The notes under the pieces: generated by a model
Databases searched by the model: none
The model's input: the letters and a program-made list of their open reading frames with translations, nothing else
What the model was told of the DNA's origin: nothing
Position numbers and translations under genes: made by a program
Shown: piece by piece, positions 1 through 64,000 of the stretch
Layout: every line of letters starts with the position of its first letter
Numbering within the stretch: position 1 is the first letter of the stretch
NCBI RefSeq assembly: GCF_001483965.1
Contig: NZ_CP010796.1
Span: 1 to 64,000 of the forward strand
Length of the DNA: 64,000 bases
DNA from: Carnobacterium sp. CP1
GTDB taxonomy: Bacteria; Bacillota; Bacilli; Lactobacillales; Carnobacteriaceae
Direction of reading: 5' to 3'

Positions 1-860
1 GAACAAGGACTTTTTAACGTGGTTCCTCTAGGCGGATGGATCCTTATGTTGTTTCGGCACAACGGTTCACATTGCAGACAGCAAAGGGAGATTACCTTGT
101 GTTTCATCTTCTGTGCCGCCGCATCTTTTGAGAGGGAAAGATGGACAAGCAGGGAAACCGGAAATAGGCGATATCCTTTTTGATGCAGGTTTTGATTCTA
201 AAGAAGAAGCGAAGCTTTTGGTGTTCGACCTGGCGATACTATCGTGCCGATGTTGAAACGGTTAAGATGGCCAAACGGCAAAAAAATACTTGGGAAAGCT
301 TGGGATAATCGTTATGGAACGACTGTCGTGATAGAAGCGCTCAAAGAGTTGATGGTGAAGAATTGCCAAATACTTTGATTGCTGGAGCAAACGTTCAAGA
401 GGAAGTCGGCTTACGAGGAACTAAAGGAGCGGTTCATCAATTCAAACCTGATTTATTTTTTGCTGTTGATTGTTCTGCTGCCGATGACTTGACGGGTGAT
501 AAAGCGAATTTTGGACATTTAGGCGAAGGATTTTTACTGAGAATCCAAGATCCAGGTATGATCACGTTGAAAGGTATGCGTGAATTTTTATTGGATACAG
601 CTGAGACTCACAATATTCCTTATCAATTTTGTTTCTAAAGGCGGAACAGATGCTGGTGGGCGGCTCATGTTATGAATAATGGAGTTCCCAGCGCAGTAAT
701 TGGTGTGTGTGCACGTTATATCCATACTCATCAAACGGTTTTTCATATTGATGACTATGCTGCAGCTAAAGAAATGGTTCTTCAAATTGCCCGTACGTTG
801 GATCGCAGTACATTTGAAATTATGAAAACAATTAAATCAATAAAAGGAGTGCGAAAATGA
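1..860 (+). pseudogene. pepA: M42 glutamyl aminopeptidase (PepA/YtoP-like), 5' truncated by window edge and frameshifted
   Basis: Cytosolic cobalt/zinc aminopeptidase of family M42, which removes N-terminal Glu/Asp and other residues from peptides. The start lies before the window. Pieces in different frames match the family: AWDNRYGTT near 300 (metal Asp), QEEVGLRG in 363-638 (catalytic and metal Glu), VDCSAADD in the same piece, and RYIHTHQTVFHIDDY in 672-860 (late metal His). At least three frame changes are needed to join them (before 240, near 360, near 640-670). The last codon overlaps the next start (ATGA at 857-860). B. subtilis ytoP lies just upstream of ytpP in the same way. Family identity is firm. 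Whether it is a true pseudogene or sequencing error is open, and error is favoured. Confidence 0.8.
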
Positions 861-1195
861 AAAAATTAGCAACCGTTGAAGAATTTGATTTGCTTACACA
901 AGCCGATAAAGTGGTATTCTTTTTCACGGCAGACTGGTGTGGCGATTGTACATTTATAAAACCAGTCATGCCAGAAATTGTTGAAAGCTATCCTGAGGTT
1001 CAGTTTATTGAAGTGGATCGAGACCGTTTTATTGATTTGTGTGGAGAATTAGCTATTTTTGGTATTCCCAGTTTTGTAGCTTTTGAAAAGGGCAAGAAGT
1101 TGGACGCTTTGTCAGCAAAGATCGTAAAACAAAAGAGGAAATTGAAGCTTTTATCGAAACATTGTAATATACTAAGCTTATCTAGCACCATATAA
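857..1195 (+). CDS. ytpP: Thioredoxin-like protein (YtpP family), 3' end frameshifted
   Basis: Small cytosolic thioredoxin-fold protein, presumably a thiol-disulfide reductant. The active site is WCGDC at residues 27-31 and the cis-proline motif FGIP lies at 68-71. The frame as written runs to 1195, but its last 30 or so residues are unlike the family. Adding one A in the AAGAAG stretch near 1100 restores a C-terminus reading VGRFVSKDRKTKEEIEAF and a stop at 1165-1167, giving about 104 residues. The natural end is therefore probably 1167. The start overlaps the aminopeptidase stop and has AAAGGAG just upstream, so the two are likely co-transcribed, as in the Bacillus ytoP-ytpP pair. Confidence 0.85.
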   Translation: MKKLATVEEFDLLTQADKVVFFFTADWCGDCTFIKPVMPEIVESYPEVQFIEVDRDRFIDLCGELAIFGIPSFVAFEKGKKLDALSAKIVKQKRKLKLLSKHCNILSLSSTI

Positions 1196-1214
1196 ATTAT
1201 AAGGAGATGAGGAT

Positions 1215-1676
1215 ATGTTACAAGATACTCAACAATACGCTCATATTTTAGTTGCTGTTGATGGAAGCGATTCTGCTAAAGAAGCTTTTGAACAAGCTGT
1301 TGAAATCGCTAAACGAAATCATAGTGAGTTAGTTATTGCACATGTCATTGATACGCGTTCTTATAATATGGGGATTGAAAGCGCCAGTTTTGACGTTCTT
1401 GAATTTGATCTAACTGAAATGGAAAAGCTGTTGAAAGAATATGGCGATAAAGCTAAAGCAGCAGGTTTAGATAAAGTAACGACGGAACTTGTAAAAGGGT
1501 CTCCGAAAATAGAGTTAGCAAAAGATATCCCTGAACGACACCGTAGTGATTTGATCGTTGTTGGAAAAACAGGGTTGAATATGGTTGAGCGCTGGATGAT
1601 TGGAAGCGTTAGTGAATACATTATTCGACAAGCTCCATGCGATGTCTTAGTAATAAGAAATACAGAAAAAGGATGA
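1215..1676 (+). CDS. Universal stress protein, UspA family
   Basis: A 153-residue UspA-fold protein. It starts with the typical beta strand HILVAVDGSDSAKEA, and near the C-terminus has the ATP-binding pattern G-x-x-G-9x-G-S (GKTGLNMVERWMIGSVS), followed by APCDVLVIR. ATP-binding USPs are thought to help cells survive starvation, acid or oxidative stress, but the substrate of this copy is unknown. It has a good ribosome site (AAGGAGATGAGGAT) and sits between ytpP and ytpR with only 9 bases before the next start. This suggests insertion into an otherwise conserved operon (inference). It is intact, unlike its neighbours. Confidence 0.9.
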   Translation: MLQDTQQYAHILVAVDGSDSAKEAFEQAVEIAKRNHSELVIAHVIDTRSYNMGIESASFDVLEFDLTEMEKLLKEYGDKAKAAGLDKVTTELVKGSPKIELAKDIPERHRSDLIVVGKTGLNMVERWMIGSVSEYIIRQAPCDVLVIRNTEKG

Positions 1677-1685
1677 GAAAATTAC

Positions 1686-2299
1686 ATGATAATAAGCAGT
1701 TACAATAGGGATGGCATAGGGGACACATTAATCTTAATGACAGGAAAAAGTGTGTTTGCAGAACAAGGATTTGAAACAAAAGAAAATATTACACGCATCT
1801 TTAATCAGAAACAGGCGAAACGATTGGCTTTAACTTCTTCCAAGTGTCAGATGTGCTTCAACTTGAAGGGAAAGGGCCTGTGACATTAACAACGGAACAA
1901 GTGGATCAATTAAATAACTGCTTATCAAAAGCCGGTTTTAATGAACAGCTAGTAGCGGACACAACTCCTAAGTTTGTGGTTGGTGAAGTAAAAGAATGTG
2001 TGCCTCATCCAGATTCTGATCACCTTTCTATTACACAAATAGAAGTAGATCAAGAACAAGTGATTCAAATTGTTTGCGGCGCAGCGAATATTGCTAAAGG
2101 GCAAAAGGTCGTTGTGGCTAAAGTAGGTGCTATGATGCCAAATGGTTTGATTATTTGGGATGGCGAGTTAAGGGGAGAACCAAGTCACGGTATGGTTTGT
2201 TCAGCTAAAGAACTAGGCATAGAAAACCCGGAAGCGACAAAAGGTATTTTAGTTTTACCTGGATCAGCTGTAACAGGAGAAGCATTTCAAATGAACTAA
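1686..2299 (+). pseudogene. ytpR: YtpR-family tRNA-binding protein, one frameshift
   Basis: YtpR proteins have an N-terminal DUF4479-type region and a C-terminal EMAP-II/OB-fold tRNA-binding domain like that of PheT and MetG. Here the N-terminal part lies in 1686-1810 and the OB fold in the second frame (VGEVKECVPHPDSDHLSITQ, then VCGAANIAKGQKV and a GMVCSAKELG stretch) to 2299. Adding one G at about 1808 (CAGAAACAG to CAGGAAACAG) joins them through NQETGETIGFNFFQVSDV, so the intact protein would be about 205 residues. A strong terminator follows. The cellular role of this family is not established. Confidence 0.85.
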
Positions 2300-2313
2300 A
2301 TAAATGAAATAAG

Positions 2314-2352
2314 ATAAGACAGTAGTGCAATAATGACTACTGTCTTATTTCG
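2314..2352 (+). terminator. Rho-independent terminator after ytpR
   Basis: A perfect 13-bp stem (ATAAGACAGTAGT at 2314-2326 with its complement at 2336-2348), a 9-base loop and a short T run. It closes the aminopeptidase-ytpR transcription unit. Confidence 0.85.
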
Positions 2353-2456
2353 TTTTCATATTTATTCTAAACAAATGAGTAAGATTAGCCCTACAATGCC
2401 TTTGATATTTGTGTTAAACTAAGACACGAAACTACAGAGAGGAAAGGAGCGTCATC

Positions 2457-5409
2457 ATGCCAAAATATGATGGACCAAGTTATCAAAAGGGCCAGAAACG
2501 GTCACATAAAACCAAGTTTCCTTTCTATCGTGACTCTGAAACGTAGCGAAGAAAGAGAGCCTTTTTACTCGTACAAAAAATAGCCAACTTGAACAACCCA
2601 TAAAATTAACCGCGAACTGCCTACGAAAGGGTCGGAAATGCTTTTTTCTGAGTTGATTAGTCAAAACAATCTAGAACGAAAACAGCGAACGGAAAAATCT
2701 AAAGTTATCGCTACTCAAAATCCCAATTAAAAAAGAAAAGAAGCTATGGGAAATCGAATAAGAAACCATGAAAAAGCCAAAGAAGCTTTGAAAAATGACG
2801 ATATGCCGTTTCAAACTGGACGGAGTTCGACTCCTTTTAAAGTTCAAAAAATACCTTCGCCTTATTATGGATTTCAAGAGAATGATAAAAAGAGAAAAAA
2901 AAGATTGATTATAAAAGATAGCACAAAGAATTAAAAAAGAAGCCAATGAATTTATTTTATTGGTTGATCATTTGTCTGCAAAAATGGAAAGTTTATTTAA
3001 AGAAGAACATGCTGTACCTTTTAGCAACGACACCAGAGGAGCCTGTTGTTTTAGAGAATCCGGAAGAAGAAAAACAATCTAGTTCTTTTAATCAGCGCAA
3101 AAGAACGTTAAGGCGTTCATTAGCAGGAATGATCGAAGAGGATCAAGATACCCGTCTAAATAATGGAAAAAATGTATCAGGGTATTTTAATGAAAAAGGT
3201 ACCGACAATGAAATTGTTATGCCTGAAGACCCGAAATACTTGTTCCAAATGAAACCTTAAGAGTATCTGAAGAACCTAAAGAAACGGACCTTGCCGTTAA
3301 TTTAGAACCATTGCCGACCTTAGAAAAAGAGTCAGCGATAGAAGAAGCGAATGAATCAATCGAAGAGAGCCAAGAGAATAAAGCTGCGGTGCCAGACAAT
3401 GAGATTCAATCAACTGTTATTGATGCAGATGCTTCGCACCAAAAGAAGACGAAACCAGTGCAGCAATGGATGCAGACTTGTCTGAAAGCACGGAAGCTTC
3501 TTTAGCTGAATCAACAACTGAAGAACTGACAGCTGAAGAAATGAAATGTTGGAATTTAAAGCAGCAATGAGTCGTCTGCATTATTTAGATAAACAAACCT
3601 TTAAAGAACAAGAACCGGACATTCTTGAAGAAAAGAACTACCCCAAAAGAAACTAGAGGAACAATTAAACAGAGAGCTTCAAAAAGAATTGCCGGATCGT
3701 CATGGGGATGAAAAGCAGATCAGACTATCTCGTCAGCAGCACCGATCATCCTAACAGAGAACGGAGCTGAGCTGCCTCATAAGGAGTCATTAAATGAGGA
3801 GCCAGCTACACTTTCAGTATCGGAAACAGCCATGACAGCAGAAAAACCAACGAATGATTTGCCTCATCAAGAAAAAACTTTTGTTTCTGCGAGAAATGAA
3901 TTATCAAATGAGAACAACACTCAACAACTGAAAAAATGAAAAACAGCCATTAGTTGCCACAGAAATTAGAAGAGGATTAGAAGAAAAGTAGAGTTAAGTG
4001 CTTACCAGTTCCTTCATTAGAATTGTTAAATCCACCGGTTGAATTTAAAAGCAATGCTGTGGATGATTGGGTATTAGGTCAAGCCGAGTTACTAAATGAG
4101 ACGTTAGAGCATTTAATATCAACGCTCAAGTAGTAGGGTGGACAGTTGGTCCTGCGTTACCCAATTCGAATTGCAACTGGGTCGAGGTGTAAAAGTAAAT
4201 AAAATCACTAATTTATCCGATGATCTGAAATTGGCTCTAGCAGCGAAAGATATCCGTATCGAAGCTCCTATTCCTGGGAAAAGTACGGTAGGGGTTGAAA
4301 TACCAAATAAAAATTCAAGACCTTTATGCTTTCAGAAGTAATGGCGAGTGAGGATTCAAAAACAATCCTTCTCCGTTAACAGTTGCGATCGGTGTCAATT
4401 TAGCTGGTGATGCAGTGGTTTCAACGATTGATAAAATGCCGCATGGTTTAATTGCCGGCGCAACAGGATCAGGGAAAAGTGTATTTATCAACTCTATCTT
4501 AGTCAGCTTGTTGTATAAGGCTAAGCCAAGCGAAGTTAAACTGATTTTAATTGATCCGAAAGCTGTTGAGTTAGCACCTTATAATGCGATACCACATCTT
4601 TTGTCACCGGTTATTCAGAACCTAAAGCAGCGAGTGAAGCATTGAAATGGGCTGTTAATGAAATGGAAGAGCGGTATCAAAAATTAGCAGCTGCTGGGGT
4701 AAGAAACATTCAGCGCTTTAATGAAAAAGCTGAAGAGCATGGAGATTATGGCTTGAGGTTGCCTTACATTGTGATTGTTATTGATGAATTAGCCGATTTG
4801 ATGATGGTTGCAAGCAGCGATGTTCAAGATTCTATTGTGCGTATTACACAAAAAGCACGAGCTGCAGCATTCATCTTTAGTAGCGACACAACGGCCGAGT
4901 GTTGATGTTATTACTGGAACGATTAAAAATAATATTCCTACACGAGTTGCTTTCATGGTTTCTAGTCAAGTGGATTCCCGTACTATTATGGACAGTGGAG
5001 GGGCAGAAAAATTATTAGGACGAGGCGATATGCTATTCTTGGAGAATGGAGCCAGTCAGCCGATCCGAATTCAAGGACTTATGTAGAAAAGGAAATTGAT
5101 TCTATTGTAAAACATGTAAAAGATCAACGGAAAACCAATTATCTTTTTGAACCTGAAACCCTTTGGCTAGAGTGGAAGCTGTTGAAAATAAAGATGAATT
5201 ATTTGGTGAAATTTTGCCGTTTATTATTGATGAAGGTCAAGTCTCAGCGTCTTCTTTACAACGCAAGTTTAAAATTGGGTTTAATCGAGCATCTAATTTA
5301 ATTGAATCGCTGAAAGTGAGAACTTGATTTCTGCTAATAAAGGCTCAAAACCACGTGATGTTTTATCACTAAAGCCGACTATGAAGAAAATACCTATAAA
5401 ACATACTAA
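2457..5409 (+). pseudogene. sftA: SftA/FtsK-family DNA translocase (YtpS-like), many frameshifts
   Basis: Hexameric ATP-driven DNA pump of the FtsK/SpoIIIE family. The soluble SftA type clears chromosome DNA from the closing septum. ATG at 2457 follows AAAGGAG. The N-terminal linker is low complexity and acidic (2457-4100) and contains IPSPYYGF near 2850. The motor is clear: PHGLIAGATGSGKS (Walker A) around 4439-4480, DPKAVEL, then IVIVIDELADLM (Walker B) around 4770-4800, and the gamma winged helix (SASSLQRKFKIGFNRA) around 5245-5290. The stop is TAA at 5407-5409. Roughly ten frame breaks interrupt it. The position between ytpR and murC matches B. subtilis ytpS. No membrane segments are visible at the N-terminus, which favours SftA over SpoIIIE. 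Confidence 0.85.
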
Positions 5410-5436
5410 CTGAGACATTTGGTCTCAGCTTTTTTG
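5410..5436 (+). terminator. Terminator after sftA
   Basis: CTGAGAC at 5410-5416 pairs with GTCTCAG at 5422-5428 and is followed by CTTTTTT. It starts directly after the sftA stop codon. Confidence 0.85.
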
Positions 5437-5916
5437 GTATTGGTAAGCCAAATAAAGGTATTTATCTTCTACGATTTTGAAATTCCGGCAGAAATTCATT
5501 TCCCCTAAGAATTCCCAACACGATTTGTCTATGAATCTTTTTTTATACCGCTAACTTTATTAGTATTAAGTATCCATTAGTCTATTTAGATGAGAAATTG
5601 GTTTCATTTATTACATGTATTCGCTGCCAATATTTGGTTTAAATTAAGATTCAAGCAGAAGCTTATTATTGGTAGGCTAAAAAAAAAAATCATGGTATAC
5701 TGTATTCGTTGTATTTTGCAAAGGATATTTTTGAAAAAAACAATTAACAAAGCAATGAATTTAATTGATTCCCGCCTTAAGCAGATGGTGCTGATAGGAC
5801 AAAAGATTTTTTTGAAACCCATTCAGTCATCAAAAAGAAACAAAACAAGCTTTAGAGCAGGGTTACTTAGTCTAATAACAAACAAAATGTAGCTAAATAA
5901 TGGAGGCTTTATAAAA
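5437..5916 (+). other. About 480-base gap before murC; extended -10 promoter near 5693 and a doubtful small reading frame
   Basis: No recognisable gene. TGG followed by TATACT (5693-5701) makes a good extended -10 promoter that would drive murC with a leader of about 210 bases. An open frame of 100 codons (5590-5892) runs through it, but it has no ribosome site, straddles the promoter, and is rich in Lys, Ile and Leu with no motif. Because this part of the window contains many lost bases, a broken small gene after the promoter cannot be excluded. I assign no function. Confidence 0.4.
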
Positions 5917-7243
5917 ATGAATAATGAAACAATCTATCATTTCGTTGGATTAAAGGTTCAGGCATGAGTGCATTAGCTTTGATCCTTCATGATAAAGGTT
6001 TTAAGGTCCAAGGTTCTGATGTAGACAAGTACTTCTTTACACAAAAAAACATTGAAGAAGCCGGTATTCCTATTCTGGCTTTTGATAAAAAAATATTCGT
6101 AATGGCTTGACCATTATCGCCGGAAATGCTTTTCCGGATTCACATGAAGAAATTGTTGCTGCTAAAGAACTGGGATTATCAGTAATACGTTACCAGGATT
6201 TCCTTGGTGATTTACTGAAACACTATACTAGTATCACGATTACAGGTTCACATGGAAAAACGAGTACGACAGGACTTCTGGCTCATGTCATGAGTACAAT
6301 TGTAGATACGAGTTATTTGATCGGCGATGGTACCGGGCATGGTGTTCCCGATGCAGATTTCTTTGTACTGGAAGCGTGCGAATACCGTCGTCATTTCTTA
6401 GCGTATCATCCTGATTATGCTATTATTACCAACATTGATTACGATCATCCAGATTATTTTACTAGTTTGGAAGATGTAGTGGACGCCTTTAGTGTGATGG
6501 CTCAACAGGTTCAAAAAGCCATTATTGCTTGTGGAGATGACGAGCAATTGGTGAAATTGCATGCGAATGTTCCTGTTGTGTATTATGGTTTCGGAGATCA
6601 CAACGATTTCCAAGCTAAAAACTTGAGTCGTTCAATCACCGGTTCAAGTTTTGACGTTTACATTAGAAATGAATTTTATGGCCACTTTGTAATTCCAACA
6701 TATGGCAAACACAACATTCTAAATGCTTTAGCGGTCATTGCCATCTGTCATTATGAAAATATTGATAAAGACAAAGTGGCAGCTAATCTTAGAACATTTG
6801 CTGGTGTTAAACGCCGTTTCAGTGAAAAATTGATGGCAGATATGGTCATTATTGATGATTATGCTCATCATCCTTCAGAAATACGGGCAACTATTGATGC
6901 TGCTCGACAAAAGTATCCTGATAAAGAAATCATTGCAATTTTCCAACCACATACGTTCACTCGGACTGTAGCTATGTTAAGTGAATTTGCAGAAGCTCTT
7001 AATTTAGCCGATTCGGTTTATCTATGTGATATCTTTGGTTCAGCACGTGAGCAACAAGGTGATGTAACAATCGAAGACCTAGCTGAAAAAATCGATACAG
7101 GTGCTTTGATCTTGAAAGAAGAGAACATGTCACCTTTATTGGAACACCACGATGCAGTTGCTATTTTTATGGGTGCAGGAGATGTTCAAAAATTCGAATT
7201 GGCTTATGAAACCTTATTAAGCCGTTCCACATTAAGCAAATAA
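5917..7243 (+). pseudogene. murC: UDP-N-acetylmuramate--L-alanine ligase, two frameshifts near the start
   Basis: Cytosolic Mur ligase that uses ATP to add L-alanine to UDP-MurNAc, the first amino acid of the peptidoglycan stem. ATG at 5917 follows GGAGG. The N-terminal nucleotide-sugar domain continues as [17 protein letters not shown] once one base is restored near 5950. A second base is missing near 6090 (run of A). From 6107 the frame is clean: [11 protein letters not shown] (P-loop) near 6243-6275, [21 protein letters not shown] and DDYAHHP. Repaired length is about 441 residues, normal for the family. The gene is essential, so both breaks are probably sequence errors. A strong terminator follows. 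Confidence 0.9.
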
Positions 7244-7255
7244 ATAACAAAATGG

Positions 7256-7302
7256 AGACTGGGGGAAAAAGTGGCAAAGACACTTTTTCCCCCAGTCTTT
7301 GT
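7256..7302 (+). terminator. Strong terminator after murC
   Basis: A perfect stem of 17 bp (7256-7272 with 7282-7298) containing GGGGGAAAAAG and CTTTTTCCCCC, with a 9-base loop. The structure is symmetrical enough to work on either strand. Confidence 0.9.
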
Positions 7303-7448
7303 GAGTCTAGTCGTCTTTTACCAGATTCGCTATCTAAAGGTTTTTTTGGTAAAATATTAATGAAGAAAAGGGGCATATCGATCGGTTCATTTCATAAGAT
7401 GAACGGGAGAAATAATCCTTATAGAACTGAAAACAAAGGAGCTTTTTT

Positions 7449-10106
7449 ATGACTCAAAAAAATAAATTATTATTAATCGATGGGAATAGTGTTGCATTCC
7501 GAGCTTTTTTGCTTTGCACCAGCAGCTTGAACGGTTTAAAAATAAAAGTGGTTTACACACGAATGCTCTTTATGGGTTTCATAGTATGATCGAAAATGTC
7601 TTGACTAAAGAAAAGCCTACTCATGTTTTAGTTGCTTTCGATGCCGGAAAAACGACGTTTAGAAATGCTTTTTTTGAAGAGTATAAAGGCGGAAGATCAA
7701 AAACACCGAGTGAATTTTCGGAACAAATGCCTTATTTGCGCGAGTTGTTAAATGGCTTCGGTATCAAGCATTATGAATTAGACAATTATGAAGCGGACGA
7801 TATTATAGGAACCTTGTCAGCACAAGCAAATCCTGCTGAATTTGATGTGGTCGTCGTTTCGGGCGACCGAGATCTCACACAACTAGCTAAAGAAAATGTA
7901 CGGGTGGATATCACTGTCAAAGGCGTTAGCGAACTGAAAGAATACACCGTTGAGTCTATTCAAGCAGAGATGGGAATTTCCCCGATGCAAATTATTGACA
8001 TGAAGGGTCTCGCTGGGGACGCTTCGGATAATATACCAGGGGTAACTAAAATCGGTGAAAAAACAGCGTTAAAATTATTAAAAGAATACGGCTCAGTTGA
8101 AAATATTTACAATCACGTTAACGAGATGAAGAAAAGCAAAATGAAAGAAAATTTGATCAATGAAAAAGAAACGGCGTTCTTAAGCAAACGCTTAGCCACC
8201 ATTGATCAAGATTCGCCTATCACCATTAAGATAGAAGATCTAGCTTATACCGGACCAAATACGGAAAAATTGATTGATTTTTATAAAGAAATGGATTTCA
8301 AAACACATTTAAGCCGATTAGATACAACAGAACATGATGCTGAAAACGAAGCTAACCGCGAAGCAATCGTCTATGAAACTGTAACGGAAATTTCACCAGA
8401 GATGTTCAGCGATAAAATGGCTCTCTATGTTGAAATGCTGACCGACAATTACCATACAGCGGATATCGTTAGTATCAGTTGGGGAAATGTTGATCATATC
8501 TATGTTGGGGAACCGGAATTGGTCTTAAATTCAAAAGATTTTCAAGATTGGGCTAAAAATCCGAAGTTTAGCAAACAAGTTTTCGATGCTAAACGTACTT
8601 TTGTGGTATTGAAACGGTATGGTATCGATGTTGAAAATATACAATTCGATATTTTGCTGGCTTCTTATATATTGAATACTAAAGACAATAGCAAAGATTT
8701 ATCAGAAGTAGCAACAGAACATCATTACTTTGAAGTAGCTTCGGACGAAAGTGTCTATGGTAAAGGGCTAAAATTCATCTGCCGGAAGATCCGGCGGTGA
8801 TGCAAGATCATTTAGCGCGGAAAGTCAAAGCAATTTTAGTTTTAAGTGCTCAACTTGAACAGCATTTAGCTGAAAACAACCAAAGCGAATTGTTTTACGA
8901 TATGGAATTACCGTTGGCGATGGTTTTAGCAGAGATGGAAATCACAGGAATAAAGGTGGATGCTCAACGATTGCGAGAAATGAAAGTTGAGTTTGCAGAG
9001 CGTTTGTTAGCTATTGAAAAGCGAGTTTACGAGCAAGCGGGAGAAGAATTTAATTTGAATTCGCCTAAGCAGCTAGGCGTCATCTTGTTTGAAAAAATGG
9101 GTTATCCAGTTATCAAAAAAACTAAAACAGGGTATTCAACAGCTGTAGACGTTCTTGAACAACTACGAGACCAAGCACCCATCGTGGCAGATATTTTAGA
9201 ATACCGTCAAATCGCTAAACTTCAGTCAACGTATATTGAAGGTTTATTAAAAGTCATCCATGGACACAATGGTAAGATCCATACACGGTACATGCAAACT
9301 ATTGCACAAACAGGGCGTTTAAGTTCTATTGATCCAAATCTGCAAAATATACCTATTCGTTTAGAAGAAGGACGAAAGATCAGACAAGCTTTTGTTCCCA
9401 GCCATAAAGGGTGGAAAATATTTGCTTCTGACTATTCGCAAATTGAATTACGCGTTCTGGCGCATATTTCTGATGACGAACATTTAAAAGCTGCCTTTAT
9501 TGAAGGTCAAGATATCCATGCCAGTACAGCCATGCGTGTTTTTGGAATTGAAAAGCAAGAAGATGTGTCTTCTGAGATGCGCCGTCGTGCTAAAGCAGTT
9601 AACTTTGGCATTGTATACGGCATTAGTGATTATGGTTTATCAAAAAATTTAGAAATCAGCCGTAAAGAAGCTCAGAACTTTATAGATACGTATTTTATTA
9701 AATACCCAGGGTTAAAACCTATATGGAAGAAATCGTTCGTGAAGCCAAAGATAAAGAGTACGTTGAAACACTTTTCCATCGACGTCGTTATTTACCAGAT
9801 ATCAATTCACGTAATTTTAATTTACGTTCATTTGCTGAACGCACAGCAATGAACACTCCAATTCAAGGCAGTGCTGCAGATATCATTAAAGTGGCAATGA
9901 TTGAAATGGATAAGCGGTTGAAAGAAGAAAAATTAGAAGCAACAATGTTATTGCAAGTACACGATGAGCTGATTTTTGAAGCGCCTGAAGCTGAAATTCC
10001 AATCCTTGAGAAATTGGTTGCTGAAGTGATGGAAAATGCAGTAGATTTGAATGTACCGTTAAAGGTAGAAAGCGACAGCGGCGACAATTGGTACGAAGCG
10101 AAATAA
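7449..10106 (+). pseudogene. polA: DNA polymerase I, three frameshifts
   Basis: Repair and Okazaki-fragment polymerase. Order: 5' nuclease domain (LLLIDGNSVAFRAF, EADDIIGTL, VSGDRDLTQL, then KGLAGDASDNIPGV), a 3'-5' exonuclease-like domain, and the palm/fingers (TGRLSSIDPNLQNIP, DYSQIELRVLAHIS, RRRAKAVNFGIVYG, LQVHDELIFEAP). The exonuclease domain reads LYVEML where proofreading enzymes have D-x-E, so proofreading is probably absent, as in Bacillus Pol I. Frames break near 7511 (six Ts where seven are needed), near 8767 and near 9720. Each needs one extra base. Repaired length is about 886 residues. AAAGGAG precedes the ATG at 7449. mutM follows 33 bases later. Confidence 0.9.
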
Positions 10107-10139
10107 AACAAGCTAGGATGAAAAGGAGTTGCTAAAAGA

Positions 10140-10964
10140 TTGCCAGAATTACCAGAAGTGGAAACGGTCAGAAAAGGTTTGGCCCAACTTGTCGAAGGCA
10201 GGACCATTGTAGGGGTTGATGTATATTGGGACCGGATTATTTCTGGACCCATTCACAGTGAAGAATTTGCAAACCAGCTGATTGGAGAAAAGTTGGTTGG
10301 TTTCGAACGAAGAGGGAAATACTTGATTTTTCTCTTCACTCACTGGGCGATGGTATCCCATTTACGGATGGAAGGGAAATACGAAGTAGAAGCGAAAGAA
10401 ACTCCGCTAAAGAAACACACTCATGTGGTCTTTCATTTAGATGATGGCTGGGACCTGCGTTACCTGGATGTTCGGAAATTTGGCCGAATGACTCTTGTTC
10501 CATTAGGAGAACAAGAAAGTGTTGCTGGTTTGAAAACATTAGGTCCTGAGCCTGTACCAGAAACGTTTAAGCTTGCTTCTTTTCAAAAAACACTCAAACA
10601 AAAAACGCGGGCAATCAAGCCTTTGTTGTTAGACCAAAAAGTTGTAGCAGGGTTAGGAAATATCTACGTAGACGAAGCCCTTTTTAAAGCTAAAATCCAC
10701 CCGCTAAGACCGGCTAATACCTTAAAACTATCAGAAACCAAACGCCTCCACGAAGCAATCATACAAGTGCTAGGGGAAGCTGTGGAAGCTGGCGGGACTA
10801 CTATTAGAACTTATAAAAATGCTCTAGGAGAAGCCGGTAGTTTCCAAGTGAAGCTGCATGTTTACGGAAAGACAAATGAACCCTGCATTTACTGTGGAAC
10901 ACCTATTCAAAAGTTGAAAGTGGCTCAAAGAGGCACCCACATTTGCCCGAGCTGTCAAAAGTAA
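10140..10964 (+). CDS. mutM: Formamidopyrimidine-DNA glycosylase (Fpg/MutM)
   Basis: Base-excision repair enzyme that removes 8-oxoguanine and formamidopyrimidines and then cleaves the abasic site. It starts with TTG at 10140, because the mature N-terminus must be PELPEVET: Pro1 is the nucleophile and Glu2 is catalytic. AAAAGGAG precedes the start. DNA-binding residues appear in LRMEGKY and LGNIYVDEALF. The C-terminal zinc finger is CIYCGTPIQKLKVAQRGTHICPSC. Length is 274 residues, normal. It follows polA closely and precedes coaE, so the three form a likely repair/cofactor operon. Confidence 0.96.
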   Translation: MPELPEVETVRKGLAQLVEGRTIVGVDVYWDRIISGPIHSEEFANQLIGEKLVGFERRGKYLIFLFTHWAMVSHLRMEGKYEVEAKETPLKKHTHVVFHLDDGWDLRYLDVRKFGRMTLVPLGEQESVAGLKTLGPEPVPETFKLASFQKTLKQKTRAIKPLLLDQKVVAGLGNIYVDEALFKAKIHPLRPANTLKLSETKRLHEAIIQVLGEAVEAGGTTIRTYKNALGEAGSFQVKLHVYGKTNEPCIYCGTPIQKLKVAQRGTHICPSCQK

Positions 10965-11008
10965 CAGGAGACAAAGCGGATTACAGGATGAAAAAAGAGG
11001 TGAAGCAG

Positions 11009-11623
11009 ATGACATTTGTTTTAGGATTAACAGGAGGCATTGCCACGGGGAAAACAACTGTTAGCGAAATTTTTAAAGAAAAAGGTATACCAGTTGTAGA
11101 TGCAGATATTGGAGCACGAGTAGTGGTTGAGCCAGGAACAGATGGTTTAAAAGATATTCAAGAGCATTTTGGTGAGGAAGTGCTTCGACCGGATGGTTCT
11201 TTAGACCGTAAAGCATTAGGAACGATTGTTTTTGCAGACAGCCAACAACGAGAAACGCTAAACTTGCTTTTAGGAAAACACATCCGTAGATGGATCAGAG
11301 AACAAAAAACGCATTATTTATTAACAAATCCGCCGCTGATCATCTTAGATATTCCTTTATTGTTTGAAAGCAATTATTCAACAGAAGTGGATCAAGTTAT
11401 GGTAGTTGCCTTATCAGAAAAGACACAACTTACCAGACTGATGGAGCGGGATACTTTGACGCGTGAAACAGCTGAACAGAGGATCGCTGCCCAATTGCCT
11501 ATTGCTGAAAAAATAAAAAGAGCGGATGTAGTGATCGATAATAATGGCACACGTCAAGAAACTAAAAAACAAGTAATGGAATGGTTGGATCATTTTTTTG
11601 AAGAAACCGCTGCTCTAAATTAA
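11009..11623 (+). CDS. coaE: Dephospho-CoA kinase
   Basis: Last step of coenzyme A synthesis: phosphorylates the 3'-OH of dephospho-CoA with ATP. The P-loop is LGLTGGIATGKTT at residues 4-16, with VVDADI and LDIPLLFES typical of CoaE further on. I chose ATG at 11009 (MTFVLGL) because GAGGTG lies just upstream and family members begin this close to the P-loop. Upstream ATGs in frame at 10943 and 10988 would add unlikely tails. Length is 204 residues. A terminator follows. Confidence 0.95.
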   Translation: MTFVLGLTGGIATGKTTVSEIFKEKGIPVVDADIGARVVVEPGTDGLKDIQEHFGEEVLRPDGSLDRKALGTIVFADSQQRETLNLLLGKHIRRWIREQKTHYLLTNPPLIILDIPLLFESNYSTEVDQVMVVALSEKTQLTRLMERDTLTRETAEQRIAAQLPIAEKIKRADVVIDNNGTRQETKKQVMEWLDHFFEETAALN

Positions 11624-11641
11624 CTAAAAGATTTTTAGATG

Positions 11642-11676
11642 AAAGAATGAGTGTAAAGTAGACTCATTCTTTTTAT
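11642..11676 (+). terminator. Terminator after coaE
   Basis: AAAGAATGAGT (11642-11652) pairs with ACTCATTCTTT (11662-11672), followed by TT. It ends the polA-mutM-coaE unit. Confidence 0.85.
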
Positions 11677-11736
11677 CGTATCAAGAACCATCCGTATTAG
11701 CGGGGCTTTTCTGGTGTTTCACCTCGGTACTACCTG

Positions 11737-11755
11737 TGGTATAATAGGGTATAAT
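11737..11755 (+). promoter_or_regulatory. Promoter region of nrdR-dnaB-dnaI (two -10 boxes)
   Basis: TGG-TATAAT (11737-11745) is an extended -10 box. A second TATAAT lies at 11750-11755. No clear -35 box is seen. This is the first promoter-like site after the coaE terminator and lies about 55 bases before nrdR. Confidence 0.55.
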
Positions 11756-11810
11756 CGTGGCGAGTGTAATAAAAAAATGCGAGAAATCATAAAAAAAAGG
11801 ATGATGAATA

Positions 11811-12278
11811 GTGCAATGTCCTCGTTGTCAAAATAATGGTTCTAGAGTTGTCGATAGCCGTCCTGCAGATGATGGACGTGCTATTCGCAGAAGAAGAGAA
11901 TGTGAAGCATGTAGTTTCCGATTTACAACGTTTGAACGAGTAGAGCAAGCACCATTACTGGTGATAAAGAAAAATGGCACACGCGAAGAATTTAACCGTG
12001 AAAAGATTTTGCGGGGCATCATTCGCTCTTGTGAAAAAAGACCCGTTGCAGTGGAACAAGTTGAGAAAATAGTTGACGACGTTGAAAATAAAATCCGCAG
12101 TTTAGGAGAAAATGAAATTTCATCCGCTATTATTGGAGAATACATCATGGAAAAACTAGCAGAAGTTGATGATGTTGCTTATATTCGTTTTGCAAGTGTG
12201 TACCGACAATTCAAAGATATGAGCGTTTTCTTAAAAGAACTGCAAGAATTTGAAAAAAAGAAATCAGAAAAGAATTAA
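11811..12278 (+). CDS. nrdR: Transcriptional repressor NrdR
   Basis: Repressor of ribonucleotide reductase genes that senses ATP/dATP. The N-terminal zinc ribbon is CPRC (residues 3-6) with CEAC about 30 residues later. An ATP-cone domain follows ([20 protein letters not shown]). The start is GTG at 11811, with AAAAAGGATGATG upstream, because the zinc ribbon begins at residue 3. 155 residues, normal. nrdR followed by dnaB and dnaI is the usual Firmicutes order and links dNTP control with replication initiation. Confidence 0.96.
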
Positions 12279-12303
12279 TGGAATCAGAAAGGTGTGACGG
12301 CAT

Positions 12304-13740
12304 TTGAGTTATCCTTGGAAAAACATGAGTCCAAAAGACGGATTCATGGTCCGACAAAATGCCTTGCTTTCGGATATGGATCAAAAAATCCTGACTTTTT
12401 TATATCAGCCTCTCATTGGGGCAACAGCTTATAGTTTGTATATGACGTTATGGACCGAAATTGGGGAAGAATCTTATTGGAGCGAAGGGATTTTACATTC
12501 AGAATTGTTGACATTGCTGAATGTAGGCATCCCCGAACTCTATCAAGCAAGAATTAAATTAGAAGCTATCGGATTATTAAAAAGTTATCTTCAAACGGAT
12601 CCAGAGAAGCTGTATGTTTATGAACTACTGGCACCTCAATCTAGTGCGGTGTTTTTTAACGATGACTTGCTAAGTTTGCTTCTCTTTGAAACGATCGGAG
12701 AACGAAAATTTAGAAACCTAAGAAGCCGTTTTGTAGTGGCCCCTCTTAATAAAGAAAAATTTCAAGATGTTACAAAGTCGTTTTTAGATGTCTATCGTTT
12801 TGATGCAGAATTATTTAAACAAGAAAAAGCGTTATTGAAAGAACCAGTTGAATTAGTAGGGGCAACCCAGCCTGAGGGGCCGACGATTGATGCTCAAACA
12901 TTTGACTTTAAGTTTTTTTATACAGGGCTAAACAGCCACTATATCAATCGTTCGGCAATTACAAAAGATTTGGAAAAAACGATTTTAGTTTTGCATACGA
13001 TGTATGGTATTAATGAATTGGCCATGCAGCGGTATATCTTAGAAGCTAGCGATATGGAAACAGGGAATATTGACGAACGAAAATTAAAAAATGTCGTCTA
13101 CCATGATTATCACAAAAACAATCAAAAGAATGTTCAGTTGCAAGATGTGGTTGAAAAAGATATCCAAGTTGATCAAAAACAACAAAAAGTTCGTGAAAAT
13201 GATTTGAAACAACAAGGTTTATCAGAAGATGAGATTAAAATCATCGAAGTGAGCGAACAAATTAGTCCTTATGATTTTATGACTTCGATCAAAGATCAAA
13301 AAGGCGGTTATGTGACTAAAAATGAAGAATGGACATTAGAAGAGATCCTTCGAAAAGCTAATTTGCCTTCTTCTGTTGTCAATATTTTAATTCATTATAT
13401 TCTCGTAGCTAGAGACAATCCTATTTTTGAAAAAGCTTTAGCTTATAAAATTTCAAATGACTGGGCCCAAAATAAAGTGTTTTCTCCCGAGATGGCTCTT
13501 CAAAAAGTTAAAAAAATGTATTCAGAAAATGCTGAAAAACAACAAACAGTCAAAAAACAATATGGGAACCAAAGACAGACTAATTATGGGAAACCTGTAA
13601 AAACGAGAACAGAAACCCTGCCAGAATGGGCAAAAGAAGGAAATACAGCAAAAGCTGAACAGCCGATGAGCGAAGCTGAAAAACAAGCCTTTATGGAACG
13701 GCTGAAAAAAATCCAAAACTTTGGGAAAGAAGGTGACTAA
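12304..13740 (+). CDS. dnaB: Replication initiation and membrane attachment protein DnaB (Gram-positive type)
   Basis: Helicase-loading protein of Firmicutes, unrelated to E. coli DnaB helicase. It acts with DnaD and DnaI to place DnaC helicase at oriC and restart sites. TTG start at 12304 with AAAGGTG upstream. The N-terminal winged-helix part (LLSDMDQKILTFLYQPLIGATAYSLY) is typical, and the second DnaB/DnaD-type helical domain lies around residues 320-410 (YVTKNEEWTLEEILRKANLPSSVVNILIHYI is spread over it). A basic, Gln/Lys-rich tail follows. 478 residues, normal. dnaI starts 2 bases after its stop. Confidence 0.94.
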   Translation: MSYPWKNMSPKDGFMVRQNALLSDMDQKILTFLYQPLIGATAYSLYMTLWTEIGEESYWSEGILHSELLTLLNVGIPELYQARIKLEAIGLLKSYLQTDPEKLYVYELLAPQSSAVFFNDDLLSLLLFETIGERKFRNLRSRFVVAPLNKEKFQDVTKSFLDVYRFDAELFKQEKALLKEPVELVGATQPEGPTIDAQTFDFKFFYTGLNSHYINRSAITKDLEKTILVLHTMYGINELAMQRYILEASDMETGNIDERKLKNVVYHDYHKNNQKNVQLQDVVEKDIQVDQKQQKVRENDLKQQGLSEDEIKIIEVSEQISPYDFMTSIKDQKGGYVTKNEEWTLEEILRKANLPSSVVNILIHYILVARDNPIFEKALAYKISNDWAQNKVFSPEMALQKVKKMYSENAEKQQTVKKQYGNQRQTNYGKPVKTRTETLPEWAKEGNTAKAEQPMSEAEKQAFMERLKKIQNFGKEGD

Positions 13741-13742
13741 AA

Positions 13743-14668
13743 ATGGAAGATATTGGCAAGAGTCTAACAAAAATGCTGAAAGAACGAAATTTATCTGATC
13801 AATATGAAAAACTGATCCAAGATGTACTAGACGATCCTGATGTGCAACAGTTCATCGAAGAGAACCGAGGAAAATTGAGCAACGAAGCTATTGTGAAAAG
13901 TTATGCCAAGCTTTATGAATTTGTAAATGAAAAGAAAAAGTACCAAGAAAAAACCGGGATGATGGCTCCTGGATATCACCCTCAACTAGTGATGAATTAT
14001 TATTTTATTGACGTCACTTATGTCCCCACAGCTGAATTGATCGCAAAACAAAAAGAACAGGCTATTAAAAGTCGGATTCATTCCATGGATATGCCTAAAG
14101 ACGTCAGAACAGCGACATTTGAACGGTTTCATCTAACCGATGAACGAGCTGTCGCCATCACCGCTGCATATGATTTTATTGCAGACTATTTAGACGATCC
14201 GAAAGCTTTTCATCAAGGATTGTATTTACAAGGAGCATTTGGTGTTGGCAAATCATTTTTGTTGGGGCTATTGCTCATGAGCTGGCTGAAAAAGGATACC
14301 CTTCTACACTGATGCATTTTCCTTCTTTCGCAGTAGAAATGAAACAAGCCATTGGCCAGAATACGACCGGAGAAAAATTAGAAGCTGTAAAAAAAGCTCC
14401 TATTTTAATGTTGGATGATATAGGTGCTGATTCAATGTCTAGTTGGATTAGAGACGATGTCTTAGGTGTCATTTTGCAGTACCGTATGCAAGAACAATTG
14501 CCAACGTTTTTTTCTTCCAATTTTGATATGAAACAATTGGGTGAAGAGCATTTGCGAATGACGCAACGGGGAGAAGATGAACCATTAAAAGCTCAACGGA
14601 TCATGGAACGTGTTCGATATTTATCTAAAGAAATCAAAATGATCGGTGAAAACCGCAGATTATCTTAA
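13743..14668 (+). pseudogene. dnaI: Primosomal helicase loader DnaI, one frameshift
   Basis: AAA+ ATPase that loads the replicative helicase. The first frame gives the N-terminal helicase-binding domain and the Walker A motif GAFGVGKS. The second frame (from 14312) carries Walker B ILMLDDIGAD and the sensor SSNFDM. One missing G at about 14266 (GGGG where GGGGG is needed) restores LLGAIAHELAEKGYPSTLMHF across the break. Repaired length is about 308 residues. The N-terminal domain has no cysteines, although B. subtilis DnaI has a zinc site there. The gene is essential, so sequence error is likely. Confidence 0.9.
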
Positions 14669-14725
14669 CTCCATACCAATAAACGATGAAATGAAGAGCG
14701 GCATGATCATTTAATGAAACTTTAC

Positions 14726-14754
14726 TTGAATTTATCCTGAAAGAATGGTTTAAT
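14726..14754 (+). promoter_or_regulatory. Promoter of the thrS T-box transcript
   Basis: TTGAAT (14726-14731), a 17-base spacer, then TTTAAT (14749-14754). It lies just upstream of the T-box leader. Confidence 0.55.
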
Positions 14755-14761
14755 TACATCA

Positions 14762-15032
14762 ATAGATAAAATCTTTGAGAAAGACACCGAGATAAGAAAG
14801 CAATTTTTTAAGAGAGGGAAACAACTGCTGCAAGTTTCCTAAAATTGATCTTATGTTGACCCCTTTCGAGTGCCGCTGTGAACCGTTAAGTATTAGCAGC
14901 CGGTCGTTTAGCCAACGTTACCAGCTTAGAGAGAATTCCTGTTGATTGTGAATGGGGGATTCTAAATCTGGGTGGAACCACGAATTTTACGTCCCTTTTA
15001 TGTTAGGTAACTAGCATAGAAGGGGCTTTTTT
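14762..15032 (+). promoter_or_regulatory. T-box leader of thrS (threonyl-tRNA sensor)
   Basis: The leader contains the conserved T-box sequence GGGTGGAACCACG at 14970-14982, an Stem I-like upstream part with AGAGAGGG and GCTGCAAG, and a terminator made of 14993-15006 paired with 15011-15024 plus GGGGCTTTTTT. The T-box bulge would pair with the NCCA end of uncharged tRNA to form an antiterminator. A candidate specifier codon is ACC (Thr) at 14882-14884 in GTGAACCGTT. That choice is by eye and less certain than the T-box itself. It fits the downstream gene, thrS. Confidence 0.88.
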
Positions 15033-15096
15033 ATTTGGTCACAGCTTGAAAGGCTTTTTTGATAGAAAAAAATTTGAATCATTGGAGGAATGAAAC

Positions 15097-17034
15097 ATGT
15101 CAGAAATCAATATTACTTTGCCGGATGGCGCTGTAAAAAAATTTGCAGCAGGTTCGACAACAAAAGATATTGCTGAAAGCATCAGCAAAAGCTTAGCTAA
15201 AAAAGCATTAGCAGGGAAGTTCAATGGAGAATTGGTAGACTACACTCGACCGTTAGAAGCAGATGGTTCACTTGAAATCATCACACCGGATCATGAAGAT
15301 GCGTTACAGATTTTACGCCATTCAAGTGCTCATTTAATGGCAAATGCGTTACGTCGTTTATATCCTGAAATCAAATTTGGTGTAGGTCCTGCTATTGAAA
15401 GCGGCTTTTATTATGATACAGATACAGAAATGCCGATTACGGAAGAAGATTTACCGCTTATCGAAGCTAAAATGATGGAAATCGTGAAAGAAAATAATCC
15501 TATTGTCCGCAAAGAAGTTACACGTGCGGAAGCTCTTGAGTTATTTAAGGAAGATCCTTATAAAGTCGAATTGATCACTGAACTGCCAGAAGATGAAACG
15601 ATCACAGTTTACGATCAAGGAGATTTTGTGGATTTATGCCGCGGCGTCCATGTTCCGTCAACTGGACGGATCCAAGTCTTTAAATTGCTTTCGCTTGCTG
15701 GAGCTTATTGGCGAGGAAATTCAGACAATAAAATGATGCAACGGATCTATGGGACAGCTTTCTTTGATAAAAAAGACTTGAAAGAGTTTATCAAAATGCG
15801 TGAAGAAGCTAAACTGCGCGATCATCGTAAATTAGGAAAAGAATTAGACTTATTTATGATCAGTCCTGAAGTTGGGCAAGGGTTACCATTCTGGTTACCA
15901 AAAGGGGCAACCATTCGCCGGACAATAGAACGGTATATCGTTGACCGTGAATTGAGTTTAGGGTACCAACACGTTTATACTCCGATCATGGCCGATGTTG
16001 AATTTTATAAAACATCTGGACACTGGGATCACTATCATGAAGACATGTTCCCGCCAATGGATATGGGAGATGGCGAAATGCTCGTCTTGCGCCCAATGAA
16101 TTGCCCGCACCATATGATGGTTTATAAAAATGACCTGCACAGTTACCGTGAATTGCCAATTCGAATTGCTGAATTAGGTCAAATGCATCGGTATGAAAAA
16201 AGTGGAGCTCTTTCAGGATTGCAACGCGTTCGTGAAATGACTTTAAATGATGGGCATACGTTTGTTCGTCCAGATCAAATCTTAGAAGAATTCAAACGCA
16301 CAATGGAATTGTTGTTAGCTGTTTATGCAGACTTTAATATCACAGATTATCGTTTCCGTTTGAGTTATCGGGATCCTAAAAACACAGATAAATATTTTGA
16401 TGATGACGCAATGTGGGAAAAAGCTCAAACGATGCTTAAAGCAGCGATGGATGAGATGGGACTGGAATACTTTGAAGCCGAAGGAGAAGCAGCTTTTTAT
16501 GGTCCAAAACTAGATGTTTTAGTGAAGACAGCCATTGGAATTGAAGAAACTCTCTCTACCGTTCAATTGGACTTCCTGTTGCCAGAGCGTTTTGATCTAA
16601 CTTATGTTGGAGAAGATGGTGAAAATACTCATCGCCCAGTCGTTATTCATCGCGGAATCGTTTCTACAATGGAACGTTTCGTTGCCTACTTGATTGAAGA
16701 GTACAAAGGGGCATTCCCAACGTGGTTAGCGCCAGTGCAAGCTACGATTATTCCGGTAAACCTTGAGATGCATGCAGATTATGCTTATGAACTGAAAGAA
16801 AAAATGGCAGCAATCGGTATGCGCGTGGAAGTAGATGACCGGAATGAAAAAATGGGATATAAAATTAGAGCGTCACAAACACAAAAGATACCGTATCAAT
16901 TGGTATTGGGAGATAATGAAGTAGCTGAATCAAGTGTCGCTGTCCGGAAGTATGGCGAAAAAGAAACAGAAATAATGCCAGTTTCTGAATTTTTAGAAGC
17001 CGTAAAAAAAGAAATTGAAAATTTTAGCCGTTAA
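15097..17034 (+). CDS. thrS: Threonine--tRNA ligase
   Basis: Class II synthetase charging tRNA-Thr. Domains in order: TGS domain (residues 1-62, [13 protein letters not shown]), the N2 editing domain ([18 protein letters not shown], with the zinc/catalytic His and Cys pattern ending [12 protein letters not shown]), the catalytic core (motif 2 around [14 protein letters not shown] and [15 protein letters not shown]; motif 3 near [17 protein letters not shown]), and the anticodon-binding C-terminus ([11 protein letters not shown]). 645 residues, full length. ATTGGAGGAATG provides the ribosome site. It is controlled by the T-box leader. Confidence 0.98.
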
Positions 17035-17037
17035 CAG

Positions 17038-17066
17038 TTTACAAAGATAAATAATCATGGTATGAT
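17038..17066 (+). promoter_or_regulatory. Promoter of the infC-rpmI-rplT operon
   Basis: TTTACA (17038-17043), exactly 17 bases, then TATGAT (17061-17066). It starts 4 bases after the thrS stop codon. Confidence 0.65.
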
Positions 17067-17071
17067 ATATA

Positions 17072-17218
17072 AGTTGAGAAAACAAAGCAGGAGCCCTCGC
17101 TTCTCGCCTTAGTTGACTAAAAGTCTCTGGGCTAGATATAAACGATGATGACTTACGCACGGCGTAAGTTGGAAATTATTTATAGGCGGGTTCATAGTGA
17201 ACTCGTCTATTTTTTTCT
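17072..17218 (+). promoter_or_regulatory. L20-type leader (autoregulatory attenuator) before infC
   Basis: A structured leader of about 145 bases lies between the promoter and infC. It ends in an intrinsic terminator: AGGCGGGTTCA (17184-17194) pairs with TGAACTCGTCT (17198-17208) and is followed by seven Ts. In Firmicutes the infC-rpmI-rplT operon is controlled by L20 binding such a leader. Position and terminator fit, but the L20-binding fold was not modelled. Confidence 0.75.
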
Positions 17219-17250
17219 GCTGTTCTTTCTCTCAAATCTAATGGAGGTGT

Positions 17251-17772
17251 ATGACCATAGCAAAAGATATGATGGTAAATGACGGCATTCGTGCACGTGA
17301 ATTGCGCGTTATAGGTAGCGAAGGCGAACAACTTGGTCTTAAAACCAAAAGTGAAGCCTTGTCAATTGCAGAAGCAGCAAACTTAGACTTAGTTTTAGTA
17401 GCGCCCACAGCAAAACCACCCGTAGCACGAATCATGGATTACGGCAAATTCCGTTTTGAGCAACAGAAAAAAGAACGTGAAGCTCGTAAAAACCAAAAAG
17501 TCGTCGGACTGAAAGAAGTCCGTCTGAGTCCTACAATTGACTTAAATGACTTTAACACGAAATTACGTAATGCTCGTAAGTTCCTTGAAAAAGGCGATAA
17601 AGTTAAAGCATCAATTCGATTTAAAGGTCGTGCCATTACTCATAAAGAGATTGGTAAGAAAGTTTTAGATCGGTTAGCATTAGAAACTGCTGATATCGCT
17701 AGTATCGAATCAGCTGCTAAAATGGATGGACGTAGTATGTTCTTGATTTTAGCGCCAAAAACTGAAAAGTAA
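17251..17772 (+). CDS. infC: Translation initiation factor IF-3
   Basis: Binds the 30S subunit, keeps subunits apart and checks the start codon. Both domains are present: N-terminal ([12 protein letters not shown], then [22 protein letters not shown]) and C-terminal ([17 protein letters not shown]). The first ATG at 17251 lies only 3 bases after GGAGG (17243-17247). An in-frame ATA at 17257 lies 9 bases after it, the ideal distance, and would give AKDMMVNDG after the initiator. IF-3 genes in Firmicutes often use ATT or a similar rare start for autoregulation, so ATA at 17257 may be the true start. The range given uses the ATG; the alternative is two codons shorter. Confidence 0.95.
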
Positions 17773-17797
17773 GAAGACTTTGAGGAGGAAAAATTAA

Positions 17798-17998
17798 ATG
17801 CCAAAACAAAAAACACACCGTGGTTCAGCTAAACGTTTTAAAAGAACAGGCGGCGGCGGATTAAAACGTCACCATGCTAAAACAAGCCATATGTTCGCTA
17901 ACAAATCTCAAAAACAAAAACGTAAATTACGTAAAGCAGGAATGGTATCAACTGGTGATTACAAACGTATTCGCCAAATGTTATCTCAATGGAAATAA
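17798..17998 (+). CDS. rpmI: Ribosomal protein bL35
   Basis: A 66-residue basic protein of the large subunit. It begins [26 protein letters not shown] and ends near [10 protein letters not shown], both typical of L35. GAGGAGG lies upstream, and it is co-transcribed with infC and rplT. Confidence 0.97.
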
Positions 17999-18099
17999 TT
18001 CCTGATAAAGTTTAGTTCATTCGTTAACTTAACATAGCCTTAAAACATTATTGAAAAGAGTTTTCTTAGAAAGAAAACATCTTAGAGGAGGAAATTAAT

Positions 18100-18459
18100 A
18101 TGCCACGTGTAAAAGGTGGAACGGTTACTCGTAAACGTCACAAAAAAATATTAAAATTAGCAAAAGGGTATTATGGTTCTAAACATACTTTATTCAAAGT
18201 ATCTAAACAAGCTGTTATGAAATCATATCAATACGCTTATAGAGATCGTCGTCAAAAGAAACGCGATTTCCGTAAACTATGGATTGCACGTATCAATGCA
18301 GCTGCTCGCATGAACAACATGAGTTACAGCACATTTATGCATGGTCTTAAATTAGCTGAAATTGATATCAACCGTAAAATGCTAGCTGATATTGCTGTTA
18401 CAGATGCAGCAGCATTCACAGCATTAACCGAACAAGCTAAAACTGCTTTAGGAAAATAA
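18100..18459 (+). CDS. rplT: Ribosomal protein bL20
   Basis: A 119-residue large-subunit assembly protein that also represses its own operon in Firmicutes. The N-terminus [25 protein letters not shown] is the long basic extension that threads into 23S rRNA, followed by the globular part with [22 protein letters not shown] is the ribosome site. It is the last gene of the operon before a terminator and the IS element. Confidence 0.98.
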
Positions 18460-18508
18460 TGCTCTAAAAGCTGATTTTTTTACCCTTACTTATAAAAGGC
18501 GTAATGAA

Positions 18509-18556
18509 AAAACTCTCGAAAATGGATGTTATCATCTGTTTTTGAGAGTTTTTTTG
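18509..18556 (+). terminator. Terminator after rplT
   Basis: AACTCTCGAAAATGGATG pairs with CATCTGTTTTTGAGAGTT (GU pairs allowed), loop TTAT, then TTTTTTT. It lies 11 bases before the IS end. Confidence 0.85.
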
Positions 18557-18566
18557 TACTTTAAAT

Positions 18567-18590
18567 GGTTCTACGTCAACTGACGTTGGT
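18567..18590 (+). repeat. ISL3 left inverted repeat
   Basis: 24-base end repeat with core TGACGTTGGT, mirrored at 20068-20091 with seven mismatches. Confidence 0.8.
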
Positions 18591-18621
18591 AAAGAATTTT
18601 AGTCCCTTATTTAATTAAAAA

Positions 18622-18672
18622 AACTTGAACACTTTTCATGGTAGGCGTTATGCTGCTATGAAAAGTGTTTTT
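18622..18672 (-). terminator. Terminator overlapping the transposase 3' end
   Basis: A perfect 12-bp stem (18628-18639 with 18658-18669) followed on the minus strand by CAAGTTTTTTT. The stem includes the last codons of the transposase. Confidence 0.75.
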
Positions 18673-19966
18673 TCGTTCTGTTTAATAGCCGCTGGTTTCA
18701 TATTAAAATGCAGAAGAATACGATTTTTATAGTTCACGAAGTTTCGGTAGCCGTAGGCCACACGGTTAAGAACTTTGATCTTATTGTTGATTCCTTCAAT
18801 TTTTCCGTTTGAATACTTATAGGTAACGGTATTTTTTATGTGCTTCGTATGTTTTTTCAATGTTTTGAGGCTCGTCTTCATTGGTTTTGAAATAAGTGGA
18901 TAATCTTTTTCTAAAATCTTTACTAGCTCATCATAGTCATTCTCTTCAAGAGCCTTTAGAATCGTTTGATACACCTCATAAGTCTCTTTCAGAACGGTGT
19001 TGTAGCCCAACAGTTCGTCGACGATCGCTGATTCTAAGCGTAGACCAAATAAAGCATAATAAGTATAGGTTGTATAAGACAGTTCAGATTCTTTCTTTAA
19101 GATTTTTTTCCAAAACCGTTTTAATCGACGGTACTTTTTCATATCTTCTCCATTTGAGGTATGAAATTGATTCATAACCGTTATCCTTGTACGATTCAGT
19201 GAACGATTAATCAGCTGGACAATATGAAAACGATCAATAATGATCTTGGCGTTTGGAAAAAGAATGGGAATAAAATTGACGTAACCAGCGTTCATATCGA
19301 CTGTAATGGTTTCTACTTTTTTTCTAGCCTTTAGGCTATACCGTGAAAGGAAATGGTCTTTTATTGTTCGACTGTCTCGAGAAGGCAAGATATCAATGAT
19401 CGTTCCTTTTTCGGCATCAATGTATTCAAAAGCCATTGTGCTATTGGCGTACTTAAACTCGTCAAACGAAAGATGTTTAGGAAGCCAGAAGTAATGCGGT
19501 TTGTAATTCTTAGCTTGCTCGTTAATAACGCGCTGCGTCGTTGCTGAAGAAACTCCCGTTTGACTAGAGATATCTTTTATAGATTGAGCCATAGACGATT
19601 TATCTAAAATTTGTGCTTTTACATGATTTGAAATAAAACAATTTTCTTTCAATAGAGGCGTTTTCGCAGTAAATGTAGCCTCGCATTCTTTGCACTTGAA
19701 TCGTTGCTTTTTAAGCAGTAAATAGGTGGGATGAACGCCACTCATAGGCAAAGTAATGCGCGAACCTGCGTCCCGTTACAATAGACGGTATACTGCTCGT
19801 TTGGTATATGGCACTTCATACATTCCTGAGGAATGTAGGTCAAACGACCTTTAATAAATTTACATTTTTTCCCTTTGAATTGACCGTATTCTACGCAATT
19901 CTCTTCAAAAACAATGTTTTTGTCTTGTATATCTAGTACTTTTCGCATATCATTTGATGTAGGCAA
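18648..19966 (-). pseudogene. ISL3-family transposase, one frameshift
   Basis: DDE transposase. The N-terminal zinc-finger region (CMKCHIPN, then CKECEATF) lies in 19742-19966 and the start of the second frame. A helix-turn-helix follows (IKDISSQTGVSSATTQRVI), then the DDE core: HLSFDEFKY, ITVDMNAGYVNFIPILFPNAKIIIDRFHIVQ read in parts, and the final Glu in NGKIEGINNKIKVLNRVAYGYRNF. The frame changes near 19745 (VRALLCL-stop against TLPMSGVHPTY), and one extra base repairs it. Repaired length is about 440 residues, full for ISL3. It is probably inactive as written. Confidence 0.9.
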
Positions 19967-20067
19967 GTGAGTTCTCTCCTTTGAATGAGTTGTGGTGACT
20001 TTAATTCTACAGGAGAACTCACTTGTTTTCTATTTTCACGAAAAAAGACGTTAGCAAGTTTTCACTC

Positions 20068-20091
20068 ACCAACGTCAAATATTGTACAACC
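20068..20091 (-). repeat. ISL3 right inverted repeat
   Basis: Read on the minus strand it begins GGTTGTAC and ends TGACGTTGGT, matching the other end of the element. Confidence 0.8.
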
Positions 20092-20106
20092 ATTATTTGT
20101 TTGATT

Positions 20107-21198
<1,092 letters not shown>

Positions 21199-21202
21199 TT
21201 AT

Positions 21203-21571
21203 TTAAAATAAGTAATGACCGGCTAAAGCGATAAGACAAATGATCAATAAGCCAAAACCTACTTTTAACGGGTATTTATAACCAGTTCCAACAGCTCTTG
21301 ATAAAGCCATAAGTTCAGTTTCATCATCCACCAAAGGTTCCTTCCGTTTTGCTATAGCAGCAACTCTTCTCATACTGTAATGAAAGAAGTCAAAAACGCC
21401 TGAATGAAGAGTAGCCCAAAATAATCCGATGATCAAAAAAGCGCCAGCAATCATAAAAGTAAGATTAGTTGTCTGTAAAAAACTGATTTTTTGATAGAGA
21501 ATCAATTCAGAAATTAAGCATAAAATAAGAATGATGATAATAAGATTAGTAGCAGTAAGTTTAAATCTCAT
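21203..21571 (-). CDS. DUF3899-like small membrane protein
   Basis: 122 residues with three membrane segments: residues 8-28, about 37-57 and a last one near the C-terminus (VGFGLLIICLIALAGHYLF). A charged cytosolic loop (RRVAAIAKRKEPLVDDETEL) lies between the second and third. It resembles the DUF3899 family found in lactic acid bacteria. That family name is from memory and the function is unknown. AGGTT is a weak ribosome site. It may be co-transcribed with trpS, 91 bases downstream. Confidence 0.6.
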   Translation of the reverse strand: MRFKLTATNLIIIILILCLISELILYQKISFLQTTNLTFMIAGAFLIIGLFWATLHSGVFDFFHYSMRRVAAIAKRKEPLVDDETELMALSRAVGTGYKYPLKVGFGLLIICLIALAGHYLF

Positions 21572-21755
21572 TTTTTAACCTCCAGAAGATTCGTACTCTA
21601 TTTAAATTTACATGAAAACAAATATAAATACAACGGAAAAATAAAATAACAATTTGATGAACAAACGGGTAGCATCAGCTGTGTTTATGCCATTTGTTTT
21701 TAATTTTTCGGCATTATAATATGGGTGAAACAAAAATTCTTTTGCAATTATGCTT

Positions 21756-21784
21756 TTGACAAGCTATTCTATATAGTATATTCT
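21756..21784 (+). promoter_or_regulatory. Promoter of the opp operon
   Basis: TTGACA (21756-21761), 17 bases, then TATTCT (21779-21784), about 45 bases before oppB. A perfect -35 box with a weaker -10. The rest of the 21572-21829 gap is AT-rich and shows no gene. Confidence 0.55.
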
Positions 21785-21829
21785 CTTTTTGAATAGAATT
21801 AAAATTAATCGTTGGAGGTGCTTAAATCG

Positions 21830-22777
21830 ATGAAAAGTTATGCTAAATTTCTTGGGAAACGTATCTTGTATATGTTTTTGACATTATTCTTAATTGCATC
21901 GATCACATTCTTCCTGATGAAGCTCTTACCCGGTACTCCATACAGTAACCAGGATAAATTATCAGAGGAACAAATCTTTATCATGAATGAAAAATATGGA
22001 CTAAATGAACCTGTTCCGGTTCAATACTTAGTTTATATAACCGGCTTATTGAAAGGAGATTTAGGTGTTTCTTTTCAATTCAATAACACTCCTGTAACAG
22101 AATTGCTGTCTACGCGGGTAGGGCCATCCATGCAGCTGGGGATTCAGGCGGTAGTCTTAGGAACGGTCTTAGGGATTATCTTAGGGGTTATAGCCGCTAT
22201 GAATCAGAATACTTGGATCGATACAACAGCTACCTTTACAGCAATCTTAGGGCGGTCGATACCAAACTTTGTTATTGCAGTACTGTTACAGCTGATTTTT
22301 GGAGTTTACTTAAAGTGGTTCCCGATCGCTTTGTGGAATGATGGATTTCAGTCATCTGTCTTACCGACCTTAGCACTCGCCATTTCGCCTCTTGCAGATT
22401 CGGCTCGTTTTATTCGAACTGAGATGGTAGAGGTTCTTGGCAGTGATTATGTCGAATTGGCACGAGCTAAAGGTTTGAGCCGATGGATCGTAGCTTTTAA
22501 ACACGGTGTTCGGAATGCCTTGATTCCTTTGGTAACCATTTTGGGGCCTATGGCTGTCGGTTTAATGACCGGTTCAATGGTTGTTGAAAATATTTTTGCT
22601 ATTCCAGGGATTGGTGAACAATTCGTTAAATCAATTATGACTAATGACTATCCTACGATCATGGGTGTAACAGTTTTATACTCTGCAATGCTTGTAGGCA
22701 TTATCTTAGTAGTGGATATTCTTTACGGAGTAATAGATCCACGTATTCGTGTTGCAACTGAAGGAGGGGACAATTAA
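21830..22777 (+). CDS. oppB: Oligopeptide ABC transporter permease OppB
   Basis: Inner permease of an Opp/Dpp-type peptide importer. Six membrane helices, beginning with ILYMFLTLFLIASITFFLM, and the EAA coupling loop EVLGSDYVELARAKGLS before the last helices. ATG at 21830 is chosen because GGAGGTG lies 9 bases upstream. A TTG six codons earlier would fall on the ribosome site itself. 315 residues. Its stop overlaps the oppC start. Confidence 0.95.
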   Translation: MKSYAKFLGKRILYMFLTLFLIASITFFLMKLLPGTPYSNQDKLSEEQIFIMNEKYGLNEPVPVQYLVYITGLLKGDLGVSFQFNNTPVTELLSTRVGPSMQLGIQAVVLGTVLGIILGVIAAMNQNTWIDTTATFTAILGRSIPNFVIAVLLQLIFGVYLKWFPIALWNDGFQSSVLPTLALAISPLADSARFIRTEMVEVLGSDYVELARAKGLSRWIVAFKHGVRNALIPLVTILGPMAVGLMTGSMVVENIFAIPGIGEQFVKSIMTNDYPTIMGVTVLYSAMLVGIILVVDILYGVIDPRIRVATEGGDN

Positions 22778-23826
22778 TGAGTGATTCAAAACAAAAAGCT
22801 GTTGTTGATGAGACAACTACCTTGCCTCCTGAAATGTTTGTTCCAGCTGGTAGTTTAAATGCAGCAGATAATGAAAAAATAGCAGCGCCTTCTTTAAGTT
22901 TTCTACAGGATTCTTGGAGACGATTAAAGAAAAATAAAGCTGCGGTAGTTAGTTTGTTTGTACTGATTATTTTTGTTATCTTAAGTATTGCAGCTCCGGT
23001 CATTTCGCCACATGATCCGAACCACCAAACGGTTTCACATGCTAACTTGCCGCCTAAAATTCCAGGATTAAACATTGATGGTTTAAACGGAACGCAAGTT
23101 ATGGGGAATACACGTGTGGACAAATACGAACAGCAAGGTGTGCCAACAGATGCTTATTATATTTTAGGAACAGATGGCTTAGGCCGTGATTTGCTTTCGC
23201 GTATCTTACACGGAACCCGCGTGTCGCTCTTGATTGCCTTTGTCGCAGCGTTATTTGACTTAACCATAGGTGTTCTTTATGGATTAGTATCAGGTTGGGC
23301 TGGCGGAAAAGTTGATAACGCTATGCAACGGTTATTGGAGATTTTATCCGGTGTGCCAAACTTAGTTGTGGTTATCTTAATGTTATTAGTCTTAGACCCA
23401 GGTATTAAATCAATTATTATCGCTTTAGCGATTACAGGTTGGATTTCAATGGCTCGGGTTATTCGAGCACAAACATTGAAGTTGAAAAACCAAGAATATA
23501 TTTTAGCAGCAAAAACATTGGGAGAGTCTCCCTTTAAAATTGCTATTAAACATTTGATTCCAAATTTATCAGGGATTATTATCATTCAAACAATGTTTTC
23601 AATTCCAGCGGCTATTTTCTTTGAAGCCTTCTTAAGTTTCATTGGTATTGGTATTCCAGCACCAACGGCTTCTTTAGGAACATTGATTAACGATGGTTAC
23701 AAAACATTCCGTTTCTTACCACATTTGATGTGGTATCCGGCAGCTGTTATTTGTATTTTGATGATTTCATTTAACTTGCTAGCTGATGGTTTACGTGATG
23801 CATTTGATCCAAAAATGAAAGATTAG
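22777..23826 (+). CDS. oppC: Oligopeptide ABC transporter permease OppC
   Basis: Second permease subunit. A long cytosolic N-terminus (about 45 residues) leads to the first helix (AAVVSLFVLIIFVILSIAAPV), an outside loop with GTDGLGRDLLSRILHGTR, then five helices with the coupling loop AQTLKLKNQEYILAAKTLGES. 349 residues. TAATG overlap with oppB implies coupled translation. Confidence 0.95.
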   Translation: MSDSKQKAVVDETTTLPPEMFVPAGSLNAADNEKIAAPSLSFLQDSWRRLKKNKAAVVSLFVLIIFVILSIAAPVISPHDPNHQTVSHANLPPKIPGLNIDGLNGTQVMGNTRVDKYEQQGVPTDAYYILGTDGLGRDLLSRILHGTRVSLLIAFVAALFDLTIGVLYGLVSGWAGGKVDNAMQRLLEILSGVPNLVVVILMLLVLDPGIKSIIIALAITGWISMARVIRAQTLKLKNQEYILAAKTLGESPFKIAIKHLIPNLSGIIIIQTMFSIPAAIFFEAFLSFIGIGIPAPTASLGTLINDGYKTFRFLPHLMWYPAAVICILMISFNLLADGLRDAFDPKMKD

Positions 23827-23840
23827 CGAGGTGAATCCGA

Positions 23841-24935
23841 ATGAATAATGTATTAGAAGTTAAGAATTTGAATATCACATTCGACACCTATGCTGGTAAA
23901 GTAAAAGCCATTCGTGGTGTCAGTTTCAATTTAAAAAAAGGGGAGACATTAGCTATCGTCGGTGAGTCTGGTTCTGGTAAATCCGTGACGACTCGCAGTA
24001 TTATGCGTTTGCTTTCTCAAAACGCTAATGTTGAGCAAGGCGAGATTTTGTTCAATGGCAGCGACCTAATTAAAAAAACCGAAAAAGAAATGCAAGGCAT
24101 CCGAGGAAAGGATATCGCTATGATTTTCCAAGATCCGATGACGTCGCTTAATCCGACAATGACGATTGGAAAACAAGTATCTGAACCGATTCGCCTTCAT
24201 CAAAAATTAAATAAAGATGAAGCATCTAAGCGTGCTCTAGAATTGTTAAATTTGGTAGGGTTGCCTCATGCTGAAAAACGTATGAAACAATACCCGCATC
24301 AATTTTCAGGTGGACAAAGACAACGAATCGTTATTGCGATTGCCTTAGCTTGTAATCCGGAAATTTTGATAGCTGATGAACCGACAACAGCTTTAGACGT
24401 AACAATTCAAGCGCAAATTCTTGATTTGATGAAAGAACTGCAAAAGAAAATTTCAACTTCGATTATTTTTATTACACATGATTTAGGCGTAGTAGCTAAC
24501 GTAGCTGACCGCGTAGCGGTTATGTATGCTGGAAAAATCGTAGAAGTAGGAACTGTTGATGAGATTTTTTATAATCCACAACACCCATATACTTGGGGAT
24601 TGATTAGTTCAATGCCTACATTAGAGATCAAAGAGACGCTTTATGCAATCCCAGGAACGCCTCCGGACTTACTGGATCCACCTGTAGGAGATGCTTTTGC
24701 TCCTCGTAACGAGTTTGCGATGAAAATCGATACTGAATTAGAACCGCCTTTGTTTAAAGTTTCTGAGACTCATTATGCAGCAACTTGGTTATTGCACCCT
24801 AATGCACCAGCAGTTGAACCACCTGCTGAAATTAAAGCACGTCAAGAAATCTATAAGCAAAAATTTTCAAAACATCAACACAATGAAGATTCAGCCGTTT
24901 TTGATGCTAACCATGAAGTAAAAGGAGGCGTCTAA
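23841..24935 (+). CDS. oppD: Oligopeptide ABC transporter ATPase OppD
   Basis: Cytosolic ATPase. Walker A GESGSGKS, Q-loop MIFQDPMTSLNP, signature FSGGQRQRIVIA, Walker B ILIADEPTTALD and a switch His in ITHDLGVV. The C-terminal extension carries the Opp/Dpp-specific region (GTPPDLLDPPVGDAFAPR). The usual cysteines of the Fe-S-like cluster in this region are not apparent. 364 residues, slightly longer than most. AGCGAGGTG ribosome site. Confidence 0.95.
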   Translation: MNNVLEVKNLNITFDTYAGKVKAIRGVSFNLKKGETLAIVGESGSGKSVTTRSIMRLLSQNANVEQGEILFNGSDLIKKTEKEMQGIRGKDIAMIFQDPMTSLNPTMTIGKQVSEPIRLHQKLNKDEASKRALELLNLVGLPHAEKRMKQYPHQFSGGQRQRIVIAIALACNPEILIADEPTTALDVTIQAQILDLMKELQKKISTSIIFITHDLGVVANVADRVAVMYAGKIVEVGTVDEIFYNPQHPYTWGLISSMPTLEIKETLYAIPGTPPDLLDPPVGDAFAPRNEFAMKIDTELEPPLFKVSETHYAATWLLHPNAPAVEPPAEIKARQEIYKQKFSKHQHNEDSAVFDANHEVKGGV

Positions 24936-24937
24936 AA

Positions 24938-25879
24938 ATGGAGAACAGAGAAAAAATATTAGAAGTTAAAGGATTAAAGCAATACTTTAACAGTGGGACT
25001 AAAAATGAAGTTCGTGCAGTAGATGATGTGACTTTTGACATTTATAAAGGGGAGACTTTCGGTTTAGTTGGAGAGTCCGGTTCAGGTAAATCGACAACTG
25101 GTCGTTCAATTATTCGTCTTTACAACCCAACAGCTGGCGAAATAGATTTTCAAGGAACTAAAGTCCACAGTATTAAAGGTAAAAAGGAAATGTTGTCATT
25201 CAGAAGAGATATGCAAATGATTTTTCAAGATCCTTATGCTTCATTAAATCCGAAAATGAAAGTACGCGACATTATTGCCGAAGGAATTGATATTCATAAT
25301 TTAGCTACTTCAACTGAAGACCGTAATCGTCAAGTAGATGAGTTGCTGAAAACGGTCGGACTAAATCCTGACCATGCTTCACGTTATCCGCATGAATTTT
25401 CAGGTGGCCAACGTCAGCGTATCGGAATCGCAAGAGCTCTTGCAGTTAAACCAAAATTTATTATTGCGGATGAACCTATCTCGGCTTTAGATGTTTCTAT
25501 ACAAGCCCAAGTAGTAAATTTGTTAATGGAATTACAAAAAACGCAAGATTTGACGTTCTTGTTTATTGCCCATGACTTATCAATGGTGAAATATATCAGT
25601 GACCGTATTGGAGTAATGAACAATGGTAAATTACTTGAATTAGCAGCTGCTGACGAAGTTTACAATAGACCTTTGCATCCTTATACGGAAAGTTTATTGT
25701 CTGCTGTTCCATTGCCGGATCCTGAGTATGAGCGCAATCGTGTCCGGACGCCTTATATTCGTAGAGAAGCAAATGAAGAAGCAGAAGAATTAAGAGAAAT
25801 TACACCAGGACATTTTGTTTACTGTCGTGAATCAGATGTAGCAGCTTTGAAAGAAAAAAAAGCGAACTACGCGAAATAA
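24938..25879 (+). CDS. oppF: Oligopeptide ABC transporter ATPase OppF
   Basis: Second ATPase, partner of OppD. Walker A GESGSGKS, Q-loop MIFQDPYASLNP, signature FSGGQRQRIGIARAL, Walker B FIIADEPISALD, IAHDLSMV, and the family tail HPYTESLLSAVPLPDPEYE. 313 residues. It starts 2 bases after oppD with AAAGGAGG upstream. The operon ends here without a substrate-binding oppA; a terminator follows. Confidence 0.95.
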   Translation: MENREKILEVKGLKQYFNSGTKNEVRAVDDVTFDIYKGETFGLVGESGSGKSTTGRSIIRLYNPTAGEIDFQGTKVHSIKGKKEMLSFRRDMQMIFQDPYASLNPKMKVRDIIAEGIDIHNLATSTEDRNRQVDELLKTVGLNPDHASRYPHEFSGGQRQRIGIARALAVKPKFIIADEPISALDVSIQAQVVNLLMELQKTQDLTFLFIAHDLSMVKYISDRIGVMNNGKLLELAAADEVYNRPLHPYTESLLSAVPLPDPEYERNRVRTPYIRREANEEAEELREITPGHFVYCRESDVAALKEKKANYAK

Positions 25880-25890
25880 ATTCAAGTCGA

Positions 25891-25930
25891 AAAACAGACA
25901 TTTCTAATATATTAGAAATGTCTGTTTTTA
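25891..25930 (+). terminator. Terminator after oppF
   Basis: AACAGACATTTCTAATA and its exact complement face each other (25893-25926), then T-rich sequence. The stem is symmetrical. Confidence 0.85.
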
Positions 25931-26234
25931 TGTCTTCTATTTTTTAATGCAAAAAAACTTATTTACAATAAAGACTTAATTGTAATGATTATCAATATAC
26001 AATTATTGACTATGAACGTTGATGCATAAAGGATTTTGTTGAGTTAAATGTGAACGGAAAATCGTGGAGTACAGAGATAACAACGAAAAATGTCTTAAAA
26101 GTGACGGAACTTTGACAAAAAGGGTAGTATTATTTTTTTAGGTAGTGTATAATAGGTCTTGTAAGCCAGTTAAGGGTGTCATTAAAATTATTTTATTGGC
26201 TATCTATCCGACTAAAAAAGGAGAGACATAACAT

Positions 26235-26633
26235 ATGGTTACTTTATATACATCACCTAGTTGTACTTCATGCCGCAAAGCTCGTGCGTGGTTAGAAGAA
26301 AACAACATTACTTATACAGAAAGAAATATTTTTTCTGAACCTTTATCTATTCCTGAGATTAAATCAATTTTGCGGATGACGGAAGATGGAACAGAAGAAA
26401 TCATTTCTACTAGATCAAAGGTCTTTCAAGAATTAGATGTTGATTTAGATGATTTACCTCTTCAAAACTTGTTTGATTTAATTCAAGTAAATCCTGGGCT
26501 TTTACGTCGACCAATCATGTTAGATGATAAAAGATTGCAAGTAGGATACAATGAAGATGAAATTCGACGCTTTTTACCTAGAGAAGTTCGTGCGCTTGAA
26601 TTACAGCATGCACAAAAAATCGTTGGGTATTAA
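26235..26633 (+). CDS. spx: Transcriptional regulator Spx
   Basis: ArsC-fold regulator that binds the RNA polymerase alpha C-terminal domain and turns on thiol-stress genes. The redox switch CTSC is at residues 10-13 ([14 protein letters not shown]). The RPISDE-like stretch near the end reads [18 protein letters not shown]. 132 residues, normal. GGAGAG ribosome site. A TATAAT at 26148-26153 lies about 80 bases upstream. spxH and mecA, tied to Spx or Clp proteolysis, lie close by. Confidence 0.95.
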
Positions 26634-26656
26634 ATTTGAGAGAATGATTTAATAGA

Positions 26657-26704
26657 GTCTGGAACAGAATTGCTTTTAAGTAATTCTATTCCAGGCTTTT
26701 CCGT
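26657..26704 (+). terminator. Terminator after spx
   Basis: GTCTGGAACAGAATT pairs with AATTCTATTCCAGGC (one mismatch, GU pairs), ending in TTTTCC. Stem span 26657-26695. Confidence 0.75.
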
Positions 26705-26779
26705 ATTTATTAAACTAATAAACTAAACAGAGTTAATAAATGCAAAGTATTTTTTTGCTTGTTTAAAAGTGGGATTGGG

Positions 26780-26838
26780 CCTGCTTTAATTAATGAGAGC
26801 TCGTAAGAAGAGGATCTCTCGAAGCAGCTATTTTTTTC
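26780..26838 (+). other. Long stem-loop with T run between spx and mecA
   Basis: CTGCTT (26781-26786) pairs with AAGCAG (26822-26827), GAGAG (26795-26799) with CTCTC (26816-26820), and a run of seven Ts follows. No gene ends just before it, because the spx terminator is already upstream. It could be a second terminator, an attenuator in the mecA leader, or the 3' end of a small RNA. Confidence 0.5.
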
Positions 26839-26948
26839 GGACACTTTTATCTTTACATTTAATATATTTGCTTTAAAATAGTTAGTATAAATAGTTCTTG
26901 CGATTATTTGAAGATAACCGCAGAAATGAAGAAATGAGGTGTAGGACT

Positions 26949-27614
26949 ATGGAAATGGAACACATAAATGAAAATACAATCCGTGTACTCATTGGAAATG
27001 CTGATTTGGAAGAAAGAGGCATAACCTTTTTAGATCTTTTAGGGAATCATAAACAGATTGAAGAATTCTTTTACAGTATTTTGGAAGAAGTCGACGTGGA
27101 TGAACAGTTCCATGAATCTGATGCAATTACATTTCAGGTTTTACCTAATGGCAGTGGTTTAGAATTGTTCATTAGTAAAGGTGGTCCATTAAGCGAAGAT
27201 ATTGACTTTTCTTCAGCATCTGATAATTTTGGTTCAGGAGATTTTTCACAGTTGATAAAAAAACAATTAGTTCAAGATGGACAAACAGATAACGTAGAAA
27301 ATTATTTAGGCAATCCAAATAAAGAAATTGAAGAAGTTGTCTTGCGTTTCAATCAATTCGAAGACATGGTTTCACTATCAAAAAGATTGTATCTAGACAA
27401 TGCAGCATCGAATCTTTATTTATATAAAGGCGATTATTTCTTGCATTTAGTTTTCTTTGTTGAAGAGATGATTGAACGAAGCGTTGATGAAGAGGTTTCT
27501 TTAGCACTTGAATTTGCTGAAAAGACTCCCATTACTCATGGTGTGTTGACTGAGCATGGACAATTGATCATGGAAAACAGCGCACTAGAGTTAACACGTT
27601 ACTATTTCAAATAA
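26949..27614 (+). CDS. mecA: Adaptor protein MecA
   Basis: Adaptor that brings ComK/ComX-type and other substrates to ClpC and helps ClpC assemble. The N-terminal substrate domain starts MEMEHINENTIRVLIGNADLEERGITFLDLL (seen in parts), followed by an acidic linker (SEDIDFSSASDNFGSGDFS) and the C-terminal ClpC-binding domain (VVLRFNQFEDMVSLSKRL, ending LELTRYY). I chose ATG 26949 because GAGGTG lies upstream and homologues start here. 221 residues. Confidence 0.95.
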   Translation: MEMEHINENTIRVLIGNADLEERGITFLDLLGNHKQIEEFFYSILEEVDVDEQFHESDAITFQVLPNGSGLELFISKGGPLSEDIDFSSASDNFGSGDFSQLIKKQLVQDGQTDNVENYLGNPNKEIEEVVLRFNQFEDMVSLSKRLYLDNAASNLYLYKGDYFLHLVFFVEEMIERSVDEEVSLALEFAEKTPITHGVLTEHGQLIMENSALELTRYYFK

Positions 27615-27626
27615 GTATATAGGTGA

Positions 27627-27666
27627 AGGAACTAAGAGACGGAAAGCCTCTTAGTTCCTTTTTTGT
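27627..27666 (+). terminator. Terminator after mecA
   Basis: GGAACTAAGAG (27628-27638) pairs with CTCTTAGTTCC (27648-27658), then TTTTTTG. Confidence 0.9.
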
Positions 27667-27741
27667 TTGTTCTTTTTTAGAAACAGAAATTAGGCCATTC
27701 TGCGGATAGTTCAATAAACCTGAGGAATGGAAGTGATGTAT

Positions 27742-28934
27742 ATGTTAGTAGCGTTAAATCAAAAAAATCAACACGTTTATGCAGATAAGCTGAAAACAGA
27801 AAGGAGAACAAACACTAAAAAAGAAGAATATATCTGCCCTTGCTGCCAAGCACCGGTTTTTTTAAAACAAGGAAAATTAAAACAAGCTCATTTTGCCCAT
27901 TATCATCAGACGACTTGCCAAGTATTTTCTGAAGGTGAGACAGAAGAACATCTATTAGGGAAAAAATTGCTGTTTGAGTGGTTTGTCAAACAAGGAGTTC
28001 CTTGTCAGTTAGAAGCCTATTTGCCGGGCTTAAAACAACGGCCAGATTTACTTGTTTGGTTAAATTCAAAGACTCCAATAGTCATTGAGTTTCAATGCAG
28101 CTCATTATCATCGGACAGAATGATCGAACGAACAGAAGGCTATCAGAACAACCAGTATGAAGTTTATTGGATTTTGGGATCAAAATTTAAATTTACACAA
28201 AAACTTACTTCGTTTCAGCGTTTATTTATGAAAAAAAATAAAACATATGGTTATTACCTTTATAGTTTAGATGTTTACCAACGACAGTTGCATTTAATTT
28301 CTAATATCCATCAAAAAAAGTGTCACAGCAAGTAGCATGTGAAAAGACAACATTTAAATCAGCAGGACATTTTTCTGATCTTTTTATGAAGCAAGCTATA
28401 GAAATAAAAATGGAATCACCTTTTTATTGTCGCCCACAAGAGACACTGAAGAAAGAACTGCTGCAGAGCCATCTGCTCTTGAATCGTAGGAGAAGATACC
28501 AAGAGCCTGAAATGGTAGCTTTTCAAAAATATATTTACCGCCATGGGCATTCGCTTGTTTCGTTGCCCAAGGAGGTGTATCTACCAGTTGAAAACAAAGT
28601 TGCCATTAAAACAATGCCTCATTTTTGGAAATATATCTTACTCGAATGGCTCGTTCAAAAAGAATTGAAAACTATTCTAACTAAGCAAGAAATTGACAAT
28701 CAAATAAAAAGAATGATAGATAAGCAGCAGCTAGTGTTTTTTACAATGCCATTAGTCACTTTAAATGAGCAAATCGATTCCCTTTTACCATTCATTGAAT
28801 CCTTAACTACTCAAGGAATTTTAGAAAAAATAACCAAAAAAGAGTGGCGGATAAAAGCTAAACCTTATTATTATCTAAATGAACAAGAAAAAATAAAAGA
28901 CTTTTCTGGGACTAAAACGGCTATGGAGAACTGA
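27742..28934 (+). pseudogene. coiA: Competence protein CoiA, one frameshift in a poly-A tract
   Basis: CoiA is a nuclease-like protein needed for recombination of taken-up DNA. The N-terminal zinc region is CPCCQAPVFLKQGKLKQAHFAHY, followed by the PD-(D/E)xK-like core (HLLGKKLLFEWF, then RPDLLVW and IVIEFQCSSLSSDRMIERT). The start is ATG 27742 (MLVALNQKN), with GGAAGTG 8 bases upstream. In-frame ATGs at 27727 and 27736 overlap that site. The first frame stops at 28335. One more A in the CAAAAAAAG run (about 28315) continues it to 28934, giving about 397 residues, normal for CoiA. This could be sequence error or slippage; see findings. Confidence 0.88.
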
Positions 28935-29188
28935 AGAGGGAAAAAAACATCTCTTTTGGAAACTTTAATGTGTGGTTATTGCTTTAATACCTACCGTGTA
29001 ATCATGAAAACATGATGAAAATAACTGTACTAACTCTTCTCCAGCCAAATAAAAATAGTGAAGATTCTTTATATTTCACTAATACATCCTAAAAAGCGAC
29101 TCCATAAGGGGCACTCACATAAAAGAACCTTTATTTATGTGAAAGGTATGTTAAAATTAAAAAGTGATGAAAATTAGGAGGGATTAGT
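28935..29188 (+). promoter_or_regulatory. Gap before pepF with inverted repeat and extended -10 promoter
   Basis: TCACATAAA (29115-29123) and its complement TTTATGTGA (29134-29142) flank 10 bases. Right after comes TG-T-TAAAAT (29149-29157), an extended -10 box for pepF. The repeat would overlap the -35 region, a usual place for an operator. No gene is seen in the gap. Confidence 0.5.
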
Positions 29189-31009
29189 ATGGAAGAATCA
29201 AAAAAATTACCAAAACGTGAAGAAGTCCCCGTAGCATTGACTTGGGATTTAAATGTTATTTTTGAGTCTGATGAAGCGTTTCATGCAGCCTATCAAGAAT
29301 TGGAACAAAAGATAGCTGGAATAGCTGCATTTAAAGGGAGATTAACAGAAAGTGCTGAAACGTTCTTGCATTGTATTCAATATATTCTTGAAATTTCCAA
29401 CGAGCTGGAAACGTTGTATGTTTACGCTCACTTAAAAAATGATCAAGATACAGCCAACGCCGTATATCAAGGAATGTACGACCGCGCTTCTTCACTAGCA
29501 ACTAAAGCAGGAGAAGCAATTTCTTGGTTTGAACCTGAAGTATTAGAAATCCCAGAAGAAAAATTGTCTGGTTATTTAAAAGAAAACAAAGATTTAGTTA
29601 TGTATCAACATTACATTGATCAATTGACAGCTTCTAGAAAACACATTCTGTCAGCTAATGAGGAAGCTCTCTTGGCAGGAGCAGGAGAAATTTTTGGAGC
29701 TTCAAGCCGGACCTTTAATGTTTTGAATAATGCTGACTTACAGTTTCCAGTAATCAAAGATGAGAACGGCGACGATATCCAATTATCGCACGGAGTCTAT
29801 GGACAACTGATGGAAAGTATGAATCGTTCTGTACGTGAAGCTGCTTTTAAAAATTTATACCAAGTCTATCAGGGGTTGAACAATACCTTCGCTAGTACCT
29901 TGTCTTCGCATGTTAAATACCATAATTACAATGCAAAAGTGCATCATTACCAATCTGCACGTGAGAAAGCATTGGCAGCAAACCATATTCCTGAAACAGT
30001 ATACGATACGTTATTAGAGGTTGTCGATGATAATCTGCCGCTGCTTCATCGTTATGTAGCTTTAAGAAAAGAACTATTAAACGTTGACGAATTGCATATG
30101 TACGATATGTATACGCCTATTACTGGAGAAGCAGGCATCAAGTTCACTTATGAAGACGCTAAAGAAACAACAATGGAAGCCTTAAAACCACTAGGAGAAG
30201 AATACCTAGCTGTGTTAGAGAAAGCTTTTCAAGAGCGTTGGATCGATGTTGTAGAGAATGCAGGCAAGCGTAGCGGTGCATACTCTTCAGGAGCTTATGA
30301 AACCAATCCCTATATTTTACTAAACTGGCACGATTCATTAAATCATTTATATACGTTAGTTCATGAACTGGGACATAGCGCGCATAGCTATTTTACTAGA
30401 GCAAACCAACCATATGTCTACGGAGATTATTCTATTTTCTTAGCTGAAATTGCTTCGACAACTAACGAAAATATCTTGACCGAATATTTATTAGAAACTC
30501 AAAAAGACCCTCAAGTGCGTGCTTATATCTTAAATCATTATTTAGATGGTTTTAAAGGAACTATTTTCCGGCAAACACAATTTGCTGAATTTGAGCATTT
30601 TATTCATGAAGAAACAGCAAAAGGCACACCTTTAACCAGTGATTTTTTAAATCAAGCTTATGGAAAATTGAATGCACGCTACTATGGTCCAGCAGTTGAA
30701 GAAGATTCTGAAATTGCATTTGAATGGTCGCGTATTCCTCATTTTTATTACAATTATTATGTTTACCAATATGCAACAGGGTTTTCAGCAGCAACAGCGT
30801 TAGCAGCCAAAATCTTAAAAGATGAAGAAGGTACATCATTAGAGAACTACCTGACTTATTTGAAATCAGGCAGTAGTGATTATCCGATTGAAGTCATGAA
30901 AAAAGCAGGAGTAGATATGACAGAAAAAAACTATATTCAAGAAGCGATGACTGTTTTTGAAACTAGGTTAAATGAGTTGGAGACGTTGATTGAAACGTTG
31001 AAGGCTTAA
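29189..31009 (+). CDS. pepF: Oligoendopeptidase F
   Basis: Cytosolic zinc metallopeptidase of family M3B that cuts peptides of roughly 7-17 residues, so it can act on peptides brought in by Opp. The zinc site is LVHELGHSAHSYF (HExxH), with the third ligand Glu in FLAEIASTTNE. 606 residues, full length. AGGAGGG ribosome site. It sits between coiA and spxH, as in Bacillus. Confidence 0.97.
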   Translation: MEESKKLPKREEVPVALTWDLNVIFESDEAFHAAYQELEQKIAGIAAFKGRLTESAETFLHCIQYILEISNELETLYVYAHLKNDQDTANAVYQGMYDRASSLATKAGEAISWFEPEVLEIPEEKLSGYLKENKDLVMYQHYIDQLTASRKHILSANEEALLAGAGEIFGASSRTFNVLNNADLQFPVIKDENGDDIQLSHGVYGQLMESMNRSVREAAFKNLYQVYQGLNNTFASTLSSHVKYHNYNAKVHHYQSAREKALAANHIPETVYDTLLEVVDDNLPLLHRYVALRKELLNVDELHMYDMYTPITGEAGIKFTYEDAKETTMEALKPLGEEYLAVLEKAFQERWIDVVENAGKRSGAYSSGAYETNPYILLNWHDSLNHLYTLVHELGHSAHSYFTRANQPYVYGDYSIFLAEIASTTNENILTEYLLETQKDPQVRAYILNHYLDGFKGTIFRQTQFAEFEHFIHEETAKGTPLTSDFLNQAYGKLNARYYGPAVEEDSEIAFEWSRIPHFYYNYYVYQYATGFSAATALAAKILKDEEGTSLENYLTYLKSGSSDYPIEVMKKAGVDMTEKNYIQEAMTVFETRLNELETLIETLKA

Positions 31010-31029
31010 AGCTAGCGAATAAGAAAGCA

Positions 31030-31112
31030 TAAAAAAGAACCTATATCCATGTACTGCTCCTAAAACTGTCAGTTTCGGGAATAGCATATGGATAGGTTCT
31101 TTTTTTTTGAAT
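31030..31112. terminator. Bidirectional terminator between pepF and spxH
   Basis: AAAAAAGAACCTATATCCATG and a near-perfect complement ending in GGTTCTTTTTTTT enclose about 35 bases. A runs on one side and T runs on the other let it stop transcripts from both converging genes. Confidence 0.85.
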
Positions 31113-31127
31113 AACTATTATTTTTGC

Positions 31128-31814
31128 TTAAAGAACGTGCAGATGATTTTTCTTCACGACAGGCAATTGATTGGAAGCAATTGCAATCGGATTGCTTTCA
31201 TAAACTTCTGAGCCTTGGGCACATAATTTTTCCAGTAAATCTACCGTAATGTATTCTTCAATCAAAAGTCCATGATCTTTGTGCTGGTCACTAAAGACTA
31301 CACAAGAAGGAGTTGTAAGAATGTTCATTTCACGAGCAATTTTTTGGTCAGCTTCAAAAGCTGCTTTAGCAAATTCTGATTTCTTATCTTCTAAAAACAT
31401 CGGGATATCTAAATTTGATTCATAAGCGATTTGTTGCAATAATTTTTGAGAGAAAGGGAGATTGTCAATAGTTAAAGCTTGCTGCATAGCCATTAAAAAT
31501 ACGCGGCCTTTTTTCTTGCCTTGCATACAAGCAGCCGAGTAAGCCAAACAAGCTTCATAAGTTTGAGAAAAAAGCTCGTTTCTTAAGTTTAGATCTTTTG
31601 CTGGCAATTCTAATGCCTTCATGTAATCAGAGAATGTCTTGAAATTGTGGACAGGAATAAAATGAAAATGAACTTTTTCTTCACAAGATTGTATAAAGTC
31701 CATTACCCCTTTTTCTGCTTGATAACAAACAGAACCGATGGGATTAATAAATAAATAAATCTCAATAACTTGTTTAAAATGATTCCCTTTTTCGGAATGC
31801 GTGGTTGAGAGCAT
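31128..31814 (-). CDS. spxH: ClpXP adaptor SpxH (YjbH), DsbA-like fold
   Basis: Adaptor that hands Spx to ClpXP, so Spx stays low without stress. DsbA/FrnE-like thioredoxin fold: IYLFINPIGSVCYQAEKGV near the N-terminus, a helical insert with AKDLNLRNELFSQTYEACLAY, and the cis-Pro strand ILTTPSCVVFS. The usual CxxC is reduced to GSVC, so only one active-site Cys remains. 228 residues. It faces pepF. Identity rests on fold, length and synteny with spx-mecA-coiA-pepF. Confidence 0.88.
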   Translation of the reverse strand: MLSTTHSEKGNHFKQVIEIYLFINPIGSVCYQAEKGVMDFIQSCEEKVHFHFIPVHNFKTFSDYMKALELPAKDLNLRNELFSQTYEACLAYSAACMQGKKKGRVFLMAMQQALTIDNLPFSQKLLQQIAYESNLDIPMFLEDKKSEFAKAAFEADQKIAREMNILTTPSCVVFSDQHKDHGLLIEEYITVDLLEKLCAQGSEVYESNPIAIASNQLPVVKKNHLHVL

Positions 31815-31969
31815 AACAATTCACCTTAGCTTCATATATTTTTTTACGCGTGTTGCTCCTACCAGCAACATATATACCTTAACAAATATCTTTGAAAAAA
31901 AGTAACAAAAGAACTTATTTCTAAATGGGTACAAAACAAATTTGTAACAAATCTGCCACAAATTAAAAT

Positions 31970-32566
31970 TCAATCCGTTATTGGAGAATTTAATGAGAAG
32001 GCTTCTAGCATTCTTACTATTTTATTTTTAGAAGGTCGTTTCATTAAATGATGCACTTCTAAAAAACGATTAAAGATTTGTTCTCCGCTATCTGCATCAT
32101 GAGTTTCAAACTCTAATTCAAAATCCGTTTGTTCTCCATAAAAACTATGGTCTAAGACAAATAATCCATCTTTAGTTTCTTTTTCAAAACGTTTGGTTTT
32201 AAGTGAACCAATCAATTGAACACTATCAGGATCTACTTTTAAGCTTTGGAGTTTTTTGGCTACTGCCCCAGTTTGTAAAATGCTGTTTTTCGAAATCAAT
32301 TCTTTAGCAGTTTTTAAAGACAGCGGGTCTGTTGTTTCTAGTAAATGGTCGCCTAAAGGAGTTTTAAGTGTTAATTCAGCAGAATTTGGCATGATACGGA
32401 TTCTTAACCCGCATCTCAGGTGTTTTAAATCTTCATGAATTGTATCATAGTAATGATTTTCTTGAAAGAAAAAGCTCTTTTCTTTCGCTTGAAAATAAAG
32501 CAGCAGCTTTTGGTATTCGCTAGCCGTTAACATATTTTTGAATTCAATTTCTAGTTGTTCGCTCAT
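31970..32566 (-). CDS. CYTH-domain protein (YjbK-like, triphosphate tunnel enzyme family)
   Basis: CYTH proteins form a tunnel that binds triphosphates; some are thiamine-triphosphatases or tripolyphosphatases. The signature ExExK appears as EIEFK at residues 6-10, with charged strands later (CGLRIRIM, ELTLKTP, KRFEKETKDG, DFELEFETHD). ATG at 32566 follows AAGGAG on the minus strand. A start eight codons earlier would sit over that site. 198 residues. Divergent from relQ, as in the yjbK-yjbM region of B. subtilis. The exact substrate is unknown. Confidence 0.88.
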   Translation of the reverse strand: MSEQLEIEFKNMLTASEYQKLLLYFQAKEKSFFFQENHYYDTIHEDLKHLRCGLRIRIMPNSAELTLKTPLGDHLLETTDPLSLKTAKELISKNSILQTGAVAKKLQSLKVDPDSVQLIGSLKTKRFEKETKDGLFVLDHSFYGEQTDFELEFETHDADSGEQIFNRFLEVHHLMKRPSKNKIVRMLEAFSLNSPITD

Positions 32567-32766
32567 GCTTATATTCGTCTCCTTATTCATTTTCGGTTAT
32601 TAGGGTATGGATTAAGAACTTAATAGTAAAAGGCATCTATCTATGATACCATTTTTTATTTTCATCAGGGGATATTTCTTCTTTTAATACATATATGTTA
32701 AAATATACTTGTATGTATTAAATAAATGAAACCGTATTGAAATGACAGGTAAAGAAGGTATGATTG

Positions 32767-33429
32767 ATGGAAGAAAACCAGAGTTGGGATGAGTTTTTAG
32801 TACCTTATCAACAAGCAGTGGAAGAATTAAAAATCAAATTAAAAGGAATCCGAAAACAATTTAGAAAAGAAAATTTGCACACGCCAATTGAATTCGTTAC
32901 AGGAAGGGTCAAACCTGTCGACAGTATTCTAGCAAAAGCTGAATTGCGCAATATCCCTTTGAAACATTTAGAAACGGATATGCAAGATATTGCCGGTTTG
33001 CGAATCATGTGTCAATTCGTAGAAGATATTCATGAAGTAGTGCGGTTATTAAGAAACCGAAACGATATAAAGATCATTGAAGAACGAGATTATATCACCA
33101 ATAAAAAAGAAAGTGGTTACCGTTCGTATCATGTTGTTTTTGAATATCCGGTACAAGTAATCGAAGGAGAAAAAATTATTTTAGCAGAAGTGCAGATCAG
33201 AACGCTTTCGATGAACTTTTGGGCGACGATAGAGCATTCATTAAATTACAAATACAATGGCGAATTTCCTGAAGATATCAAACTTCGATTGAAGAGAGCA
33301 GCTGAAGCAGTATTTCAATTAGATGAAGAAATGTCTCAAATTCGTGAAGAGATTCAAGAAGCGCAACATATGTTTTCATATAGTAAAAGAAGCAGTACAG
33401 AAGAAACGGAAAACAAAAAGCAACCATAG
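32767..33429 (+). CDS. relQ: Small alarmone synthetase RelQ (GTP pyrophosphokinase)
   Basis: Makes (p)ppGpp from ATP and GDP/GTP and has no hydrolase domain. The synthetase core is visible: TGRVKPVDSILAKAE, DIAGLRIMCQF, RDYITNKKESGYRSYH (the G-loop Tyr), and AEVQIRTLSMNFWATIEHSLNYKY. A C-terminal helix rich in Glu and Gln supports tetramer formation, as known for RelQ. ATG 32767 gives MEENQSW. 220 residues. It lies 36 bases before nadK. Confidence 0.95.
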   Translation: MEENQSWDEFLVPYQQAVEELKIKLKGIRKQFRKENLHTPIEFVTGRVKPVDSILAKAELRNIPLKHLETDMQDIAGLRIMCQFVEDIHEVVRLLRNRNDIKIIEERDYITNKKESGYRSYHVVFEYPVQVIEGEKIILAEVQIRTLSMNFWATIEHSLNYKYNGEFPEDIKLRLKRAAEAVFQLDEEMSQIREEIQEAQHMFSYSKRSSTEETENKKQP

Positions 33430-33465
33430 TTTTTTTGAAACACTGTAGGAGAAAGGAGGGTAACT

Positions 33466-34278
33466 GTGAAAATTGCAATTGTCCATAATAATAATGAAAG
33501 CTCCATTACTTTAGCAGGAGAGCTGCGTTTGCTCCTTAAAAAAGCAGCGCTCAAAATAGATGAACGTCATCCTGATTTAGTCATCACGATCGGCGGGGAT
33601 GGTACATTGTTGTCTGCATTTCACCGTTACGCACATATGCTAGACCGTGTGCGTTTTGTGGGAGTACACACAGGACACTTGGGCTTCTATACGGACTGGA
33701 GAGACTATGAATTGTCAGAACTAGTGACAAGTTTAATTCATGATAAAGGAGAAAGCATCAGTTACCCTTTATTGGATGTGCGGGCCACTTATCAAGGGCG
33801 CAAAGAACCGTCCCATTTTTTAGCATTAAATGAATCGACAATGAAGCGAGTCGATGGTACGATGGTATGCGATGTATTTATTAAAGATGAACTGTTTGAG
33901 CGTTTTAGAGGAGACGGCATCTGTATCTCTACGCCTACTGGGTCAACGGGGTATAATAAATCGGTTGGAGGAGCAATTATTCACCCGAGGTTGGAAGCGA
34001 TGCAGCTAGCTGAAATAGCTTCGATCAACAACCGTGTCTTTCGGACCTTAAGTTCGCCGATGATCGTTGCACCAGATGAATGGATCCGAATTAAACCTAT
34101 AACGACTGATGGGTTTGTTTTGACTATCGATCAACTATCGTCATCTGAGAAAAATATTATCGATTTACAATATCGGATAGCAAAAGAACGCATTCATTTT
34201 GCTCGTTACCGCCATACGCATTTTTGGAGCCGAGTAGAAGACGCATTTATTGGAGCGAAAAATAAATATGAAATTTAG
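33466..34278 (+). CDS. nadK: NAD kinase
   Basis: Phosphorylates NAD to NADP. The GGDGT motif is in VITIGGDGTLLSAF, the second motif is LALNESTMKR, and the conserved stretch GDGICISTPTGSTGYNKSVGGAI (seen in two parts) binds NAD. Start is GTG 33466, with AAAGGAGG upstream. 270 residues. Its stop overlaps the next start by 11 bases, so the relQ-nadK-rluD-mgtE genes look like one operon. Confidence 0.97.
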   Translation: MKIAIVHNNNESSITLAGELRLLLKKAALKIDERHPDLVITIGGDGTLLSAFHRYAHMLDRVRFVGVHTGHLGFYTDWRDYELSELVTSLIHDKGESISYPLLDVRATYQGRKEPSHFLALNESTMKRVDGTMVCDVFIKDELFERFRGDGICISTPTGSTGYNKSVGGAIIHPRLEAMQLAEIASINNRVFRTLSSPMIVAPDEWIRIKPITTDGFVLTIDQLSSSEKNIIDLQYRIAKERIHFARYRHTHFWSRVEDAFIGAKNKYEI

Positions 34279-35179
34279 CTGGACTTATCAATCATCAGAA
34301 AAACAGCAAGTAAAAACATTTTTAGGAACAAAAGGGATTTCACGCAGTTTGCTGGCGAAGGTGAAGTTTCAAGGCGGTAAAATTACGGTTAACAATCAAA
34401 TTGAAAATGTGCTCTATCATTTACAAAAAAGTGATGTGGTAGAAATAACCATTCCAGATGAAAAAGGGCATGATACAACCATTCCCATCGATATCCCTAT
34501 TGACATTGTTTATGAGGATGCTAATTTTTTAGTAGTAAACAAACCTTTTGGTGTGGCTTCTATTCCATCTAAGGTTCATCCAGCAGGAACAATGGCCAAT
34601 CGTGTGAAAGGATACTACGTTAAACAAGGATATAAAAATCAAGTCATCCATATTGTGACGCGTTTGGATCGAGATACGACAGGGTTGATGCTTTTTGCTA
34701 AGCATGGTTACGCGCACGCTTTATTGGATAAAGAGCTGAGAAAAAAACAATTGCACAAAAAATACATTGCTTTATTAACAGGAAAATTAAAAGAAAACCA
34801 GCATGGGATAATTGAAGCGCCGATTGCTAGACCAAAAGACTCCATTATCAAGAGAATCGTCCATCCAGATGGAAAGATGGCCTTGACAGAATATTGGGTA
34901 AGAGAAGAATTTGAAGAAGCGACATTAGTAGATATTCAGTTGCATACTGGCAGAACTCATCAAATTCGAGTGCATTTTACTCATATCGGAAACCCGCTTA
35001 TGGGAGATGACCTTTATGGCGGAGAGTGGAATCAATGGGTCAAAAGACAAGCTTTACATTGTCGTGAACTAGATTTCATTGATCCTTTTACACAAGAAAA
35101 GATTGTTTTAGAGGCGGACTATCCGGTCGATATTGCTGAGTGGCTTGAACGCCAACGAGCAATAGAAAATCACCGGTAG
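34268..35179 (+). CDS. RluA-family pseudouridine synthase (RluD/YjbO type)
   Basis: Converts uridines in RNA, probably 23S rRNA, to pseudouridine. The catalytic motif is RLDRDTTGLMLFAKH with the nucleophile Asp. HTGRTHQIRVHF and NPLMGDDLYGG are further family motifs. The N-terminus (FLGTKGISRSLLAKVKFQGGKITVNNQ) resembles an S4-like RNA-binding part. ATG 34268, inside the end of nadK, is preferred over an in-frame ATG six codons upstream because GGAG lies before it. 303 residues. Confidence 0.93.
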   Translation: MKFSWTYQSSEKQQVKTFLGTKGISRSLLAKVKFQGGKITVNNQIENVLYHLQKSDVVEITIPDEKGHDTTIPIDIPIDIVYEDANFLVVNKPFGVASIPSKVHPAGTMANRVKGYYVKQGYKNQVIHIVTRLDRDTTGLMLFAKHGYAHALLDKELRKKQLHKKYIALLTGKLKENQHGIIEAPIARPKDSIIKRIVHPDGKMALTEYWVREEFEEATLVDIQLHTGRTHQIRVHFTHIGNPLMGDDLYGGEWNQWVKRQALHCRELDFIDPFTQEKIVLEADYPVDIAEWLERQRAIENHR

Positions 35180-35195
35180 AAAGGGGGAGCTTTTT

Positions 35196-36569
35196 TTGAA
35201 TGAAGCGCCAGTAGAAATAGAAGAAAAATTAGCATTAGCACAATTGTACTTAAGCGAAGAAAATATTAAAGGATTCCGCCAAGAGTTTTTATCGCTGCAT
35301 GTCTACGAACAAGGGCAATACTACCTTTCTTTATCTGAACAAGATCGCCAAAGAATGTATTATTTTCTTTCGCCAAAAGAAATGGCTGATATGTTTGAAG
35401 TTATTGAAGAAGACGAGCAATCCGTAGAAGTTTATTTAAAAGAAATGGATCCACAATATGCAGCCGATATGTTGAGTGAAATGTATACCGATAATGCTGT
35501 GGATGTTTTAAAGCAACTAGACAAACCGGATTTGCGTAATTATTTGAATTTGATGACCGAAGACAGTGCAAATGAGATTAAAGAATTGCTTCATTATGAA
35601 GATGAAACAGCTGGAGCGATCATGACAACTGAGTATGTCTCCGTTGAAGCTCACCAGACCATTCGTTCAGCCATGGCTATTTTAAAAAGCAAAGCAGCGG
35701 AAGCAGAAACGATTTATTATATTTACGTTGTCGACCCGGCTGAAAGGTTAGTGGGTGTTATTTCGCTTAGAGAATTGATTACACATGACGACGATGAATT
35801 GGTTTCAGAAGTCATGGGGGATCGTCCAGTCTCAGTAAATGTGACCGACGACCAAAATGATGTCGCTAAGACTATTCGGGATTATAACTTTTTAGCAGTT
35901 CCGGTCATCGATAATGATGAGTATCTTTTAGGGATCATTACGGTTGATGATATTATTGATGTCATTGATGAAGAAGCTGAAAGTGATTACTCTGGTTTAG
36001 CTGGGGTAGATGTTGGAGAACAATCGGAAAATCCTTTTGTTGCCGCGTCTAAACGATTGCCTTGGTTGATTACGCTATTATTTTTAGGGATGGGAACAGC
36101 GACTTTGATTAGCCGTTATGAAGTGTTGGTAAGCGAAGCGAGTATTTTAGCAGTCTTCATCTCTTTGATTACAGGAACCGCCGGTAACGCTGGGACACAG
36201 TCTTTAGCTGTTGCTGTAAGAAAACTAGCAGATAACGATGATAAAAGTAAAGGGTTTGGAAGTTTGATTCTGAGCGAGGTTTTAACCGGAATCGTGACGG
36301 GTTTAACGACAGGAGTAACTATTTTTATTGTGATTGGTATTTGGAAACAAAATTTTATTTTAGGATTTGTTGTCGGAATAGCCATGTTTTTTGCTATCAT
36401 AGTAGCTAATTTAGCTGGAAGCTTTATTCCTATTTTAATGGATCGGATAGGGTTTGACCCTGCTGTTGCCAGTGGTCCTTTTATCTCAACACTGAGCGAT
36501 TTAACCAGTGTTTTGATTTATTTTAACATCGCGGCTTACTTTATGTCGTTTTTTGTCCAAACAGGATAA
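35196..36569 (+). CDS. mgtE: Magnesium transporter MgtE
   Basis: Magnesium-gated channel. Cytosolic N domain (about residues 1-130), two CBS domains (EYVSVEAHQTIRSAM, then SVNVTDDQNDVAKTIRDYN), a plug helix, and five C-terminal membrane helices with GTAGNAGTQSLAVAVRKL and the pore region VASGPFISTLSDLTS. TTG 35196 start after AAAGGGGGAG. 457 residues, normal. It follows the rluD-like gene by 16 bases. No separate magnesium riboswitch fits in that space. Confidence 0.96.
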   Translation: MNEAPVEIEEKLALAQLYLSEENIKGFRQEFLSLHVYEQGQYYLSLSEQDRQRMYYFLSPKEMADMFEVIEEDEQSVEVYLKEMDPQYAADMLSEMYTDNAVDVLKQLDKPDLRNYLNLMTEDSANEIKELLHYEDETAGAIMTTEYVSVEAHQTIRSAMAILKSKAAEAETIYYIYVVDPAERLVGVISLRELITHDDDELVSEVMGDRPVSVNVTDDQNDVAKTIRDYNFLAVPVIDNDEYLLGIITVDDIIDVIDEEAESDYSGLAGVDVGEQSENPFVAASKRLPWLITLLFLGMGTATLISRYEVLVSEASILAVFISLITGTAGNAGTQSLAVAVRKLADNDDKSKGFGSLILSEVLTGIVTGLTTGVTIFIVIGIWKQNFILGFVVGIAMFFAIIVANLAGSFIPILMDRIGFDPAVASGPFISTLSDLTSVLIYFNIAAYFMSFFVQTG

Positions 36570-36601
36570 TAATGGTGTCCAATAGTTTGAAAATACAGAA
36601 C

Positions 36602-36642
36602 CAAAAGACAACTTTCTATTTTTTAGAAAGTTGTCTTTTAAC
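36602..36642 (+). terminator. Terminator after mgtE
   Basis: AAAAGACAACTTTCTA pairs exactly with TAGAAAGTTGTCTTTT (36603-36639). Confidence 0.85.
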
Positions 36643-36661
36643 AGTAAAGGATTGAAAAAAA

Positions 36662-37684
36662 GTGGCGTATCGAAAGAAACCAAAAAAATTAACAAAAAAA
36701 CAAAAAAAACAACGGACTCAATTTGGGATAATGGGATTGATTATTCTTTTTTCATTTACCATCGGCTTGACTTTAGGAAGAAGCGAAAATCCCGACTACT
36801 CTATTAATGAACGTATTCTTCAGTTTAAAGAAGAGGTAACAGCTTTCTTTCAAGAAGAAATGGGTTGGTCAAATGAAAAGAAAGAACTTAAAGAACAAGA
36901 AGTTCAAGCTGGACAGTTTCGATTTTTAGATGTAGGCCAAGGTTCCGCAACGTTGATCCAATCTGAAGATGGAACAAACATTTTAATTGACACAGGTCGT
37001 TATGAAGACAAAGACAAAAAAATATTATCGTATTTAGACCAGTATATTGGTACCGGCGGCAAAATCGACTTGTTGATTTTTACGCATAATGACTCAGACC
37101 ATATCGGTTATGGCGATTTGATTTTACAATACTATAACGTCCAAGAAGTGTGGATGAACGGATACGACTCGACGAGTAAGATCTATGAACGTATCTTGGA
37201 TGCTCTAGCTCAGAGCAATGCCCAATATGCTGAACCTAAAAGTGGAGAAAACCATCAAATAGGGCCCTTTCTACTTGAAGTGTTAAATCCAACAGTTGAT
37301 CCGAGAAGCAATCCCAATGATGATTCCATTGTTATAAAAATGACCATGGGTGATTTTAGCGCAATGCTCAGTGGAGATGCTTCCAGCAGAGTAGAGGAAG
37401 CGATTATCGACAGCGGCGCAGAGCTGAAATCGACGCTTCTTTTGATGGGGCACCATGGATCCAAAGAGAGTTCAAGTGATGAGTGGATCGAAGCGATTCA
37501 GCCAGGATTCAGTATTTATTCAGCTGGGCTCACTAATAGTTACGGTCATCCTAATAAAGAAACCATAGAACGATTTGAGCTTCATGAAATCCCTATTTAT
37601 GGTACTGCGGAAGACGGAACGGTGACGGTGAGAGTTAATCCAAACGGCAATTACAGCATTGACACGGAGAAAGGAGAACACTGA
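36662..37684 (+). CDS. Membrane-anchored metallo-beta-lactamase-fold hydrolase (ComEC C-terminal-like)
   Basis: GTG start at 36662 after AAAGG. A very basic N-terminus (KKPKKLTKKQKKQRTQ) and one membrane helix (FGIMGLIILFSFTIGLTLG, about residues 22-40) place the rest outside the cell. The hydrolase part starts FRFLDVGQGSATLIQ and has THNDSDHIGYGD (HxxxDH-type metal site), then LSGDAS, MGHHGSKESS and SYGHPN. This is the fold of the ComEC nuclease domain, but the membrane channel domain is absent. 340 residues. The substrate is unknown; extracellular DNA or phosphodiesters are an inference. The DUF3006 gene follows by 1 base. Confidence 0.85.
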   Translation: MAYRKKPKKLTKKQKKQRTQFGIMGLIILFSFTIGLTLGRSENPDYSINERILQFKEEVTAFFQEEMGWSNEKKELKEQEVQAGQFRFLDVGQGSATLIQSEDGTNILIDTGRYEDKDKKILSYLDQYIGTGGKIDLLIFTHNDSDHIGYGDLILQYYNVQEVWMNGYDSTSKIYERILDALAQSNAQYAEPKSGENHQIGPFLLEVLNPTVDPRSNPNDDSIVIKMTMGDFSAMLSGDASSRVEEAIIDSGAELKSTLLLMGHHGSKESSSDEWIEAIQPGFSIYSAGLTNSYGHPNKETIERFELHEIPIYGTAEDGTVTVRVNPNGNYSIDTEKGEH

Positions 37685-37685
37685 A

Positions 37686-37958
37686 ATGAAAGTGGTTCTT
37701 GAAGAAATTGAAGGGGCAGTAGCCCGCTTGATTCCCGATGATGGCAGTGAACCCATTCATATCGCTGTTCAATCACTCCCGGTGGAATCAGAGTTAGGAG
37801 ACGTTTTTGAAATTGATTATCAGAGAAGAGACAATCAAACAGCTCCTCAATTAACCTTGCTGCCAAATGAAAAAAGTGAACGAATGGCACGAATGAAAGC
37901 TAAACGAGAAGCTTTGTTGAAGAAAACAAAGCAGCAACAGCAAGATAACAATGGATAA
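37686..37958 (+). CDS. DUF3006-family small protein
   Basis: 90 residues. It begins MKVVLEEIEGAVARLIPDDGSEPIHI and has a basic, Gln-rich tail (KREALLKKTKQQQQ). ATG 37686 starts 1 base after the stop of the surface MBL protein, with AAAGGAGA upstream, so they are co-translated. DUF3006 genes often sit next to ComEC-like MBL genes (general knowledge, not checked here). The function is unknown. Confidence 0.8.
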   Translation: MKVVLEEIEGAVARLIPDDGSEPIHIAVQSLPVESELGDVFEIDYQRRDNQTAPQLTLLPNEKSERMARMKAKREALLKKTKQQQQDNNG

Positions 37959-37969
37959 AGTAATTAAAA

Positions 37970-38014
37970 AAAGAATTGTCCGCTCTGAAAAGATAGCGGA
38001 CAATTCTTTTTTTA
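37970..38014. terminator. Terminator between the DUF3006 gene and GNAT gene
   Basis: AGAATTGTCCGCT (37972-37984) pairs with AGCGGACAATTCT (37995-38007), flanked by A and T runs, so it can work for both converging genes. Confidence 0.9.
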
Positions 38015-38021
38015 GTGATAA

Positions 38022-38465
38022 TCAATTAGCGGAAATGATTTCTTTTTTCATATCGTGATGCGGAATGCCTGCATCTAAGTAACCGTCGCCAACGATAGCA
38101 TAGCCTAGATTCGAGTAAAAACCAATAGCGTGGTCTTGTGCGCCTAAAGTTAAATAAGACCGTTTATTTTGATGAGCATATCGTTCAATTTCCAACATTA
38201 AGTTTTTGCCTAATTGCTTGCCGCGGTAATTTTTTAGAACAGCCACTCGTTGAATTTTATAGGTATCTTGCCCAATTGGTAAAACACGAGCTGTCGCTAC
38301 TGGGTGGTCATCCACATACCCGACGATGTAGTCCGTTTCACCTTCTAGTTCATCTATTTCCATTTCTTCTGGAACGCCTTGTTCGCCTACAAAGACCGTA
38401 TGTCGAATTTGTAAAGCATCGTGGTAAGTAGGAGAAGTCAAATCAGAAGTCCAAATAAAGTGCAT
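38022..38465 (-). CDS. GNAT-family N-acetyltransferase
   Basis: Acetyl-CoA-dependent acetyltransferase, ElaA/YjcF-like in layout. IRHTVFVGEQGVPEEMEIDELE near the N-terminus is typical of that subgroup, and the acetyl-CoA loop is VLKNYRGKQLGKNLMLEIE (R/Q-x-x-G-x-G/A pattern). YSNLGYAIVGDGYLDAGIPHHDM ends the fold (seen in parts). 147 residues. AGAAGGT upstream on the minus strand. The substrate is unknown. Confidence 0.85.
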   Translation of the reverse strand: MHFIWTSDLTSPTYHDALQIRHTVFVGEQGVPEEMEIDELEGETDYIVGYVDDHPVATARVLPIGQDTYKIQRVAVLKNYRGKQLGKNLMLEIERYAHQNKRSYLTLGAQDHAIGFYSNLGYAIVGDGYLDAGIPHHDMKKEIISAN

Positions 38466-38882
38466 GCGTTTACCTTCTTTCTATTTCAATGTGGTGTTAA
38501 GGGTACCATATATTATTCTCAGTTTCTATCACTAGTGTTGCATTAAAAGTAAACAGTCTGATTCTATAGAGAAGCAACTTTTAAAGAGCACTTTTCGGTT
38601 GTGGCCGAAAAGGTTCGATCGGATTGGAGAAAAATGGTTGTGTGCCGTATGAAAGATTTAATAGCACTCGTAAGGCACATAAAAATCGATACGGGCCTTA
38701 TTACGTGACAAACCTAGACAATAAGGTACGCAAAAGCAGGATATGTACCTTATGAATAGATTTGAATGCATAAGGTACGTAAACTCTTTACAAAATAAAA
38801 CAGCTAGGTTAAATCTTTATTTCTACCAAACAATAGATTATACTTATGACAGTACAAGTACATAAAAATGGAGGGCATTTAA
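38466..38882. other. Gap of about 415 bases with short repeats and a hairpin
   Basis: No gene seen. A hairpin CTTTTCGGT-TGTG-GCCGAAAAG lies near 38590-38612. ATAAGGTACG occurs at 38721-38730 and again at 38770-38779, with an inverted GTACCTTAT at 38745-38753, the copies about 24 bases apart. A related GTAAGGCAC lies near 38670. The set lies 100-160 bases before the M42 peptidase and may be a regulator-binding array. Confidence 0.5.
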
Positions 38883-39926
38883 ATGAGCAGCAATAAAACG
38901 ATGGAATGGATAAAACACCTTACTTCTATTCCTTCTCCAACAGGCAATACCAGTGAAATTATAAAAGAGATACAGGATAGGTTGTTGGTGATGGGCTACG
39001 AAGGGCATAAAGATAATAAAGGTGGGTTAATGGTGACTGTTAGAGGAGAGGATCACCAGCAGCAACGCTTTGTAACAGCCCATGTAGATACGCTTGGAGC
39101 GATGGTTCGTGCTGTAAAACCTGACGGCCGATTGAAAATAGACTTGATTGGCGGGTTTCGTTACAATGCTATTGAGGGTGAATATTGCACCATTCATACT
39201 TCTTCAGGAAAAACGTATACAGGTACTATCTTAATGCATCAAACAAGTGTACATGTTTATAAGGATGCGGGAACAGCTGAAAGAAACCAAGAGAACATGG
39301 AAATTCGGATTGATGAAAAAGTCCTTTCAAAAGAAGACACTAGAGAGCTGGGCATTGCAGTAGGAGACTTTATCAGCTTTGATCCACGTACTGAAGTAAC
39401 TGAAAGCGGCTTTGTTAAGTCTCGCCACTTAGATGACAAGGTGAGTGTTGCTATTTTATTGTCTATTTTGGAAAAACTATCTGAAAATAAAACGAGTTCC
39501 TTGCCATGCACCACTCACTTTTTCATTTCAACTAATGAAGAAATTGGCTATGGAGGAAATTCCAATATTTCTGAAAAAGTAGTAGACTACTTAGCTGTTG
39601 ATATGGGTGCTATAGGCGACGACCAACAAACAGATGAATACTCTGTCTCGATTTGTGCCAAAGATGGCAGCGGGCCCTATCATTACCAACTGAGGCGTCA
39701 GTTGACGCAATTGTGCGAAGACTATGCTATTCCTTATCAATTAGATATTTATCCTTATTATGGAAGCGATGCTTCAGCTGCTATGAAAGCCGGAGCAGAT
39801 GTCCGTCATGCTTTAGTAGGCGCAGGAATTGATGCCAGCCATGCGTATGAACGAACACATAAGGAATCGATTGAAGCTACTGAACAATTAATTGAAAAAT
39901 ACTTATTTAGCTCTATGCAGGGTTAA
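38883..39926 (+). CDS. M42 family metallopeptidase (glutamyl aminopeptidase/endoglucanase-type)
   Basis: Dinuclear metal aminopeptidase. Metal and catalytic motifs in order: TAHVDTLGAMV (His, Asp), KSRHLDDKVSV (bridging Asp), FFISTNEEIGYGGN (Glu-Glu pair), AVDMGAIGDD (Asp) and GIDASHAYERTHKESIEA (late His). 347 residues, full. GGAGGG ribosome site. It is a second family member in the window besides the broken one at the left edge, and more distant from PepA. Cleavage of imported peptides is likely, but specificity cannot be told. Confidence 0.92.
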   Translation: MSSNKTMEWIKHLTSIPSPTGNTSEIIKEIQDRLLVMGYEGHKDNKGGLMVTVRGEDHQQQRFVTAHVDTLGAMVRAVKPDGRLKIDLIGGFRYNAIEGEYCTIHTSSGKTYTGTILMHQTSVHVYKDAGTAERNQENMEIRIDEKVLSKEDTRELGIAVGDFISFDPRTEVTESGFVKSRHLDDKVSVAILLSILEKLSENKTSSLPCTTHFFISTNEEIGYGGNSNISEKVVDYLAVDMGAIGDDQQTDEYSVSICAKDGSGPYHYQLRRQLTQLCEDYAIPYQLDIYPYYGSDASAAMKAGADVRHALVGAGIDASHAYERTHKESIEATEQLIEKYLFSSMQG

Positions 39927-39945
39927 TTAGAAATAGAGGGAAAAG

Positions 39946-41049
39946 ATGGATTATTTTAAAAACTCAAAATTAATGTTCTGGACGACTTGGCTGCTGATCG
40001 TAGCTACTTTGATTTTTATATCTTCGAAAATCAATTTTGTTTTTCAGCCGTTGACTACTTTTGTATCGACTTTATTTACCCCCATTTTGGTAGCAGGATT
40101 TCTATATTACCTTTTAAATCCTTTGATTAATTTATTGGAGAAAATAAACATTAAAAGAAAATATGGCATTATCGTTGTTTTGCTTTTATTTTTAGGCAGT
40201 CTTATTTTTCTGATTGTTTCTGTTTTGCCAAATTTAGTTAATCAAATTGGACAATTGATTGCAAGTATCCCAAGTCTCATGCAGTCATTGGAAAAATTTT
40301 CTCAAGATTTAGTTCAACAGCCTTGGTTGGCTGATTTCAACTTAGAAGATTCGATGAATAAAATGGACCTATCCATTGGCAATATAGCGAACAGTGTATT
40401 TTCAGGTATCACCACTAGTATCGGTTCTATTTTCGGAGCGGTAGCAAATACCACAATCGTTATTGTAACTGCTCCAATCATTTTGTTTTATATGTTTAAA
40501 GATGGAAAACACTTCCGTCCAGCCGTTGCTAAATTTTTTCCAAAAGAATACCGCGGACAGATGATTGAATTGCTTGGGCAAATGAACCATACGATCTCTT
40601 CTTATATCAGCGGCCAAGCGTTAGTATGTTTATTAGTAGGAGTGTTTACCTATATTGGTTATTTGATCATAGGGATGCCTTATGCTTTGTTATTAGGCAT
40701 TATTGCAGGAGTTACAAATATCATACCTTATGTTGGACCCTACATCGGTGCAGCACCTGCAGTCATCATCGGATTGACTATTTCTCCCACTAAAGCTTTA
40801 TTAGTAGCATTAGTTGTATTAGTCGTGCAGCAAGTCGACGGGAATTTTATTTCACCGAATGTCATTGGTAAAACGTTGGCTATTCATCCTCTAACGATCA
40901 TTATTATCTTGTTAGTGGCAGGCAACTTAGCGGGTCTCTTAGGCATGATCTTAGGTGTACCTTTTTATGCTGTAGTGAAAACGGTAGTCGTTTATTTGAA
41001 AGACATGATAAATTTAAGAAAAAAGCACCAAAAACCAAAAATGATGTGA
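39946..41049 (+). CDS. AI-2E family transporter (YdbI/PerM-like permease)
   Basis: Seven to eight membrane helices: FWTTWLLIVATLIFISSKI at the N-terminus, two more near residues 35-95, a soluble region with IGQLIASIPSLMQSLEKF, and helices from about residue 160 to the end. The family motif GVTNIIPYVGPYIGAAPAVIIGL is at about residues 262-284, and PNVIGKTLAIHPLTIIIILLVAG follows. 367 residues. Some members export autoinducer-2 and others are ion antiporters, so the substrate is open. It follows the peptidase by 19 bases. Confidence 0.9.
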   Translation: MDYFKNSKLMFWTTWLLIVATLIFISSKINFVFQPLTTFVSTLFTPILVAGFLYYLLNPLINLLEKINIKRKYGIIVVLLLFLGSLIFLIVSVLPNLVNQIGQLIASIPSLMQSLEKFSQDLVQQPWLADFNLEDSMNKMDLSIGNIANSVFSGITTSIGSIFGAVANTTIVIVTAPIILFYMFKDGKHFRPAVAKFFPKEYRGQMIELLGQMNHTISSYISGQALVCLLVGVFTYIGYLIIGMPYALLLGIIAGVTNIIPYVGPYIGAAPAVIIGLTISPTKALLVALVVLVVQQVDGNFISPNVIGKTLAIHPLTIIIILLVAGNLAGLLGMILGVPFYAVVKTVVVYLKDMINLRKKHQKPKMM

Positions 41050-41085
41050 TTTCTAAAAGTTAGAATTTATATTAAGCAGCTAATT

Positions 41086-41136
41086 GGCAGGCATGGATTC
41101 GGTATTGAACCGGATTCATGCCTGCCGATTTTTTCT
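41086..41136 (+). terminator. Terminator after the AI-2E transporter gene
   Basis: GGCAGGCATGGATTCGG pairs with CCGGATTCATGCCTGCC (one or two mismatches), then ATTTTTT. Confidence 0.9.
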
Positions 41137-41193
41137 GTAATTTTCGGGTATGGTACAAAAGTTAAAAAAACTTCGTGAAATTCTTCTTAATGT

Positions 41194-41222
41194 TTGGAAT
41201 TTCCAATTCTTTGTGATATAGT
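41194..41222 (+). promoter_or_regulatory. Promoter of nox
   Basis: TTGGAA (41194-41199), 17 bases, then TGA-TATAGT ending at 41222, an extended -10 box. The -35 box is part of a small palindrome TTGGAATTTCCAA (41194-41206), a possible operator half. Confidence 0.65.
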
Positions 41223-41315
41223 GTACTAAGGTTAAATAAGAAACGCTTAGATTAGCCTTTAGCACACATTAGAATAAACGAATCAATTAGTTGATTCAAT
41301 AGGAGGATACACTAG

Positions 41316-42680
41316 ATGAAAGTAGTAGTAATCGGATGTACGCATGCAGGCACATCAGCTGTTAAAACTATCCTAAATGAAAACCCCGAAGCAGAAGTTG
41401 CAGTATTTGAACGAAATGATAATATCTCATTCTTATCATGTGGAATTGCATTATATGTCGGGGGTGTTGTGAAAGATCCTGCAGGACTATTTTATTCAAA
41501 CCCTGAAGAACTTACTTCAATGGGTGCAAATGTTAAAATGGAACACAACATTAAAGAAATTGATACAGAATCTAAAAAAGTAATTGTAGAAAATTTAAAA
41601 ACAGGCGAAGTTTTCGAAGAAACATATGATAAATTGGTTAATACAACAGGTTCTTGGCCAATTATTCCTCCAATTCCAGGCATTGAGTACAAAAAGATTT
41701 TATTGTGTAAAAACTATACACAAGCAAATGAACTTATTGCTCAAGCTAAAGATGCGAAAAAAATCACAATAGTCGGTGGCGGATATATTGGTATCGAACT
41801 AGTAGAAGCATTTGCTGAATCTGGCAAAGAAGTGACTTTAATTGATGGTTTAGACCGCATTTTAAATAAATATTTGGATAAAGAGTTTACAGATGTATTG
41901 GAAAACGATTTACAAGAACGTGGTATCAAACTAGCTTTAAATCAAGCAGTGAATGGATTTACTGCTAACGAAGCTGGCGAAGTGAAATCTGTTATTACAA
42001 CAGAAGGCGAATACGAAGCTGACTTAGTGGTTATGTGTGTCGGTTTCCGTCCCAACAATGAATTGTTGCAAGGAAAAGTTGATATGTTGCCAAATGGCGC
42101 AATCATCGTAGACGATTATATGAGAACAAGCAATCCAGATATTTATGCTGCTGGAGATAGTTGTGCAGTCAACTACAACCCGAATGGCGGACATGCTTAT
42201 ATTCCGTTAGCTACAAATGCCGTACGGATGGGAATGTTAGTTGGGAAGAATATTGTAGAACCAAAAGTTAAGTATAGAGGTACACAATCAACTTCTGGTT
42301 TGTATTTATTTGGATATAACATCGGTTCAACAGGAGTCACCACAAGTGGAGCGCCGCATTTTGATTTAGAGGTACGTTCGGTCTTAGTGAAAGACAACTA
42401 CCGTCCAGAATTTATGCCGACAACTGAAGAAGTATTGATGCAATTGGTCTATGAAGTAGGAACAACACGAATTGTTGGTGGACAAATCATGTCTAAATAT
42501 GATGTGACACAATCTGCAAACACATTATCATTAGCCATTCAAAATAAAATGACTATTGAAGATTTAGCTTATGTTGATTTCTTCTTCCAACCTCATTTTG
42601 ACCGTCCATGGAACTACTTGAATATACTTGCGCAAGCAGCTGTAGAACAAGAAAGAAAATTAGCTGAAGAAACTAAATAA
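41316..42680 (+). CDS. nox: NADH oxidase, FAD-dependent (water-forming Nox type)
   Basis: Removes oxygen and regenerates NAD+ by four-electron reduction of O2 to water. FAD-binding N-terminus VVVIGCTHAGTSAVK with His10, the redox Cys42 in SFLSCGIALYVGG, the NADH-binding motif ITIVGGGYIGIELVEAF, the second FAD motif ADLVVMCVGFRPN and NPDIYAAGDSCAVNY, and the dimer domain at the C-terminus. 454 residues. AGGAGG ribosome site. A CoA-disulfide reductase is the closest alternative family, but length and the Cys42 context fit Nox. Confidence 0.92.
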   Translation: MKVVVIGCTHAGTSAVKTILNENPEAEVAVFERNDNISFLSCGIALYVGGVVKDPAGLFYSNPEELTSMGANVKMEHNIKEIDTESKKVIVENLKTGEVFEETYDKLVNTTGSWPIIPPIPGIEYKKILLCKNYTQANELIAQAKDAKKITIVGGGYIGIELVEAFAESGKEVTLIDGLDRILNKYLDKEFTDVLENDLQERGIKLALNQAVNGFTANEAGEVKSVITTEGEYEADLVVMCVGFRPNNELLQGKVDMLPNGAIIVDDYMRTSNPDIYAAGDSCAVNYNPNGGHAYIPLATNAVRMGMLVGKNIVEPKVKYRGTQSTSGLYLFGYNIGSTGVTTSGAPHFDLEVRSVLVKDNYRPEFMPTTEEVLMQLVYEVGTTRIVGGQIMSKYDVTQSANTLSLAIQNKMTIEDLAYVDFFFQPHFDRPWNYLNILAQAAVEQERKLAEETK

Positions 42681-42706
42681 AAGCTGCTTTATATCAAAGC
42701 AGCAGC

Positions 42707-42745
42707 AAAGGCCTGCTGTTCTTTCGAACAGCAGGCCTTTTTATA
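42707..42745 (+). terminator. Terminator after nox
   Basis: AAAGGCCTGCTGTTC (42707-42721) pairs exactly with GAACAGCAGGCCTTT (42726-42740), loop TTTC. A smaller hairpin (AGCTGCTTT, AAAGCAGC) lies just before it at 42682-42702. Confidence 0.95.
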
Positions 42746-42757
42746 AGGAGAAAGAGT

Positions 42758-43324
42758 ATGAAAAAAATAAAGATAAATAAAAAAATCCTTTCAGGCATAA
42801 TTGCACTTCTTATTGCAGGAATAGGAAACTATGTGATCAATGAAGAACCGAGTCTTCCTTATTCCGGGCAATCAGTAGAAAATCAATTATCAGTCGAATT
42901 GGAACGTGTCATTGATGGAGATACATTGGTCTTTAGTGATGGAAGCCAAGAACAAAAATTGCGTTTGCTGTTAATTGATACGCCGGAAAGCAGCAGAACC
43001 AAAACGGGCTCCAGTCAGCCCTATGGCAAAGAAGCAAAAGAATTTTTAATAACCTACTTAGAAGGAAAGAACTTGACTATTGAATATGAAGACACACATG
43101 AACGACTTGATACTTATGATCGAGTTTTGGCTTATCTTTTTGCTGATGGAGAACTGGTTCAAGAAGTGCTTGTTCGTGAAGGTTTAGCCAGGGTAGGATA
43201 CGAAAAAGGCAATGAACTTTATCTGTCCCGTTTGCAGAGTGCTGAGCAAACAGCAATAGAAAAAAAGGTGAACATTTGGTCAATTGAAGGGTATGTCGGA
43301 AAATACGGGTTTAACAAAAAGTAA
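42758..43324 (+). CDS. Thermonuclease family protein (SNase-like), membrane-anchored or secreted
   Basis: A basic N-terminus (KKIKINKKI) with a hydrophobic helix LSGIIALLIAGIGNYVI acts as signal or anchor, so the nuclease works outside the cell. The staphylococcal-nuclease core has VIDGDTLVF, LRLLLIDTPESS (catalytic Arg and metal Asp), then EDTHERLDTYDRVLAYLF (Glu and Arg of the active site). 188 residues. AAGGAGA upstream. Likely roles are nucleotide scavenging or attack on extracellular DNA. All key residues appear present. Confidence 0.93.
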   Translation: MKKIKINKKILSGIIALLIAGIGNYVINEEPSLPYSGQSVENQLSVELERVIDGDTLVFSDGSQEQKLRLLLIDTPESSRTKTGSSQPYGKEAKEFLITYLEGKNLTIEYEDTHERLDTYDRVLAYLFADGELVQEVLVREGLARVGYEKGNELYLSRLQSAEQTAIEKKVNIWSIEGYVGKYGFNKK

Positions 43325-43352
43325 AAAAAATTAAACTTAATCTATATGTGTA

Positions 43353-43361
43353 TGCTATAAT
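43353..43361 (+). promoter_or_regulatory. Extended -10 promoter upstream of prfC
   Basis: TGC-TATAAT at 43353-43361, with no strong -35. A TTGACA lies downstream near 43416, but its spacing to the next TATAAA is about 20 bases, so it is less convincing. Confidence 0.5.
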
Positions 43362-43482
43362 AATTTGGTTAATGATAAAAATAGATGAGATAACTAATGA
43401 GATAGAAAAGGGTGTTGACATGTAACGACATGCCGGTAACTATAAATAATGATAAATAAACAACTTAAATGAGGGATTAATA

Positions 43483-45066
43483 ATGGAACAATATTTAAAA
43501 GATGAAGTGGCGTCGCGAAGAACATTTGCGATCATTTCCCATCCGGATGCGGGTAAAACAACGATAACAGAACAGTTGCTGCTTTTTGGAGGAGCTATTC
43601 GCCAAGCTGGTACAGTAAAGGGTAAAAAAACAGGCAAGTTTGCAACTTCAGACTGGATGGAAATTGAAAAACAACGTGGTATTTCAGTTACTAGTTCGGT
43701 AATGCAATTTGAGTACAAAGAGAAGAAAATAAATATCTTGGATACACCAGGACATGAAGACTTTTCAGAAGATACGTATCGAACATTAATGGCCGTCGAC
43801 AGTGCCGTTATGGTGATTGACAGCGGTAAAGGAATTGAACCTCAAACGAAGAAGCTTTTTCAAGTTTGCCGTATGCGTGGGATTCCTATTTTTACGTTTA
43901 TTAATAAACTGGATCGAGATGGAAAAGAACCGCTGGAATTATTAGAAGAATTGGAAGAAGTTTTAGAAATCGATTCTTATCCAATGAATTGGCCAATTGG
44001 TATGGGAAGAGGCTTATTAGGTTTATATGACAACTACAATAAACGCATTGAAATTCACCGTCCAGAAGTAAATGGTAAAGACAATGAGAGAGTTGTTGAA
44101 TTAAATGCAGCCGGAGAAATTGAAGGCGACCATCCTATTAAAAAGTCTTCTTTATACACACAAGCTTTAGAAGACATTGAATTGTTGAATGAAGCGGGAA
44201 ATGCTTTTTCAGAAGAGAAAATCGCTAATGGCGAACTAACTCCTGTCTTCTTTGGTTCAGCGCTAACGAATTTTGGTGTCCAAACATTTTTAGACACTTT
44301 TCTTGAGTTTGCACCAAGTCCAACAGCGCACAAAGATACAGCAGGGGAAGAAGTCGATCCTTACACAAATGAGTTTTCAGGATTCGTCTTTAAAATTCAA
44401 GCTAACATGAATCCGGCCCATCGTGACCGTATTGCCTTTATCCGGATTTGTTCGGGTGAATTTGATCGAGGGATGGATGTCACACTGGCAAGAACGAAAA
44501 AGAAAATAAAACTGTCTAATTCAACTCAGTTTATGGCTGAAAGCCGCGAGACAGTTCAACGAGCGGTAGCTGGAGATATCATCGGTCTTTACGATACGGG
44601 AAATTTCCAAATTGGAGATACTATTTTCGAGGGCAAATTAAATGTTGAATTTGAGAAATTGCCACAATTTACACCTGAACTTTTTATGAAAGTTTCTGCT
44701 AAAAACGTCATGAAGCAAAAATCATTCCATAAAGGAGTTCAACAGCTTGTTCAAGAAGGAGCCATCCAATTATATAAAACATACCATACAGAAGATTATA
44801 TTCTTGGGGCAGTGGGGCAGTTACAGTTTGAAGTATTTCAATACCGGATGTTACATGAATACAATTCAGAAGTGATCATGACTCCAATTGGAAGCAAAAT
44901 TGCCCGCTGGATCAAACCAGAAGATTTAGATGTCAATATGTCTTCTAGTCGTAATTTATTGGTACGCGATCGCTACGATCATCCGTTATTCTTATTTGAG
45001 AATCAATTTGCCATGCGATGGTTTGCGGATAAATATCCGAATGTAGAGTTGTCTTCGCTGTTGTAA
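43483..45066 (+). CDS. prfC: Peptide chain release factor 3
   Basis: Translational GTPase that frees RF1/RF2 from the ribosome after termination. G1 HPDAGKTT, switch region [18 protein letters not shown]3 [13 protein letters not shown]4 FINKLDRDG, then domain II and a C-terminal domain with [15 protein letters not shown]. 527 residues, full length. ATGAGGG ribosome site with ATG at 43483. It stands alone, with its own promoter and a weak terminator. Confidence 0.97.
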
Positions 45067-45116
45067 GCTGCAGCCATCAATTTTTGAAAATAAGTACTAA
45101 ATTTTTTGAGTTTTTG

Positions 45117-45168
45117 ATAAGAGACCAAGTTATGCTGATGTATACAGTTGCTTGGTCTTTTTAACGTT
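45117..45168 (+). terminator. Terminator after prfC
   Basis: AAGAGACCAAG pairs with CTTGGTCTTTTT around a loop of about 20 bases. Confidence 0.65.
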
Positions 45169-45255
45169 GATCAGGGCAGGACAAAACAGAAAAACGGAAA
45201 ACCCTTACATTAATTGTTATACTTTATTTAAATTAATAGACAGGAGGGGTTCATA

Positions 45256-45501
45256 TTGAATCAAGAAGAATTAAGAAATGAAATTATTTCTATTTATAAA
45301 AGCGGAGAGGGTATAAAAGAAAAAATGGATGGTCTTAAGGGGACGCTTTCTGATGGAGATATCGTAGATGCTGTGGAGCATCTCTATGATGAAGGAATCC
45401 TAGCCTTAAAGCCCGGAAAAGATGCATTTGTCTCGGGAAGCAGAGCCGAAGATAATAGTGTAGTGCTGTTCTGGCCGGAAGCTTTAGAATACAAAAACTA
45501 G
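45256..45501 (+). CDS. Small hypothetical protein, 81 residues
   Basis: TTG start at 45256 with a strong AGGAGGGG 7-9 bases upstream. An acidic, soluble protein beginning NQEELRNEIISIYKSGEGIKEKMDGLKGTL and ending VVLFWPEALEYKN (seen in parts). The middle (LSDGDIVDAVEHLYDEGILALKPGKDAFV) looks like a short winged-helix or helical-hairpin fold, but no known family is recognised. There are no membrane segments or cysteines. It is monocistronic, with a terminator about 100 bases on. Translation is likely because of the ribosome site and even codon use. Confidence 0.65.
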   Translation: MNQEELRNEIISIYKSGEGIKEKMDGLKGTLSDGDIVDAVEHLYDEGILALKPGKDAFVSGSRAEDNSVVLFWPEALEYKN

Positions 45502-45604
45502 GTGCAGCTGAATTGACTGTATTGGAAAATGAGTAAGTCGTCTAATGAAAGATGATAATTGTCGCTGTTCTGATTTTTTAGTATCAAATTTAAGAGACTC
45601 AAGA

Positions 45605-45645
45605 ATAAAAAGAACGCCTTCAAAAAAAAGGCGTTCTTTTTATTA
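45605..45645. terminator. Terminator between the small 81-residue gene and the DUF1827 gene
   Basis: AAAAAGAACGCCTT (45607-45620) pairs with AAGGCGTTCTTTTT (45628-45641). It can serve both converging genes. Confidence 0.9.
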
Positions 45646-45692
45646 AGCTTAACAAAAAAATAAAAAAGAGCAAAAAATAATGCAATCAGCTG

Positions 45693-45974
45693 CTAGTCGT
45701 TAACAGGTATTGAAAGCTCAACAATATTAGGTGCATGCAAAATGTCTACATTATTTGGTGTAGTTTGTAAAATATGATCAATAGCGTACTGTATTTCTGC
45801 ATTTTTAATATTGCGTTCTTTATTTAATAAAAGAACGTCTTTATGAGTAGGAGCACCTGAAAAAACTACCGTAGTTGGACCTAAAGAATAGACTTTAATA
45901 AAGTTGGCATCTGTATTTCCAAGTTGTTCCGTTACTAAAGCTGTATGGTTATTTGTGACATCAATTAATTTCAT
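45693..45974 (-). CDS. DUF1827-family protein
   Basis: 93 residues, starting MKLIDVTNNHTALVTEQLGNTDANFIKVYSLG and ending with NIVELSIPVND (seen in parts). AAAGAGGTG ribosome site on the minus strand. Soluble, with alternating strand-helix pattern. The DUF1827 family is seen in lactic acid bacteria beside clpE (from memory), which is what is found here. Function unknown. Confidence 0.8.
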   Translation of the reverse strand: MKLIDVTNNHTALVTEQLGNTDANFIKVYSLGPTTVVFSGAPTHKDVLLLNKERNIKNAEIQYAIDHILQTTPNNVDILHAPNIVELSIPVND

Positions 45975-46163
45975 TGCAGTTCACCTCTTTTTATAACGTA
46001 TATGTTAAGAGTATTATATAATTAAAACCGGCTAAACTCAAAGCATATTAGCTGAATCATTGTTTTTTCATATTGAAAATAAGAAAGCTATCACTTTTAA
46101 CAGAGATTTAATAATTAATGTTCTATAAAACAGATAGTCAATACAGAGTGCAAATGAAAAAAC

Positions 46164-46205
46164 AAAAAAACGAGCTTGAGAAAAGTCTCAAACTCGTTTT
46201 AATCA
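46164..46205 (-). terminator. Terminator after clpE
   Basis: AAAACGAG-C-TTGAGA pairs with TCTCAA-A-CTCGTTTT, loop AAAG. It lies just past the clpE stop on the minus strand. Confidence 0.85.
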
Positions 46206-46209
46206 ATAA

Positions 46210-48447
46210 TTAGTTTTCTTTAGTATCGTTTTGATGGGTTTGAACGATAGAAGGTTCTGTTTGTCTAGCGTTTACGACTATTTCACCAGCATCATTGACT
46301 GTAGCGACCAAGTCCTTGCTTTCAGGGTGGTCAAGATAGAAGTCAGCAATGCGATCTTCTATTTGTTCTTGAATAACACGGCGCAATGGACGAGCCCCTA
46401 ATTGAGGATCATAACCTAGTTCAGTTAATTTTTCTTTCGCCTGTTGATCTGCTTCAATTGAAATGTTTTGGTCTTTCAACATCTCATTAACATCATGCAG
46501 CATTAGATCCACGATGACAAGCAGGTGCTCCTTCTTTAAAGAATTGAATTCAACGATCGCATCGAAGCGGTTAATGAATTCAGGTTTAAAGAAATCAGTG
46601 AGCTGATTTAAAACGGATTTTTGATTTCCTTTAGAAGCGGCAGCAAAACCGACATTAGCTTCCACAGATCCTGTGCCAGCATTACTCGTCATAATGATAA
46701 TAGTGTCTTTAAAGCTGACTGTGCGTCCTTGTGCATCGGTTAAACGACCATCTTCCAAAATTTGCAAGAACATATGCAAGACATCTGGATGGGCTTTTTC
46801 GATTTCGTCCAATAGTAAAATACTATAAGGATTATGACGAACTTTTTCAGTCAATTGTCCAGCTTCATCATATCCAACATATCCTGGAGGAGAACCGATC
46901 AGCTTAGCAACACTGTGTTTTTCCATATATTCACTCATATCGAATCGGATATAAGCTTCTTTATTTCCAAATAACTCTAGCGCCAATTGTTTGGCTAGCT
47001 CTGTCTTACCAACACCAGTTGGCCCTACGAATAAGAAAGAACCAATTGGGCGATTTTTCTTGTTCAATCCAATACGGCTTCTGCGAATAGCTTTGGAAAT
47101 TTTATCAATTGCTTGATCCTGTCCAATCACATGTTTGCTTAATTCCGTACCTAAGTTTCTTAATTGGGTTTGTTCTTTTTCTTTTAATTCCCCAACTGGG
47201 ATATTGGTTTTCATTTCAATAATATTGACCATATCTTGTTCAGTCACAACCGGGCGTTCCGAATCGGGTTGTTGTTGATCGCGCATTGCCGCAAATTTAG
47301 TTGCTTGGTCACGATAAAAAGCGGCTTTTTCATAATCTTCTTGCTGTAAAGCTAATTGTTTCTGATGTGCAGCTTCAGCAATTTTATCTTCAATCATTTT
47401 TGGATCGATTGCTTGAATCGTCAAGTTTTTCTTAGAACCGGATTCGTCTAGCAAATCAATTGCTTTATCTGGCAAGAAACGATCTTGGATGTAGCGATGT
47501 GATAGCATGACGGCATCTTTAATGGCTTCATCCGTATAAGCGACTTGATGGTAATCTTCATATTTCTTTTGAATTCCTTTTAGAATCGCGACTGTTTCAT
47601 CAACAGTCGGTTCGCTTACCCGGACAGGCTGCATCCGTCTTTCTAAAGCAGCGTCTTTTTCGATTGAACGGTATTCTTTTAATGTTGTTGCACCGACCAT
47701 CTGCAATTCGCCACGCGCTAATGCTGGTTTCAAAATATTTCCGGCATCCATGCTGCCTTCAGCACTACCAGCACCAACTATTTCATGCACTTCATCAATA
47801 AAGAGAATGATTTGCGGATTCTTTTTCAACTCATCGATCAATTGTTGCATCCGCTCTTCAAACTGTCCCCGGATACCGGTTCCTTGAACAAGAGAAGCTA
47901 CATCAAGACGAATAACTTCTTTATCCATTAGTTTTTGAGGAACTTCTGCGTCAACGATTTTTTGAGCTAGTCCTTCAACGACTGCCGTTTTACCAACCCC
48001 AGGTTCGCCAATTAAAACTGGATTATTTTTTGTTCGACGATTTAGAATCTCAATGACTCGTTCGATTTCTTTATCTCGTCCGATAATAGGATCGATAGCT
48101 CCAGTTCTAGCTAAATCTGTTAAATTCGTACCGTATTCGCCTAATAAACCACTTTTTTTATTAGTAGGCGGTTGTCCGTTTCCGGAATTGCCGCCACTTT
48201 GAGTCGGTGGTACACCTTGACCAGTTGGATTTTGCATAGAACGGAAGAAGTTATCCAATCCGCCGAATCCAAAAGGATCTTGAGGTGTAGGACGATTATT
48301 TCTGGAACTTCCACTTTCATTAGCGTTTTTTAGTAGTTGATAACAATTTTGGCAAATATCTAATTGACCTTTTTGGCCATTCATATTTGTATATAAATGA
48401 ATTGTTGCATCTCGTTGATTACAGTTTTGACATAACATAACATGCAC
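46210..48447 (-). CDS. clpE: ATP-dependent Clp protease ATPase subunit ClpE
   Basis: Hsp100 unfoldase that feeds proteins to ClpP, made mainly under heat and protein stress. The N-terminal zinc finger CQNC and CQNC, 22 residues apart, identifies ClpE rather than ClpC. A Gly/Asn/Pro-rich linker follows. First ATPase: [30 protein letters not shown]-like coiled segment ([15 protein letters not shown]) is in the middle. Second ATPase: [28 protein letters not shown]. 745 residues. The start may be 48447 or 48438 (MLCQNC). Upstream lie two CtsR operators. Confidence 0.96.
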
Positions 48448-48523
48448 AACCTTTCAGTAATTAAAGTTTACAAGAAAAGGGCGGATGAACGATTCAGTAC
48501 TGGAGAATTGAAAATCAACTGTA

Positions 48524-48590
48524 CATGACCTTTCTCTGACCTTCCCTGACCTTATGTTCTTATTATACACTGACCTTGTCTGACTTTCAA
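48524..48590 (-). promoter_or_regulatory. clpE promoter flanked by two CtsR operators
   Basis: On the minus strand TTGAAA (48585-48590), 17 bases, then TATAAT (48562-48567). The spacer holds AGTCAGACAAGGTCAGT (48569-48585), two CtsR heptads 10 bases apart. Downstream of the -10 lie three heptads, GGTCAGG, GGTCAGA and GGTCATG, in 48524-48553, spaced 10 and 11 bases. CtsR, the class III heat-shock repressor, recognises GGTCAAA-type tandem heptads. Here most heptads read GGTCAGN, a small variation. Confidence 0.88.
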
Positions 48591-48662
48591 GTGTAATGCA
48601 CTATCTTTTAGTAAAAAAATGCATTACAATTATAAAGATTAAAAGATGAAAGAAGTGAAGAA

Positions 48663-48854
48663 ATGGAAAGCGGAGAGATGGCAAATGAAGTTGAAAAACT
48701 AATCAATGGAGATTTAAAAGAACTGTTGATAGCAAAAGAAGACTTCATGCAATTCAGAGAAATATGGCTGAACCATGAAAAAAAAGATCAGATTATTGGT
48801 GAAGCAAAGCACAATGGAGAAGTTGTTTTCCGGTATCAAACTTTCGCTGAGTAA
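48663..48854 (+). CDS. Small hypothetical protein, 56-63 residues
   Basis: An acidic, helical protein with VEKLINGDLKELLIAKEDFMQF and KKDQIIGEAKHNGEVVFRYQ. Two starts are possible: ATG 48663 with GAAGTGAAG upstream, or ATG 48681 (MANEVEKL) with GCGGAGAG very close. No family recognised. It lies between the divergent clpE promoter and ptsH and ends about 190 bases before ptsH. Moderate coding support only. Confidence 0.6.
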   Translation: MESGEMANEVEKLINGDLKELLIAKEDFMQFREIWLNHEKKDQIIGEAKHNGEVVFRYQTFAE

Positions 48855-49040
48855 AGAATATACAGGGAAAATACAAAAGAAAAAGAGAAAATGGTTGTAG
48901 AAACTACTTAAAAATGGTAGTCTATAAAGATGAAAGGGTTATTTCATGGAATGTTTGTTTCAATGCGTTTTATTTGGAAGAAACAGTCATTTGAGAGTGG
49001 CCCTGATAAATTATTATTTACTAAAAGGAGATCAAACATT

Positions 49041-49307
49041 ATGGAAAAACGCGATTTTCATGTAATAGCTGAAACAGGGATTCATGCACGTCCTGCAACT
49101 TTATTGGTGCAAACAGCGAGCAAATTCAATTCAGATATCAACCTAGAATATAAAGGTAAATCTGTTAACTTAAAATCTATCATGGGTGTTATGTCTTTAG
49201 GCGTTGGCCAAGGTGCAGAAGTTGTGATTACTGCCGATGGAACTGACGAAGCTGAAGCAATCAACAGCATCGAAGAAACGATGAAGAAAGAAGGTTTAGC
49301 TGAGTAA
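49041..49307 (+). CDS. ptsH: Phosphocarrier protein HPr
   Basis: Carries phosphate from enzyme I to sugar-specific EII components. When phosphorylated at Ser46 by HPr kinase it becomes the CcpA co-repressor. His15 (in GIHARPA) and Ser46 (in [13 protein letters not shown]) are both present at the exact positions. ATG 49041 follows AAAAGGAG; a longer frame to 48930 is not supported. 88 residues. Its stop TAA shares an A with the ptsI ATG. Confidence 0.98.
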
Positions 49308-51028
49308 TGGTTGAAAAATTGAAAGGGATTGCGGCAAGTGATGGCATTGCAATAGCAAAAGCTTATTTACTTGTTGAACCCGATTTATCTTTCGACAAAT
49401 TCTCAGTTGAAAATTCTGATTCAGAAATTGAACGTTTGAAAAATGCGTTAAATAAAGCTACTCAAGAACTTGAGCTGATTCGTACTAAAGCTGCTGAAGC
49501 TTTAGGCGAAGAAGAAGCTCAAGTTTTTGATGCTCATTTGATGGTTCTTTCTGACCCTGAATTAATTGGGAGCATCGAAAGTAACATAAGAGATAACAAA
49601 GTGAACACTGAAAGTGCATTAAAAGAAGTGACGGATATGTTTATCGGCATTTTCGAAGGAATGGAAGACAATCCTTATATGCAAGAACGTGCAGCTGACA
49701 TTAAAGATGTTACTAAACGTGTATTAAGTCATTTGTTGGGAGTGAAATTACCAAACCCATCAATGATTGATGAAGAAGTAATTGTCATTGCACATGATTT
49801 AACCCCAAGCGATACCGCACAATTAAACCGTAAATTTGTAAAAGCATTTGTAACGGATATTGGTGGCCGTACGTCTCACTCTGCAATCATGGCTCGTTCA
49901 CTTGAAATTCCTGCAATCGTAGGAACAAAAGAAATTACAGCTATTGTAAAAGAAGGCGATCTTCTAATTGTGGATGGTTTACAAGGGGATGTTTTGGTTC
50001 ACCCAGAAACTGCAGATGTATCTGAATACGAAGAGAAAGCGTCTCAATTTGCAGCTCAAAAAGCTGAATGGAATAAATTGAAGAACGAAAAAACTCTTAC
50101 AGCTGATGGCAAACACATTGAATTAGCTGCTAACATTGGAACGCCTAAAGATTTAGTGAGTGTCAAAGATAACGGCGGAGAAGCTGTTGGATTATACCGA
50201 ACAGAATTTCTTTACATGGATTCACCGGATTTCCCAACAGAAGAAGCCCAATTTGAAGCTTATAAAGCTGTTTTAGAAGGAATGGGAGATAAAGCTGTTG
50301 TCGTACGGACAATGGATATTGGTGGAGACAAGGAATTGCCTTACTTGACATTGCCGCATGAAATGAACCCATTCTTAGGCTACCGTGCAATTCGTATTTG
50401 TTTAGCTGAACCGGATATGTTTAGAACCCAATTACGTGCACTTTTACGTGCATCTGTGTTTGGTAAATTGCGTATCATGTTCCCTATGATCGCAACTTTA
50501 GGCGAATTCCGTCAAGCTAAAGGTATGTTGCTTGAAGAAAAAGAAAAATTAGTAAATGAAGGCATCGAAGTTTCAGAAGATATCGAAGTTGGTATCATGA
50601 TTGAAATTCCAGCAGCAGCTGTAATTGCAGACAAATTTGCTAAAGAAGTTGATTTCTTCAGTATTGGAACGAATGATTTGATTCAATACACAATGGCAGC
50701 AGACCGTATGAATGAACGTGTTTCTTATCTTTACCAACCATACAATCCAGCAATCTTACGTTTGATTAAAAACGTGATTGATGCTTCTCATAAAGAGGGC
50801 AAATGGACTGGTATGTGTGGCGAAATGGCTGGAGATCAAACAGCTGTTCCATTATTAATGGGATTAGGTTTGGATGAGTTCTCTATGAGTGCATCAAGCA
50901 TTCTAAAAACACGCAGTCTTATGAAACGGTTAGATACTACGAAAATGGCTGAATTAGCAGAAAAAGCAATCAACGATTGTGACACTGCTGAAGAAGTAGT
51001 TAAATTAGTAGAAACGTATACAAAATAA
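49307..51028 (+). CDS. ptsI: PTS enzyme I (phosphoenolpyruvate-protein phosphotransferase)
   Basis: Takes phosphate from PEP and passes it to HPr. The active His is in [24 protein letters not shown] (about residue 189-190, shown in part). PEP-binding region: [49 protein letters not shown] and the cysteine loop GMCGEMAGD. 573 residues, full length. Translationally coupled to ptsH by TAATG overlap. Confidence 0.98.
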
Positions 51029-51037
51029 GCATTAAAT

Positions 51038-51083
51038 AAAAAAGCTGTAAGAATCATCAATTGATTCTTACAGCTTTTTTTGT
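51038..51083 (+). terminator. Terminator after ptsI
   Basis: AAAGCTGTAAGAATCA (51041-51056) pairs with TGATTCTTACAGCTTT (51062-51077), then TTTTTG. Confidence 0.95.
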
Positions 51084-51307
51084 CTTTGAACAACAGTTGA
51101 TGAGTAAGAGAATTTATAAAAAAACCAAAAAAGGGAGCCGCATTAAAAAAAATCCTGCTTTAGTTGGAGGCGAAACGTTATTTTTTAAGTATACTAAAGA
51201 CATAAGAGCGATTTATTGAAATGCAGTAGTGGTTTAACTTGTGAAAAAGGCTAAAATTTATGGTTTTTAAAAAAAACAAGTATAATTAGATAAAGGGGTG
51301 AAAATTC
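51084..51307. other. Gap before the glycosyltransferase pair
   Basis: AT-rich, no gene seen. A TATAAT at 51281-51286 about 20 bases before the first glycosyltransferase could be its -10 box, but no clear -35 is visible. Confidence 0.35.
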
Positions 51308-52483
51308 ATGAAGATCGGAATCTTTACAGACACTTATTTCCCGCAAGTAAGTGGCGTTGCGACCTCCATTAAGACGTTGAAAGAAGAGCTTCTAAATCAA
51401 GGTCATGAGGTGTTTATTTTTACGACCACAGATCCAAAGGTTCATGGAGAGGAAGAAGACATCGTACGTTTTACGAGTGTTCCATTCTTTTCTTTCCAAG
51501 ACCGGCGTGTGGCTATCAAAGGAGCTCATCGTGCTTTAAAGAGGGCAAAAGAATTGCAGTTAGATATCGTTCACACTCAAACAGAATTCAGTTTAGGGTT
51601 AACAGGGAAATATGTAGCTTACCAATTAAAAATTCCTTGTGTGCATACGTATCATACAATGTATGAAGATTATCTTCATTATATTGCAAAAGGAAAAGTC
51701 GTTCGGCCAACCCATGTGAAGCTAGCATCGAAATTTTTTTGCAATCAATCTGCTGCTGTTATTGCACCAAGCGTAAAAGCTAAGCGTCAGCTATTAAACT
51801 ATGGAGTGACACAAAAAATAGAAGTGATCCCGACAGGAGTCGATTTGAAACGCTTTGAAACATTAGCTAATCGTGCTATTCGAGAAGAACTTAATATCTC
51901 TGCAGACGCTCCTTTATTATTATCGCTAAGCCGTGTCGCAAAAGAAAAAAGCATCGAATTGCTCATTAAGGCGATGCCTGATGTTTTGCAACAGCAGTCA
52001 ACTGCTAAATTAGTGATTGTTGGCGATGGTCCTGCTAAAAAAGAACTTGAAAATCTGGTTGATTCTTTAGCATTGACCGATAGTATTATTTTTGTCGGTG
52101 AAGTTGAAAGCTCACAGGTACATGCATATTATCAAGCAGCTGATTTATTTGTGAGCGCTTCTGATTCAGAATCGCAAGGGTTGACTTATATCGAAGCAAT
52201 TGCTTCTGGAACAGATATCATTGCACGCGTAAATGATTATACGGAGAATTTGCTGCAAATCGGCGGTTTTGGAGCATTGTTTCAAGAAGATGAAGAAATA
52301 GCAGAAGCAATCTGTCGTTATCTAAGCCAAGTTAAAAAACGCGAAAAAAGTGAAGAAGAACGCAAAGTAGTTTTAAATTCAATCTCATCGGAGGTGTTTT
52401 GCGAAAAAGTCCTTCAATTTTATAGAGAAACCATTCGACAATATTCATATGAAAAAGAAGCAGCCATTCGTTTTAACAAATGA
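51308..52483 (+). CDS. GT4 glycosyltransferase, probable monoglucosyl-diacylglycerol synthase (BgsB/Spr0982-like)
   Basis: Retaining GT-B glycosyltransferase. Acceptor side FTDTYFPQVSGVATSIKTL at residues 6-24 is typical of lipid-glucosylating GT4 enzymes. Nucleotide-sugar side: LLSLSRVAKEKSIELLIKA, VIVGDGPAKKELE, and the EX7E region SDSESQGLTYIEAIASG. HTYHTMYEDYLHY is conserved in the group. It probably makes the glycolipid that anchors lipoteichoic acid. 391 residues. The second transferase follows at once, like the bgsB-bgsA pair of enterococci. The acceptor is inferred from that pairing. Confidence 0.85.
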   Translation: MKIGIFTDTYFPQVSGVATSIKTLKEELLNQGHEVFIFTTTDPKVHGEEEDIVRFTSVPFFSFQDRRVAIKGAHRALKRAKELQLDIVHTQTEFSLGLTGKYVAYQLKIPCVHTYHTMYEDYLHYIAKGKVVRPTHVKLASKFFCNQSAAVIAPSVKAKRQLLNYGVTQKIEVIPTGVDLKRFETLANRAIREELNISADAPLLLSLSRVAKEKSIELLIKAMPDVLQQQSTAKLVIVGDGPAKKELENLVDSLALTDSIIFVGEVESSQVHAYYQAADLFVSASDSESQGLTYIEAIASGTDIIARVNDYTENLLQIGGFGALFQEDEEIAEAICRYLSQVKKREKSEEERKVVLNSISSEVFCEKVLQFYRETIRQYSYEKEAAIRFNK

Positions 52484-52508
52484 TTTTTTAAGTAAGGAGG
52501 GGAAGAAA

Positions 52509-53531
52509 ATGATTCACTTAACGATGTTCTCCTCTGCTGATAGAGTAGCAGGGCAAGGCGTAGGCAGTGCTTATCAGGAGCTAGTTCATTTATTAAAAAA
52601 GTATCACAGCGCTAGTCTGGTTGTTTCAATCAACCGTTACACTAAAACGCAAATCAGCCATTATCATACCATTGATCCAACTTATTATATTAGTACTTTT
52701 TTTAGACGGCGTTTTGGTAGACGAGTTGGTTATGTTCATTTTTTGCCATCTACGCTAAAAGGAAGCATCCAGTTGCCGAAGTGGATAGAAAAACTTTTTT
52801 TCTATTATGTAATAGCTTTTTATAAACGAATGGACCATTTAGTAGTAGTTAATCCATCGTTTATTAAGGAATTGGCAAAATATGGAATAGCAAAGGAAAA
52901 CGTTACGTATATCCCAAATTTTGTAACAAAAACGGAGTTTCACCGTTTAGAACCTAAAACTATCCAACAGCTGAAAATTGCTTTAGGACTGTCGAAAGAC
53001 CAGTTTATTGTTTTGGGTGCTGGGCAGGTCCAAGAACGAAAAGGAGTCCTGGATTTTGCTGCTCTCGCTGAAGAAATGCCAGAGATCCAGTTTATCTGGG
53101 CAGGAGGTTTTTCATTTGGAAAAATAACCGATGGGTACGAGAAATTTAAAAAGCTAATGGAACACCCTCCTGAGAATTTGCTGTTTACTGGGATACTCAA
53201 ACGAGAAGAAATGCTCAATTATTATAATATGGCTGATGTTTTTTTACTGCCTTCCTACGAGGAATTGTTTCCTATGTGCATTCTCGAAGCCTTTTCTTGT
53301 GAAACTCCAGTAATCTTGCGGGATTTATCATTGTACTTGCCAATATTAGAGGGCTATTATGCAGCCGCTAAAGATAAAGGAGAAATGAAAGCGAAAATCG
53401 AACAATTAAAGAACGATCCAGTTTTTTACCGAAACTTGCTTCAAAAAGCATTAGCTGGGAGCGAAGCTTATTCCGAAGAGCGTTTGGCTCAAGTCTGGTT
53501 GGAGTTTTATCAGCAGCAAGCCAATAGCTAA
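52509..53531 (+). CDS. GT4 glycosyltransferase, probable diglycosyl-diacylglycerol synthase (BgsA/CpoA-like)
   Basis: Second transferase of the glycolipid pair, expected to add a second sugar. N-terminal part MIHLTMFSSADRVAGQGVGSAY, then FVVL-type core strands (FIVLGAGQVQERKGVLDFAAL) and the donor site LPSYEELFPMCILEAFSCETPVILRD (shown in parts; EX7E pattern). ATG 52509 follows AAGGAGGGG; an in-frame ATG at 52449 inside the previous gene is less likely. 340 residues, 25 bases after the first gene. Confidence 0.85.
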   Translation: MIHLTMFSSADRVAGQGVGSAYQELVHLLKKYHSASLVVSINRYTKTQISHYHTIDPTYYISTFFRRRFGRRVGYVHFLPSTLKGSIQLPKWIEKLFFYYVIAFYKRMDHLVVVNPSFIKELAKYGIAKENVTYIPNFVTKTEFHRLEPKTIQQLKIALGLSKDQFIVLGAGQVQERKGVLDFAALAEEMPEIQFIWAGGFSFGKITDGYEKFKKLMEHPPENLLFTGILKREEMLNYYNMADVFLLPSYEELFPMCILEAFSCETPVILRDLSLYLPILEGYYAAAKDKGEMKAKIEQLKNDPVFYRNLLQKALAGSEAYSEERLAQVWLEFYQQQANS

Positions 53532-53694
53532 AGAAGAATTGGGGTTCAGTTTATTTACTTGAATACATTAGAAATGTTAAAAAAGATGCTCATCTACTTA
53601 AATTAACGGGAACGTGTTAAAGCGTTTTTTATGCAGAATTCCATTGAGATGGTATACTATAATCATTGGAATGAAAAGGAGCTGCTAAAAAGAG

Positions 53695-54579
53695 ATGAAA
53701 AAAATTGGCTTTATAGGAACGGGTGTAATGGGCTCATCCATCGTAAAACATTTATTGAAAGCTGGTTATCCCGTCAATGTTTACAATCGTACTAAGAGTA
53801 AGACCGATGAACTTGTTTCCTTAGGTGCTGCGTGGGTTGAAAATCCTGCAGCAGTTACAGAAAAAAGCGACGTTGTTTTTACGATCGTCGGTTATCCAAA
53901 AGATGTGGAAGAAACTTATTTTGGTGAAAAAGGTATCTTCCAAGCAGCTACAGCTGACCATATTTTAGTAGATATGACTACCAGTACTCCCTCTTTGGCA
54001 TTGAAAATTTATGAAGCCGGAAAAGAAAAAGGGATATCTGTGTTAGATGCTCCGGTTTCTGGCGGAGATCTAGGAGCACAAAAAGGCACCTTAACCATAA
54101 TGGTAGGAGGCGACGAAGCAGCTTATACTAAGGCGGAACCTATATTTAAAGTATTTTCAAGCAAAGTAAATTTACAAGGATCTGCTGGAAAAGGTCAACA
54201 CACTAAGATGGCCAATCAAATCATGGTTGCTGGCACTATGACTGGGATGACAGAATTGCTAGTCTATTCAGATGCAGCAGAATTAGATTTAGACAAAGTC
54301 TTAGACACTGTTGGAGGCGGAAGTGCCAATAACTGGTCATTAACTAATTATGGTCCGCGAATTTTACGAGAAGACTTTTCACCTGGATTCTTTGTAAAAC
54401 ATTTTGTGAAAGACTTGAAAATTGCGTTGGATGAAGCTAAGAGGATGGGAATTGAATTGCCTTCTACTGATTTAGCTGAACAACTGTATGAAAAATTGGA
54501 AAAAAACGGTCACGGAGAAGATGGAACGCAAGCTTTTATCAAACTTTGGTGGTCTGAAGGAAAACGACCAATAAAATAA
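53695..54579 (+). CDS. NAD(P)-dependent beta-hydroxyacid dehydrogenase (3-hydroxyisobutyrate dehydrogenase family)
   Basis: Rossmann N-terminus KIGFIGTGVMGSSIVKHLL (GxGxMG), NADP-like NRTKSKTDELVSLG, substrate motif LDAPVSGGDLGAQKGTL, catalytic Lys in GKGQHTKMANQIM. 294 residues, full. Members reduce or oxidise 3-hydroxyisobutyrate, tartronate semialdehyde or succinic semialdehyde, so the substrate is not fixed by sequence. A TATAAT at 53658-53663 likely starts the transcript. Confidence 0.92.
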   Translation: MKKIGFIGTGVMGSSIVKHLLKAGYPVNVYNRTKSKTDELVSLGAAWVENPAAVTEKSDVVFTIVGYPKDVEETYFGEKGIFQAATADHILVDMTTSTPSLALKIYEAGKEKGISVLDAPVSGGDLGAQKGTLTIMVGGDEAAYTKAEPIFKVFSSKVNLQGSAGKGQHTKMANQIMVAGTMTGMTELLVYSDAAELDLDKVLDTVGGGSANNWSLTNYGPRILREDFSPGFFVKHFVKDLKIALDEAKRMGIELPSTDLAEQLYEKLEKNGHGEDGTQAFIKLWWSEGKRPIK

Positions 54580-54580
54580 A

Positions 54581-54620
54581 AAATAGCAATCTTAGCGATG
54601 CTGAGATTGCTATTTTTTTA
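54581..54620 (+). terminator. Terminator after the dehydrogenase gene
   Basis: AAATAGCAATCTTA (54581-54594) pairs with TGAGATTGCTATTT (54602-54615), then TTTTT. Confidence 0.9.
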
Positions 54621-54797
54621 TTTAGCCTATAAAAATTTTTCATCCAATAACCTAACAAAGAGTGTTATCATAAGCTTTGCTCCAAATTTGCCTATTTAAA
54701 AAGTATTTTTTTTATGAAAAAGAGATGAGTTTACTGTCTTTTGAAGGGAAATCTGTTAAAATAATTACTGAGTCAAGTTTGAAAGGGGCACGAGATT

Positions 54798-55031
54798 ATG
54801 AAACCTTCACAATTACAGGCGATCATACGTCGATTGGAAGCTATGCTAGAGGATAAAGATAGTGAAGTTCAAGTTCGTAGATTCGAAAAGGAAGGTAACG
54901 AACGTTGCTCGATTTCTTATGATGCGAAAACTGCTACTTTTGAATTAGAAGATAGTTCAACTCACCAAATTTACCAATTTGATGATTTGGATTTAGTTGC
55001 AATTGAAATTTTTGAATTGTTGCAAGATTAA
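54798..55031 (+). CDS. DUF1797 (YkuJ-like) family protein
   Basis: 77-residue acidic protein, MKPSQLQAIIRRLEAMLEDKDSEVQVRRFEKEG then FELEDSSTHQIYQFDDLDLVAIEIFELLQD (seen in parts), typical of the YkuJ/DUF1797 family of Firmicutes. GAAAGGGGC ribosome site. Function unknown. Monocistronic, with a terminator following. Confidence 0.85.
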   Translation: MKPSQLQAIIRRLEAMLEDKDSEVQVRRFEKEGNERCSISYDAKTATFELEDSSTHQIYQFDDLDLVAIEIFELLQD

Positions 55032-55033
55032 AA

Positions 55034-55090
55034 ATCAAAGAGAAGAACAAAGATGGGAGCGCCCATAGTTGTTCTCTTTTTTTTATTTTA
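55034..55090 (+). terminator. Terminator after the YkuJ-like gene
   Basis: AAAGAGAAGAACA pairs with TGTTCTCTTTTTTTT around an inner ATGGGAGCGCCCAT hairpin. Confidence 0.85.
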
Positions 55091-55269
55091 AAGCTTTTAA
55101 CTATCTCCAAGGATTTGATTGCTGCTTGTAGGTTTCTGCTTAAGTGCAATTTTTACTACAGTAAGGGGTAGTTATCTTATTAATAATTAGGTATACTTAA
55201 TCCTGTGTACAATTAGGATTGCATTAAAATGTTTTAATCATGTAATGAAAATAAAGGAGGATCTTAAGG

Positions 55270-56562
55270 ATGAAGAAACAATTACAAGTCGGGATTTTAG
55301 GCTTTGGAACAGTTGGAAGTGGCGTCCTCAGCATTCTGAAACACCATGAAAATAAAATCAGCCAAGTAACAGGCGAAGAATTGAATGTAAAAAAAGTGTT
55401 GGTTCGAAACACCGAAAAAAATCGTGGAGCCTTATCTGAAGGAATCGAGCTGACTACAGATGCAGCGGCTATTTTAGAGGATCCTGAAATCGATATTGTC
55501 ATAGAAGTCATGGGAAGCATTGAAATAGCTAAAGATTATATCACTCAAGCTTTAAGAGCAGGCAAACATGTAGTAACGGCTAATAAAGACTTGATCGCTC
55601 TTCATGGAAATGAACTGGTTGCCTTAGCAAAAGAGTACCATTGTGACCTATATTATGAAGCCAGCGTAGCAGGCGGCATACCTATTTTAAGAACGATCGT
55701 TGACAGCCTAGCTTCAGACAATATCCAAAAGGTCTTCGGTATTGTGAATGGGACAACCAATTTTATGCTGTCTGAAATGACGAACAAAAACAAAACATAT
55801 GAAGAAGCATTGAAAAAAGCGCAAGATTTAGGTTTTGCTGAGAGCGATCCGACCAATGATGTAGATGGGATCGATGCTGCTAGAAAAATGGTGATTCTAA
55901 CACGGCTGGCATTTGGAATGAATGTTGAATTAGATCAAATTGAAACAAGAGGCATTCGCAATGTTAAACTGGCAGATATCGAAATGGCTAAACGTTTAGG
56001 TTACCGAATCAAGCTCATCGGTTCAGCTGTTGGAATGAACGACAGTAGTGTACATGTAGATGTTGGACCTGTGCTCGTACCAGAAAACCACCCTTTAGCG
56101 GGCGTTCAAAACGAAAATAATGCTGTTTTTGTTGTTGGAGCAGCAGTTGGCGAAACGATGTTTTATGGACCAGGAGCCGGGGCGTTGCCAACAGCTACTA
56201 GTGTGGTTAGTGATGTTATTACAGTTGCTAAAAATATCGGTTTGGGTACTACAGGAAACGTCTTTAATTCTTATCAGCACGAGACTACGATTACGGAAGA
56301 TAAAGCGGTGGAATCTAAATATTACATTGCCATTGAAATGCAAGACCAAACAGGACGTTTCTTAGAATTGACCACTATTTTCAGCAAATCAGCTGTTGGA
56401 TTTGACCAAATCATCCAACAACCGCTTCCGGAAGCGTCTGCTAAAGTGGTTATTGTGACACATACAATGAATAAAATTCAACAAAAAGCTGTTCTCAGCA
56501 CACTGAAAGAAACCGAAGGCATGAAATTATTGGCGTGCTTTAAAGTTATGGAGGGGAAATAA
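55270..56562 (+). CDS. hom: Homoserine dehydrogenase
   Basis: Reduces aspartate semialdehyde to homoserine on the way to threonine and methionine. NADP-binding [17 protein letters not shown], the [11 protein letters not shown] and [14 protein letters not shown] motifs, the catalytic region [14 protein letters not shown] and a [14 protein letters not shown] stretch, and a C-terminal ACT domain ([28 protein letters not shown], in parts) for threonine feedback. 430 residues. AAAGGAGG ribosome site. Its stop overlaps the thrC start. Confidence 0.97.
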
Positions 56563-57620
56563 TGTACAAAGGCTTATTAGATAAATACAAAGAGTTGCTG
56601 CCGGTCACTGAAAACACACCTATGATTTCATTAAGCGAAGGAAATACACCATTGATTTCTTTACCTAATTTGTCTGAAACATTAGGGGTAACTCTATATG
56701 GAAAATATGAAGGATTAAACCCTACTGGTTCTTTTAAAGATCGAGGAATGGTCATGGCTGTAGCCAAAGCAAAGGAAGAGGGCGCAAAAGCGATCATCTG
56801 TGCTTCTACAGGAAATACCAGCGCTTCAGCGGCTGCTTATGCAACTCGTGCGGGCTTGAAAGCTTATATCGTTATTCCTGAAGGGAAGATAGCTTTAGGA
56901 AAATTAGCACAAGCAGTGATGTATGGAGCTGATATCATTTCGATTCAGGGAAATTTTGATGAAGCTTTAACTGCTGTTCGTCAATTGGCTGAAACAGAGG
57001 CTGTAACGTTAGTGAATTCTGTTAACCCTTATCGTTTGGAAGGACAGAAAACAGGAGCTTTTGAAATTTGTGAAGCACTTGAAAAAGCACCCGATGTTTT
57101 AGCGATTCCTGTCGGCAACGCCGGCAATATTTCTGCTTATTGGAAAGGGTTCAAAGAATGGAACGATTTGCATCAAACGGGTCTGCCTAGAATGCATGGT
57201 TTTGAAGCTGAAGGCGCCGCTGCAATCGTGAAAGGAAAAGTGATCGAGCAGCCAGAAACGATTGCAACAGCTATTCGCATCGGAAATCCTGCTAGCTGGA
57301 ATTTAGCTGAAGCTGCACGTGATGAATCTAAGGGAATCATTGAGTCTGTCACAGATGATGAAATCATTGAAGCTTATAAAAAAATTGCGGCGATGGATGG
57401 CGTATTTATCGAACCTGGGTCGGCAGCTTCGCTAGCTGGTGTGATCAAAAATGTAAAAAGCGGCGCTATTCAACAAGGAGAAACAGTGGTCTGTATCTTT
57501 ACAGGCAACGGATTGAAAGACCCCGACACAGCGATGAGTGTAACTGAAATCCCAATCGCTAAAATGGATGATTTAGAAGATATGCGGGATCATTTAAGAA
57601 AAGGCGCGGCATTGATATGA
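56562..57620 (+). CDS. thrC: Threonine synthase
   Basis: PLP enzyme that turns O-phosphohomoserine into threonine. PLP Lys in [12 protein letters not shown], phosphate-binding [14 protein letters not shown], and [12 protein letters not shown]. 352 residues, the Bacillus-type short form. TAATG overlap with hom and ATGA overlap with thrB imply coupled translation. Confidence 0.97.
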
Positions 57621-58489
57621 TAACGATCCAAGTACCTGCGACAACGGCTAACTTAGGACCAGGGTTTGATTCATGTGGATTGGCGTTGAACCTCTATCTG
57701 ACATTAGAGGTAGGTCAAGAACAAGCGGTTTGGCAGATTGATCACCAGTTGGGTGAAAGTATTCCCACAGATGAAAGCAATTTGATAATCCAAACGGCTT
57801 TATCTATAGTTTCGACGTTAACTCCCAGGAAGCTGAGAATGAAAAGCGAAATCCCGTCAACACGAGGCTTAGGCAGCAGTTCTGCCGCGATCGTAGCAGG
57901 AATCGAATTAGCAAACCAAGTCGCTCAATTAAATTTAACCTCTATGGAGAAACTAGAAATAGCAGCAACTATTGAAGGTCATCCAGACAATGTTGCTCCT
58001 GCTATTATGGGGGATTTTGTAGTCGCGAGCCAGTTGGGAAAAGAAATTTTTGCTGTTAAATATCCTTTTCCAGAAACAAGTTTATTAGCTGTGATTCCGA
58101 ATCACGAACTACTGACTAAGGAAAGCCGCACTGTTTTGCCCCAAACGTTAACATATAGCGAAGCGGTTAAAGCTAGTTCCATTAGTAATGTGATGATCAG
58201 TGCCGTTCTGACAGGTGATTTGGATTTAGCAGGGCAAATGATGGCAAGAGATCTATGGCACGAAATATACCGCAAAGAATTGGTTCCTCATTTATCGCCT
58301 ATTCGTAAACTAGCAGATGCCAATGGAGCATATGGAACTTTTTTAAGTGGAGCAGGACCAACTGTTTTAGTACTGCTGTCAAAAGATCGTCTAAAAGAGA
58401 TGAAATTACTGTTGCAGGAAAAATTTAAAAAAGCTGTCGTTAAGGAATTGACCATAGACCGCTTAGGCGTACAGGCGAAGAAACAGTAA
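57617..58489 (+). CDS. thrB: Homoserine kinase
   Basis: GHMP-family kinase making O-phosphohomoserine. ATP-binding motif [18 protein letters not shown]-terminal [18 protein letters not shown], and late [14 protein letters not shown]. 290 residues. It starts with ATGA shared with the thrC stop. Together hom-thrC-thrB turn aspartate semialdehyde into threonine; asd is not in the window. Confidence 0.97.
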
Positions 58490-58492
58490 AAA

Positions 58493-58538
58493 AGAATCCT
58501 TCTACACTCATTGCATGAGTAGAAGGATTCTTTTTTAT
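58493..58538. terminator. Bidirectional terminator between thrB and cutC
   Basis: AAAGAATCCTTCTACTC-type stem with a near-perfect complement ending GTAGAAGGATTCTTTTTT, flanked by A and T runs on both sides. Confidence 0.9.
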
Positions 58539-58539
58539 G

Positions 58540-59184
58540 CTAGTGAAGTTGGCCAACAATAGCTGTACCGTGAACTTCATTGACACCTAAATAGTCAATG
58601 ACTTCTTGAGCATTCTTGTTGGTGATGCCGCCTCCGGGTAAGATGATAATACGGTCATTTGCATAATCGACTAATTCTTTTAAATGGGGTAACGTGGTTT
58701 CAATAGGTACTCCTGATGGGCCGCCATGTGTCAAAATACGTTGAACGTCATGTTCAATAAGCCAATCAATGGCTTCAAATTGCTTTTCAACGGGTATCTG
58801 ATCAAAAGCCATATGGAATGTAATCTGTAATCCATAAGATTCTTCTAAAATTTGCTCTAATGCATCTTCATCTAACCAGTTGTTTTCATTCAAGCAGCCG
58901 ATAACAATTCCGTCTAATCCTAAATTGCGAGCTTCGATAATATCGTAGCCCATGATTTTTAGCTCTGTATCATTGTAAACAAAATTACCGCCTCGTGGTC
59001 GAATGATAGCCATTACGGGAATCGTCTTTTCGCCGCAATAAGCCATTGTTTCGTGCATCACTCCTTTGCTAGGAGTTGTTCCGCCTACCGCTAAATTGTC
59101 ACAGAGCTCGATACGATTGGCTCCATTTGCAATAGCTTGAGGAATCACCGTATAATTTTCAACGCATACTTCTTTAAGAATCAT
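58540..59184 (-). CDS. cutC: CutC family protein
   Basis: TIM-barrel protein once linked to copper handling; in enterococci it has been tied to copper response, but the reaction is unknown. Begins LKEVCVENYTVIPQAIANGANRIELCDNLAVGGTTPS (in parts), with VMAIIRPRGGNFVYND and ILTHGGPSG and PGGGITNKNAQEVI typical of the family. 214 residues. GGAGAGTGACAAA before its ATG on the minus strand. Confidence 0.95.
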   Translation of the reverse strand: MILKEVCVENYTVIPQAIANGANRIELCDNLAVGGTTPSKGVMHETMAYCGEKTIPVMAIIRPRGGNFVYNDTELKIMGYDIIEARNLGLDGIVIGCLNENNWLDEDALEQILEESYGLQITFHMAFDQIPVEKQFEAIDWLIEHDVQRILTHGGPSGVPIETTLPHLKELVDYANDRIIILPGGGITNKNAQEVIDYLGVNEVHGTAIVGQLH

Positions 59185-59272
59185 TTTGTCACTCTCCAGT
59201 TATAAATCATTTTTTCTTAGTATAGCACGAAAAAGCGGAAACACTGAACTAGTTTCTTGCGTCCGTACTTAA

Positions 59273-59301
59273 TTGAATATTGTCTAAGTCTTCGTTATAA
59301 T
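59273..59301 (+). promoter_or_regulatory. Promoter of lysC
   Basis: TTGAAT (59273-59278), 17 bases, then TATAAT (59296-59301). The transcript leader of about 70 bases before lysC is too short for a lysine riboswitch. Confidence 0.7.
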
Positions 59302-59379
59302 AAAACAGGAATAAGCTTAAGCTGACGAAAAGAGTGAAATCCACTCATACTATTTTAGATACCCAAAGGATGGTAAACG

Positions 59380-60596
59380 ATGAAAATTTTAGTTCAAAAA
59401 TTTGGAGGCACCTCTGTTAAAGATGAAGAAAGCCGACGGGCAGCTGAAAAGCATATCGTTCATGCTGTGTCATTAGGCTACAAAGTGATTGTAGTGGTTT
59501 CGGCAATTGGCCGTATGGGAGATCCATATGCAACGGATTCGCTTTTATCCTTAATCGGGGGAATCGCAGTTTTTTAGATTTGCGTGAAAGAGACATGTTG
59601 CTGTCAGTTGGAGAAACAATTTCTACAGCTGTTTTTACAAATGAGTTAAAGAAGAATGGGCTAAGTGCTGTCGGCTTAACAGGGCAAGATGCTGGGATTG
59701 TAACGAATGAAGATTTTGGGAATGCTAAAGTACAACGAATTGAAAAAGAAACGATTTATTCTTATTTTAAAACCAATGATGTGGTAGTAGTCACTGGTTT
59801 TCAAGGAGTCAGTGAAAACGGACATATCACCACTATAGGCCGTGGTGGAAGCGATACGTCGGCTGCTTTCTTAGGATCGGCATTTAAAGCAGAAAACATT
59901 GACATATTTACAGATGTTTCGGGCATGATGACTGCTGATCCTAGACTGGTCGATAAAGCTCAGTTTTTAAAAGTCGTTAGTTACCAAGAAGTGAGCAACA
60001 TGGCACATGAGGGAGCGAAAGTTATCGATCCGCGAGCTGTAGAAATTGCGATGCAAGCGGGTATTCCTTTAAGAATCCGATCAACCTATCAGCCGGTTAC
60101 CAACACGGGAACTTTAGTAACGCATATTGAAGGTCAAATCGAACCTTATCGTTTAGTGACCGGGATTGCCCATGTATCTAATTTAGTGCAATTTAGCATC
60201 GAAACGGCTCAGCAAACTCAAAAAATCATTTTTTCGTTATTAGCCGAATTGGATATCAGTGTGGATTTCATCAATATTTTTCCGCATAAGATCGTATTCA
60301 CATTACCGCAAACGACTTCGGAAAGAGCTAGACTTATTTTTGATGAACAAGGCGTTTCCTACACTCTTGTTGAGAATTGTGCAAAAGTAGCAATCGTAGG
60401 TGCGGGCATCACTGGAGTACCGGGAGTTATAGCAAAAATGGTCACTACAATGGCTAAACATCAGATACCCATTTATCAATCTGCTGACAGCTACACAACT
60501 GTGTGGATCTTGATTGCAGAAACAGATTTAAAACTAGCGATCAATGAATTGCATGCTGTCTTTTTGCAAAATGAGAATCAGCCTAAAAACAACTAG
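59380..60596 (+). pseudogene. lysC: Aspartate kinase, one frameshift
   Basis: Phosphorylates aspartate, the first step to lysine, threonine and methionine. First frame: ILVQKFGGTSVKDEESRRAAE with the KFGGTS phosphate-binding motif, and VVVSAIGRMGDPYATDSL. Second frame from about 59560: LSVGETISTAVF, GRGGSDTSAAFLG, FTDVSGMMTADPRLV, then two ACT domains (VQFSIETAQQTQKIIFSLLAELDIS, AKVAIVGAGITGVPGV, in parts) for feedback. Adding one G in the GGGGG run near 59556 restores LIGGNRSFLDLRERD. Repaired length is about 405 residues. The reading frame otherwise shows no decay. Confidence 0.92.
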
Positions 60597-60602
60597 GTCT
60601 GC

Positions 60603-60630
60603 TTGTAATTTTGTTGATTTGGCGTATAAT
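60603..60630 (+). promoter_or_regulatory. Promoter of the yqeG-yqeK operon
   Basis: TTGTAA (60603-60608), 16 bases, then TATAAT (60625-60630), just after the lysC stop. Confidence 0.6.
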
Positions 60631-60649
60631 TAAAGAAATAGTAAACTAG

Positions 60650-60680
60650 AGGAGTACTGTCCAAGGTACTCCTATTTTAA
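60650..60680 (+). other. Hairpin in the yqeG leader
   Basis: AGGAGTAC (60650-60657) pairs exactly with GTACTCCT (60666-60673) and is followed by ATTTTAA. It lies between the promoter and yqeG, so it may be a weak attenuator or a leftover lysC terminator. Confidence 0.5.
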
Positions 60681-60696
60681 TGGATAGGGAGAAATA

Positions 60697-61242
60697 ATGC
60701 TGAATATATTTAAACCGACGTGGATGGTAGATGCCATCTATCACATTACACCTGAACAATTAAAAAAACAAAATATTAAAGCCGTTTTAACAGACTTAGA
60801 TAACACCCTGATTGCTTGGAACAACCCAGATGGAACGGAAGAGCTGATAAAGTGGATCGAAGTCATGCAAACAGCTGGTATCCCAGTTATCATTCTTTCG
60901 AATAATAAAGCTTCTCGCGTGGAACGAGTAGCCACTGTTTTAGGGTTAGAGTACGTTTCCAGAGCAATGAAACCAACGGTTATTGGCTTTAAAAAAGCCG
61001 AGGCGAAACTGAATTTGCCCAAAGAAGAAGTATTGATGGTTGGCGACCAAATCATGACTGATATCTGGGGAGCCAACCTTGCCGGTGTACGGAATGTTTT
61101 GGTAAAACCGATTGTCAATAGTGATGCGTGGAACACTCAGTTTAATCGTTTTATAGAATTGCATATTATGAACTACTTAATACGAAAAGATCCAGATATG
61201 AGATGGAGGAAGTCTTTACATGACAAAAGAATTAATGAATGA
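60697..61242 (+). CDS. yqeG: YqeG-family HAD hydrolase (HAD-IIIA phosphatase)
   Basis: HAD-superfamily phosphatase. Motif I reads LTDLDNTLIAW (DxDxT), motif II IILSNNKA, motif III-like VGDQIMTDIWGANLAGVRNVLV. 181 residues. The family sits with yqeH and is linked to ribosome or cell-wall processes, but its substrate is not known. AGGGAG ribosome site. It overlaps yqeH by 23 bases. Confidence 0.93.
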   Translation: MLNIFKPTWMVDAIYHITPEQLKKQNIKAVLTDLDNTLIAWNNPDGTEELIKWIEVMQTAGIPVIILSNNKASRVERVATVLGLEYVSRAMKPTVIGFKKAEAKLNLPKEEVLMVGDQIMTDIWGANLAGVRNVLVKPIVNSDAWNTQFNRFIELHIMNYLIRKDPDMRWRKSLHDKRINE

Positions 61243-62350
61243 GGAAGAAATTCGGTGCATCGGATGTGGAGCTGTTATTCAAACAACCGATAAAGACGCT
61301 CCAGGATATACACCAGAATCAGCCCTGAAAAAAGGACTTGAACAAGAAGAAGTGTATTGTCAACGTTGTTTTAGATTACGGCACTACAATGAAATTCAAG
61401 ATGTCCACTTAACCGATGACGATTTTTTGAAATTGCTGAATGAAATTGGAACAGAAGATGCGTTGATAGTGAATGTTGTTGATATTTTTGATTTCAATGG
61501 CAGCTTGATTCCAGGACTCCATCGTTTTGTCGGCAATAACCCGGTTCTATTAGTGGGCAACAAAGTTGATTTATTGCCTAAATCCTTAAAACGCGGAAAA
61601 ATGACCCAATGGTTACGTGAACGAGCTTTTGAAGAAGGATTGCGCCCTAAAGAGGTCGTTTTAACAAGCGCTATGAAACCTAAAGAAATGGAAAGTTTAT
61701 TAGACACTATTGAAAAATACCGTCAAGGACGCGATGTTTTTGTAGTGGGAGTAACCAATGTTGGAAAATCAACATTGATTAACCAAATTATTAAAATGAC
61801 AGTTGGTGTCCAAGATTTGATTACAACTTCACAGTTCCCTGGAACAACGTTGGATCGAATCGAAATACCTTTGGAAGATGGAAAACTATTGATCGATACA
61901 CCTGGAATTGTTCATCGTCATCAAATGGCGCACGTTTTAGGGGATAAAGATTTAAAATTGATAGCTCCTAAAAAAGAAATCAAACCAATGGTCTATCAAT
62001 TGAACGAAGGGCAAACCTTGTTCTTTGGAGGTGTTGCGCGTTTTGATTATTTACAAGGCGGCAGACGCTCATTTACTTGCTTTACTTCTAATGATTTAAA
62101 AATTCATCGGACAAAATTAGCTAATGCGGATGAATTGTATAAAAAACAAGTTGGTGAATTGTTACAGCCCCCTCGTAAAGATGAAGTGGCAGATTTCCCC
62201 GAATTGGTTCGTTTCGAATTTACTATCAAAGAAAAATCCGATATTGTTTTTGCAGGATTGGGTTGGGTAACTGTTAATGAGCCTGGAGCAGTAGTTGCAG
62301 GTTGGGCACCAAAAGGTGTTAATGTAGTTATTCGTAAATCTTTAATTTAA
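61220..62350 (+). CDS. yqeH: Ribosome biogenesis GTPase YqeH
   Basis: Circularly permuted GTPase needed for 30S assembly. The N-terminal zinc finger CIGCGAVIQ and CQRCFRLRHYNEI. The G motifs come in permuted order: G4 VGNKVDLLPKS, G5 TSAMK, G1 GVTNVGKSTLIN, G2/G3 FPGTTLDRIE and DTPGIVH. C-terminal RNA-binding part (FVGLGW-like end, FAGLGWVTVNEPGAVV). 376 residues. GGAGGA ribosome site. Confidence 0.96.
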   Translation: MTKELMNEEEIRCIGCGAVIQTTDKDAPGYTPESALKKGLEQEEVYCQRCFRLRHYNEIQDVHLTDDDFLKLLNEIGTEDALIVNVVDIFDFNGSLIPGLHRFVGNNPVLLVGNKVDLLPKSLKRGKMTQWLRERAFEEGLRPKEVVLTSAMKPKEMESLLDTIEKYRQGRDVFVVGVTNVGKSTLINQIIKMTVGVQDLITTSQFPGTTLDRIEIPLEDGKLLIDTPGIVHRHQMAHVLGDKDLKLIAPKKEIKPMVYQLNEGQTLFFGGVARFDYLQGGRRSFTCFTSNDLKIHRTKLANADELYKKQVGELLQPPRKDEVADFPELVRFEFTIKEKSDIVFAGLGWVTVNEPGAVVAGWAPKGVNVVIRKSLI

Positions 62351-62398
62351 ACTTAAAGACCAAAAAATTAGCGACTATAATCTAGATGGAGTGAAAAA

Positions 62399-62719
62399 AT
62401 GGAATTAACTGGAAAACAAAAACGTTATTTAAGAAGCAAAGCTCATCATTTAGACCCTATTTTCCAAATTGGAAAAAATGGTTTAAACAAAGAAGTCATT
62501 GTACAGATTGGCGAAGCACTTGAAAAAAGAGAATTAATAAAAATCAACTTACTGCAAAATACCGATGAATCGGTTGATGAAGTAGCAGCAGAAATCGAAC
62601 GGGCCTTAGGCTGCGATGCAGTTCAAGTCATTGGTCGTGTGATCGTGTTATTTAGCCCTTCATCACAAGAGAAATACCAACGTATTTCAACTGAATTGCC
62701 AGCTAAAAAGAAAAAGTAA
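62399..62719 (+). CDS. yhbY: YhbY-family RNA-binding protein (CRM domain)
   Basis: CRM-domain protein that binds pre-50S RNA. LTGKQKRYLRSKAHHLDPIFQIGKNGLNKEVI and the GxxG loop in it are family hallmarks (shown in parts); the late VIGRVIVLFSPS closes the fold. 106 residues. Equals yqeI in the B. subtilis yqeG-yqeH-aroD-yqeI-nadD-yqeK cluster; here aroD is absent. Confidence 0.94.
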   Translation: MELTGKQKRYLRSKAHHLDPIFQIGKNGLNKEVIVQIGEALEKRELIKINLLQNTDESVDEVAAEIERALGCDAVQVIGRVIVLFSPSSQEKYQRISTELPAKKKK

Positions 62720-62751
62720 AAACATGAACGAATGAAAGAAAGGTGATTATC

Positions 62752-63405
62752 TTGAACAAGCAAACTGTTTCTTTCCATCAGGTTGACGCTTTGACAGAGG
62801 TTTTACCTGTAAAAAACAAACGGAAAAAAGTTGGGATACTGGGTGGAACATTCAATCCGCCGCATATCGGGCATTTGATTATTGCAGATCAAGTTTGCCA
62901 GCAGCTGGGTTTGGATAAAATTTATTTTATGCCGAGTGCAAATCCTCCACATCAAGATGAAAAGAAAGCTATTGCTGCTTCTCATCGAGTGAAAATGGTT
63001 GAGGCAGCTATTCAAGATAACTCTCTTTTTGACATTGAGAAAAGCGAAGTTGAACGTGGCGGTAAGAGTTATACTTACGATACATTGTTGCAGTTAGTCA
63101 AGGAACATCCAGAGACGGATTATTACTTTATTATTGGCGGCGATATGGTAGCTTATTTACCTAAATGGTATCGCATCGAAGAATTGCTCCATCTCGTTCA
63201 ATTTGTCGGCGTAAATAGACCAGGATATGGGTTAGAAAGTCCTTATCCGATTATATGGGTCGATGTCCCTTCGCTGGACATCAGTTCTACGCTTTTACGC
63301 ACGAAGCTGGAAACAAATTGTCCGGTACGGTATTTGATTCCTGATAAAACATTACAGTATATTAGTGAGAAGGGGTTATATCAAAATGCTGATAAAACCG
63401 AATGA
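62752..63405 (+). CDS. nadD: Nicotinate-nucleotide adenylyltransferase
   Basis: Makes NaAD from nicotinate mononucleotide and ATP on the way to NAD. Nucleotide-binding VGILGGTFNPPHIGHLII (HxGH) near residue 25, then FMPSANPPHQD and the late ISSTLLR (ISSTxxR). I chose TTG 62752 because AAAGGTG lies 7-8 bases upstream. A GTG three codons earlier is inside that site. 217 residues, with an N-terminal tail of about 20 residues before the core. yqeK overlaps its end by 20 bases. Confidence 0.95.
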   Translation: MNKQTVSFHQVDALTEVLPVKNKRKKVGILGGTFNPPHIGHLIIADQVCQQLGLDKIYFMPSANPPHQDEKKAIAASHRVKMVEAAIQDNSLFDIEKSEVERGGKSYTYDTLLQLVKEHPETDYYFIIGGDMVAYLPKWYRIEELLHLVQFVGVNRPGYGLESPYPIIWVDVPSLDISSTLLRTKLETNCPVRYLIPDKTLQYISEKGLYQNADKTE

Positions 63406-63994
63406 CTTATTTTACGGCGAGAAATATATTAACCTCAGCCGAAAAGAACTGCTTGAAAAAGTACAAACACAAATGAGCAGTCAACGTTTTAAGCATGTCC
63501 TAGGCGTCGAAACCGCAGCTGTAGAATTAGCTCAACGCTATGGCGTTTCAACAGAGGCGGCTAGTATTGCTGCTTTAACGCATGATTATGCTAAAGAACG
63601 CAATCATGGCGAAATGCATGATTTGATCATTAGCGCAAATTTGGATTTGGAACTATTGCAATATGGCAGTGAAATTTGGCATGGTCCTGTTGGAGCTATT
63701 TTAGTCAAAAAAGAATTAGGCATCCAAGATGCGGATATTTTAAATGCTATTCATTATCATACAGTCGGCCGTCCAGAGATGTCTTTATTAGAACAAATCA
63801 TCTATGTAGCCGATTATATTGAACCTGGTCGTGTTTTCCCGGTTGTCTCTGAAGCAAGAAAAGCAGCTGAAACGAGCTTAGCAGAAGCTGTAGCATTTGA
63901 AACGGAACACACTTTGCTGCATTTGATTGGTCAAAAAAGAAAAATTTACCCGAAAACCATCGATACTTATAATACATGGGTAGCAAAACCTTAG
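63386..63994 (+). CDS. yqeK: YqeK-family HD-domain hydrolase (Ap4A hydrolase type)
   Basis: HD-fold metal hydrolase; members symmetrically split diadenosine tetraphosphate. His in RFKHVLGVETAA, HD pair in ALTHDYAKER, later HYHTVG and Asp in YVADYIEPGR give the H-HD-D set. ATG 63386 (MLIKPNDLFYG) has AAGGGG upstream; an in-frame start 7 codons earlier is less likely. 202 residues. AGGAGG at the window end suggests the next operon gene starts right after. Confidence 0.93.
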   Translation: MLIKPNDLFYGEKYINLSRKELLEKVQTQMSSQRFKHVLGVETAAVELAQRYGVSTEAASIAALTHDYAKERNHGEMHDLIISANLDLELLQYGSEIWHGPVGAILVKKELGIQDADILNAIHYHTVGRPEMSLLEQIIYVADYIEPGRVFPVVSEARKAAETSLAEAVAFETEHTLLHLIGQKRKIYPKTIDTYNTWVAKP

Positions 63995-64000
63995 GAGGAA

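Follow-up and report, generated by a model that had tools for sequence, protein, structure and literature searches.

The region upstream of clpE in Carnobacterium sp. CP1 carries a dense cluster of GTCA-containing heptads around a putative promoter, and the question is whether these heptads are operators of the heat-shock repressor CtsR. An earlier note on this DNA had proposed two such operators, one between the -35 and -10 boxes and one downstream of the -10 box. We analyzed the cluster in a 64-kb stretch of the genome (hereafter, the window), in the complete genome and in related genomes. The results make it highly probable, as far as sequence comparison can tell, that positions 48590–48524 constitute a CtsR-controlled sigma-A promoter of clpE, with CtsR dimers on both heptad pairs, which would be off until heat disables CtsR.

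The promoter and five CtsR-type heptads are located on the minus strand at positions 48590–48524, where the earlier note had placed them (Table 1). The minus-strand sequence of the region is ...CACTTGAAAGTCAGACAAGGTCAGTGTATAATAAGAACATAAGGTCAGGGAAGGTCAGAGAAAGGTCATGT..., and the RGTCA words start at positions 48585, 48575, 48551, 48541 and 48530, that is, with gaps of 10, 24, 10 and 11 bp. Both operators overlap the core promoter or the start-site region: one pair lies between the -35 and -10 boxes, with the -35 box ending on the first base of heptad 1, and the other begins 10 bp past the -10 box, close to the presumed start site. In both pairs the period is 10 bp (a 3-bp gap) and the (A/G)GTCA core is intact, while positions 6–7 are relaxed from AA. 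Two CtsR-type operators are present, and the heptad pair reported for the spacer is found there. The three downstream heptads had been described as being in phase; this holds for heptads 3 and 4 (10 bp), while heptad 5 is one base out (11 bp). Similarly, the GTCAGN end ascribed to all heptads is seen in four of the five, heptad 5 ending in TG.

Table 1. Features of the clpE promoter region and related loci of Carnobacterium sp. CP1. Positions are those of the window unless another sequence is named.
Feature	Position	Strand	Evidence or remark
-35 box TTGAAA, clpE promoter	48585..48590	-	sequence; relatives aligned
Promoter spacer, 17 bp	48584-48568	-	sequence
-10 box TATAAT, clpE promoter	48562..48567	-	sequence; 17-bp spacer
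CtsR heptad 1 AGTCAGA, spacer operator	48579..48585	-	sequence; spacer pair in 16/18 own-family genomes
CtsR heptad 2 GGTCAGT, spacer operator	48569..48575	-	position 6 is G in 26/26 two-operator promoters
CtsR heptad 3 GGTCAGG, downstream operator	48545..48551	-	downstream pair in 18/18 own-family genomes
CtsR heptad 4 GGTCAGA, downstream operator	48535..48541	-	sequence; relatives
Heptad 5 GGTCATG, 11 bp past heptad 4	48524..48530	-	missing there in four same-genus relatives examined
clpE, encoding a Clp ATPase of 745 aa (two AAA modules; McsA-like zinc finger at the N-terminus)	46210..48447	-	profile searches
CtsR-type pair just 5' of ftsH	L012 1501-1515 = own genome C1:1947073-1947087		relaxed-pair search
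ctsR mRNA leader with covarying stem	L001 1397-1491 = own genome C1:1969605-1969699; also L202-L222		

The gene downstream of this promoter encodes a protein that we take to be ClpE, a name derived from the zinc finger and the AAA layout. The McsA model matches residues 4–37 of the product (E 3e-8); in NCBIfam no model scored above its own cut-off, the best being ClpB with 800.6 of 1232.1 bits. The listed ORF starts with GTG at 48447, while the relatives (MLCQNC) suggest ATG at 48438. A 63-aa ORF (48663–48854, plus strand) is divergent from clpE; it had no match in Pfam or NCBIfam, its sole match in the genome was itself, and a frame resembling it seems, by eye, to be present upstream of clpE in one relative locus (L017). 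Between this ORF and the promoter, a short distance upstream of the -35 box, lies an inverted repeat with perfectly matching arms of 9 bp, TGTAATGCA...TGCATTACA, and a loop of 19 bases (48592–48628, found by eye). A genome search for the CIRCE element (TTAGCACTC-N9-GAGTGCTAA, at most three mismatches) gave two matches, at 498665 and 2191989, and none at the clpE promoter.

CtsR itself, whose absence would have spoken against the proposed operators, is encoded by one gene in the genome (PF05848, E 7e-36). A search of NCBIfam at 1e-20 gave no match for CtsR. Residues 5–153 align to the crystallised CtsR 3h0d (phmmer, E 5e-51), and the segment KRGGGGYIRI is kept, including the RGGGGY loop, which PMC12634643 describes as the CtsR thermosensor; thus the DNA-binding and heat-sensing loop is retained. 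Directly after ctsR comes a clp ATPase gene, taken as clpC from its position, with neither mcsA nor mcsB between them. As the McsB family search matched none of the control genomes, we state the absence of mcsB for this interval only.

The strict GGTCAAA-type consensus, with up to three mismatches in 17 bases, gave two matches in the window against 6.7 expected, that is, no excess; such a search is uninformative because three mismatches in 17 bases arise by chance. The relaxed RGTCA core was used in its place. In the whole genome (2.6 Mb) RGTCA-N5-RGTCA has 14 exact matches, compared to 11 for the reversed control, so many of the matches are due to chance and the word alone is weak proof. Six of the 14 matches are located at five promoters, those of clpE (two matches), ctsR-clpC, clpB, clpP and ftsH, the pair at clpB and clpP being on the opposite strand relative to the gene. 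According to work cited in PMC3842655, ftsH belongs to the CtsR regulon of Lactobacillus plantarum. Comparison with the ctsR-clpC promoter, which the earlier note had proposed, revealed a similar site, TATAAT-GAA-AGTCAGGATTAGTCA, directly after the -10 box and again with GTCAG. Two further spacing rules were considered and rejected. The pair pattern with 11-bp spacing has 12 matches genome-wide and 17 for the reversed control, and inspection by eye recognised none before a heat-shock gene apart from clpE; in the ctsR promoter of this genome the third half-site, likewise spaced by 11 bp (AGTCAGGATTAGTCAAGGATTAGTC), is not kept in four same-genus relatives.

Next we compared the clpE promoters of related genomes. 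ClpE was searched for in 59 genomes including that of Carnobacterium sp. CP1; seven had no full-length match, and the upstream regions of the remaining 52 were examined. Two genomes whose ClpE match lacked the N-terminus (G045 and G038) and three genomes without CtsR were dropped, leaving 47 CtsR-bearing genomes with a zinc-finger ClpE, the genome of Carnobacterium sp. CP1 among them. A heptad pair, or more than one, was present within 300 bp in all 47. For five genomes (G000, G003, G007, G001 and G004) the listed start codon is a neighbouring codon in the wrong frame, by which distances to the start are off by a few bases while the operator counts stay the same. The two-operator layout, defined as a pair between the -35 and -10 boxes plus a pair at most 20 bp past the -10 box, was present in 26 of the 47 and incomplete in the other 21. 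It was found in 16 of 18 genomes of the own family, where the downstream pair occurred in 18/18 and the spacer pair in 16/18, as well as in five of six genomes of family f6 and all five of family f7. Families f2 (0/6), f3 (0/6), f4 (0/1, spacer pair only) and f8 (0/5) did not have it.

The relatives' search demanded the GTCA core and A, G or T as the first base, so invariance of these positions is by construction. Among the 26 two-operator promoters, the first spacer heptad begins with A in 20 and with T in six; at position 6, the second spacer heptad has G in all 26 and the last paired heptad has A in 23. The gap between the operators is 22–28 bp in 25 of the promoters and 16 bp in one. This variability suggests that two separately bound dimers fit better than one rigid array. 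The ctsR promoters of the own family have AGTCAG(G/T)ATTAGTCA in 18/18 cases (the listing of one, G008, begins inside the -10 box). Therefore the departure of GGTCAGN from the usual GGTCAAA, pointed out earlier, is real when measured against the Bacillus consensus, but judging from these promoters the GTCAG ending is common in the own family and not aberrant.

A wider sample of the class was searched with the 29-base element TTGNAWGTCA-N5-RGTCA-N3-TATAMT, which was found in 79 of 398 genomes and 40 of 146 genera, while the reversed pattern was found in none. Thirty of the 80 places with this element were fetched, and all 30 lie upstream of a start resembling that of a zinc-finger ClpE. A further pair follows within 60 bp downstream at 24 of these loci, and at least three downstream heptads are present at 17, in each case (17/17) with offsets of 0, 10 and 16. 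Of the 30 second spacer heptads at these loci, 18 have A and 12 have G at position 6. The 17 loci with at least three downstream heptads indicate that two plus three heptads is a common form, from which the promoter studied here differs only in the register of the third downstream heptad. From 80 loci of named organisms we inspected 21 by eye; both operators were seen in Alkalibacterium thalassium (L050) and Bacillus sp. RO2 (L065), and one in Enterococcus columbae (L046).

The three CtsR-less relatives (family f9; L176, L177 and L184) have no heptad pair (0/3) and have a CIRCE-like repeat at the clpE promoter (3/3). Like the other relatives, they have a repressor-type site near this promoter, but it is a CIRCE-like inverted repeat instead of heptads. 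Judging from these sequences, HrcA may have taken over the control of clpE from CtsR in these three relatives.

Three other explanations of the heptads have to be weighed. GGTCA words could have accumulated by chance in this AT-rich intergenic region, and single RGTCA words are indeed frequent in the window (plus strand, 86; minus strand, 97). Within 67 bp, however, no more than five such words occur on one strand of the window, and the cluster with five is the one at clpE; in 300 first-order Markov simulations of the window the maximum was two words in 162, three in 132 and four in six, and five were never reached. Both RGTCA-N5-RGTCA matches in the window belong to the clpE promoter, while 0.32 are expected and two or more occurred anywhere in five of 100 shuffles. 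Since the conservation of the layout across families also contradicts it, the probability of a chance origin is negligible. Alternatively, the GTCA repeats might be read by a repressor or activator other than CtsR, as the GTCAG ends differ from the published GTCAAA. Yet the same words precede ctsR, clpB, clpP and ftsH in this genome, the GTCAG ending recurs at the ctsR promoters of all 18 own-family genomes, and the promoters of the three CtsR-less relatives lack heptads, which together make another reader very unlikely.

The extent of the operators is a more balanced matter. It is about an even bet that the operators consist of heptads 1–2 and 3–4 only, heptad 5 being a chance half-site without a role: its spacing is 11 bp, its TG end is divergent, and none of the four same-genus relatives examined has a heptad here. 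On the other hand, an extra downstream half-site recurs at 17 of the 30 class-wide loci and in all five genomes of family f7, though in another register (6 bp). With or without heptad 5, regulation by CtsR through two heptad pairs is the reading that we adopt.

Occupancy of the heptads and the register of the dimers are inferred from the arrangement of the sites, as are the degree of repression, induction by heat and whatever heptad 5 contributes. A CtsR dimer on the spacer pair (48585–48569) would mask the stretch between the -35 and -10 boxes, and a second dimer on the pair past the -10 box (48551–48535) would cover the expected start-site region; the extra half-site (48530–48524) may add affinity. 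Most likely, dimers on the two pairs would exclude or block RNA polymerase, and heat would release CtsR and thereby turn clpE on. In Lactococcus lactis, ClpE is reported to have a feedback role in restoring CtsR repression (Varmanen 2003, cited in PMC6305308). Such feedback is possible in Carnobacterium sp. CP1, because its ClpE has a zinc finger.

The arrangement closely resembles known systems. In Bacillus subtilis, where clpE is a class III heat-shock gene, it is described as fully repressed via five CtsR sites in the promoter region, with very tight repression and strong heat induction (PMC12634643, PMC2628427); five sites likewise precede the zinc-finger ClpE gene analyzed here, the comparison being one of published descriptions. 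Bacillus subtilis clpE is reported to have two sigma-A promoters (PMC12634643, which cites Derre 1999), whereas one was recognised in Carnobacterium sp. CP1, and the heptads of the latter have GTCAG instead of GTCAAA ends. The clpE promoter of Bacillus sp. RO2, like that of Carnobacterium sp. CP1, has one heptad pair in the spacer and another downstream, and a Listeria monocytogenes sequence matches window positions 48534–48619 at 76%. Family f7, presumably Listeria-like, has both operators in 5/5 genomes, as here, but differs in that its downstream pair has GTCAAA and is followed by a third heptad at a distance of 6 bp. The same 6-bp distance separates the second and third downstream heptads in the class-wide trios, compared to 11 bp in Carnobacterium sp. 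CP1. In family f2, which includes Enterococcus columbae (identical upstream sequence), at least one CtsR pair is found near the clpE promoter in 6/6 genomes and the spacer pair in 0/6; the numbers are the same for family f3, presumably streptococcus-like, where the pair is on the opposite strand.

The double operator of clpE is thus conserved and ordinary, of the kind known from B. subtilis, and shows that a promoter design established for Bacillus also exists in another family. Several families retain an operator in the spacer as well as one downstream of the -10 box, others have a single operator, and in the CtsR-less genomes that were examined a CIRCE-like repeat takes the place of the heptads. 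This makes clpE a clean case for studying how double operators are gained and lost. The current understanding of CtsR is unchanged by these results.

In the course of the comparison we observed an unusual leader of the ctsR mRNA. In 18 leaders from families f1 and f6 the Shine-Dalgarno sequence is located 72–90 bases upstream of the start codon, and the intervening sequence forms a stem that brings both together; in the stemless relatives that were read, a set without the six f2 genomes, the Shine-Dalgarno sequence is close to the start codon of ctsR. An 11-bp stem taken from the fold of the own genome was assessed in the 18 aligned leaders, a 19th (G035), whose fold has no stem, being left out. 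In this alignment 96.4% of the stem cells pair, and changes on both sides were found in five of the 11 pairs (12 cells), while slid versions of the stem pair in 32–62%. In 500 shuffles the covariation score was never reached, the number of pairs changed on both sides was reached once, and the number of further pair types 50 times. RNAalifold unaided recovered eight of the 11 pairs, three of them changed on both sides.

In computed folds the eight core pairs keep a predicted occupancy of at least 0.72 up to 60 C, which speaks against a simple RNA thermometer; with no predicted melting, a leader acting as a switch would need control by a protein or by some other signal. A further layer of RNA control in the own family, in which the leader hairpin sets the amount of CtsR that fills the five-heptad clamp at clpE, is conceivable but improbable. 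Searches of Rfam at seven of the loci gave no match at the ctsR leader, and among the matches listed in a literature search no paper dealt with this stem by title or abstract. A covariance model of the leader matched 21 genomes out of 295 in the order; 18 of the 21 had been used to build the model and three were new. In all 21 cases the leader precedes ctsR, its placement being determined by offset in 14, by coordinate comparison in five and by sequence in two, and the CtsR N-terminus is present at 21/21 loci.
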